From Microbacteriaceae bacterium (GTDB lineage: Bacteria; Actinomycetota; Actinomycetes; Actinomycetales; Microbacteriaceae): a stretch of DNA of 36,236 nucleotides. The translations under genes were made by a program, and so were the position numbers. The DNA lies in the NCBI GenBank assembly GCA_025464895.1, contig JAODMG010000167.1, positions 1 to 36,236 of the forward strand, read 5' to 3'. Below, piece after piece: positions 1 to 36,236 of the stretch. The notes under the pieces were generated by a model, which was not told the origin of the DNA, made no database searches, and saw nothing but the letters and a program-made list of their open reading frames with translations. Within the stretch, counting starts at the first letter, position 1; each line of letters starts with the position of its first letter.

Positions 1-812
1 GGGTCGGGTTCAGCCTGCACCTGCCGTACGGCATCCATCTCGTCGTCGCGCTGCTCGCCGGCCTGATCGGAGGCGCGCTCTGGGGTGGGCTGGTCGGCCT
101 GCTCCGAGCTCGAACCGGGGCGCACGAGGTCATCACGACCATCATGCTCAACTACGTCGCGTACTACCTGCTCTTCTACTTACTGAAGACCCCGGTGCTG
201 CAGCAGCCGGGCTCCAGCAACCCGAAGACCCCGCCGATGGATCCGACAGCGGTGTTCCCGTTGCTCCTCGGGCCGCAGTACTCGGTGCATCTCGGTTTCA
301 TCATCGTGATCGCGGCGACCGTCGTGGTCTGGTGGCTGCTCAACCGGTCCAGCCTCGGATTTCAGTTCCGCGCGGTCGGCGAGAACCCGAACGCGGCGCG
401 GGTGGCCGGCATGAACGTCAAGAACATGTACGTCTACGCGATGCTCATCTCTGGTGCATTGGCCGGTCTCGCCGGTGTATCCCAGGTGCTCGGAACGGTG
501 ACCACTGGATTCGGTGCAGGCATCGACGCCGGCATCGGATTCGACGCGATCACCGTTGCGCTGCTCGGGCGGTCCCGCCCGTGGGGTGTCTTCTTCGCCG
601 GCATCCTGTTCGGTGCCCTGAAGGCCGGCGGATTCTCGATGCAGGCCCAGCAGGGAGTGCCGATCGACATCATCCTCGTTGTCCAATCGGTCATCGTTCT
701 CCTCATCGCCGCGCCGCCGCTGGTGCGTTCGGTGTTCCGACTGCCGCAGCCGACCGGCGTGCGTCTACGAACAGCCAAGACATCGGCACGAAAGGCTGTG
801 GTGACCCGATGA
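1..812 (+). CDS. Nucleoside ABC transporter permease, NupP/YufP type (5' truncated)
   Basis: This is an integral membrane subunit of an ABC importer of the BmpA/NupPQ class, which takes up nucleosides. The reading frame is open from base 3, so the window cuts off the N-terminal part; about 270 residues remain of a family usually 350-400 long. What remains is strongly hydrophobic. It contains the family stretch around 'AHEVITTIMLNY' (bases 120-155) and the conserved cytoplasmic loop 'FRAVGENPNAARVAGMNV' (bases 365-420), which typically contacts the ATPase. The stop TGA overlaps the ATG of the next permease (ATGA at 809-812), so the two are translationally coupled. The solute-binding lipoprotein and ATPase genes normally lie upstream and would be outside the window. 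Nucleoside specificity is inferred from the family and from the cdd/deoA genes that follow. Confidence 0.88.
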   Translation, partial: VGFSLHLPYGIHLVVALLAGLIGGALWGGLVGLLRARTGAHEVITTIMLNYVAYYLLFYLLKTPVLQQPGSSNPKTPPMDPTAVFPLLLGPQYSVHLGFIIVIAATVVVWWLLNRSSLGFQFRAVGENPNAARVAGMNVKNMYVYAMLISGALAGLAGVSQVLGTVTTGFGAGIDAGIGFDAITVALLGRSRPWGVFFAGILFGALKAGGFSMQAQQGVPIDIILVVQSVIVLLIAAPPLVRSVFRLPQPTGVRLRTAKTSARKAVVTR

Positions 813-2119
813 CTACCGTTACCGAGCAGGGCGGTCACGCGCCGGGATCGACGATCGTGCGCGCAACCACCGTCGTGCGCAGCCTGAAGACCCCGATCGC
901 GCTGGCCGTCTTCAGCGTCCTGGCCATCGTGCTGTTCGTGATCCTGCGGCGCCCGGGAACCAGCATGTTCCGGCTGTCGACCGCGACCGACGTCATCCAG
1001 CTTCCGCCGATCTCCGTTCCGTCGATTGCGACCGGAATCGTGCTGACCGTGATTCTCGTCGGGATAACCGCGGCCAGCGTCGTCTTCTATGCCAGCCACC
1101 GCAAGACGCCGGCTTGGCTGACCGGGGTGTTCGGTGCGCTCTTCGTTATCGGATTCCTGGCCTGGGCCGCCGCAACCGTCACCGATCCGGCCGCCCACTC
1201 GATCTACGTGCCGGGGCTGCTCATCGGCACCGTAGGGCTCAGCACCGCACTGATCTTCGGTGCCCTCGGCGGTGTCATCTCCGAGCGTGCCGGTGTGGTC
1301 AACGTGGCGATCGAGGGTCAGCTGCTCGCCGGCGCGTTCGTCTCGGCCGTCGTCGCGTCCGTCACGAAGCAGCTTCTTCTCGGTGTGATCGCCGCGATGG
1401 TCGCCGGTGTTCTGGTGTCGTTCGTCCTCGCCGCGTTCGCGATCAAGTACGTCGTCGACCAGGTCATCGTCGGTGTCGTGCTGAACGTGCTGGTCACCGG
1501 AATCACCAGCTTCCTCTATACGACGGTGCTGAGCCCGAACGGCGATCTGATGAATTCGCCTCCGCAGTTCGAGCGGGTCAACATCCCGCTCCTCAGCGAG
1601 ATCCCGATCCTGGGTCCAGTGCTGTTCCAGCAGACGATCATCGTCTACGTCATGTACATCGCGGTCGCCGCGGTCTGGTTCGCGCTGTTCAAGACCAGGT
1701 GGGGACTGCGGGTGCGCGCGGTCGGCGAACATCCTCAGGCCGCTGACACGGTCGGCATCAACGTCAACCGCACCCGGTTCTGGAACGTCTCGCTGGCCGG
1801 AGCGATCGTCGGATTCGGCGGGGCGTACTTCACCCTCGGCTCGGTCGGCGGCTTCACCAAGGAAATGACGGCCGGCAACGGGTTCATCGCCCTCGCCGCC
1901 GTTATCTTCGGTCGCTGGGATCCGATCAAGGCGACCCTGGCCGCGCTGCTCTTCGGCTTCGCCTCGAACCTACAAAGCGTTCTGAACATCCTCGGTTCTC
2001 CCGTTCCGAGCGAATTCATGCTGATGCTTCCGTACGTCGTCACGATCTTCGCGGTAGCCGGCTTCGTCGGGAGGTCGCGAGCGCCAGCCGCAGATGGCCG
2101 CCCCTATATAAAGGTGTAA
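809..2119 (+). CDS. Nucleoside ABC transporter permease, NupQ/YufQ type
   Basis: This is the second permease of the same importer, 436 residues long. The frame is open further upstream, but ATG 809 is chosen because it gives the ATGA overlap with the preceding permease and the usual protein length. The N-terminus has about 30 hydrophilic residues and then several membrane segments. Family marks are the 'GGVISERAGVVNVAIEGQ' region (bases 1268-1320), typical of the YufQ side of the pair, and a loop 'RAVGEHPQAADTVGINV' that mirrors the loop in its partner. The two permeases would form the heterodimeric channel. cdd follows after 2 bases and deoA after that, so uptake and the first catabolic steps are probably one transcript. 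An exact substrate cannot be read from the sequence; ribose or other sugars are the main alternative to nucleosides. Confidence 0.88.
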   Translation: MTTVTEQGGHAPGSTIVRATTVVRSLKTPIALAVFSVLAIVLFVILRRPGTSMFRLSTATDVIQLPPISVPSIATGIVLTVILVGITAASVVFYASHRKTPAWLTGVFGALFVIGFLAWAAATVTDPAAHSIYVPGLLIGTVGLSTALIFGALGGVISERAGVVNVAIEGQLLAGAFVSAVVASVTKQLLLGVIAAMVAGVLVSFVLAAFAIKYVVDQVIVGVVLNVLVTGITSFLYTTVLSPNGDLMNSPPQFERVNIPLLSEIPILGPVLFQQTIIVYVMYIAVAAVWFALFKTRWGLRVRAVGEHPQAADTVGINVNRTRFWNVSLAGAIVGFGGAYFTLGSVGGFTKEMTAGNGFIALAAVIFGRWDPIKATLAALLFGFASNLQSVLNILGSPVPSEFMLMLPYVVTIFAVAGFVGRSRAPAADGRPYIKV

Positions 2120-2121
2120 GA

Positions 2122-2526
2122 ATGAGCGAGATTGACTGGGACACCCTCCGTTCCATGGCGAACGATGCGGCAACCCACGCCTACGTTCCGTATTCGAAAT
2201 TCCCGGTCGGGGTGGCCGCGCTCGTCGACGACGGTCGGCTGATCTCCGGATGCAACGTCGAGAACGCGTCGTACGGCCTCACCCTGTGTGCAGAGTGCGC
2301 CCTCGTGTCGAGCCTGCACATGACCGGGGGAGGGCGTCTCCTCGCCTTCGCCTGCGTCGACGGACACGGGAACACGCTGATGCCGTGCGGCCGCTGCCGG
2401 CAGCTGCTGTACGAACACTCCGCTCCAGGAATGCTGCTGCAGACGGTGTCCGGGATCAAGACGATCGACGAGGTCATTCCGGACGCATTCGGGCCGCGAG
2501 AGCTCGAGAACTACCAGAACGCCTGA
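2122..2526 (+). CDS. cdd: Cytidine deaminase
   Basis: This enzyme deaminates cytidine and deoxycytidine to uridine and deoxyuridine in the cytoplasm. At 134 residues it has the length of the small homotetrameric type. The substrate-binding segment 'CNVENASYGLT' covers residues 44-54. Zinc would be held by Cys56, Cys89 and Cys92 (motifs CAE and PCGRC), with Glu58 as the catalytic acid-base. Three cysteine ligands fit the tetrameric Bacillus-like class rather than the dimeric E. coli class. The start is supported by an AAGG Shine-Dalgarno at 2111-2114. The gene lies 2 bases after the permease gene and upstream of the pyrimidine phosphorylase, in the order import, deamination, phosphorolysis. 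Confidence 0.95.
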   Translation: MSEIDWDTLRSMANDAATHAYVPYSKFPVGVAALVDDGRLISGCNVENASYGLTLCAECALVSSLHMTGGGRLLAFACVDGHGNTLMPCGRCRQLLYEHSAPGMLLQTVSGIKTIDEVIPDAFGPRELENYQNA

Positions 2527-2558
2527 GCGGTCGCCGCTCCGGGGCACCGACCCATCGC

Positions 2559-2593
2559 CGACTCGCGCAGATCGCCGATCGGCGACTCGCGCA
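2559..2593. repeat. Direct repeat around a 14-bp palindrome in the cdd-deoA gap
   Basis: The 11-mer cgactcgcgca occurs at 2559-2569 and again at 2583-2593. Between them lies the perfect palindrome tcgccgatcggcga (2572-2585), which overlaps the second copy. It may form a small hairpin in the mRNA between cdd and deoA and so tune deoA translation or mRNA decay. No function is proven. Confidence 0.5.
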
Positions 2594-2612
2594 CTAGAGC
2601 AAGGACAAAACC

Positions 2613-3905
2613 ATGAGCTCGATTGAACCGTTCGACGTCGTCGACCTGATCCGGGCCAAGCGCGACCACGGGACGCTCGACACGGCCCAGATCAACTGGC
2701 TGGTCGACGCCTACACCCGCGGATACGTCGCGGACGAGCAGATGGCCGCGATGACGATGGCGATCTTCCTGAACGGAATGGAACGGCAGGAGATCCGCGA
2801 TTTGACCCTCGCCATGATCGCGAGCGGTGAAACCCTCGACTTCGGCGGACTGTCGAAACGGACGACGGACAAGCATTCGACCGGTGGGGTCGGCGACAAG
2901 ATCACGCTGCCGCTCGCCCCACTGGTGGCCTCGTTCGGCGTTGCGGTGCCCCAACTCTCCGGACGCGGCCTCGGCCATACCGGCGGCACCCTCGACAAGC
3001 TCGAGAGCATTCCCGGCTGGCGGGCATCCCTCAGCAACGAGGAGTTCCTGTCCCAGCTCGAGGAGGTCGGCGCCGTCATCTGCGCGGCCGGCTCCGGGCT
3101 CGCCCCGGCCGACGGCAAGCTGTACGCGCTCCGGGACATCACCGGCACCGTGGAGGCGATCCCGCTTATCGCGTCATCGATCATGAGCAAGAAGATCGCG
3201 GAAGGGACATCCGCGTTAGTGCTCGACGTCAAGTTCGGCTCCGGCGCCTTCCTCAGGGACATCGCGCAGTCGCGCAAGCTCGCCGAGACGATGGTGGCGC
3301 TCGGTGAGGATGCCGGCGTCGCCACCCGGGCGTTGCTGACCGACATGAACGTTCCGCTCGGCCTTACCATCGGCAACGCTCTCGAGGTTCGGGAATCGGT
3401 CGAGGTCCTCGCCGGCGGCGGACCGGCGGATGTGATCGAGCTCACGCTCGGCCTCGCCCGGGAAATGCTGGCACTCGCCGGCCAGCCGGACGCCGACGTC
3501 GAGGCCGCCCTGGCTGATGGCAGGGCGATGGACACCTGGCGCCGGATGATCGCCGCGCAGGGCGGCGACCCGTCCGCGGCGCTCCCGGTCGCGAAGGAGA
3601 ACCACGTCGTCACGGCCGACCGCGATGGCGTGCTGGCGACCCAGGACGCGTTGCCGTTCGGCGTCGCGGCCTGGCGGCTCGGCGCCGGTCGCGCCCGCAA
3701 ACAGGACTCGGTGCAGGCCGCCGCCGGGATCGAGCTGCACGCGAAGCCCGGCGATAGGGTGACCCGCGGCCAAGCTCTGTTCACGCTGCACACGGACGAG
3801 CCGGCCCGGTTCGACCGCGCACTCGACGCGCTCGGCGGCAGCTGGAGCATCGCCGACACCGCTCCGGCGCGCGGTCCGCTGATCGTCGAGCGCATCGGCG
3901 GCTAG
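2613..3905 (+). CDS. deoA: Thymidine / pyrimidine-nucleoside phosphorylase
   Basis: This enzyme catalyses reversible phosphorolysis of thymidine, deoxyuridine and probably uridine to the base plus (deoxy)ribose-1-phosphate. At 430 residues it has the normal length. The N-terminal helical domain is followed by the phosphate-binding segment 'KHSTGGVGDK' (about residues 86-95) and the family signature 'SGRGLGHTGGTLDKLE' (about residues 113-128). 'SSIMSKKIAEG' and the nearby Lys contribute to the active site. A C-terminal alpha/beta domain ends the protein. The start has an AAGGA Shine-Dalgarno at 2601-2605. It is separated from cdd by 86 bases holding a small palindromic repeat and probably belongs to the same transcript. 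I cannot distinguish strict thymidine phosphorylase (DeoA) from the broader Pdp type. Confidence 0.94.
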   Translation: MSSIEPFDVVDLIRAKRDHGTLDTAQINWLVDAYTRGYVADEQMAAMTMAIFLNGMERQEIRDLTLAMIASGETLDFGGLSKRTTDKHSTGGVGDKITLPLAPLVASFGVAVPQLSGRGLGHTGGTLDKLESIPGWRASLSNEEFLSQLEEVGAVICAAGSGLAPADGKLYALRDITGTVEAIPLIASSIMSKKIAEGTSALVLDVKFGSGAFLRDIAQSRKLAETMVALGEDAGVATRALLTDMNVPLGLTIGNALEVRESVEVLAGGGPADVIELTLGLAREMLALAGQPDADVEAALADGRAMDTWRRMIAAQGGDPSAALPVAKENHVVTADRDGVLATQDALPFGVAAWRLGAGRARKQDSVQAAAGIELHAKPGDRVTRGQALFTLHTDEPARFDRALDALGGSWSIADTAPARGPLIVERIGG

Positions 3906-3972
3906 CAGTACTGTCCGCCGCGAGCCTCGGCTGCGCGCCTGGCCCGAGCATCTGGCCCGTCTGTCCTTCGTA

Positions 3973-4068
3973 GCTCAAATGCAGGACCGCAGCCCACTAG
4001 AGTTCCGCTAAACCCCCGGATTCCGGCAACTGTTGCGTGCAAAACTGGCTGCGGTCCTGCATTTGAGC
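3973..4068. repeat. 22-bp perfect inverted repeat between convergent deoA and nucleoside hydrolase
   Basis: The left arm at 3973-3994 (starts gctcaaatgcagg) and the right arm at 4047-4068 (ends cctgcatttgagc) are exact reverse complements over 22 bases, with a 52-base interior. A weaker outer pair, ctgtcc (3961-3966) and ggacag (4080-4085), could lengthen the stem. Lying between two converging genes, it could act as a two-way terminator or RNA barrier. The long loop and the lack of a T-tract are unusual for a simple terminator. The rest of the 3906-4129 gap shows nothing else. Confidence 0.75.
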
Positions 4069-4129
4069 GACGGGCAGGCGGACAGGCGACGGGCGGGAGG
4101 CGCGCGGGCAGCAGCTGCAGAGCCGGCGG

Positions 4130-5080
4130 CTAGCTCGGGGCGGGGTCGCCGATGCGCTCGAGCGCATCGACGATGAGATGCCAGAACTTGGCGTGGTCGA
4201 GGTTGGTCGCCGCGTGCGTCGTGCAGTCGGCCGGCGCGGGCGCGCGAAAATCGGCGACCGTCATGCCGAGGGTGAGTGTTCCGGTGAGTTCGACGTCCAG
4301 GGGAACCGGCACGACATCCATCACCGACGGATCGATCACCAGTGCGACTGCGCACGGATCGTGCACCGGCGGGGAATCGAAGCCCTGGGCCTCCTTGTAG
4401 CGCGGGCCGAAGAACTCGAGCAGCTCCAGGACGAAACGCGCGGGGGCGGTGTCCACGGCGGCGATCGCGGCAACGACATCCGGCGTCGCGAGCGCCTGGT
4501 GGGTCAGGTCGAGGCCGACCATCGTGAGCTTCCACGGTTCGTTGAACACGATGTGCGCGGCCTCCGGGTCGATGACGATGTTGAACTCGGCCGCCGCGCT
4601 CCAGTTGCCCCCGTGATATCCGCCGCCCATCAGCACGACCTCTTTGACCCTGGAGGCGATGCGCGGCTCCTTGCGCACGGCCAGCGCTATGTTGGTCAGG
4701 GCCCCCGTGGGCACCAGCGTTATCTCGCCCGGCTCGCTGGCCATGATCGTGTCGATGATGAGGTCGACCGCGTGACGATCGTCGAGGATGAGCGTCGGTT
4801 CCGGCAGGGTCGGCCCGTCCATGCCGGAATCGCCATGTATCGTTCCCGCGGTCTCGACCTCGCGCACGAGGGGGCGATGGGCGCCCGCGGCGAATGGCAC
4901 TCCGGTGATGCCGGCGATCCTCGCAACCGCCAACGCGTTGCGGGTCACCTTGTCGATGGTCTGGTTTCCATGCACCGTCGTCACCGCCACCAGCTCGACC
5001 TCGGGGTTGCCGTGCGCGAGCAGCAGCGCGATCGCGTCATCGTGGCCGGGGTCGCAATCGAGGATCATCTTCTTCGGCAT
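4130..5080 (-). CDS. Nucleoside hydrolase (IU/CU type)
   Basis: This enzyme hydrolyses the N-glycosidic bond of ribonucleosides to base plus free ribose. The N-terminal signature DxDPGxDDA is present as 'DCDPGHDDA' at residues 8-16, and its aspartates bind the catalytic calcium. 'MGGGYHGGNWSAAAEFN' is the typical mid-protein nucleoside-contact region. His240 in 'HDPCAVA' matches the histidine linked to leaving-group activation. The start at 5080 gives 316 residues, the usual size, and has GGAAGG upstream on the minus strand; the frame extends upstream to 5155 but that would add atypical residues. It is divergent from add and convergent with deoA. It offers a phosphate-independent route to ribose beside the phosphorylases. 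Substrate preference (uridine/cytidine or purine) is not readable. Confidence 0.92.
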   Translation of the reverse strand: MPKKMILDCDPGHDDAIALLLAHGNPEVELVAVTTVHGNQTIDKVTRNALAVARIAGITGVPFAAGAHRPLVREVETAGTIHGDSGMDGPTLPEPTLILDDRHAVDLIIDTIMASEPGEITLVPTGALTNIALAVRKEPRIASRVKEVVLMGGGYHGGNWSAAAEFNIVIDPEAAHIVFNEPWKLTMVGLDLTHQALATPDVVAAIAAVDTAPARFVLELLEFFGPRYKEAQGFDSPPVHDPCAVALVIDPSVMDVVPVPLDVELTGTLTLGMTVADFRAPAPADCTTHAATNLDHAKFWHLIVDALERIGDPAPS

Positions 5081-5135
5081 CCGTTGTTCGCCTTCCCACT
5101 CGCGGATTCCAAGGTTAGTGGAGGTCGACAACCGG

Positions 5136-5147
5136 TAGATTTGACTC
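5136..5147 (+). promoter_or_regulatory. Candidate leaderless promoter of add
   Basis: TAGATT (5136-5141) matches the TANNNT form of the -10 element. It ends exactly six bases before ATG 5148, so transcription would begin at the start codon. No Shine-Dalgarno is at the usual distance; GGAGG at 5121-5125 is too far. No clear -35 is visible. Confidence 0.5.
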
Positions 5148-6269
5148 ATGAACATAGTTCCGACGGACTACCTGCTGCCCGGCGATGGCGCGAACATCAC
5201 CGCGCTGCCCAAGGTCTCGCTGCACGATCACCTCGACGGCGGGTTGCGTGCCCAGACGATCATCGAACTCGCCGAGTCGGTTTCGCTGGAGTTGCCGGAG
5301 ACGGATGCCGTCGCACTCGGGGAATGGTTCGCCCAGAAGTCGGACTCCGGCTCGCTGGTGGAGTACCTGAAGACCTTCGACATCACCACCGGAGTCATGC
5401 AGACGCAGGAGGGTCTCGCCCGGGTCGCCCGCGAGTTCGTGCAGGATCTGGCCGCGGACGGCGTCATCTATGGCGAGATCCGTTGGGCACCGGAGCAGCA
5501 TCTCGGCCACGGCCTGAGCCTCGACGAGGCGGTCGAGGCCGTGCAGGAGGGGCTGGACGCCGGGGTCGAGGATGTGCGCAACACCGGCCGTCGCATCCGG
5601 GTGGGCCAACTCGTGAGTGCCATGCGTCACGCCGACCGCGGACTCGAGATCGCCGAACTCGCGGTTCGTCACCGCACGAATGGTGTTGTCGGCTTCGATA
5701 TCGCTGGGGCAGAGGCCGGCTTCCCGGCAGGCAGGCTGCGGGACGCATTCGATTATCTGGCCCGGCATCTCTTTCCGGCGACGGTGCACGCGGGCGAGGC
5801 GGACGGCCTCGACAGCATCCGTGGCGCGCTGTTCGACGGTCGCGCCCTGAGGCTTGGCCACGGCGTTCGACTGGCCGAAGACATCTCCTTCGAGAGCGAG
5901 GACGACGAGAACAGCTACGTCACCCTCGGGCCGATCGCCCAGTGGGTCAAGGATCGGGAGATCGCCCTCGAGCTCTCGCCGCAGTCGAACCTGCAGACCG
6001 GGGCGATCGCGGCGTGGGGCGACGACCTCATCGATCATCCGTTCGATCTGTTCTACCAGCTCGGCTTCAGGGTGACCGTGAACACGGACAACCGGCTGAT
6101 GAGCAACACATCGCTCAGCAAGGAGCTCGCCCTTCTCAGCGAGACCTTCGGCTACGACCTCAGCGACCTCGAGGTCTTCCAGCTCAATGCCGCCGCTGCG
6201 AGCTTTCTTCCGCTCGAGGACCGCGAAGACCTGGCCGACCAGATCAGCGCCGGTTTCGAACGGGCCTGA
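5148..6269 (+). CDS. add: Adenosine deaminase
   Basis: This enzyme deaminates adenosine and deoxyadenosine to inosine and deoxyinosine, the substrates of the purine-nucleoside phosphorylase encoded nearby. The TIM-barrel family motifs are all present: zinc ligands His26 and His28 in 'LHDHLDGGL', His214 and catalytic Glu217 in 'HAGEADG', a later 'LGHGVRL', 'ELSPQSNLQTG', and the 'VNTDNRLMS' segment with the last zinc-binding Asp. The second Asp of the eukaryotic 'TDDP' form is Asn here, which is common in bacterial members. At 373 residues its length is normal. The start is ATG 5148, with a -10-like hexamer six bases before it. The PTS IIA gene follows after 2 bases, so add, IIA and IIB probably form one operon. 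Confidence 0.95.
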   Translation: MNIVPTDYLLPGDGANITALPKVSLHDHLDGGLRAQTIIELAESVSLELPETDAVALGEWFAQKSDSGSLVEYLKTFDITTGVMQTQEGLARVAREFVQDLAADGVIYGEIRWAPEQHLGHGLSLDEAVEAVQEGLDAGVEDVRNTGRRIRVGQLVSAMRHADRGLEIAELAVRHRTNGVVGFDIAGAEAGFPAGRLRDAFDYLARHLFPATVHAGEADGLDSIRGALFDGRALRLGHGVRLAEDISFESEDDENSYVTLGPIAQWVKDREIALELSPQSNLQTGAIAAWGDDLIDHPFDLFYQLGFRVTVNTDNRLMSNTSLSKELALLSETFGYDLSDLEVFQLNAAAASFLPLEDREDLADQISAGFERA

Positions 6270-6271
6270 GG

Positions 6272-6736
6272 ATGCCGCTACCCCCGCTGCCAGAATCGGC
6301 GATCGTGCTCGGAGCACACGCCGACGATTGGCGCGCGGCGGTGCGGTTGGCCGGGTCCGCCCTTGCCGCATCCGGTGCGGCGAAGCCGGCCTACGCCGAC
6401 GAGATGATCCGGATGATCGAAGAGCACGGGCCGTACGTGGTGATCGCCCCGGGGCTTGCGCTAGCCCACGCGCGACCGGGCCCCGCGGTGCTCGCGGACG
6501 GACTCGCGGTGGTGACGCTTGCGGAACCGGTCTCGTTCGGGCATCCGCACAACGACCCGGTAAGCGTGGTGATCGGCCTCGCCATCGAGCGCTCCGACGT
6601 CCATCTCGCCTCGGTGGCGGAGCTCGCCAACGTTTTCAACGATTCGAGCGCCATCCCGGCGCTCAGGGACGCGAAGAGCATCGACGAGGTCATTGCCATC
6701 TTCGGGAACACGCGAAACCTGGGAGAACAGCAGTGA
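6272..6736 (+). CDS. PTS system EIIA component, ascorbate (UlaC/SgaA)-like
   Basis: This is a cytoplasmic phosphotransferase IIA domain of 154 residues in the mannitol/fructose superfamily, closest by eye to the UlaC/SgaA branch. The phospho-accepting histidine would be His66 in 'IAPGLALAHARP', where most relatives read 'ALPHARP'. The following 'EPVSFGHPHNDPVSVVIGLA' matches the UlaC pattern of a second histidine region and the NDPV turn. It starts at ATG 6272, 2 bases after add, and its stop overlaps the GTG of the IIB gene. The long frame open upstream of 6272 is antisense or out-of-frame to real genes and is not part of it. Family membership is firm. The carried sugar is unknown, and the neighbours suggest a nucleoside-linked role rather than ascorbate. 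Confidence 0.82.
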   Translation: MPLPPLPESAIVLGAHADDWRAAVRLAGSALAASGAAKPAYADEMIRMIEEHGPYVVIAPGLALAHARPGPAVLADGLAVVTLAEPVSFGHPHNDPVSVVIGLAIERSDVHLASVAELANVFNDSSAIPALRDAKSIDEVIAIFGNTRNLGEQQ

Positions 6737-7005
6737 AGATCGTCACCATCTGTGGCGCCGGTATCGGCAGCTCCGGCATCCTGAAAGTCAACGCCGAGCG
6801 CGTCTTGAAACGCCTCGACATCTTGGCGGAGGTCACCGCGGCAGACATCACGACCGTTGCGTGGGCCGCTGAGGATGCCCAGGTCATCCTCACCTCTGCG
6901 GAGTTCGTGGAGGCGATCGGCAAGACCTACGCCGACGTGATCGTGATCGACAACTTCTTCGACACGGACGAGCTGACCCGCAAGCTGCGGGCGACCCTCG
7001 GATAG
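6733..7005 (+). CDS. PTS system EIIB component, ascorbate (UlaB/SgaB)-like
   Basis: This is a small cytoplasmic IIB phosphocarrier of 90 residues. The phospho-accepting residue would be Cys7 in 'TICGAGIGSSG', equivalent to the CGxGxGSS loop of UlaB-type IIB proteins; the rest fits the Rossmann-like IIB fold. Its GTG start overlaps the stop of the IIA gene (GTGA, 6733-6736), so IIA and IIB are made together. No IIC membrane gene follows: the next gene, 33 bases on, converges on the other strand. The IIC must therefore be elsewhere in the genome, or this pair serves as phosphorylation-state signal carriers. Both readings are inference. Confidence 0.82.
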   Translation: MKIVTICGAGIGSSGILKVNAERVLKRLDILAEVTAADITTVAWAAEDAQVILTSAEFVEAIGKTYADVIVIDNFFDTDELTRKLRATLG

Positions 7006-7038
7006 CTCCGCTCGGCCGCCCCTGACGCCCGCCGCCCG

Positions 7039-8784
7039 TCAGGCCAGCAGCTCCCGCATCGCCGCATCCAGCGCGGCAACCGTCCGATCCGCATTGTTGC
7101 GCCGTTCGGCCGCCGTGCCGTCGGTGCTCGACGCGTCGATGTAGACCTTGAGCTTCGGCTCCGTGCCGCTCGGACGCAGGATAACCCTGGAGCCGTCGGC
7201 CAGCCAGATGCGCAGGATGTCGCCTGGGGGAAACTCCTCGAAACCGTCGGAGAAGTCGTCGATCCGATCCACCCGCGATTCGCCGATCGAGGCCGGCGGA
7301 TTCTGCCGGATGCGGTTCATGATCCGCGGGATCTCGGCGAGGTCGGTCATCCGGAGCGAGATCTGCGACGACGCATACGCGCCGAATTTCTCGGCGAAGG
7401 CCGTCTCGTGATCGGCGAAGGTCCTGCCGGACAGCGCCAGGTCTGCCATCAGGCCGAGGAACTCGACCGCGGCCGAAATGCCATCCTTGTCGCGCACCTT
7501 CTCGGGGTCGACCAGGTAGCCGAGCGCCTCCTCGTAGCCGTAGACGAGGCCGGGGACGCGAGAAACCCACTTGAACCCGGTGAGAGTATCGGCGTAGTCC
7601 AGTCGGTACCGGCGTGCGATCTCCTTCAACGCCGGTGAGCTGACGATGGATGCCGCGAGGATACCGTCCGCCGCACTGCCATGATTGCCCGCCGCCGCCA
7701 CCCGCTCGGCGATCCGCCAGCCGAGCAGGGAGCCGACCTCGTTCCCGCTGAGGCGCCGCCAGCCGCCGGCATCGGGGACCGCGACGGCCAGCCGGTCCGC
7801 GTCTGGATCGTTGGCGATGATGACATCAGCACCGGCCTCGGTCGCGGTCGCGATGGCGAGGTCCATCGCGCCGGGCTCTTCCGGGTTCGGGAAGGCCACA
7901 GTGTGGAAGGTCGGATCGGGGTTGATCTGCTCCGTGACGACGATCGGCGGGCCGAAACCGGCCGCGGCGAACACCCGGCTGGCCGTCTCCCATCCGACCC
8001 CGTGCATCGCGGTATAGACGAAGCGTAGCTCGGTCCTGGACCGGGACGCCGCACTGGACAAGGACGCCGTATTGGCGATCGCCGCGGTGAGACGGACGTA
8101 CTCGTCGAGCACATCCTCCCCGGCGACTTCGTATTCCGCTCGAGGCATGTCGAGCACATTGCGGCTCGTTGCCACCGCCAGGATCTGGTGCGCGATCTCG
8201 GCGTCGGCCGGCGGAACGATCTGCGAGCCGTGGTCGTCTCCGCCCAGGTAGACCTTGTAGCCGTTGTCCTGCGGCGGGTTGTGGGACGCGGTCACCATGA
8301 CGCCGGCGCTCGTGCGGAGGTGCCGCACCGCGAAGGCGAGCACCGGTGTCGGCAGAAGTCGGGGGAGCAGGATCGCGCGCACACCGGCGCCGGCCATGAT
8401 CTCGGCCGTGTCGGTGGCGAATATTCGCGAGTTCTTGCGGCCGTCGTAGCCGATCACCACAGATGGCGTGCGGCCCTTCTCCAGGAGATAGGCGGCGAGG
8501 CCGGCGGCGGCCTGCGACACCAGCACGCGGTTCATCCGGTTCGGACCGGCCTCGATCCGGCCGCGGAGTCCCGCGGTTCCGAACTCGAGTCTCTCGTCGA
8601 AGCGCGACCGCAACTCGGTCACCGCTGAAGCGTTGTCGGCCTTCGCGCTTGCCAGCAGTGCGTCGAGTTCTGCGCGGGTCTCGGCATCCGGATCCTGCGC
8701 GCGCCAGGCCTGCACCCGTTCGAACAGGTCGGCGCTGTCGCTTGGTCGCGTTTCGGGAGAGCCGGTCTCAACCGCCTCGCTCAC
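7039..8784 (-). CDS. PGM2-like phosphosugar mutase, probable phosphopentomutase
   Basis: This is an alpha-D-phosphohexomutase superfamily enzyme of 581 residues, the length of the PGM2 branch, which includes enzymes active on ribose-1-phosphate and deoxyribose-1-phosphate. Ser167 in 'TASHNPPQDNGYKVY' is the phosphoserine. The magnesium loop 'NDPDADRLA', the sugar loop 'YGYEEALGY' and the phosphate-binding 'RPSGTEPKLKVY' follow in the expected order. The GTG start at 8784 overlaps the stop of the purine-nucleoside phosphorylase gene (GTGA), so the two are coupled. That coupling makes pentose-1-phosphate the likely substrate: the product of phosphorolysis is passed directly to a mutase giving the 5-phosphate. 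The open frame extends to 9825 but runs through PNP out of frame. Phosphomannomutase or phosphoglucomutase activity remains possible. Confidence 0.9.
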   Translation of the reverse strand: MSEAVETGSPETRPSDSADLFERVQAWRAQDPDAETRAELDALLASAKADNASAVTELRSRFDERLEFGTAGLRGRIEAGPNRMNRVLVSQAAAGLAAYLLEKGRTPSVVIGYDGRKNSRIFATDTAEIMAGAGVRAILLPRLLPTPVLAFAVRHLRTSAGVMVTASHNPPQDNGYKVYLGGDDHGSQIVPPADAEIAHQILAVATSRNVLDMPRAEYEVAGEDVLDEYVRLTAAIANTASLSSAASRSRTELRFVYTAMHGVGWETASRVFAAAGFGPPIVVTEQINPDPTFHTVAFPNPEEPGAMDLAIATATEAGADVIIANDPDADRLAVAVPDAGGWRRLSGNEVGSLLGWRIAERVAAAGNHGSAADGILAASIVSSPALKEIARRYRLDYADTLTGFKWVSRVPGLVYGYEEALGYLVDPEKVRDKDGISAAVEFLGLMADLALSGRTFADHETAFAEKFGAYASSQISLRMTDLAEIPRIMNRIRQNPPASIGESRVDRIDDFSDGFEEFPPGDILRIWLADGSRVILRPSGTEPKLKVYIDASSTDGTAAERRNNADRTVAALDAAMRELLA

Positions 8785-9614
8785 AGTTCGGCCACGATTT
8801 TCGCGAGCAGGGCGCTGATCACCGGTTCGGCCGTCCGGCCGGCGTCGATCACTTCGCCGTGGCTGAGCGGTGTCTTCTGGATGCCGGCCGCGAGGTTCGT
8901 GATGAGCGAGAGGCCCAGCACCTCCATGCCGGACTGGCGTGCCGCGATCGCCTCGAGCGCGGTGGACATCCCGACGATGTGGCCGCCGATCGCCTTCGCC
9001 ATCTGCACCTCGGCCGGGGTCTCGTAGTGCGGCCCGCGGTTCTGCACGTACACGCCCTCGTCGAGGCTCGGGTCGACCCCCCGCGCGATCTCGCGCAGGC
9101 GCGCGGAATACAGGTCGGTCAGATCGATGAAGGTCGCGCCCTCGAGCGGCGAGTCGCCGGTGAGGTTGATGTGGTCGCTGATCAGCACGGGGGTGCCGGG
9201 AGTCCAGCTCTTGCGGATGCCGCCCGCGCCGTTGGTGAGGACCATCACCCTCGCGCCGGCCGCGGCCGCGGTTCGCACGCTGTGTACGACGCGGCGCACA
9301 CCGTGGTTCTCGTAGTAGTGGGTGCGAGCCCCGATCACGAGCGCGCGCTTGCCGTTCGGGAGGAGGATCGACCGCAGCGAACCGACGTGTCCGGCCAGCG
9401 CCGGCGCGCTGAATCCGCTGATCTCGGTCGCCGGGATGGTGGCGGTCGTATCGCCGATGAGATCGGCCGCCTTCGCCCAGCCGCTGCCGAGGGTGAGGGC
9501 AATGTCGTGCCTGGCCACCCCGGTGATTAGCGTGATCTCGGCCGCGGCCATTGCGGCGATTTCGAATGGGTCGGCGGCGGGATCGTCCAGGGGATTCGGC
9601 TGCGTCGTTGACAT
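8781..9614 (-). CDS. Purine-nucleoside phosphorylase (trimeric type)
   Basis: This enzyme phosphorolyses inosine, guanosine and their deoxy forms to base plus (deoxy)ribose-1-phosphate. At 277 residues it shows the trimeric PNP family motifs: 'LTLGSGW' (phosphate-binding Gly/Ser), 'GARTHYYENHG', 'VLTNGAGGI', 'YVQNRGPHYETPAE' with the purine-contacting Glu and a following 'GMSTALEAIAAR', and 'SLITNLAAGI' with the Asn that binds N7/O6. It uses ATG 9614, with a -10-like hexamer six bases upstream. It is the first gene of a two-gene operon with the phosphosugar mutase and takes the inosine made by Add. Low-molecular-weight PNPs usually do not cleave adenosine, which fits the presence of add. Confidence 0.93.
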   Translation of the reverse strand: MSTTQPNPLDDPAADPFEIAAMAAAEITLITGVARHDIALTLGSGWAKAADLIGDTTATIPATEISGFSAPALAGHVGSLRSILLPNGKRALVIGARTHYYENHGVRRVVHSVRTAAAAGARVMVLTNGAGGIRKSWTPGTPVLISDHINLTGDSPLEGATFIDLTDLYSARLREIARGVDPSLDEGVYVQNRGPHYETPAEVQMAKAIGGHIVGMSTALEAIAARQSGMEVLGLSLITNLAAGIQKTPLSHGEVIDAGRTAEPVISALLAKIVAEL

Positions 9615-9626
9615 CCGTACACTCTA
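9615..9626 (-). promoter_or_regulatory. Candidate leaderless promoter of the PNP-mutase operon
   Basis: On the minus strand TAGAGT (9626 down to 9621) ends six bases before the ATG at 9614. This places the predicted transcript start on the start codon. No Shine-Dalgarno is seen and no convincing -35 is found. Confidence 0.5.
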
Positions 9627-9663
9627 ATTCTCCGGGGCCGTCCTGGGGCCGATTCCCTCGTCC

Positions 9664-9765
9664 CGAAAACGCAGGAGCCTTCTTCCGAAAACGCAGGAGA
9701 TCGGGCCGATCCGGCGAGATAGTCCCACCCCGTGCCCGTTCGGGGCTAAATCTCCTGCGTTTTCG
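9664..9765. repeat. Three copies of a 14-16-bp repeat (two direct, one inverted) between PNP and lpdA
   Basis: cgaaaacgcaggag is present at 9664-9677. A longer copy cgaaaacgcaggagat lies at 9686-9701, and its perfect 16-base reverse complement at 9750-9765. The palindrome gttttcgaaaac (9759-9770) overlaps the last copy. The repeats sit between two divergent genes, so a simple terminator role is unlikely. Operator, DNA-structuring element or remnant of a small mobile repeat are options. Confidence 0.8.
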
Positions 9766-9823
9766 AAAACCCGCCGAGGGGTGCCAGGTTGGTGCGGCAT
9801 CCGCGCTAGGCAAGAATGGTGGC

Positions 9824-11260
9824 ATGGCCTATGAATTCGAGCGAAAACAGCGCATTGCAATTCTCGGGGGAGGGCCAGGCGGCTACGAAGCTGCACTCAC
9901 CGGCGCCCAGCTCGGCGCCGAGGTCACCCTTGTCGAGCGCGTCGGCGTCGGCGGATCCGCCGTGCTGACGGATGTCGTTCCGTCGAAGACCCTCATAGCC
10001 ACGGCAGGCGCGGCCGGGGCGATCGGGGAGGCAACCGATCTCGGCGTGCAGTTCTTCACGAAAGGTGACGCGGGCAGGCCGGTGCGGCCGCAGGTCACCG
10101 TGAACCTCGCCGCGGTCAACCAGCGGCTGCTTCGCCTCGCGCGCCAACAGTCGGAAGACATGAAGTCGCAGCTGATCAAAGCCGGGGTGACCATCGTGCA
10201 GGGGGAGGGCCGCCTCGACGGTCCGAGCCGGATCGTGGTCGCGACCGGCAAGGGCAAGGGTGCGACCGACTTCGACGAAATCGACGCGGACACCATTGTG
10301 ATCTCGGTCGGTGCGAGTCCTCGTATCCTGCCATCGGCAACGCCCGACGGTGAGCGGATCCTGACCTGGACCCAGCTCTACGGGCTCGAGGAGACCCCTG
10401 AGCACCTGATCGTCGTCGGGTCCGGCGTCACCGGCGCGGAGTTCGCGTCGGCGTACACTGCCCTCGGATCGAAGGTCACCCTCATTTCCAGCCGCGACCA
10501 GGTCCTCCCGGGCGAGGATGCGGATGCGGCACGGGTGATCGAGGATGTCTTCAAGCGCAACGGGATGACCGTGCTGTCGAAGTCCCGCGCCGAATCGATC
10601 AAGCGCACCAAGGATGGCGTGGTCGCGACGCTCTCCGACGGCCAGACCGTCGAAGGCAGCCATTGCCTGATGGCGGTCGGATCGATCCCGAACACCGCGG
10701 GAATCGGGCTGGAGGAGGTCGGGGTGCAGCTGACCGAGACCGGTCACATCCGGGTGAACCGGGTCGCCCGCACCTCGATGCCGAGCATCTATGCCGCCGG
10801 TGACTGCTCGGACTTCCTGCCGCTGGCATCCGTCGCCTCGATGCAGGGGCGCACGGCGGTGTTCCACTCGATGGGAGATGCGGTCAACCCGGTGGAGCTG
10901 CGAAATGTCACGTCGAACATTTTCACCCAGCCCGAGATCGCCACGGTCGGCTGGTCGCAGAAACAGATCGAGGATGGCATCGCCCAGGGCGACATCTACA
11001 AACTGCCGCTGGCATCCAACCCTCGGGCGAAGATGATGGGCATCAAGGACGGGTTCGTGAAACTGTTCGCGCGCACCGGCTCCGGTACCGTTATCGGCGG
11101 GGTGATCGTCGCCCCGAACGCCTCGGAGCTGATCGCTACGATCGCGCTCGCCGTCGAGCACCGTCTCACAGTCGACCAGCTGGCCCAGGCCTTCCCGGTG
11201 TACCCGTCGCTCACCGGCAGCATCACTGATGCCGCGCGCGCGATGCACATCGTCCACTAG
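9824..11260 (+). CDS. lpdA: LpdA-type NAD(P)H:quinone reductase (lipoamide dehydrogenase homologue)
   Basis: This is a flavoprotein of the pyridine-nucleotide disulfide oxidoreductase family, 478 residues. The N-terminal FAD-binding 'ILGGGPGGYEAAL' (residues 13-25) and a second Rossmann motif, 'VVGSGVTGAEFAS', for NAD(P)H are clear, as is 'YAAGDCSDFLPLASVA' for FAD and the C-terminal dimerisation domain. Where true lipoamide dehydrogenases have the redox pair in CLNVGC, this protein reads 'AVLTDVVPSK' with no cysteine, exactly the arrangement of mycobacterial LpdA (Rv3303c). It therefore cannot do dithiol chemistry and is more likely a quinone reductase. ATG 9824 is chosen because it places FAD binding at the usual distance; the frame is open further up through the repeats. 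AAGAAT ends six bases before the ATG. It is monocistronic. Confidence 0.9.
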   Translation: MAYEFERKQRIAILGGGPGGYEAALTGAQLGAEVTLVERVGVGGSAVLTDVVPSKTLIATAGAAGAIGEATDLGVQFFTKGDAGRPVRPQVTVNLAAVNQRLLRLARQQSEDMKSQLIKAGVTIVQGEGRLDGPSRIVVATGKGKGATDFDEIDADTIVISVGASPRILPSATPDGERILTWTQLYGLEETPEHLIVVGSGVTGAEFASAYTALGSKVTLISSRDQVLPGEDADAARVIEDVFKRNGMTVLSKSRAESIKRTKDGVVATLSDGQTVEGSHCLMAVGSIPNTAGIGLEEVGVQLTETGHIRVNRVARTSMPSIYAAGDCSDFLPLASVASMQGRTAVFHSMGDAVNPVELRNVTSNIFTQPEIATVGWSQKQIEDGIAQGDIYKLPLASNPRAKMMGIKDGFVKLFARTGSGTVIGGVIVAPNASELIATIALAVEHRLTVDQLAQAFPVYPSLTGSITDAARAMHIVH

Positions 11261-11290
11261 CGGTACGGCGGCTCTCCGAACGCCGAAGTC

Positions 11291-11360
11291 GTCGGTGCGC
11301 CGTTTTGTTGTCGGTGCGCCGTTTCCAACCGGCGCGCTGACAATAAGTCGGCGCACTGAT
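11291..11360. repeat. 70-bp FFRR repeat element, left copy
   Basis: The element consists of two forward units (gtcggtgcgccgtttt at 11291, gtcggtgcgccgttt at 11310-11324) followed by two reverse units (aaccggcgcgctgac at 11327-11341, cggcgcactgat at 11349-11360). It aligns without gaps to bases 12533-12602 with 54 of 70 positions identical. It lies between lpdA and the AbiEi/DUF559 gene. The rest of the 11261-11496 gap shows no gene; GTG 11476 is an alternative start for the next gene. Confidence 0.8.
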
Positions 11361-11496
11361 GGCGAGGCTCGCGTCGGCTCGATGCGGCGGACGACCCCCC
11401 CAACCTCGACTCCGCAACATCCGGGGTGACGCCGCGCTATCCACAGAACGCCGGATCGACGTCGAGACACAGCGCGTGGGGGCCGACGATGGACGG

Positions 11497-12570
11497 ATGT
11501 CCGACCCGGTAGCCCTCGAATGGCGCGACAACGTCATCCTCACCCGGGACCTCGTGGTGCCCGGAGATCGCGCGGAGTTCTTTCGGCGAGTGCGACGGCG
11601 CGAATTCGTGCCGATTTTCCGGGGTGTCTTCGTTCGGGCGGAGCGCTGGAGCTCACTCGGCAACGATGAACGCTACCGAGCACGGGTGAAGGCCGCCGCG
11701 GCCTCCGCCGATTGTGAGGTAATCCCGGCACCCACGGACGCCTCGGGCTCCGCGGCATCTGCGATCTCGGTTGACGAAAGGCCGGTTTTCTCGAACCATT
11801 CCGCGGCGGCGCTCTGGCGGCTGGCGTGGATCGGCGACTGGCCGAAACGGGCCCATACTGTAGAGCCGATCGCGGCGGGCGGCCGGTCGAACGCGATGTT
11901 CATCCGGCACACTAGTGGTGTTCCTGACGATCGAGTTGAGATCGACGGCCTCGAAGTCACCGCGCTCGCGCGGACGGTGGTCGATCTGGCCAGGACCGAG
12001 TCATTCGGACGGGCCGTCACTCTCGCCGATTCCGCGCTTCGTCGAACGCTTCACCCCATCGAGGGTGTTCCCCGCACCCTCTTGACCAGGGCAGACCTCG
12101 AGGGAGAGCTCGACCGCATTCCCTTGCGCCACGGTTCGGCCAGGGCGCGCAACGTGATCGAGTTCGCGGATGGGGCGGCGGATCGACCCGGCGAGTCCAT
12201 GAGCCGGGTGAGCATGCGAGTGGCTGGGCTTCCACCGCCGCAATTGCAGGTCGAGCTGGTCGGTGCAAGCGGACGGATCTGGACTGTCGACTTCTGGTGG
12301 CCGTCTGTGAACCTCATCGGCGAGTTCGACGGCAAGCACAAGTACATGGAGGCCGAGTTTCTGCGTGGTCGAACCCCGCAACAAGTGGTCTACGACGAAA
12401 AGATGCGGGAGGACGACCTGCGGGCGGCCGGTTACCGCGTGAGTCGCTGGCCGTGGAAGGTGGCGCTATCGCCCGGCGCTGCTGCGCGACACGTTGGTCG
12501 CAGCCGGGCTGCGGTAGTAGCACCCGCGATCCGTCAATGCGCCGGTTTGTTATCAGTGCGTGGTTTGTAA
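11497..12570 (+). CDS. AbiEi-type N-domain plus DUF559 nuclease-like protein; 3' end probably frameshifted
   Basis: This belongs to a common actinobacterial family that joins an AbiEi-like winged-helix N-domain (pattern '..EFVPIFRGVFVRAERW', then 'FSNHSAAALWRL' and 'DGLEVTALARTVVDLAR') to a C-terminal DUF559/Vsr-like PD-(D/E)xK domain. Candidate nuclease residues are Asp265 in 'VDFWW', Glu276 in 'GEFDGK' and Lys280. Past residue 320 the frame reads atypical sequence and runs into the right-hand repeat, stopping at 12570. In the +1 frame from base 12470 the DNA encodes 'RPALLRDTLVAAGLR' and stops at 12515-12517, the expected family ending. A one-base insertion near 12450-12470 is therefore likely; the undisrupted protein would be 339 residues. 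The start is ATG 11497; GTG 11476 is possible. Role unknown: solitary antitoxin-like regulator or nuclease. No toxin gene is adjacent. Confidence 0.68.
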   Translation: MSDPVALEWRDNVILTRDLVVPGDRAEFFRRVRRREFVPIFRGVFVRAERWSSLGNDERYRARVKAAAASADCEVIPAPTDASGSAASAISVDERPVFSNHSAAALWRLAWIGDWPKRAHTVEPIAAGGRSNAMFIRHTSGVPDDRVEIDGLEVTALARTVVDLARTESFGRAVTLADSALRRTLHPIEGVPRTLLTRADLEGELDRIPLRHGSARARNVIEFADGAADRPGESMSRVSMRVAGLPPPQLQVELVGASGRIWTVDFWWPSVNLIGEFDGKHKYMEAEFLRGRTPQQVVYDEKMREDDLRAAGYRVSRWPWKVALSPGAAARHVGRSRAAVVAPAIRQCAGLLSVRGL

Positions 12571-12602
12571 CCGGCGCATTGATGACAAACCGGCGCACTG
12601 AT
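12533..12602. repeat. 70-bp FFRR repeat element, right copy
   Basis: It has the same architecture as 11291-11360: forward units at 12533-12550 (gtcaatgcgccggtttgt) and 12552-12568, reverse units at 12569-12583 and 12585-12602 (acaaaccggcgcactgat). It lies in direct orientation to the left copy. Its first half encodes the last residues of the frameshifted DUF559 frame. It sits between that gene and the convergent carboxylase gene. A 10-bp palindrome, ggcagctgcc, follows at 12635-12644. Confidence 0.8.
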
Positions 12603-12660
12603 GGACGATGCGGGGCAGCGACGCAGGAGCGGCGGGCAGCTGCCGCGTCGGCCCGCAGCG

Positions 12661-14412
12661 TTACACGATGTTGAGTAGCAGGTGACCGGATGACACGGTC
12701 GCGCCGACCGAGGCGCTCACGTTGGCGATCGTTCCGTCCTTGTGTGCGGTGATCGGCTGTTCCATCTTCATCGCCTCGAGCACCAGGATCAGGTCGCCCT
12801 TGACGACCTTGTCCCCCTCGGCGACGGACAGCTTGACGACCGTCGCCTGCATCGGTGCCTTCACCGAGTCTCCAGTGGCGGTGACGACGGTGTTCGCGCC
12901 ACCGCGACGGCGAGGGGCTGGACTCGCCGCGGAGGCCGAGCCGGCGGTCAGCCTGGCCGGCAGCGAGACCTCGATCCGCTTTCCGTCGACCTCGACGACG
13001 ACGCTGTGGCGGGGAACGGATGGGCTCTGCGGCTCGAGCTCTCCGCTCCACGGCTCGATGGTGTTGACGAATTCGGTCTCGATCCAGCGGGTGTACACGC
13101 CGAACGAGTCGGTCGAGGTGAACGCCGGATCGCGCACGATCGCGCGGTGGAACGGGAGCACCGTCGGCAGGCCCGCGACCTCGAACTCATCGAGGGCGCG
13201 CCGGGACCGTTCGAGGGCGTCAGCGCGGGAGGAGCCGGTCACGATGAGTTTGGCCAGTAGCGAGTCGAATGCCCCGCTGATGACGTCTCCGGTCGTGACC
13301 CCGCTGTCGACGCGTACGCCGGGGCCACCCGGCATCCGCAGCACGTGCACCGGGCCGGGGGACGGCAGGAAGTTCAGTCCAGGGTCTTCTCCGTTGATGC
13401 GGAATTCGAAGGAGTGGCCGCGGGGCACGGGATCGTCGTACTCGAGGCGTCCGCCTTCTGCGAGCCGGAACTGCTCGCGAACCAGGTCGATGCCGGTGAT
13501 CTCCTCGGACACCGGATGCTCGACCTGCAGTCGCGTATTCACCTCGAGGAATGAGATGGTGCCGTCGCGGGCCACCAGGAACTCGCAGGTGCCGGCGCCG
13601 AGATAGCCGACCTCGCGGAGGATCGCCTTCGACGAGCTGTACAGCAGTTCGTTCTGCTCGTTGGTGAGGAACGGCGCCGGCGCTTCCTCGACCAGCTTCT
13701 GGTGGCGACGTTGCAGCGAGCAGTCGCGGGTCGAGATGACGACGACATTGCCGTAGGCGTCGGCGAGGCACTGGGTCTCGACGTGGCGCGGCTGGTCGAG
13801 GTACGTCTCGACGCAGCACTCGCCTCGGCCGAACGCGGCGATGGCCTCTCGGGTCGCCGACTCGAACAGCTCCGGGATCTCCTCGCGAGTGCGGGCGACC
13901 TTGAGTCCACGGCCGCCGCCGCCGAAAGCGGCCTTGATCGCCACCGGGAGTCCGTGGGTGTCGACGAAGTCGAGGACTTCGGATGCACCGGAAACCGGGT
14001 TCAGGGTTCCGGGGGCAAGCGGTGCCCCGACTTTCTCGGCGATGTGCCTCGCCGACACCTTGTCGCCGAGCTTCTCGATGGCGTCGGGCGAAGGGCCGAT
14101 CCAGATAAGGCCTGCGTTGATCACGGCTCGCGCGAATTCGGCGTTCTCGGCCAGGAAGCCGTAGCCGGGGTGCACGGCATCCGCCCCCGATCGCCTGGCG
14201 ACGGAGAGGATCTTGTCGATGACGAGGTAGGTGTCCGCGCTGGTCGCCCCGTCGAGGGCGTATGCCTCGTCGGCGAGCCTGACGTGCCTGGCATCCCGAT
14301 CCTGGTCGGCGTAGACGGCGACGGAGGCGATCCCGCTGTCTCGTGCTGCCCGGATGACGCGGACGGCGATTTCACCGCGATTGGCGATCAGGACCTTCGT
14401 GATGCGGGGCAT
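12661..14412 (-). CDS. accA: Acyl-CoA carboxylase alpha subunit (biotin carboxylase plus biotin carrier domain)
   Basis: This is the first half-reaction enzyme of acetyl/propionyl-CoA carboxylase: ATP-dependent carboxylation of its own biotin. At 583 residues it is the fused actinobacterial form. It has the biotin-carboxylase N-domain '[17 protein letters not shown]', the ATP-grasp glycine loop '[13 protein letters not shown]', '[16 protein letters not shown]' with metal-binding and catalytic residues, and a C-terminal biotinyl domain with Lys549 in 'LEAMKMEQ'. The start ATG 14412 has AGGGG four bases upstream on the minus strand; TAGGCT lies eight bases before the ATG as an alternative promoter placement. 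maf lies 79 bases upstream in the same direction, and a carboxyltransferase (beta) gene is not in the window. A small palindrome at 12635-12644 lies just beyond the stop. Confidence 0.94.
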
Positions 14413-14491
14413 AGTCCCCTAGCCTATTGGGCGCGGACGCCGGTCATTTGGCACCAACCTCCAAAAATGGCGGATGCCTCGCTGACATCCT

Positions 14492-15136
14492 CTACAACGA
14501 CTGACGATTCCACAGCGACGGCCAACTCACGTCGAATCCGAGGAGCAGCTGGCGCACGACCGCGAGCGACAGGCCGACGACGGCGTGCGGATCGCCCTCG
14601 ATCGCCGCGACGAACGGGCCACCGAGGCTGTCGATTGTGAACGCTCCGGCCACCTTGAGTGGCTCCCCGGTGGCGATGTAGGCGTCGATCTCCTCGTCGC
14701 TGATGTTGTCCGCGAAGGTGACGGCGGAGGTGGAGACGAGACCAGATGCGTCACCGACGCCGCCGCCACGATGGTCGATCACCCAGTGGCCGCTGTGCAG
14801 GTGTCCGGTTCGCCCGCGCTGGAGCAGCCAGCGTTCCCGGGCGACTTCTGGCAGGTGCGGCTTGCCGTAGGTCACGCCGTCCAGTTCGAACGCGGAGTCA
14901 CCGCCGAGGATGAAGCCGTCGATCGGCTCTCCATCGACGAGGCGGCCGACCACGGCTTCCGCCTTCAGCCGGGCGAGCAGTTCGACCATGGCTGGAGCAG
15001 TCATGGGGCGTTCGAGCGAGGCCGCGGCGACCGCGGCATCCTCGTCCACCTCGGACGGGAGCACGATCGGCTCAACCCCCGCCGCGCGGAGGGTGGCGAG
15101 CCTGGCGGGCGATGTCGATGCGAGATACAGCCGCAC
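14492..15136 (-). CDS. maf: Maf-family nucleoside triphosphate pyrophosphatase
   Basis: This housecleaning enzyme hydrolyses non-canonical or modified NTPs to the monophosphate. The Maf/HAM1-fold N-terminal motif 'LASTSPARLATLRAAG' (residues 5-20) with its Ser and Arg, the acidic 'EVDED', the 'GGDSAFELDG' nucleotide-contact region and the later 'ATGEPLKVAGAFTIDSLGG' are all recognisable. The length of 214 residues is normal. The GTG start at 15136 has AGGAG at a suitable distance (minus strand). It lies upstream of the acyl-CoA carboxylase alpha gene, a common actinobacterial neighbourhood, and diverges from the RNA methyltransferase gene with 74 bases between. Confidence 0.92.
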   Translation of the reverse strand: MRLYLASTSPARLATLRAAGVEPIVLPSEVDEDAAVAAASLERPMTAPAMVELLARLKAEAVVGRLVDGEPIDGFILGGDSAFELDGVTYGKPHLPEVARERWLLQRGRTGHLHSGHWVIDHRGGGVGDASGLVSTSAVTFADNISDEEIDAYIATGEPLKVAGAFTIDSLGGPFVAAIEGDPHAVVGLSLAVVRQLLLGFDVSWPSLWNRQSL

Positions 15137-15210
15137 GTGCGCTCCTGTAGTGAGAAAACGGATGCCGCAACGCTAAAGAAGGGGCACGGGAAACGTGCGA
15201 GTCTTGATGG

Positions 15211-16494
15211 ATGGGCGTAAAGCAGGGCAAGCAGGTCGAACTTGAGGTTACCAAAATAGCTCACGGGGGCGTCGCGGTCGCACGATACGAGGGTCGGGTG
15301 GTGTTCGTGAGCGACGCGATCCCCGGCGAAACGGTGCTAGCGGAGATCAGCGATGACTCGAAGAAGTCCTTCTGGCGGGCCGAGACCGTGCGGGTGCTGA
15401 CGCCGTCCGAACATCGCCAGCCGCACGTCTGGACCGCGGCGTCGATAGACAAGGCCCCCGCCGATCGCGCGGGCGGCGCCGAGTTCGGGCACATTGCTCC
15501 TGCTCACCAGCGTGAACTGAAACGCCAGGTGCTCGCCGAGTCGTTGCTGCGGATGGCGACGCTCGACACCGATGTCGTCGTCGAGGCGATCCCAGGAGCT
15601 GCGGACGGCACGGGATGGCGCACCCGCGTCCGCCTGCACGTGTCGGATGACGGCGTCCCAGGTCCCTATTCCGCGCGCTCGCACCGGGTCATCCCGGTCA
15701 CCGAGCTGCCGCTGGCGTCCGCCGAGCTGGCCGCGGTCGCACCGCTCGACGAGAGATTCCCCGGGGCCACGACCATCGACATCGTCGCGCCGTCCAGCGG
15801 CAACCCCTGGGTGCTCACCGGAGACGACGCCCCGCGGGCGAAGACCGGCAAGCGGGCACAGCGCACGCCCGCGGAACGCAAACAGAAGCCGCGCAAGCAG
15901 ACCATCGTCGAACGCGTGGGCGATCGCGAATTCCGGCTCGATGTCCTGGGATTCTGGCAGGTTCACCGATACGCGGCGGAAACACTGACCAGGGCGGTGC
16001 AGGAGGCGATCGACGACGCGTTGTTCGATCCTCGCGCGGCAAACCTGGATCTCTACGGCGGGGTCGGGCTGCTGGCCGCCGCGGTGGGAGACAAGTTCGG
16101 CAACCAGACGAGGATCACCTCGGTGGAGAGCGACTCGCGCGCGACCGATCACGCGGCGGAGAACCTGGCCGAATGGGTGGGGGCGGCCGCGGTGACCGCG
16201 CCGGTGGATCGCTATCTGCGGCAGCTGCGGTCATCCGCGAGTCCGGTCGACCGCTTCGCCCAGGCGACGGTGGTGCTGGACCCGCCACGCTCCGGTGCAG
16301 GCGCTGTCGTAGTCGGTGAACTCGCGGGGCTGGCCCCGGCCCAGGTGGTCTACGTGGCGTGCGATCCGGTCGCGCTCGCTCGCGATGTCGCACTTTTCGC
16401 GGGCCACGGCTACGAGCTGGTTCGACTGCGGGCATTCGACTTGTTCCCGAACACGCACCATGTCGAGGCGGTGGCGACTCTCACCAGGCGTTGA
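15211..16494 (+). CDS. TrmA/RumA-type class I SAM-dependent RNA 5-methyluridine methyltransferase
   Basis: This is predicted to methylate a uridine C5 in tRNA or 23S rRNA. An N-terminal TRAM-like RNA-binding domain (residues 1-60, 'ELEVTKIAHGGVAVARYEGR') is followed by the central domain and a Rossmann SAM domain with 'DLYGGVGLLAA' from Asp280. 'VVLDPPRSGAG' and Cys384 in 'VYVACDPVALARDV' supply the catalytic Asp/Pro loop and nucleophilic cysteine. The C-terminal 'DLFPNTHHVEAVATL' carries the general-base Glu. The iron-sulfur cysteines of RumA (CGGC) are replaced ('GGAEFGHI'), so no cluster is expected. It is 427 residues long. There is no Shine-Dalgarno before ATG 15211; GAGTCT ends six bases before it. 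The exact target base cannot be told. Confidence 0.87.
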   Translation: MGVKQGKQVELEVTKIAHGGVAVARYEGRVVFVSDAIPGETVLAEISDDSKKSFWRAETVRVLTPSEHRQPHVWTAASIDKAPADRAGGAEFGHIAPAHQRELKRQVLAESLLRMATLDTDVVVEAIPGAADGTGWRTRVRLHVSDDGVPGPYSARSHRVIPVTELPLASAELAAVAPLDERFPGATTIDIVAPSSGNPWVLTGDDAPRAKTGKRAQRTPAERKQKPRKQTIVERVGDREFRLDVLGFWQVHRYAAETLTRAVQEAIDDALFDPRAANLDLYGGVGLLAAAVGDKFGNQTRITSVESDSRATDHAAENLAEWVGAAAVTAPVDRYLRQLRSSASPVDRFAQATVVLDPPRSGAGAVVVGELAGLAPAQVVYVACDPVALARDVALFAGHGYELVRLRAFDLFPNTHHVEAVATLTRR

Positions 16495-16533
16495 GCTTCG
16501 ACAGGGCGCGAACGCGCGACGCGACAATGCAGT

Positions 16534-16551
16534 AGGGGCGCTAGCGCCCCT
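16534..16551. terminator. 18-bp perfect palindrome, candidate terminator after the methyltransferase
   Basis: aggggcgctagcgcccct is perfectly self-complementary and lies 40 bases after the methyltransferase stop and 73 bases before the response regulator. There is no T-tract. With almost no loop it may form a hairpin in RNA or serve as a protein-binding palindrome. The remainder of the gap shows only the Shine-Dalgarno of the next gene. Confidence 0.45.
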
Positions 16552-16623
16552 AAAGCGTCGGGGGCCATTACGATTGAGGCGGCGACCGCCGGTTGCCGGC
16601 GCCCTGGGAAGACAGGAACGACC

Positions 16624-17328
16624 ATGGTTCAGACCACAACAGACGACACCGCGACTTCCGCCCGCCCGACTGGCGTGCGGGTTGCCGTCGTCGATGACCA
16701 CGAGTCGGTGCGGCTCGGGCTGAAGGCCGCCTGCATCGAGGCCGGTTTCGATTTCGTCCTGGCTGCGGCATCCGTGCAGGAATTCGTCGACACTCTTGCC
16801 GGTCGGGAGTGCGATGTCGTCGTGCTCGACCTCTCCCTGGGGGACGGCTCGACCGTCACCGAAAACGTCAAGCGGGTACAAGCCACCGGTTCTGCGGTGT
16901 TGATTCACAGCATCGCGGATCGGGTCGCCTCGGTTCGGGAAGCCCTCGCGGCTGGCGCTGCCGGCGTAATCCCCAAGTCCTCTGCGACCAAGACCGTGAT
17001 GGCCGCCGTTGCGACTGTGGCCAGGGGAGACGTCCTCAACAACCTGGAGTGGGCGACCGCGATCGACGCCGATCGCGACTTCTCCAAGGCTCAGCTCGGT
17101 CGTCGCGAGCGCGAAATCCTGCACCTGTACGCCTCCGGCCTTCCGTTGAAGCTCGCCGCGGAGCAGTTGGGCATCGGATACTCGACCGCGCGGGAGTACC
17201 TGGATCGGATCCGGGTGAAGTACGTCGAGGTCGGCCGTCCCGCGCCGACGAAGGTCGATCTGCTGCGTCGCGCGGTGGAGGACGGCATCCTTCCGGGTCT
17301 CGATCCGGATGGCGGCGATGCCCGCTAG
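16624..17328 (+). CDS. LuxR/NarL-type response regulator
   Basis: This is the DNA-binding output of a two-component system, 234 residues. The receiver domain begins 'VRVAVVDDHESVRLGL', with acidic residues near the start and the phospho-acceptor Asp69 in 'VVLDLSLGDGS'; the conserved Lys lies in 'GVIPKSS'. The C-terminal helix-turn-helix covers about residues 158-215 ('LGRREREILHLYASGLPLKLAAEQLGIGYSTAREYLDRIR'-like region, bases 17097-17216). The recognition helix reads STAREYL rather than the usual STVKTHL, and the linker is unusual for NarL members. The start has AGGA about eight bases upstream. The gene overlaps the histidine kinase by 20 bases, so the pair is coupled. Confidence 0.9.
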   Translation: MVQTTTDDTATSARPTGVRVAVVDDHESVRLGLKAACIEAGFDFVLAAASVQEFVDTLAGRECDVVVLDLSLGDGSTVTENVKRVQATGSAVLIHSIADRVASVREALAAGAAGVIPKSSATKTVMAAVATVARGDVLNNLEWATAIDADRDFSKAQLGRREREILHLYASGLPLKLAAEQLGIGYSTAREYLDRIRVKYVEVGRPAPTKVDLLRRAVEDGILPGLDPDGGDAR

Positions 17329-18592
17329 TGCCCCAGCGGCAGTAACAGCGTCGCAGGCGAAGCCCCCTCGCAATCCGATCAGCCGTCGGCGGATCGAGAC
17401 CGTAGCGTCGCGGTCGGTGGCGATCTTCGGACTCGTCTTCGGCGCGCAGACGGTGCCGACCACCATCGAACAGTTGTCGTTGTCGCGCCTCCCGTGGGCT
17501 CTCGTCATCCCGATCGCCATCTACGGCGGACTCCTGCTGACGACCGTTGCATCGATCGGCAAGAAGTACGTTCGCCTGACCACGAACTTCTTCGCGTTCA
17601 CCTGGCTCGCCGCGATGGTGACCTGGCCACTCACGGTGATCGACCCGCACCAGATCGCAGCCGAGCGTCCGTGGCTCTGGTTTCTCTGCACGGTCGCCAC
17701 CGCGGCGGCGGCACTCTCGCTCTCAACCTGGCTGGCCACCGCCTACCTGATCGTCGCTCCGGTCGCCTACGGGATCGTCCGCACCCTGCCGTCCGGCGGT
17801 GGCAAGGACTTCGGATCGGCCGCGCTCGACACCGCGTACGCCATCATCCTCGGCGGGGCGATCCTGATCATCATCACGCTCCTGCGCCAGGCGGCAGCCG
17901 CGGTCGACAATGCGCAGGCCGCCGCACTCGAGCGCTACTCTCATGCGGTGCGCCAGCACGCGACCGAGGTGGAGCGGGTCCAGGTCGACGCCATCGTCCA
18001 CGACAGCGTCCTCACCACCCTGCTCTCGGCCGCACAGGCGTTCACGCCGGAGTCGAAGGACCTCGCCACCAGGATGGCGAAGAACGCGATGGGGCACCTG
18101 AAGGATGCGGCATCCGCAATCCCGGACGACGACGCGACGGTGCGCCTCACCCAACTCGCCCACCGCATCATGGGCGCGACGGCGACCCTGTCCGCTCCGT
18201 TCGAGTTGCGCACCAAGGACCTGAGCCACGGTGTCCTCCCGGTCCAGGCTGCAGAAGCCGTCTACTCCGCGGCGGTGCAGGCCATGGTCAACAGCCTTCA
18301 GCATGCCGGGCAGTCCGCAGACATCACCCGCTGGCTGAGCATTCGCGGCAAGCCGGGCGGCGGCATCCAGGTCGACATCGGCGACACCGGTTCCGGATTC
18401 GCGGTCGGCACCGTTCCCACCGAGCGACTCGGCCTCCGCATCTCCATAATCGAGCGGGTCGCCAACGCCGGCGGAACGGTCGAGATCGACTCGACCGTCG
18501 GAGAGGGAACCGTGATCAGCATCCTTTGGCCGTTCCCGGACACCGTCGATGACACCGCCGGTGTCCGCGAATCCGTGGACCTGCAGTCGTGA
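17309..18592 (+). CDS. Membrane sensor histidine kinase of the actinobacterial HD-type DHp class
   Basis: This is the probable partner kinase of the preceding regulator, 427 residues. The N-terminal half contains about six hydrophobic segments (between residues 37 and 195) with very short outside loops, so it may sense the membrane or an internal signal. The phospho-acceptor is likely His231 in 'DAIVHDSVLTTLLSA'. The HATPase domain shows an N-box-like 'AMVNSLQHAG', 'DIGDTGSGF' (G1), 'RLGLRISIIERVANAGG' (G2) and a C-terminal 'GEGTVISILWPF'. ATG 17309 is the first in frame and 17318 is an equally good alternative; both overlap the regulator's 3' end. Its own stop overlaps the GTG of the next gene (GTGA, 18589-18592). 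Confidence 0.85.
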   Translation: MAAMPASAPAAVTASQAKPPRNPISRRRIETVASRSVAIFGLVFGAQTVPTTIEQLSLSRLPWALVIPIAIYGGLLLTTVASIGKKYVRLTTNFFAFTWLAAMVTWPLTVIDPHQIAAERPWLWFLCTVATAAAALSLSTWLATAYLIVAPVAYGIVRTLPSGGGKDFGSAALDTAYAIILGGAILIIITLLRQAAAAVDNAQAAALERYSHAVRQHATEVERVQVDAIVHDSVLTTLLSAAQAFTPESKDLATRMAKNAMGHLKDAASAIPDDDATVRLTQLAHRIMGATATLSAPFELRTKDLSHGVLPVQAAEAVYSAAVQAMVNSLQHAGQSADITRWLSIRGKPGGGIQVDIGDTGSGFAVGTVPTERLGLRISIIERVANAGGTVEIDSTVGEGTVISILWPFPDTVDDTAGVRESVDLQS

Positions 18593-19629
18593 TCATCACC
18601 GTCCCCCGCTATCTGATCGTCGGTCTCGCCGCCATCTTCTCCGCGTACCACCTGATGCTCGCCACCGTGTCGATCGGTGTGCCGAGGGACGTCGGTCCGT
18701 ATGTCGCCGCGATGGTGCTCTACCTGGTCGCAACTGTCGCGAGCCTCTGGCCGTCGAAGGCCCAGAGGATGCAGCTCTGGATGGCCTCGTTCAACGTCGC
18801 GGTGTCCATCGCGATCCCCCTGCTGGTCATCAGCCAGGTGGATGCCCGCAACGACAACGGCTACGCGATCTGGTTCACCGCCGCCATCGGCACTCTCATG
18901 GTCATCACCTCGACCCGCCGGCGAAACCTGTTCGCCTGGATCGGGGTGTGTGCCGTCACCGTCGAGACCATCGCCTGGTCCGGTTTCGGTGCGCTCACCC
19001 AGTTCGGGCTCATCGGAAGCCTCTCCTGGGTCGCGATTTCGCACCTGCTCTCACGCTCGCTGGCCAAGGCCGGGCGGGATGCGCGGCAGTATGCGGTGGC
19101 GGAACGGGAGGCCGTCGAGTGGCGCGCCGCCCAGGAGGCGCATGTGTCCGAGAGGCAGTTCCGTCTCGGCCAGACCAGTCGGATGGCGCTGCCGATGCTG
19201 CGGCAGATCGTGGCGAGCGGTGGTGAACTCACCAAGGGACAACGCCAGGAGTGTGTCTACCTCGAGGGCGCCATCCGGGATGAGATCCGCGGACGCAAGC
19301 TGCTCAACGATCGGGTGCGGGAGCAGATCATGATCGCCCGCCGCAAGGGGACCATCGTCACCCTGCTCGATGAGGGCGGCATCGACGACCTCTCCGAGGA
19401 GGACCTCGAGCGCGTTCTCAACCATCTCGCAATCGCGATACGGGACACCGTGACGGGCAAACTGATCGCGAGGACCGTCCCGGAGGGTTCCGATACCGCG
19501 ATCACCGTCGTCGGATTGAGCTCTGCGGATGGCGGGCACGCCAGCGCGCTCGGCCGCGAGATGCAGGACGACGACGAAGAGGACCAGGTCGACCTGTGGC
19601 TGGAGATTCCGCGAGACGCAGCGGTCTGA
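18589..19629 (+). CDS. Membrane protein with kinase-like C-terminus, third gene of the two-component operon
   Basis: I do not recognise a named family. The protein has 346 residues. Residues 6-155 hold about six hydrophobic segments. Residues 155-190 are a charged, likely coiled-coil linker rich in Glu/Arg/Ala. The C-terminal half is soluble and acidic and ends in a run of Asp/Glu. Its segment 'LTKGQRQECVYLEGAIRDEIRG' and the following 'ARRKGTIVTLLDEGG' resemble the dimerisation/ATPase linker of some actinobacterial histidine kinases. However, no N-box, DxGxG loop or phospho-acceptor His is visible, so catalysis is unlikely. It is coupled to the kinase by a GTGA overlap. I infer an accessory or degenerate kinase partner; the evidence is context plus weak resemblance. 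Confidence 0.7.
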   Translation: MIITVPRYLIVGLAAIFSAYHLMLATVSIGVPRDVGPYVAAMVLYLVATVASLWPSKAQRMQLWMASFNVAVSIAIPLLVISQVDARNDNGYAIWFTAAIGTLMVITSTRRRNLFAWIGVCAVTVETIAWSGFGALTQFGLIGSLSWVAISHLLSRSLAKAGRDARQYAVAEREAVEWRAAQEAHVSERQFRLGQTSRMALPMLRQIVASGGELTKGQRQECVYLEGAIRDEIRGRKLLNDRVREQIMIARRKGTIVTLLDEGGIDDLSEEDLERVLNHLAIAIRDTVTGKLIARTVPEGSDTAITVVGLSSADGGHASALGREMQDDDEEDQVDLWLEIPRDAAV

Positions 19630-19643
19630 GCGGAAAAGCCGCT
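19629..19643. terminator. Short hairpin between convergent genes
   Basis: agcgg (19629-19633) and ccgct (19639-19643) flank an aaaag loop, between the stop of the third two-component gene and the convergent marR gene. It is a weak five-base-pair stem that could help end transcripts from both sides. Confidence 0.35.
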
Positions 19644-19654
19644 AGTCGTGCTTC

Positions 19655-20146
19655 CTAGTCGAAGTCGAGGCTGAGCTTTCGCAGCAGCACCGAAAGTTTC
19701 TCCCGGTCGCCGCTGGACAGGTTGTCCAACAGCTCGGCTTCCGCCTCGAGCAGCAGGCTGATCGCCGTGTCGACTCGTTTCTGCCCGGCCGAAGACATGA
19801 CGACGAGGATGCCCCGGCCGTCGTGCGGGTCGGTGCGTCGTTCCACCAGCCGGCGCTCGACCAGTCGATCGATCCGATTGGTCATGGTGCCGCTGCTCAC
19901 CAGGGTCTGCTGGAGCAGGGCCTTCGGGCTCAGCTGGTACGGGGTGCCCGCCCGCCGAAGTGCCGAGAGGACGTCGAACTCCCACGACTCGAGTTCGGAT
20001 GCCGTGAACGCGGTGCGCCGTGCACGATCGAGGTGTCGTGCGAGCCTACCGACACGCGACAGAACCTGCAGGGGCGCGAAGTCCAGGTCGGGGCGTTCAC
20101 GTTCCCAGGCGTCGACGATGCGGTCGACTTCATCGTGTTCGGACAT
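19655..20146 (-). CDS. MarR-family transcriptional regulator
   Basis: This is a winged-helix dimeric regulator of 163 residues, the normal MarR size when started at 20146. The N-terminal helices ('DRIVDAWERERPDLDFAPLQVLSRVGRLARHLDRARR') form the usual dimerisation arm. The helix-turn-helix lies at 'LSPKALLQQTLVSSGTMTNRIDRLVERRLVERR', and the wing has the conserved Asp-Arg-style turn in 'TDPHDGRGI'. The frame is open up to 20239, but those extra residues are non-conserved. GATAAT ends six bases before ATG 20146. It is divergent from tRNA-Gln, and its upstream region carries two TTGC-N6-GCAA dyads that may be its own operators. The ligand is unknown. Confidence 0.9.
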   Translation of the reverse strand: MSEHDEVDRIVDAWERERPDLDFAPLQVLSRVGRLARHLDRARRTAFTASELESWEFDVLSALRRAGTPYQLSPKALLQQTLVSSGTMTNRIDRLVERRLVERRTDPHDGRGILVVMSSAGQKRVDTAISLLLEAEAELLDNLSSGDREKLSVLLRKLSLDFD

Positions 20147-20158
20147 TTGCCCATTATC
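20147..20158 (-). promoter_or_regulatory. Candidate leaderless promoter of marR
   Basis: On the minus strand GATAAT (20158 down to 20153) is five-sixths TATAAT and ends six bases before the ATG at 20146. No Shine-Dalgarno lies between. Confidence 0.45.
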
Positions 20159-20206
20159 GCTGACCGGTTGCTGGGGCAGCACCGGGCGAGAATCTGGCAG
20201 ACTTGG

Positions 20207-20239
20207 TTGCTGCGGTGCAATGTTGTTGCAAGCGTGCAA
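20207..20239. promoter_or_regulatory. Two TTGC-N6-GCAA dyads, candidate MarR operators
   Basis: ttgctgcggtgcaa (20207-20220) and ttgcaagcgtgcaa (20226-20239) are both TTGC-N6-GCAA. Their starts are 19 bases apart, about two helical turns. A weaker dyad, tgctg-ggg-cagca, lies at about 20169-20181. They sit between marR and tRNA-Gln, where an autoregulatory MarR operator is expected. Confidence 0.45.
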
Positions 20240-20269
20240 GTTCAGGCACGATTGTCACGGAGCGCGCGG

Positions 20270-20341
20270 TCCGCCTTGGTGTAATGGCAGCACGGCAGCC
20301 TTTGGAGCTGTTAGGTCTAGGTTCGAGTCCTGGAGGCGGAG
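20270..20341 (+). tRNA. tRNA-Gln (anticodon UUG)
   Basis: A complete cloverleaf is visible. The acceptor arm tccgcct (20270-20276) pairs perfectly with aggcgga (20334-20340), with discriminator G at 20341. The anticodon stem gcagc/gctgt encloses the loop ctttgga, giving anticodon TTG, which reads CAA. The T-arm ctagg/cctgg encloses ttcgagt. CCA is not encoded. It lies directly upstream of glmU. Confidence 0.95.
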
Positions 20342-20348
20342 CTCATGT

Positions 20349-20368
20349 ATTAGCAACGATTTGCTAAT
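20349..20368 (+). terminator. Hairpin just after tRNA-Gln
   Basis: attagcaa (20349-20356) and ttgctaat (20361-20368) form a perfect 8-bp stem with a four-base loop cgat, seven bases after the tRNA. It is AT-rich against a GC-rich background. It may be a processing or termination signal for the tRNA transcript, though no T-run follows. Confidence 0.5.
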
Positions 20369-20393
20369 TCGTGGGCTTCGCTGTGCGGAGCAC

Positions 20394-20509
20394 GACCGAT
20401 CGAAGATTGGTCTCGGTTGAGCCGTGTCCCCTAATTTTTCGAGAAGATCGAAGATCGGCGAGGCGAGAGCCGCTCTGGCTTCTTTCTGTCGAGACCGATC
20501 GAAGATCGG
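20394..20509. repeat. Three dyad-symmetric repeats at about 50-base spacing upstream of glmU
   Basis: The unit ccgatc-gaa-gatcgg is a perfect dyad at 20495-20509. Related copies lie at 20394-20410 (gaccgatcgaagattgg) and 20443-20458 (gaagatcgaagatcgg). Starts are 49 and 50 bases apart. The array fills much of the tRNA-Gln to glmU gap. Confidence 0.75.
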
Positions 20510-20555
20510 GCAAGCGTCTCCGAAACACCATTCCGTCATGCACCAGAATGGCACC

Positions 20556-21992
20556 ATGACTAATCCACGATTGGCCGTTGTCATCCTCGCCGCAGGCCAG
20601 GGCACTCGCATGAAGTCGGCGAGGCCGAAGATCCTGCACGAACTCGCTGGCATCCCGCTGGTCGGCCACGTGCTCAGCACGGCGTCCGAGCTGGATGCCG
20701 CGCATGTCGTCGCGGTGGTGCGTCACGAACGGGACGCCGTCGCCACCGTCATCGCAGAGCACCTGCCGACTGCCATCATCGTCGACCAGGACGAGCTGGC
20801 CGGCACGGGCCGCGCGGTCGAGCTTGCGCTGTCCGGCCTGCCGGACGATTTCGACGGCGACGTCGTCGTCCTGAGTGCCGATGTCCCGCTTCTCGACGCC
20901 GCAACGGTCAACGGACTGGTGGCCAGCCACACCCGGATGAACAATGCGCTGACCCTGCTGAGCGCGTTCTTCTCCGACCCGACCGGCGCCGGGCGCATAC
21001 TCCGATCTGCCGATGGGGCGTTCGAGGGGATCGTCGAGCAGAAGGATGCGACATCCGAGCAGCTGCTCGTGACCGAGATCAATGCCGGCGTCTACGTCTT
21101 CGACGTGGCCCGTCTCCGCGCCGCGCTCGCCGCGATCGGAACCGAGAACGCGCAGCAGGAGAAGTACTTGACCGATGCAGCAGCGGGCATCCGTAGCGCC
21201 GGCGGTCGGATCGAGGCCGTTCCGGTCGGCGATCCGTGGCTGGTGGTCGGCATCAACGATCGCGCCCAGCTCGGTGCGGCCGGTGTCGAGCTGAACGCCA
21301 GGATCGTTCGGCGCTGGCAGCTCGCCGGGGTCACCGTCGTCGACCCGGCGACGACCTGGATCGACCTGCAGGCGAGCATCGCCGAGGACGTCGAGATCCT
21401 GCCGGGCACCCAGATCAAGGGCGTGACGACCATCGAACGCGGCGCGACGATCGGCCCTGACACGACACTGGTCGATTGCGAGGTCGGCGAGAATGCGACT
21501 GTCAAGCGCACGGATGCAACGCTCGCGGTGATCGGAGCAGGCGCGTCCGTCGGCCCGTTCGCCTACCTCCGTCCCGGCAGTTACCTGGGAGACAACGGAA
21601 AGATCGGCACATTTGTCGAGACGAAGAACTCGCGAATCGGGGCGGGAAGCAAGGTGCCGCACCTCAGCTATATCGGCGACACGACGGTGGGAGAAGGCAC
21701 TAATCTCGGGGCGGGAACGATCACGGCCAACTACGACGACCTCGCCAAGCACCCCACCGAGATCGGCTCTCACGTTCATTCCGGGGCTCACAACGTGTTC
21801 GTCGCCCCGGTTAGGATTGGTGACGGAGCCAAGACCGGGGCTGGAACAATCGTTCGCAAGGATGTTCCCGCAGGCGCACTGGCGATCACCGTGGCTCCGC
21901 AGCGAAACATTGTGGGTTGGGTCGAAGAGAAACGTCCTGGCACCGATGCGGCGGAAGCGGCAGCGGCGGCGAACGAAGAATTGGCAGACTGA
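20556..21992 (+). CDS. glmU: Bifunctional N-acetylglucosamine-1-phosphate uridyltransferase / glucosamine-1-phosphate acetyltransferase
   Basis: This enzyme makes UDP-GlcNAc for peptidoglycan from glucosamine-1-phosphate in two steps. It is 478 residues long. The N-terminal uridyltransferase domain has the nucleotide loop 'VVILAAGQGTRMKSARPK' (about residues 7-24), 'VVLSADVPLL' with the metal-binding Asp, and 'NAGVYVFD'. The C-terminal half is a left-handed beta-helix of hexapeptide repeats with 'LSYIGDTTVGEGTNLGAGTITANYD' (acetyl-CoA site, bases 21664-21738). The frame is open upstream to 20424, but those residues come from the repeat array; ATG 20556 gives the normal N-terminus. CAGAAT ends six bases before it. 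prs follows after 49 bases. Confidence 0.95.
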   Translation: MTNPRLAVVILAAGQGTRMKSARPKILHELAGIPLVGHVLSTASELDAAHVVAVVRHERDAVATVIAEHLPTAIIVDQDELAGTGRAVELALSGLPDDFDGDVVVLSADVPLLDAATVNGLVASHTRMNNALTLLSAFFSDPTGAGRILRSADGAFEGIVEQKDATSEQLLVTEINAGVYVFDVARLRAALAAIGTENAQQEKYLTDAAAGIRSAGGRIEAVPVGDPWLVVGINDRAQLGAAGVELNARIVRRWQLAGVTVVDPATTWIDLQASIAEDVEILPGTQIKGVTTIERGATIGPDTTLVDCEVGENATVKRTDATLAVIGAGASVGPFAYLRPGSYLGDNGKIGTFVETKNSRIGAGSKVPHLSYIGDTTVGEGTNLGAGTITANYDDLAKHPTEIGSHVHSGAHNVFVAPVRIGDGAKTGAGTIVRKDVPAGALAITVAPQRNIVGWVEEKRPGTDAAEAAAAANEELAD

Positions 21993-22041
21993 ACTCGCTG
22001 GTCCACTGGTACGGCGCCGTCAGCGGCAGAGAGCAGGACAC

Positions 22042-23019
22042 GTGTCCGAGATCAAAATCACCGGACAGAAGAGGCTGGTGATCGTCTCGGGTCGTGCACA
22101 TCCGCAGCTCGCCATCGACATTGCCGAGGAGCTCGGCACCGATCTCGTGCACACCGACGCCCGCACCTTCGCCAACGGTGAGATCTACGCTCGCTACGAC
22201 GAGAGTGTTCGAGGATGCGATGCCTTCGTCATCCAGTCCCACACGATCCCGATCAACGAGTGGCTGATGGAGCAACTGATCATGGTTGATGCCCTCAAGC
22301 GGGCATCTGCGAAGCGCATCACCGTGGTCGCGCCGTTCTATCCGTATGCCAGGCAGGACAAGAAGGGTCGCGGTCGCGAGCCGATCTCGGCGAGGCTGGT
22401 TGCAGACCTGTTCAAGGCGGCAGGAGCGGACCGGATCATGTCGGTCGACCTGCACGCCGCCCAGATCCAGGGATTCTTCGATGGGCCGGTCGACCACCTG
22501 TTCGCGATGCCGGTGCTACTCGAGCACTTCCAGGCGAAGCTCGATCCGACCATCCTCACCGTCGTGTCGCCTGATATGGGACGGGTGCGGGTTGCCGATA
22601 TCTGGAGTGACAAGCTCGGCGCACCCCTGGCCATCATCCACAAGCGCCGCGATCCGCGAGTGCCGAACAAGGTGTCGGTGCACGAGATCGTGGGAGAGGT
22701 CGACGGGCGGGTATGCCTCATCGTCGATGACATGATCGACACCGGTCGCACCATCGTCGCGGCGGCACAGGCCCTCAAGGAGGCCGGCGCGCTCAGCGTC
22801 GTCGTCGCGGCGACCCACGCGATCTTCTCCGATCCGGCGACCGAGATCCTTCAGTCGGAGTTCATCAACTCTGTCGTGGTGACCGACACCCTGCCGATTC
22901 CGGAGGCGAACCGCTTCCCGACCCTCACCGTCCTGCCGATCGCGCCGCTGCTCGCGCGCGCAATCCAGCAGGTCTTCGGCGACGGTTCGGTCACGTCGAT
23001 GTTCGACGGTGCCGCGTAA
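22042..23019 (+). CDS. prs: Ribose-phosphate pyrophosphokinase
   Basis: This enzyme makes PRPP from ribose-5-phosphate and ATP, feeding nucleotide, histidine and tryptophan synthesis. GTG 22042 is chosen: it has AGGA upstream and gives 325 residues, the family length; the frame is open far upstream through glmU out of frame. Motifs are 'RTFANGEIYARYDESVRG', the ATP-site 'YPYARQDKKGRGREPISA' flexible region, 'DLHAAQIQGFFDGPVDHL', and the PRPP loop 'VDDMIDTGRTI' at residues 228-238. It is probably cotranscribed with glmU. The nucleoside region of this window releases pentose phosphates that could end here. Confidence 0.95.
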   Translation: MSEIKITGQKRLVIVSGRAHPQLAIDIAEELGTDLVHTDARTFANGEIYARYDESVRGCDAFVIQSHTIPINEWLMEQLIMVDALKRASAKRITVVAPFYPYARQDKKGRGREPISARLVADLFKAAGADRIMSVDLHAAQIQGFFDGPVDHLFAMPVLLEHFQAKLDPTILTVVSPDMGRVRVADIWSDKLGAPLAIIHKRRDPRVPNKVSVHEIVGEVDGRVCLIVDDMIDTGRTIVAAAQALKEAGALSVVVAATHAIFSDPATEILQSEFINSVVVTDTLPIPEANRFPTLTVLPIAPLLARAIQQVFGDGSVTSMFDGAA

Positions 23020-23061
23020 GTCTCCGAGATCCGGTGTTGCCCAGCGATAGGCTCGGGCGCC

Positions 23062-23799
23062 ATGGCGCTGCGACTTGTTCAGGTGAATTTCAAGGCTCGG
23101 GATGACTCGGCGCTCGGCCGGTTTTGGGCTGAGGCGCTCGGCTGGGGTGTTTCTAGCGAGGGACCCGGCGTGACCAACGTCGAACCCATGGGATTCGTCT
23201 GGCCGGACCCGGCTGCCGTCTGCGTCGATGTCGTCTCTGTCCCGGACCCCGAAACGGTGAAGTACCGCGCGCACCTCGATCTCGCCACCACCTCTGCGGC
23301 CCACCAGGCGGAATTGGTCGCACGCCTGAAGGAGCTCGGCGCGACATCCGCCGAAACGGGCCAGGGTGACGTGCCATGGACGGCCCTGGCCGACCCGGAG
23401 GACAACCTGTTCTGCGTGCTGGAGCCTCGATCGATCTACCGGGACACCGGGCCGATCGCCGCGGTCGTGGTCGACTGCGCGGATCCGCGGGCCATGGCCC
23501 GGTTCTGGAACGAGGCGATGGACTGGACCCTGCACGAGGTGACCGACGATCATGCGAGGCTGCGCTCGGCCAAGGGCGTCGGGCCGTACCTGGAGTTCCG
23601 TCGCACACCCGACATGGAGACCGTGCGAACCCGTGTCCATCTCGACCTGAGGCCGTACCCCGGTGACGACCAAGCGGCAGAGGTTACCCGGCTGCGGGCT
23701 CTGGGCGCCGCCGACGCCGACATCGGCCAGGGCGATGTGCCGTGGGTGGTCCTCACCGACACAGAAGGCAACGAGTTCTGCGTCCTCACCCCGGGCTGA
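23062..23799 (+). CDS. Two-domain VOC (glyoxalase-like) protein
   Basis: This 245-residue protein is built from two similar vicinal-oxygen-chelate halves. Each begins with a 'ARFW.EA..W' pattern (residues 16-28 'LGRFWAEALGWG' and about 145-157 'MARFWNEAMDW') and ends with 'GQGDVPWTALADPEDNLFCVL' in the first and a near-copy in the second (bases 23728-23790). The fold binds metals in dioxygenases and lyases, but in this 'glyoxalase-like domain' group the function is mostly unknown. ATG 23062 has TAGGCT eight bases upstream. It converges with the next gene. No substrate is suggested by the neighbours. Confidence 0.8.
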   Translation: MALRLVQVNFKARDDSALGRFWAEALGWGVSSEGPGVTNVEPMGFVWPDPAAVCVDVVSVPDPETVKYRAHLDLATTSAAHQAELVARLKELGATSAETGQGDVPWTALADPEDNLFCVLEPRSIYRDTGPIAAVVVDCADPRAMARFWNEAMDWTLHEVTDDHARLRSAKGVGPYLEFRRTPDMETVRTRVHLDLRPYPGDDQAAEVTRLRALGAADADIGQGDVPWVVLTDTEGNEFCVLTPG

Positions 23800-23802
23800 C
23801 GC

Positions 23803-23816
23803 AGAGCGGCGGCTCT
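23803..23816. terminator. Small hairpin between convergent genes
   Basis: agagc (23803-23807) and gctct (23812-23816) flank the loop ggcg, directly after the VOC stop and before the end of the convergent membrane-protein gene. It is a possible two-way terminator. Confidence 0.35.
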
Positions 23817-23822
23817 TACGCG

Positions 23823-24191
23823 CTAGCTATTGCTTCGCGGTGTCGGAATCTTCGCCGGCCCGGGGATCAGGCCGAGGGATGCGACGTGGTGGTCCCCGCC
23901 GAAGGCCCCGACCGAATAGCACTGCCACCCGATGCCGCCTTCGCCGAACAGTTCGAAGTGCGCGATCGCCCCTGTGGCATCCGGAACGGCGTAGTCGACC
24001 CAGGCCTGGCAGGCCCGCTGCGCGTTCGCTTTGCCGAGGCTGATCGTGGTGAATACTTCCGGAACGACGAGGGCCGCGATACCGAGGATCACGAGAGCCC
24101 GGATGATCCAGACAGTGGTACGGCTGCGCAGTGGTTTGTCACCGTGCGGCTCGTATCCAGCCAGTTCAGGTTGTTCTTCAAGGTCGCTCAT
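23823..24191 (-). CDS. Small single-pass membrane protein, function unknown
   Basis: This 122-residue protein is not a family I can name. Residues 1-25 are hydrophilic and acidic (cytoplasmic by charge), residues 28-49 are one hydrophobic helix ('VWIIRALVILGIAALVV'), and the rest is an outside domain with two cysteines ('QRACQAWVDYAVPDATG' and 'GIGWQCYSVGAFGG') that could form a disulfide. The start ATG 24191 has no Shine-Dalgarno; TAGAGT lies only three bases upstream, so the true start or promoter is uncertain. It is divergent from the APC permease gene. Confidence 0.65.
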   Translation of the reverse strand: MSDLEEQPELAGYEPHGDKPLRSRTTVWIIRALVILGIAALVVPEVFTTISLGKANAQRACQAWVDYAVPDATGAIAHFELFGEGGIGWQCYSVGAFGGDHHVASLGLIPGPAKIPTPRSNS

Positions 24192-24276
24192 CGCACTCTA
24201 GTGTCCCATGCCAACCGGGGTGGCGCATGGGCGCACCGGTCACCGTGGGGACAGGCAGAGTGACAGGCGGAATCGC

Positions 24277-24288
24277 TATTCTCGGAGG
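24277..24288 (+). promoter_or_regulatory. Candidate leaderless promoter of the APC permease
   Basis: TATTCT (24277-24282) ends six bases before GTG 24289. The intervening CGGAGG could also be read as a Shine-Dalgarno but would sit directly against the start codon, too close for normal use. Confidence 0.45.
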
Positions 24289-25539
24289 GTGACGACACTA
24301 CAGCGACGACTCGGCCTCGGCAACGCGATCGTGATCGGCCTCGCGTCGATGATCGGCGCCGGCGTGTTCTACGTCTGGGCTCCGGCTGCGGATGCTGCGG
24401 GCAGCGGGCTTCTCATCGGTCTGCTGGTCGCGGCGATCGTCGCATCCCTCAACGCCCTCAGCTCTGCTCAGCTCGCCATGGCGTACCCGGTGTCCGGCGG
24501 TGCATACGCTTTCGGGCGCGCGACCGTCGGCCCGTGGACCGGATTCGCGGCCGGCTGGCTGTTCCTGGCAGGTAAGACCGCGTCGGTCGGCGCGATCGCA
24601 CTGATCGCCGGCAGCTACCTCTGGCCGGCGCAGGCACGAGTTGTCGCGGTGGTCGTGGTCGCCGTCCTCGCGGCGGTCAACATGACCGGGATTCGGAGCA
24701 CGGCGGCCGCGAGCGCGACCATCGTGTTCTTCGTGCTCGGCGGCATCCTGGTCATCGTCGGTGCGGCCCTGTTCGCGCCCCCGGTTGGCGCCCAGGGCGG
24801 CCTCGTCGGCACGCCCATCGGCACCGACCCGTGGGGGATCCTGAGATCGGCAGGCCTCCTCTTCTTCTGCTTCGCCGGATACGCGCGGATGGCGACCCTG
24901 GGCGAGGAGGTCAGGAACCCGAGGCACACCCTGCCGCGAGCGATCATCATCGCGCTGGCCATCACTCTCGCGATCTACGCGACGGTCGGACTGCTCTGCG
25001 TGACCCTGCTCGGTCCGACCGCGCTGGCGAGGAGCGCAGCGCCGGTCGCCGATCTCGTCGGCGGCCAGGAGCCGTGGGACACCATCATCCGCATCGTTGC
25101 CGCGATCGCCTGCCTCGGCTCGCTCGTCGGCATTCTCGCCGGGCTCAGCCGCACCAGCCTCGCGATGGCCAGGGGTGGCGACCTTCCCGCTGACCTCGGG
25201 CGGGTGTCGCCGAAAACGAACGCGCCCATCGTCGCAGAGGCGACCATCGCGGTCGTCGCGATTCTGGGCATTCTGCTGCTCGATCCGACCGCGTTGATCG
25301 GATTCTCCTCGTGCGCGGTGCTCTGCTACTACGCGATCGCCAATCTTTCGGCGTTGCGCCAGCCGAAGGCGGAGCGGTGGCTGCCGTGGCTCGTGCAGCA
25401 GGCGGGGCTAGTCGGATGTCTCCTGCTCGCCGTCACCCTTCCATGGCAGTCGATCGTCGGAACCGCCGTGGTGCTCGCCGTCGGGCTGGCGATCCGGAGG
25501 CTGACCCACCCGCCGGTGCCCGCCGTTTCGAACTCCTGA
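24289..25539 (+). CDS. APC-superfamily amino acid permease
   Basis: This is an amino acid/polyamine/organocation transporter of 416 residues with about 12 membrane segments. The family's first-helix motif 'IVIGLASMIGAGVFYVWAPA' region (bases 24328-24390) has the unwound GAG element that contacts the substrate amino group. 'YPVSGGAYAFGRATVGP' follows in helix 3, and 'FCFAGYARMATLGEEVRNP' is the typical helix-6/loop motif. GTG 24289 is chosen since the first helix then begins at the usual distance; the frame extends to 24208 with non-conserved residues. The substrate is not readable. It is the only gene in its transcript and converges with gnd. Confidence 0.88.
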   Translation: MTTLQRRLGLGNAIVIGLASMIGAGVFYVWAPAADAAGSGLLIGLLVAAIVASLNALSSAQLAMAYPVSGGAYAFGRATVGPWTGFAAGWLFLAGKTASVGAIALIAGSYLWPAQARVVAVVVVAVLAAVNMTGIRSTAAASATIVFFVLGGILVIVGAALFAPPVGAQGGLVGTPIGTDPWGILRSAGLLFFCFAGYARMATLGEEVRNPRHTLPRAIIIALAITLAIYATVGLLCVTLLGPTALARSAAPVADLVGGQEPWDTIIRIVAAIACLGSLVGILAGLSRTSLAMARGGDLPADLGRVSPKTNAPIVAEATIAVVAILGILLLDPTALIGFSSCAVLCYYAIANLSALRQPKAERWLPWLVQQAGLVGCLLLAVTLPWQSIVGTAVVLAVGLAIRRLTHPPVPAVSNS

Positions 25540-25554
25540 CCGCACTTCGCGGTG

Positions 25555-25614
25555 CGCGAGCGGGCAGAAACCGTCCTAAAACGTGCTGGGAAGGGCGGAT
25601 TCTGCCCGCTCGCG
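25555..25614. terminator. Long inverted repeat between convergent APC permease and gnd
   Basis: cgcgagcgggcagaa (25555-25569) is the exact reverse complement of 25600-25614. After one unpaired base on each side, ccgtcct (25571-25577) pairs with agggcgg (25592-25598) with a single G-T. The whole is a stem of about 22 pairs with a 14-base loop. It is a good candidate for a two-way terminator although no T-tract is present. Confidence 0.6.
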
Positions 25615-25637
25615 GCGCGGGTGGAAGCCGTGCGAAC

Positions 25638-27095
25638 CTAGTGCGAGGAGCCTTCCGTCGCGATCTCGGTGCGGTCGCCGCTCCAGAGCGTGTGGAACAC
25701 GCCGGGCTCGTCCACGCGCTTGTAGGTGTGGGCGCCGAAGAAGTCGCGTTGGCCCTGGACGAGCGCGGCGGGCAGGCGCTTCGACGCGAGCGAGTCGTAG
25801 TAGCTGAGCGCCGCACCGAAACCGGGGATCGGGATCCCGGAGAGGGCAGCGGTCGATACGACACGGCGCCAGGCCGCCTCGCCCTCCTTCACCGCGTTGG
25901 CGAAGTACGGGTCGACGAGCAGGCTCGGGATGCTCGCATCGTTGGCGTAGGCCTCGACGATGCGGTTGAGGAACTGGGCGCGGATGATGCAGCCACCGCG
26001 CCAGATCGTGGCGACTGCGCCCTTGTCGATCTTCCAGTCGTACTTCGCGGCGCCGGCGATGATCGCGTCGAAGCCCTGCGCGTATGCGACGACCTTGGAG
26101 GCGTAGAGGGCGGCGCGCACGTCGTCCTCGAAGCTGTCCCCGGCATCCTGCACCTCTGGGCGGGAGGTGATCGTCGCCTGCACCGCCGTGCGCTGCTCCG
26201 GGTGGCTGGAGACCGCGCGGGCGAAGACGGCCTCGGCGATTCCGCCGACCGGAACGCCGAGGTCGAGCGCGTTCTGCACGGTCCACACCCCGGTGCCCTT
26301 CGATCCGGCCTCGTCGAGGATCACGTCGACGAGCGGCTTGCCGGTCTTCGCGTCGGTCTGGCGCAGCACCTCAGCAGTGATCTCGATCAGGTAGCTCTCG
26401 AGGTCCCCGGAGTTCCACACCTCGAAGACATCCGCGATCGCCGCCGGCTCGTGGCCGGCCACGTTGCGCAGCAGGTCGTAGGCCTCGGCGATGAGCTGCA
26501 TATCCGCGTACTCGATGCCGTTGTGGATCATCTTGACGAAGTGGCCGGCGCCGTCGGTGCCGATGTGGGTCACGCAGGGGACGCCGTCGACGACCGCGGC
26601 GATGGATTCGAGGATCGGGCCGAGGGTCTTGTACGCCTCGACGGAGCCGCCCGGCATGATGCTCGGTCCCTTGAGCGCGCCCTCTTCTCCACCGGAGATT
26701 CCAGCGCCGACGAAGTTGATGCCCGTCTCGCGCACCGCCTTCTCGCGGCGGATGGTGTCGGTGAACAGTGCGTTGCCGCCGTCGACGATGATGTCGCCCG
26801 GTTCGAAGGCCTTGGTGAGCTGGTCGATGACGGCGTCGGTGCCGGCACCCGCCTGCACCATGATGATCGCGGTGCGCGGCTTGCTCAGCGACGCCGCGAA
26901 CTCCTCGATGGTCGTTGACGGCACGAATCCGGCTTCGGGATGTTCTGACACCAGCAGGTCGGTGCGCTCGCGCGAACGGTTGTACACCGCCACGGTGTTT
27001 CCCTCGCGGCTGGCGAGGTTGCGGGCGAGGTTCGACCCCATCACCGCGAGTCCGATCACGCCGATGTTTGCCGTTGCGGATCCGTTTTCTGACAT
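25638..27095 (-). CDS. gnd: 6-phosphogluconate dehydrogenase (decarboxylating)
   Basis: This enzyme oxidises 6-phosphogluconate to ribulose-5-phosphate with CO2 and NAD(P)H. The start at 27095 has GAGGAG five bases upstream (minus strand) and gives 485 residues, the long dimeric type; the frame is open to 27137. The N-terminal Rossmann motif is 'GLAVMGSNLARN' (residues 15-26). The substrate-site 'SGGEEGALKGPSIMPGG' and 'KMIHNGIEYADMQLI' with the catalytic Lys follow, and the C-terminal tail 'AHTYKRVDEPGVFHTLWSG' completes the partner's active site. It stands next to KDG kinase, KDPG aldolase and gluconokinase, so it is the oxidative exit for gluconate. It is separated by 90 bases from kdgK, with TAACCT at 27151-27146 (minus) as a possible own -10. 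Confidence 0.95.
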   Translation of the reverse strand: MSENGSATANIGVIGLAVMGSNLARNLASREGNTVAVYNRSRERTDLLVSEHPEAGFVPSTTIEEFAASLSKPRTAIIMVQAGAGTDAVIDQLTKAFEPGDIIVDGGNALFTDTIRREKAVRETGINFVGAGISGGEEGALKGPSIMPGGSVEAYKTLGPILESIAAVVDGVPCVTHIGTDGAGHFVKMIHNGIEYADMQLIAEAYDLLRNVAGHEPAAIADVFEVWNSGDLESYLIEITAEVLRQTDAKTGKPLVDVILDEAGSKGTGVWTVQNALDLGVPVGGIAEAVFARAVSSHPEQRTAVQATITSRPEVQDAGDSFEDDVRAALYASKVVAYAQGFDAIIAGAAKYDWKIDKGAVATIWRGGCIIRAQFLNRIVEAYANDASIPSLLVDPYFANAVKEGEAAWRRVVSTAALSGIPIPGFGAALSYYDSLASKRLPAALVQGQRDFFGAHTYKRVDEPGVFHTLWSGDRTEIATEGSSH

Positions 27096-27185
27096 GGTGC
27101 TCCTCGATGCGAGTGATGTGGACCGGTGCGTCTTCACGCTGTTACAGGTTAAAGCCAGCGTCGTCCATCCGAAAACTGAGCGGGA

Positions 27186-28148
27186 CTAACGATTGACCGG
27201 TTCGGCGCCGTTCAGCAGGGCAAGTTCGTGCCGACGAGGCGCGCCTTCCCAGTCGCCGTGGGCGAGACACACGTATGCGCCGGTCGTCACCGCCGTGGTC
27301 AGCCGGGTCGGGACATCAGCATTCTCCAAGTATTCGCTCAGGTAACCGGCCACGAACGCGTCCCCCGCGCCGACGGTATCGATCGGATCGATGCGGATGG
27401 CCGCCCGCTCGTACTCCACGCCGTCGACCAGCGCGATGGCGCCGAGAGCGCCGAGCTTGATGACCGCCTGGCCGGCGCCGAGGTCCACCAGTCCGCGGGC
27501 GAGCTCGCTTGGAGTGCCGGCCTTCCCGACGGCGATCGCCGCCTCGTCCTCGCCGCCGAAGACCACATCGCAGAGCGGGACGATCCGTGAATAGGCCGCC
27601 TGGGCGGCCTGCCGCGACCAGAGTTTGCCGCGGAAGTTGAGGTCGAACGACACGACGACGCCGGCGTCGCGAGCGATCCTGATCGCCTCGAGAACGGTGT
27701 CGGCCATGCCTTCCGACAGCGCGGGGGAGATGCCGGTCAGGTGCAGCAGCGATGCTCCGCGGATGATGTCGTGGTCGAACTCGTCGGCGCGGAGCCGCGA
27801 GCCCGCGTTTCCCCGTCGGTAGTACCAGACGTGGGTGTCGATGCTGGTGCGGCGCTCCTTGATCATGAGCGATGTCGGTGCGCCATCGTCCCTGCTCGCG
27901 ACCACCCGAACACCCTCAGCCCCGATTTCGCGCACCACCAGGTCACCGAGCGAGTCGGCGCCGACCTTGCCGATCCAGGTGACCGGCACTCCGAGCCTGC
28001 TGAGGCCGATCGCCACGTTGCTCTCCGAGCCGCCGATGCCGATGGTCATCGAACGCTCGTGCTGCAGCGGCCCGACGCCGGACGAGCTCATCAGCGCCAT
28101 CGTCTCTCCGATAGTGACCACGGAGCGGGTTGGCGCGGAGCGGCTCAT
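27186..28148 (-). CDS. kdgK: 2-keto-3-deoxygluconate kinase (PfkB family)
   Basis: This kinase is predicted to phosphorylate 2-keto-3-deoxygluconate to KDPG. It is 320 residues long when started at ATG 28148, which overlaps the stop of the KDPG aldolase gene (ATGA, 28145-28148); the frame open to 28880 is antisense or out-of-frame extension. PfkB motifs are the N-terminal glycine pair region 'GIGGSESNVAIGLSRLG' and the C-terminal 'DTVGAGDAFVAGYL' with the catalytic Asp and anion hole. The assignment to KDG rather than another sugar rests on the coupled aldolase gene; by sequence alone, ribokinase-family members are hard to separate. Confidence 0.85.
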   Translation of the reverse strand: MSRSAPTRSVVTIGETMALMSSSGVGPLQHERSMTIGIGGSESNVAIGLSRLGVPVTWIGKVGADSLGDLVVREIGAEGVRVVASRDDGAPTSLMIKERRTSIDTHVWYYRRGNAGSRLRADEFDHDIIRGASLLHLTGISPALSEGMADTVLEAIRIARDAGVVVSFDLNFRGKLWSRQAAQAAYSRIVPLCDVVFGGEDEAAIAVGKAGTPSELARGLVDLGAGQAVIKLGALGAIALVDGVEYERAAIRIDPIDTVGAGDAFVAGYLSEYLENADVPTRLTTAVTTGAYVCLAHGDWEGAPRRHELALLNGAEPVNR

Positions 28149-28798
28149 CTCGCCGACCCGGCCGCATCCACGGCGCGCCTGCTTCGCTCGCCGAGGGCAT
28201 CCAGCGAACCGCCCTTGAGCGCATCGCCGACCAACGGTCCGCCCAGGCTCACCGCGACGGCGCCAGCCTTCAGCCAGGTCGGGATGTCGTCGAGGCCCAC
28301 TCCACCGGACGGGATGAACTCGATGTCGGGGAACGGTCCGCGCAGGTGGCCGCCGTACTGCGGACCGACGGTTTCGGCCGGGAAGATCTTCACCGCGGTC
28401 GCGCCGGCGGCCCATCCGGAGAAGAGCTCGGTCGGGGTCAGTCCTCCCGGGAAGACCGGTATGGCGTTGTGCACCGCGAGCGCGATGACCTCGAGGTTGA
28501 TGATCGGCGTCACCAGGTAGCGCGCCCCGGCGTCGATGGCCCGCCTGGCCTGGTCGGCCGTGACGATGGTGCCGATACCGATCTCGACATCCATGCCGAC
28601 CCGTTCGATCATCGCGGGCAGGTGCTCGAAGGTCCCCGGCGTGCTGAGGGTCAGTTCGATCGAGCGGATGCCGTTGGCCGCGAGGGTGTCCACGACGCCG
28701 TCGTAGTCGCGGGCATCCGCCGCTCGAAGCACCGCGATGATCGGATTCGCCCGCAGGACCGCCGATGGTTCTGTTCTGTTCGCTACCTTGGACAACAC
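28145..28798 (-). CDS. eda: 2-keto-3-deoxy-6-phosphogluconate aldolase
   Basis: This class I aldolase splits KDPG into pyruvate and glyceraldehyde-3-phosphate. It is 217 residues long. 'SIELTLSTPG' contains the catalytic Glu of the first barrel strand; 'IGIGTIVTADQARRAIDAGA' and 'YLVTPIIN' follow. The Schiff-base lysine lies in 'AVKIFPAE', the standard KxFPAE motif, and 'FIPSGGV' binds phosphate. The start is GTG 28798, with TACACT seven bases upstream and no Shine-Dalgarno. It is coupled to kdgK and diverges from gluconokinase with 80 bases between. No 6-phosphogluconate dehydratase (edd) is in the window, so KDPG is more likely to come from KDG by the kinase. Confidence 0.92.
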   Translation of the reverse strand: MLSKVANRTEPSAVLRANPIIAVLRAADARDYDGVVDTLAANGIRSIELTLSTPGTFEHLPAMIERVGMDVEIGIGTIVTADQARRAIDAGARYLVTPIINLEVIALAVHNAIPVFPGGLTPTELFSGWAAGATAVKIFPAETVGPQYGGHLRGPFPDIEFIPSGGVGLDDIPTWLKAGAVAVSLGGPLVGDALKGGSLDALGERSRRAVDAAGSAR

Positions 28799-28811
28799 GA
28801 TTGCCAGTGTA
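28799..28811 (-). promoter_or_regulatory. Candidate leaderless promoter of the KDPG aldolase-kdgK operon
   Basis: On the minus strand TACACT (28811 down to 28806) ends seven bases before GTG 28798. There is no Shine-Dalgarno. Confidence 0.45.
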
Positions 28812-28866
28812 TCTGAGGTTGATTTCTGTCTGGATGACGTCGTGAACGAGGCCGGTCGAGCCCGGA

Positions 28867-28878
28867 TACCCTGTAACC
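28867..28878 (+). promoter_or_regulatory. Candidate leaderless promoter of gntK
   Basis: TACCCT (28867-28872) ends six bases before ATG 28879. There is no Shine-Dalgarno in GTAACC. A regulator of gluconate use would be expected to act in this 80-base divergent gap, but no clear dyad is visible. Confidence 0.5.
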
Positions 28879-29388
28879 ATGTCGAATCAGCCGAAGCCGC
28901 TCGTCGTCGTCATGGGGGTTTCCGGTTCGGGCAAGAGCACCATCGGTGAGCTCTTGGCCTCCCGCCTCGGCGTCCCATTCCAGGACGCGGACGACCTTCA
29001 TCCGCAGGCCAACGTCGACAAGATGGCGGCAGGGCATCCGCTCGACGACGACGACCGCTGGCCGTGGCTCGCGAAGGTCGGCGAGGCGCTCAGCCGGGCG
29101 GATGACACGGGGCTCGTGATCGCCTGTTCCGCGCTGAAGCGCGCCTACCGCGACGCGATACTGGCCGAGGAGCCGACGACTCGATTCGTCGACCTCGAAG
29201 GCTCCCGCGAGGTGCTGGATGCGCGACTGTCCGACCGTCTTGGTCATTTCATGCCGGCGTCGCTGCTGGATTCGCAGCTCGCGACCCTCGAGCCACTCGG
29301 CCAGGACGAGCCGGGCATCCGGGTGACGATCGACCAGTCGCCGGACGAGGTCGTCGACGAGGCGCGCGCTCGGCTCGGCGTGGGCTAA
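28879..29388 (+). CDS. gntK: Gluconokinase (GntK/thermoresistant type)
   Basis: This kinase phosphorylates gluconate to 6-phosphogluconate, the substrate of the gnd product encoded nearby. It is 169 residues long. The P-loop is 'GVSGSGKST' at residues 13-21. The typical gluconokinase stretch 'FQDADDLHPQANVDKMAAGHPLDDDDRWPWL' spans bases 28978-29071, with the substrate-binding Asp and His, and 'ACSALKRAYRD' follows. It is divergent from the KDPG aldolase gene. A gluconate permease is not in the window. No second gene shares the strand before rplY, and a hairpin 24 bases after the stop suggests the transcript ends there. Confidence 0.94.
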   Translation: MSNQPKPLVVVMGVSGSGKSTIGELLASRLGVPFQDADDLHPQANVDKMAAGHPLDDDDRWPWLAKVGEALSRADDTGLVIACSALKRAYRDAILAEEPTTRFVDLEGSREVLDARLSDRLGHFMPASLLDSQLATLEPLGQDEPGIRVTIDQSPDEVVDEARARLGVG

Positions 29389-29412
29389 GCTGGGCCACTG
29401 AACTTCGGCGAG

Positions 29413-29433
29413 GGAATTGCCTTCGGCAATTCC
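29413..29433 (+). terminator. 9-bp hairpin after gntK, in the rplY leader region
   Basis: ggaattgcc (29413-29421) and ggcaattcc (29425-29433) form a perfect stem with loop ttc. It lies 24 bases after gntK and 143 bases before rplY. It may terminate gntK or be part of the rplY leader. The rest of the gap (29434-29576) shows a loose repeat gggcacgtct / gggcacacgtct and the rplY Shine-Dalgarno. Confidence 0.5.
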
Positions 29434-29576
29434 GTAATCGACGCGGTGGAGCGGGCACGTCTATCGGGATACTCCCCATGGGCACACGTCTTCCTCACGC
29501 TGCAGTGTTGTATCAACTGCCGATGCGTTCGAGTTGAACATGAAACGTGGGCCTCGGCCCCGATAGGAGAAACACC

Positions 29577-30191
29577 ATGGCTGACAAAACCAGCAATCAC
29601 CTGACCACTGAGGTCCGCGAATCCTTCGGCAAGGGTGCGGCTCGCAAGATCCGTGCCGCAGGCAAGATCCCGGCCGTCATCTACGGTCACGGCACCGATC
29701 CGCAGCACGTCACCCTGCCTGGACACGAGGTCGCCCTCATCATCCGCAAGGCGAACCAGGTGCTCGAGCTCGACATCCAGGGCAAGATCCAGCTCGCGCT
29801 GGTCAAGGATGTGCAGAAGGACCCGGTGCGCCAGATCATCGAGCACCTCGACCTCGTCGTCGTCCGCAAGGGCGAGAAGGTGCAGGTCGAGGTTTCGGTT
29901 CACGTGTCCGGTGAGCCGGTTTCCGGAACCGTCGCGGAGCTCGACACCCAGCGTCTGCTCCTCGAGGTCGCCGCGACCGACATCCCGGAGAGCGTCACTG
30001 TCGACATCGAGGGTGCGGAGGCAGGCACTCACGTGCTCGCCAAGGATGTCCCGCTGCCGGAAGGCGCGACCCTGATCTCCGACCCGGAAGCCCTCGTCGT
30101 CGCGGTCTCCGTGCCGCAGGAGCAGGACCTCGGCGAGGTTGCCGAGGCCGAGGTACCGGCCGAGCCCGAGGCCGAAGAATCCGCAGAGTAG
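29577..30191 (+). CDS. rplY: 50S ribosomal protein L25 / general stress protein Ctc
   Basis: This protein binds 5S rRNA in the large subunit. It is the long Ctc/TL5 form, 204 residues. The N-terminal L25 domain (residues 1-95) has 'GKGAARKIRAAGKIPAVIYG'; the C-terminal beta-rich TL5 domain follows (about 95-185), and an acidic Glu/Ala-rich tail ends the protein. The start ATG 29577 has AGGAG eight bases upstream; the frame is open to 29547 without support. pth follows after 18 bases and mfd after that, the usual ctc-pth-mfd order. The 188-base upstream gap leaves room for a leader. Confidence 0.95.
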   Translation: MADKTSNHLTTEVRESFGKGAARKIRAAGKIPAVIYGHGTDPQHVTLPGHEVALIIRKANQVLELDIQGKIQLALVKDVQKDPVRQIIEHLDLVVVRKGEKVQVEVSVHVSGEPVSGTVAELDTQRLLLEVAATDIPESVTVDIEGAEAGTHVLAKDVPLPEGATLISDPEALVVAVSVPQEQDLGEVAEAEVPAEPEAEESAE

Positions 30192-30209
30192 TCGGTTTCC
30201 GCAACACCA

Positions 30210-30818
30210 ATGAACGACAAGCCAGTGGACGATAGCCAGTGGCTCGTAGTCGGGCTCGGTAACCCCGGGCCCGACTACGCCGGCAACCGTCACAACGTCG
30301 GGCAGATGGCGCTCGCCGAACTGGCCGACCGGGCATCCGCGACCTTCAAGAATCACAAGACTCCCGCTGCTGTTGCCGAGGCACGTAGCGGTTTCGAGGG
30401 TCCGAAACTCGTGCTCGCAAAGCCCAACAGTTTCATGAACCTGTCCGGTGGTGCCGTTGCCGGGCTGCTGCGGTTCTACACGCTCGACCCGTCGAGGCTG
30501 ATCGTGCTGCACGACGAACTGGACATCCCGTTCGATTCGCTGAAGCTCAAGTTCGGCGGAGGACACGGGGGCCACAACGGGCTGCGCGACATCATCGCGG
30601 CGATCGGCACCGGTGATTTCACCCGGGTGCGCATCGGCATCGGACGCCCGCCCGGTCGCCAGCCCGCAGCCGACTTCGTATTGCGCGACTTCAGCGCCGA
30701 CGAACGTAAGGTTCTGCCGAACCTGCTCGCGGATGCCGCTGACGCGGTCGAGCAGATAGCTCGCGACGGCCTGACCGCGGCGCAACTCCGCTTCCACACG
30801 GCCTCGGCCGCGGAGTAG
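30210..30818 (+). CDS. pth: Peptidyl-tRNA hydrolase
   Basis: This enzyme releases peptides from prematurely dropped peptidyl-tRNA. It is 202 residues long. The N-terminal motif '[17 protein letters not shown]' carries the catalytic His28. '[15 protein letters not shown]', '[10 protein letters not shown]' with the supporting Asp, and '[15 protein letters not shown]' complete the active site and tRNA-binding face. Eleven residues precede the core, slightly more than in E. coli. It follows rplY by 18 bases and is probably cotranscribed. mfd starts 50 bases downstream with its own candidate promoter. Confidence 0.95.
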
Positions 30819-30855
30819 TAGGCGCACCGCGCGCGAGCACGTCGGACCGCCCGCG

Positions 30856-30868
30856 TACACTTGACCGA
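30856..30868 (+). promoter_or_regulatory. Candidate leaderless promoter of mfd
   Basis: TACACT (30856-30861) ends seven bases before GTG 30869 and no Shine-Dalgarno is present. This suggests mfd has a transcript of its own besides any read-through from pth. Confidence 0.45.
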
Positions 30869-33800
30869 GTGATACTTGAGGGCTTAATTCCGGCACTTTC
30901 GCGCGCCCGAACGTTTAAGAATGCCCTGTCCTATGCCTCCGGCAACGCCGTTTTCTCGCTGGTCGACGGTCTGCGGGCGCCCCTCCTCGCCGGGCTGCTG
31001 GATGCTCGCAAAGGCAACCACGCGCTGCTGGCGATTGTCCCGACCGGGCGCGACTCCGAGTCGCTGCGCGAGTCCCTCGCCAGCGTCGCCCCGACGGCGG
31101 AGATCATCGAGTTCCCGGCCTGGGAGACGCTTCCGCACGAGCGACTGAGCCCGAGCGCGGAGACGGTCGGCAAGCGCATCCGAGCCCTTCGCCGCCTGCA
31201 GGATTGGCAGGCCGACCCGCAGCATCCGATCATCGTCGTCGCCTCGGTCAGGGCCGCGCTGCAACCCCTCGCCGACAACCTGACCAGCATCGACCCGCTC
31301 GCGCTGACCGCCGGCGGCCGCGGATACAACCTCGCCGAACTGTCCGTGCAGCTCGTCGATCTCGCCTATTCCCGGGTGGACATGGTCACCCGGCGGGGTG
31401 AGTTCGCCGTGCGCGGCGGCATCCTCGACGTGTTCTCGGCGACCGCGGAGCATCCGTGGCGCATCGAATTCTTCGGCGACGAACTGGAGCAGATCCGCGA
31501 GTTCTCGGTCGCCGACCAGCGCTCGCTGACCGAACCGATTCTTGCGGTCGAGCTGTTGCCGAGCCGCGAATTGCTGCTCAGCGACGACGTTCGGCAGCGC
31601 GCGCAGGAGATGCAGCACGAGTTTCCGAGCCTGTCGCAGCTGCTGGCCAAGATCGCGGAGGGAATCCCGGTGGACGGGATGGAGTCGCTCGCGCCGGCGC
31701 TCGTCGACCGGCTCGTGCCGCTCTCCCACTATCTGCCGAAGGATGCCGCGATCGCGGTGCTCGCACCGGAGCGGGTCGCATCGCGCGCGGTCAGTCTCGC
31801 CGAGACGAACCGCGAGTTCCTGGCGGCGGCCTGGAACGCGGCGACCGCAGGGGCCGAGGCCCCGATCGACCTCGATTCAGGCGACTTCCTCTCCCTTGGG
31901 GGCCTGCGCGAGGCGGCCGGATCCCGCGCATGGTGGACGTTCAGCAGCTTCGACAGCGGCGCGGACGCCGTGGCCGGAGAAGGCACGGTGGAGACCGGCG
32001 CGACCAGCGAGCTGCGCGACGGCGAGCACTACATCCGCCTCGACGCCACCACCGTTCCGAGCTTCCAGGGCCAGGCCGACGGTGCGATCGATCACGTCGG
32101 AGAGCTGCTCGCCGACGGGTGGACCGTCGCCGTCGTCGCGCAGGGAACCGGGCTGGTCGAACGCGCGGCCGAGGCGCTGGGCGAACACGGTTACGCCGCC
32201 CGCGTGGTCGAGGAGTTCGGGCCGGATGCCGACGCCGGCGTCGCCTACCTGCTCAAGGCATCCGTGGAGCACGGCTTCGAGTATCCGGAACTCAAGCTGG
32301 CGGTGCTGAGCGAGAGCGAGTTCTACGGTCGCGCGGCGGGATACGACGCGCGGCAGGTCAAGAAACTCGCGAGCAGGCGCAAGAACGTCGTCGACCCGCT
32401 GCAGCTGAAAACGGGTGACTTCGTGGTTCACCAGACCCACGGGATCGGCAAATTCGTCGAGCTAGTGCAGCGCGTCGTCTCGACCGGCGGCCGCAATCCG
32501 GTCAAGAACAGCCGCGAATACCTGCTGATCGAGTACGCGCCATCGAAGCGCGGCTACCCAGGCGACAAGCTCTACGTTCCGACCGACCAGCTCGACCTGC
32601 TCAGCCGCTATGTCGGCGGCGAGGCTCCGACGCTCAGCAAGATGGGTGGAAGCGACTGGTCGGCGGCGAAGGGTCGTGCGCGCAAAGCCGTCCGCGACAT
32701 CGCGGTCGAGCTGGTGAAGCTCTATTCGGCCAGGATGGCGAGTCGCGGCCACGCGTTCCCGCCGGATACGCCGTGGCAGCGCGAGCTCGAGGAAGCGTTC
32801 CCGTTCGCCGAAACCCCCGACCAGCTGACCACGATCGACGAGGTCAAGGCCGACATGGAACGGGCGATCCCGATGGATCGGCTCATCTCCGGCGACGTCG
32901 GCTACGGCAAGACCGAGATCGCCGTTCGTGCCGCGTTCAAGGCGGTCCAGGATGGCAAACAGGTGGTCATGCTGGTTCCGACCACGCTGCTCGTGCGCCA
33001 GCACATGGAGACATTCCAGGAGCGGTTCGCCGGTTTCCCGGTGCACCTGCGCGCCCTCAGCCGCTTCCAGACCGACAAGGAGTCGAAGGAGGCGATTGAC
33101 GGGCTGGCGGATGGCTCGGTCGACATCGTCATCGGAACGCACCGGCTCCTCTCCAAGAACATCGTCATCAAGGACCTCGGGCTCGTCATCATCGACGAGG
33201 AGCAGCGGTTCGGCGTCGAACACAAGGACGCGCTGAAGAAACTGAAGACGAACGTCGACATCCTCGCGATGAGCGCCACCCCGATTCCGCGCACCCTCGA
33301 GATGGCGGTTACCGGCATCCGCGAGATGTCGACGCTCGCGACACCGCCGGAGGACCGGCATCCGATCCTCACCTTCGTCGGCCCGTACCACGACCGGCAG
33401 GTTGGCGCCGCGATCCGCCGGGAGCTGCTGCGCGAGGGCCAGGTGTTCTTCGTGCACAACCGGGTGTCCTCGATCAACCGGGTTGCCGCCCAACTTGCGG
33501 AACTCGTCCCAGAGGCGAGAATTGCCGTCGCCCACGGCCAGCTGCCCGAGCACGTGCTCGAACAGGTCATGGTCGACTTCTGGGAGCGCAAGTTCGACGT
33601 TCTGGTCTCGACCACGATCATCGAGACCGGTCTCGACATCGCGAACGCCAACACGCTCATCATCGACCGGGCGGACAAGTACGGCCTGAGCCAGCTGCAC
33701 CAGTTGCGCGGCAGGGTCGGCCGTGGCCGCGAGCGCGCGTACGCGTACTTCCTCTACGACGCGGACAAGCCCCTCGGCGAGGTCGCGCATGACCGGCTCG

Positions 33801-34477
33801 CCACCATCGCGGCCAACAACGAGCTCGGCGCCGGCATGCAGGTCGCCCTCAAAGACCTGGAGATCCGGGGAGCCGGCAACCTTCTCGGCGGCGAGCAGTC
33901 AGGCCACATCGCCGGTGTCGGCTTCGACCTGTACCTGCGGATGATCGGCGAGGCGGTCAGCACCTTCCGCGGTGAAGTGGCGGAGGGCCAGACCGAACTG
34001 CGGCTCGAGCTTCCGGTGGATGCGCATATTCCAGAGGAATACGTGGAGAGCGAGCGGCTGCGGCTCGAGGCGTACCAGAAGCTCTCGACGGCCTCGTCGC
34101 CCGCGGCATCCGCGACCCAGCTCGACCAGGTGCTCGACGAGCTGACCGACCGTTACGGTGAACCGCCGGCGCAGGTGCTCAGCCTCATCGCGGTGTCCCG
34201 GCTTCGACGGATGGCGCAGAAGGCCGGCCTCAGCGAGGTCGTCTCCGCCGGCGGCAATCTTCGCATCTCGAGCGCGGAGCTCGCCGACTCCGTGCAGGTG
34301 CGGCTGCAGCGGATGTACCCGGGCGCGCGCTATTTCGCCCAGACCAAGGCGGTGGCCGTTCCGATGAAGAAGGAGCTCGCCGACGCCGAGCTGATCGAGT
34401 GGGTGTCCGGCCTGCTGGTCGCCATCTTCGGTGCCGAGGTCGCGCAGGCGGAGGCCGAGGCCGAGAAGACGGCCTGA
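30869..34477 (+). CDS. mfd: Transcription-repair coupling factor
   Basis: This protein displaces RNA polymerase stalled at lesions and recruits UvrA. At 1202 residues it is full length. The N-terminal UvrB-homology region spans roughly residues 1-350. The CarD-like RNA-polymerase-interacting domain begins near residue 510 ('LKTGDFVVHQTHGIGKF'). The RecG-like translocase has Walker A 'GDVGYGKTEIA' near residue 674, 'TTLLVRQH', and the DEEQ box 'IIDEEQRFGVEH' near 775. 'SATPIPRTLEMA', 'IETGLDIANANT' and 'QLRGRVGRG' are further helicase motifs. The C-terminal TRCF domain covers the last 200 residues. The start is GTG 30869, with no Shine-Dalgarno but a -10-like TACACT seven bases upstream. Confidence 0.96.
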   Translation: MILEGLIPALSRARTFKNALSYASGNAVFSLVDGLRAPLLAGLLDARKGNHALLAIVPTGRDSESLRESLASVAPTAEIIEFPAWETLPHERLSPSAETVGKRIRALRRLQDWQADPQHPIIVVASVRAALQPLADNLTSIDPLALTAGGRGYNLAELSVQLVDLAYSRVDMVTRRGEFAVRGGILDVFSATAEHPWRIEFFGDELEQIREFSVADQRSLTEPILAVELLPSRELLLSDDVRQRAQEMQHEFPSLSQLLAKIAEGIPVDGMESLAPALVDRLVPLSHYLPKDAAIAVLAPERVASRAVSLAETNREFLAAAWNAATAGAEAPIDLDSGDFLSLGGLREAAGSRAWWTFSSFDSGADAVAGEGTVETGATSELRDGEHYIRLDATTVPSFQGQADGAIDHVGELLADGWTVAVVAQGTGLVERAAEALGEHGYAARVVEEFGPDADAGVAYLLKASVEHGFEYPELKLAVLSESEFYGRAAGYDARQVKKLASRRKNVVDPLQLKTGDFVVHQTHGIGKFVELVQRVVSTGGRNPVKNSREYLLIEYAPSKRGYPGDKLYVPTDQLDLLSRYVGGEAPTLSKMGGSDWSAAKGRARKAVRDIAVELVKLYSARMASRGHAFPPDTPWQRELEEAFPFAETPDQLTTIDEVKADMERAIPMDRLISGDVGYGKTEIAVRAAFKAVQDGKQVVMLVPTTLLVRQHMETFQERFAGFPVHLRALSRFQTDKESKEAIDGLADGSVDIVIGTHRLLSKNIVIKDLGLVIIDEEQRFGVEHKDALKKLKTNVDILAMSATPIPRTLEMAVTGIREMSTLATPPEDRHPILTFVGPYHDRQVGAAIRRELLREGQVFFVHNRVSSINRVAAQLAELVPEARIAVAHGQLPEHVLEQVMVDFWERKFDVLVSTTIIETGLDIANANTLIIDRADKYGLSQLHQLRGRVGRGRERAYAYFLYDADKPLGEVAHDRLATIAANNELGAGMQVALKDLEIRGAGNLLGGEQSGHIAGVGFDLYLRMIGEAVSTFRGEVAEGQTELRLELPVDAHIPEEYVESERLRLEAYQKLSTASSPAASATQLDQVLDELTDRYGEPPAQVLSLIAVSRLRRMAQKAGLSEVVSAGGNLRISSAELADSVQVRLQRMYPGARYFAQTKAVAVPMKKELADAELIEWVSGLLVAIFGAEVAQAEAEAEKTA

Positions 34478-34493
34478 GCCGGGGCGGTCGCGG

Positions 34494-34528
34494 GGCCTCG
34501 GCGACCTGAGCAGGGCGGTCGCGAGGCC
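34494..34528 (+). terminator. Strong hairpin after mfd
   Basis: ggcctcggcgacc (34494-34506) pairs with ggtcgcgaggcc (34517-34528) with a single bulged base and a ten-base loop, starting 17 bases after the mfd stop. It is very GC-rich with no T-tract, as is usual for candidate terminators in this genome. Confidence 0.5.
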
Positions 34529-34636
34529 AGACGGCTTTAGGCATTACCCGGCCCATTTCGCGTCCCCGGGAATGCCGCGGCCCGCTGGCAACTTTCACTT
34601 CAGGGGCAAAATCGCGCCAGAAACCAAAGGAAACCA

Positions 34637-36091
34637 GTGAGTTCGAGTTCTGCCACTATGGATGTCGGCTTCCGCAGCGAACGCGGGCCCATCCTGATCG
34701 CCCTGATGCTGACGACCGGTCTCGTCGCCATCGATTCGACGATCCTGGCGACGGCGGTCCCGTCGATCGTGAAGGATCTCGGGGGCTTCTCCTCGTTCCC
34801 GTGGTTGTTCTCGATCTACCTTCTCGCCCAGGCCGTGTCGGTGCCTGTGTACGCGAAGCTGTCGGATGTCGTCGGCCGCAAGCCGATCATCCTGCTCGGT
34901 GTCGGCCTGTTCCTGGTCGGTTCGATCATGTGCGGTTTCGCCTGGAGCATGCCGGCGCTCATCGCCTTCCGGGTGGTGCAGGGCCTCGGGGCCGGTGCCG
35001 TCCAGCCGATGGCGATCACCATCGCCGGCGACATCTACACGCTCGCCGAGCGCGCGAAGACCCAGGGCTACCTGGCGAGCGTCTGGGCCATCTCCTCCGT
35101 CGTCGGCCCGACCCTCGGCGGGGTGTTCTCGCAGTACCTGTCCTGGCGCTGGATCTTCTTCGTCAACGTGCCCCTCTGCATCCTTGCCGTCTGGATGCTG
35201 GTGCGCGCCTTCCACGAGAAGATCGAGAAGCGCAGGCACAAGGTCGACTACCTCGGGGCGAGCCTCCTCACCGCGGCGCTCACGCTGATCATCCTCGCAG
35301 TGCTGGAGGGTGGCCAGGCCTGGGCCTGGGACGCGCCGCAGAGTATTGGCGCCTTCGCGATCGGCGGGGTGCTTCTCGTCGCGTTCGTCCTGGCGGAGCG
35401 CAAGGCGGTCGAGCCGGTCCTGCCGCTGTGGGTGTTCTCCCGCCGCCTGCTGTTGACCACAGCGTCGGTCTCGCTTGGGGTCGGGGCCGTCATGATCGGT
35501 CTGACCTCCTTCGTCCCGACCTACCTGGAGACCTCCCTCGGCGCGACTCCGATCATCGCCGGACTGACCCTCGCCGTGTTGACGATCGGATGGCCGCTGG
35601 CCGCATCGCTGTCCGGGCGGGTATACCTCCGCATCGGCTTCAAGAGAACCGTGCTGATCGGGATATTCTTCGTTCTGCTCGGTGCCGTGGTACTCGCGGC
35701 GTTCACCCTTACGCCGATGCTCGTCGTCGTCGCGGTGAGCTGCTTCGTCATCGGCGTCGGACTCGGTCTGGTCGCGCCGCCGAGCCTCATCGCCGCCCAG
35801 TCCAGTGTGGAGTGGAACGAACGCGGGGTCGTTACCGGCACCAACATGTTCGCGCGCTCGATGGGAAGTGCGGTCGGGGTGGCGATCTTCGGCGCCGTCG
35901 CGAATGCGATCCTCGGGTCATCCGCGGCGGCACACAACAGTCCGCACGCGGTCGAAGGAGCCACCCTCAGCGTCTTCATCGCCGTGGTGATCGCTGCTGC
36001 CGCTACCGGCGTCGCGGCCTTGGCGATGCCGCGCGACCGCCACGACGTGGTGCTCGCGTCGCCGCCGGAGCCGATGGAGACCACCGTCTAG
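34637..36091 (+). CDS. MFS drug/multidrug transporter, DHA2 (EmrB/QacA) family
   Basis: This is a proton-driven exporter of 484 residues with about 14 membrane segments, the DHA2 size. Motif D1-like 'GLVAIDSTILATAVPSI' lies in the first helix, motif A 'KLSDVVGRKPIILLG' in the first cytoplasmic loop, and the antiporter motif C 'SVVGPTLGGVFSQY' in helix 5. The start is GTG 34637 with AAGGA six bases upstream. The gene stands alone; no regulator is beside it within the window. Substrate unknown: family members export antiseptics, dyes, antibiotics or metabolites. Confidence 0.9.
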   Translation: MSSSSATMDVGFRSERGPILIALMLTTGLVAIDSTILATAVPSIVKDLGGFSSFPWLFSIYLLAQAVSVPVYAKLSDVVGRKPIILLGVGLFLVGSIMCGFAWSMPALIAFRVVQGLGAGAVQPMAITIAGDIYTLAERAKTQGYLASVWAISSVVGPTLGGVFSQYLSWRWIFFVNVPLCILAVWMLVRAFHEKIEKRRHKVDYLGASLLTAALTLIILAVLEGGQAWAWDAPQSIGAFAIGGVLLVAFVLAERKAVEPVLPLWVFSRRLLLTTASVSLGVGAVMIGLTSFVPTYLETSLGATPIIAGLTLAVLTIGWPLAASLSGRVYLRIGFKRTVLIGIFFVLLGAVVLAAFTLTPMLVVVAVSCFVIGVGLGLVAPPSLIAAQSSVEWNERGVVTGTNMFARSMGSAVGVAIFGAVANAILGSSAAAHNSPHAVEGATLSVFIAVVIAAAATGVAALAMPRDRHDVVLASPPEPMETTV

Positions 36092-36117
36092 CCGCACTCG
36101 GTCGGGATCGAGTGTTG

Positions 36118-36230
36118 TCGCGGCGGGAGGCCCGCGGCTCGGGCGATCCGATGTTGTCGTGGCGGGAGATACCGTCTCGCGGCGGGAGTAACTGTCACTC
36201 GTGGCGGGAGAAGCGAACTCGCGGAGGGAG
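36118..36230. repeat. Five iterated 12-mers tcg[c/t]ggcgggag after the MFS gene
   Basis: Copies start at 36118, 36157, 36177, 36199 and 36219. The fourth base alternates c, t, c, t, c, and the last copy has one change (tcgcggagggag). The last four copies are 20-22 bases apart, with 8-10-base unlike spacers. The array runs almost to the window edge, so its full extent is unknown. The gap 36092-36236 holds nothing else. Confidence 0.75.
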
Positions 36231-36236
36231 TCCTAA

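Follow-up and report, generated by a model that had tools for sequence, protein, structure and literature searches.

An AbiEi-like and PD-(D/E)XK-like protein gene between matched palindromes: a candidate REP-like system of Actinomycetes

The locus and its gene

The window, i.e., the whole stretch of 36,236 nucleotides analysed here, is contig 47 of a 2.83-Mb Microbacteriaceae assembly of 239 contigs that is 87% complete. The gene of an lpdA-like flavoprotein disulfide reductase (9551..11260, plus strand; Pfam PF07992/PF02852) forms the upstream syntenic anchor; homology in this open reading frame (ORF) starts at about residue 80, and an lpdA-like gene was present in 348 of 400 genomes of the bacterial family. 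The downstream anchor is a convergent biotin carboxylase / biotin carrier protein gene (12661..14412, minus strand), identified by Pfam and by synteny in relatives. Two 70-bp elements without assigned strand, at 11291..11360 and 12533..12602, lie between the end of lpdA at 11260 and the stop of the carboxylase gene at 12661, and only one gene is placed between them. The original prediction of a matched pair flanking a single gene was thus borne out, with lpdA and biotin carboxylase as the outer neighbours. The two elements were identical at 54 of 70 positions without any gap, and the next best ungapped 70-mer elsewhere in the window reached only 37/70.

Both elements are near-palindromes composed of two forward and two reverse units of about 16 bases at offsets 0, +19, 33 and 52, which confirmed the forward-forward-reverse-reverse design that had been proposed. 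In the upstream element, an imperfect palindrome with a covariance model score of 85.7 bits, the half-sites are at 11291-11306 (+), 11310-11325 (+), 11325-11340 (-) and 11344-11359 (-), with a tandem spacing of 19 bp. The downstream palindrome belongs to the same family and scored 91.1 bits. When folded as DNA, the two performed far better than their shuffled counterparts (z -6.5 and -8.9). By our own rough estimate the chance of finding two out of about 10 copies no more than 1.24 kb apart in a 2.8-Mb genome is about 4%, and the significance of the bracketing rests on the comparative data given below, not on this figure.

The gene between the elements is located at 11497..12517 on the plus strand, with a homologous start near 11497 and a homologous stop at 12515-12517, and its product is about 318 residues long. 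The ORF at 11359-12570 extends into the downstream element and misrepresents the gene. Its reading frame changes near 12470-12480, and the conserved C-terminus (..RPALLRDTLVAAGLR-stop) continues in another frame up to 12517, ahead of the downstream element. Relative to all homologues, the frameshift (12470-12517) affects the last 15 or so codons of the window gene; it could be a recent lesion or an error of the assembly. Purifying selection acts on the gene, with dN/dS of 0.08-0.27 in ten pairs.

The label AbiEi/DUF559 that had been given to this gene was only half appropriate. The AbiEi part stood: the N-terminal region of the window protein matched AbiEi in PADLOC with an E value of 8e-8, the PADLOC AbiEi models matched 38 of 39 relatives, and Pfam AbiEi_4 matched 18 of 39 family members. 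DUF559, on the other hand, proved to be a weak label. The window protein had no match in Pfam even at E 10, PF04480 (DUF559) touched only two of 39 relatives with a best E value of 0.05, and PF04480 and PF18741 gave weak matches in a few relatives. The C-terminal part is nevertheless PD-(D/E)XK-like, an assignment as a putative nuclease that is made from motifs. Nine residues were invariant in 39 aligned proteins, i.e., E233, D265, E276, D278, K282, E301, K302, R304 and E305, in the order of PD-(D/E)XK nucleases; in the numbering of P0002 they fall in the conserved motifs GES (E233), VDF (D265), GEFDGxxKY (E276/D278/K282) and EKxRE (E301-E305). A profile search of the PDB with the protein family returned no solved relative by sequence, NCBIfam yielded nothing useful on the protein, and an AlphaFold model built from two sequences was too poor for use (pLDDT 35). 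Elsewhere in the same genome (L029, contig 128, 4090-7341) a short Vsr-like frame was noticed near a gene that looks, from the translations, like a cytosine methyltransferase, possibly a restriction-modification locus.

Flanking palindromes, their dispersal and their turnover

BLAST and the covariance model placed the element, as a dispersed intergenic repeat, at about 12 sites in unrelated gaps of its own genome. A pattern search of the genome for the exact unit found no match, and BLAST of the element in 300 genomes of the bacterial family found almost no copies. Eight copies were used to build the covariance model R1, by which 21 of 33 relatives were found to carry the element; in two of them (G392 and G368) two copies again bracketed the syntenic gene. 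An ordinary intergenic repeat with two chance neighbours had been the first reading, and it was overturned by these copies in relatives, around the same gene in G392 and G368. Similarly, the alternative offered by the original prediction, that both elements are members of an abundant intergenic family which became neighbours by chance, was right about a dispersed family (about 12 sites), but the chance neighbourhood was rejected by bracketing throughout the bacterial family. In one genome (L032, G113 contig 17, 1495-2908) two elements of the window type bracket an acyltransferase-like gene without a match to the nuclease family.

Bracketing of the AbiEi-like gene was examined at 92 loci of the protein family gathered from its own bacterial family, where 300 bp upstream was compared with 300 bp downstream. 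The match between the flanks exceeded the 99th percentile of mismatched pairs at 72 of the 92 loci, which are phylogenetically non-independent and themselves supplied the mismatched pairs; none of the 92 gene bodies, whose 5' and 3' parts were compared as a control, exceeded that percentile. Hairpins scoring at least 13 were present in 47/90 upstream and 44/90 downstream flanks versus 1/178 windows about 700-1000 bp away. In other families of Actinomycetes, matched flanks were found at 49 of 57 loci. Altogether, gene-specific matched flanks occurred at 121 of 149 loci in more than 20 families, and about a fifth of the loci were without clear matched flanks. A few of the matches in other families (e.g., L177) are longer direct repeats and not palindromes. 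In a class-level search the protein family was present in 266 of 395 genomes.

The palindromes themselves differ between relatives. For example, at the same gene and locus the pair is GTTTTTCCCACCACCTCC in G138 and GCGCTGAGGTTTGCGC in G300, and Microcella alkalica (L040) also carries a palindrome pair. The element does occur in unrelated gaps, and the gene does have other flanks in relatives, a combination which the original prediction had counted against a link between the two. Since these other flanks are matched palindrome pairs in their own right, the meaning of that test is reversed.

Dispersal was also found in relatives. When 15 flanking palindromes were searched as a joint query, each of the 12 source genomes returned 6-64 matches, which are rough counts only since both strands were counted and the scoring of candidates was capped. 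Among about 150 matches listed, each fell on the palindrome or palindromes of its own genome, except for short overhangs into the neighbouring query piece, and there was no match in three genomes without a detected homologue, the own palindromes of these controls being outside the query. Paralogues within one genome have separate palindromes. In both G059 and G088, one scattered palindrome goes with each of two paralogues, and the same holds for the two paralogues of the window's genome (contigs 47 and 172), which are 36% identical. The second of these (L025, contig 172, 3514-4458) lies between arrays in which a different half-site (ACTCGCGGCGGGAGTT), also scattered genome-wide, is repeated more than four times. 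At 19 loci examined in G131, nine of the sites lay between convergent genes, and a predicted ORF overlapped in only three. Four element copies of this genome (L219, L222, L228 and L229) end on one side in a common unrelated stretch (CTCCCTCGCGCTGAAGCGCGCGATGGGCCCAGCTCGCCG), not in AGGGGT, and form a composite element.

Twelve element sites of G131 were traced by their flanks in eight congeners. The orthologous gaps were empty or short in some congeners, with lengths of 14 and 44 bases at one site, for example, and held other palindromes of 40-80 bases in others; one and the same palindrome occupied two such orthologous sites in G185. In G232, the palindrome at one such site (CGCACGTTCCGGAC..) matched the pair that brackets its own gene (CGCGCACGTTCCGGCC..), with a score of 21.5 versus a background of about 10-16. 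For G364, which has further copies of the gene, no match was seen between the flanks of the copy that was fetched and the palindrome found at the orthologous sites. No gene copy was found at the lpdA junction in G308 and G067, and the test for a cognate palindrome was thus positive in one genome. No target-site duplication was visible in eight copies of the window's genome and 20 copies of G131, and no exact empty site was seen among the congener gaps of G131. At one of the sites (that of L218) differing palindromes were found in a single gap across congeners (L236, L237, L239, L240, L244 and L247), which could reflect either a hot spot of insertion or the replacement of one palindrome by another.

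Correspondence between palindrome and protein

Covariation of palindrome and protein was assessed by comparing the upstream flank of one locus with the downstream flank of another, by which simple synteny was avoided. The palindrome was shared in 15 of 16 pairs whose proteins are at least 70% identical, in about 1% of protein pairs less than 55% identical, and in none of 21 pairs of paralogues within one genome. In these comparisons the palindrome tracks the protein and not the genome, a pattern that would be expected of a recognition code but not of a repeat inserted at random throughout a genome. The suggestion that the flanks are recognised by the gene's own product therefore received strong, if indirect, support from the matched palindromes around most homologues, their tracking of the protein and the separate palindromes of paralogues.

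Despite their differing sequences, the palindromes have a common architecture, in which each arm holds two half-sites exactly 19 bp apart. At offset 19, 61% of the arms in the own bacterial family and 36% in other families scored at least 5, versus means of 3.5% and 3.0%, respectively, at other offsets from 10 to 30. Because this spacing is common across families, the forward-forward-reverse-reverse design is a signature of the whole class.

We are nearly certain that gene and palindromes are linked. As to what the link consists of, the explanation that we favour with some confidence is that the two elements are gene-proximal copies of a dispersed palindrome family belonging to the gene between them, whose product binds, cuts and spreads these palindromes. 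The protein would probably bind the four half-sites, arranged as two mirrored tandem pairs 19 bp apart, through its AbiEi-like N-terminal part, and the PD-(D/E)XK-like C-terminal domain would then nick or cut at the palindrome. Over evolutionary time, copies of the palindrome would have spread between genes, most of them to positions shortly after a gene end. Proteins of the AbiEi type bind to inverted repeats as monomers, and the Rv2827c promoter has four such sites in tandem (PMC7319586); by analogy, a complex of four proteins on one element would be the natural model. Cognate flanks throughout the class, dispersal, protein-specific sequence, the 19-bp design, turnover and purifying selection are observed, and binding, cleavage and spreading by the protein are inferred. 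Several points count against this explanation: the frameshift of the window gene, the fifth or so of the loci without clear matched flanks, the acyltransferase-like gene bracketed in G113, the G364 copy that did not match, the nuclease assignment from motifs, and the search of element copies and congener gaps in which no clean target-site duplication or exact empty site was seen. Taken separately, mobilisation of the palindromes by the protein is fairly probable, clearly less so than the link itself.

The main rival is a purely regulatory network of an AbiEi-type repressor, in which the upstream palindrome would be its operator, the scattered ones would be operators or bidirectional terminators of a regulon or of a nucleoid-like binding network, and the nuclease-like domain would not be used on them. 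AbiEi and Rv2827c do autoregulate via sets of 23-bp inverted repeats at their own promoters, and the palindromes do lie behind genes, often between convergent ones as at the nine G131 sites. However, such positions make poor operators, the shared target genes expected of a regulon are absent, and neither the matched downstream copy nor the swap of one palindrome family for another at orthologous sites is explained. The invariance of the PD-(D/E)XK-like residues also speaks against an idle domain. We therefore regard regulation alone as unlikely, and still the best of the alternatives.

It is more doubtful that gene and two terminal palindromes move together as a composite unit, like an insertion sequence (IS), with the scattered palindromes as solo relics. 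This idea bears on the movable cassette of the original prediction. The position of the gene between matched ends would suit it, as would 15 changes of locus label on the protein tree, with some clades holding the gene at other loci, and four relatives (L051, L052, L062 and L067) in which lpdA and the carboxylase gene are adjacent with neither gene nor element between them. However, the gene has few and divergent copies per genome (two here, 36% identical) versus many palindromes, no near-identical gene copies were seen within a genome, and the gene keeps its synteny across many genera while the palindromes change. It lies directly 3' of lpdA at 33 of the 92 sampled loci, all within one half of the protein tree, and at these junctions different genera have different palindromes. 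The gene is thus old at the lpdA junction, with some departures to other loci, and the empty junctions fit gain or loss of gene and elements and not frequent movement. Because the gene is settled at the lpdA-carboxylase junction, the cassette part of the prediction was weak.

The two remaining rivals are very improbable. The palindromes could be ordinary repeats of the REP or terminator type spread by another enzyme, with the nuclease gene as a bystander, as their intergenic position in many gaps without the gene might suggest, but this would leave unexplained both the gene-specific matched flanks at most loci and the tracking of protein by palindrome among paralogues. A role in defence or conflict would make the protein a DNase specific for a structure or a site, with the scattered palindromes serving to mark self DNA, to titrate the enzyme or to be its antitoxin. 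This idea might draw on the frequency of AbiEi-type and PD-(D/E)XK-type parts in phage defence (PADLOC) and on the tight cognacy that a self-marker would need. However, a self-marker would not require copies on both flanks of the gene, the gene adjoins neither an AbiEii toxin nor another partner, and there is no defence-island context within the window.

Comparison with known systems

AbiEi proteins, Rv2827c among them, are known to recognise sets of inverted repeats in a sequence-specific manner (PMC3985639, PMC7319586). The N-terminal region described here scores as AbiEi in PADLOC, and AbiEi binding to inverted repeats, four in the Rv2827c promoter, is a further likeness to these type IV toxin-antitoxin systems. 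However, the antitoxins lack the extra C-terminal nuclease-like domain found here, and the repeats of the present system also occur downstream and genome-wide. Moreover, no AbiEii (DUF1814) toxin gene adjoins the gene, whose neighbours are lpdA and the convergent biotin carboxylase, and because of this the system is not a type IV toxin-antitoxin pair. With DUF559/Vsr-like and MTES_1575 PD-(D/E)XK nucleases the protein shares the C-terminal motif set ES..SR, VDF, GEFDGxxKY and EKxRE; it differs in falling below the family cut-offs, in the AbiEi-like fusion and in having no linked methyltransferase. Like MITEs, the elements are short, non-coding, terminally inverted and dispersed. Unlike in MITEs, an entire element forms a single palindrome with tandem half-sites inside it, and the enzyme linked to it is no DDE transposase. 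In the copies mentioned above no target-site duplication was seen.

Few small elements are as abundant in bacterial genomes as REP-type repeats, and RAYT is to our knowledge the one enzyme family that has been linked with them. RAYT genes lie between palindromes, and cognate copies of these are scattered through extragenic DNA. The protein co-evolves with its palindrome, several such pairs may occur together in a genome, and the gene is mostly single-copy, with no evidence of its mobility (PMC2817692, PMC3116915, PMC8266576). In the 2010 RAYT paper no homologues were reported outside the gammaproteobacterial branch treated there (PMC2817692). As in these RAYT/REP/REPIN/BIME systems ('REPtrons'), the gene described here is flanked on both sides by one palindrome family, and the cognate palindromes are dispersed extragenically in its own genome. 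The differences are in the parts. The protein is AbiEi-like and PD-(D/E)XK-like, and Y1/HUH families were absent from the Pfam matches of the window protein and 38 relatives; the element measures 60-80 bp and has four half-sites phased at 19 bp, whereas REPs are 20-40 bp long with a GTAG head; and the system occurs in Actinomycetes. By inspection, GTAG was not common to the copies of the window's genome or of G131, and CGTC lay beside only some of the copies of the former. The system is therefore REPtron-like in layout and yet not a REPtron, since its protein is without a Y1/HUH domain and its elements are without a GTAG head.

No report of an association between this gene and palindromes was found in the open-licence literature searched. 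We think it fairly probable that a class-wide, so far undescribed REP-like system is present in Actinomycetes, in which each enzyme recognises and propagates its own 19-bp-phased palindrome of four half-sites, which would have originated independently of RAYTs, and in which the specificity of the enzyme and the sequence of the palindrome would change jointly and fast enough to give nearly every species a set of its own. If this is true, a second and unrelated enzyme family would have the genomic signature of REPs, a striking convergence, and this would account for much of the intergenic palindrome content of Actinomycetes. A protein family now named only by its similarity to antitoxins would also gain a function, and hundreds of sequence-distinct palindromes would gain a testable enzyme-substrate pair. 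With the natural library of protein-palindrome pairs, to which paralogues of the same genome also contribute, the putative recognition code can be tested directly. The best reading of the locus is thus a REPtron-like system in which an enzyme with AbiEi-like and PD-(D/E)XK-like parts would take the place of RAYT.
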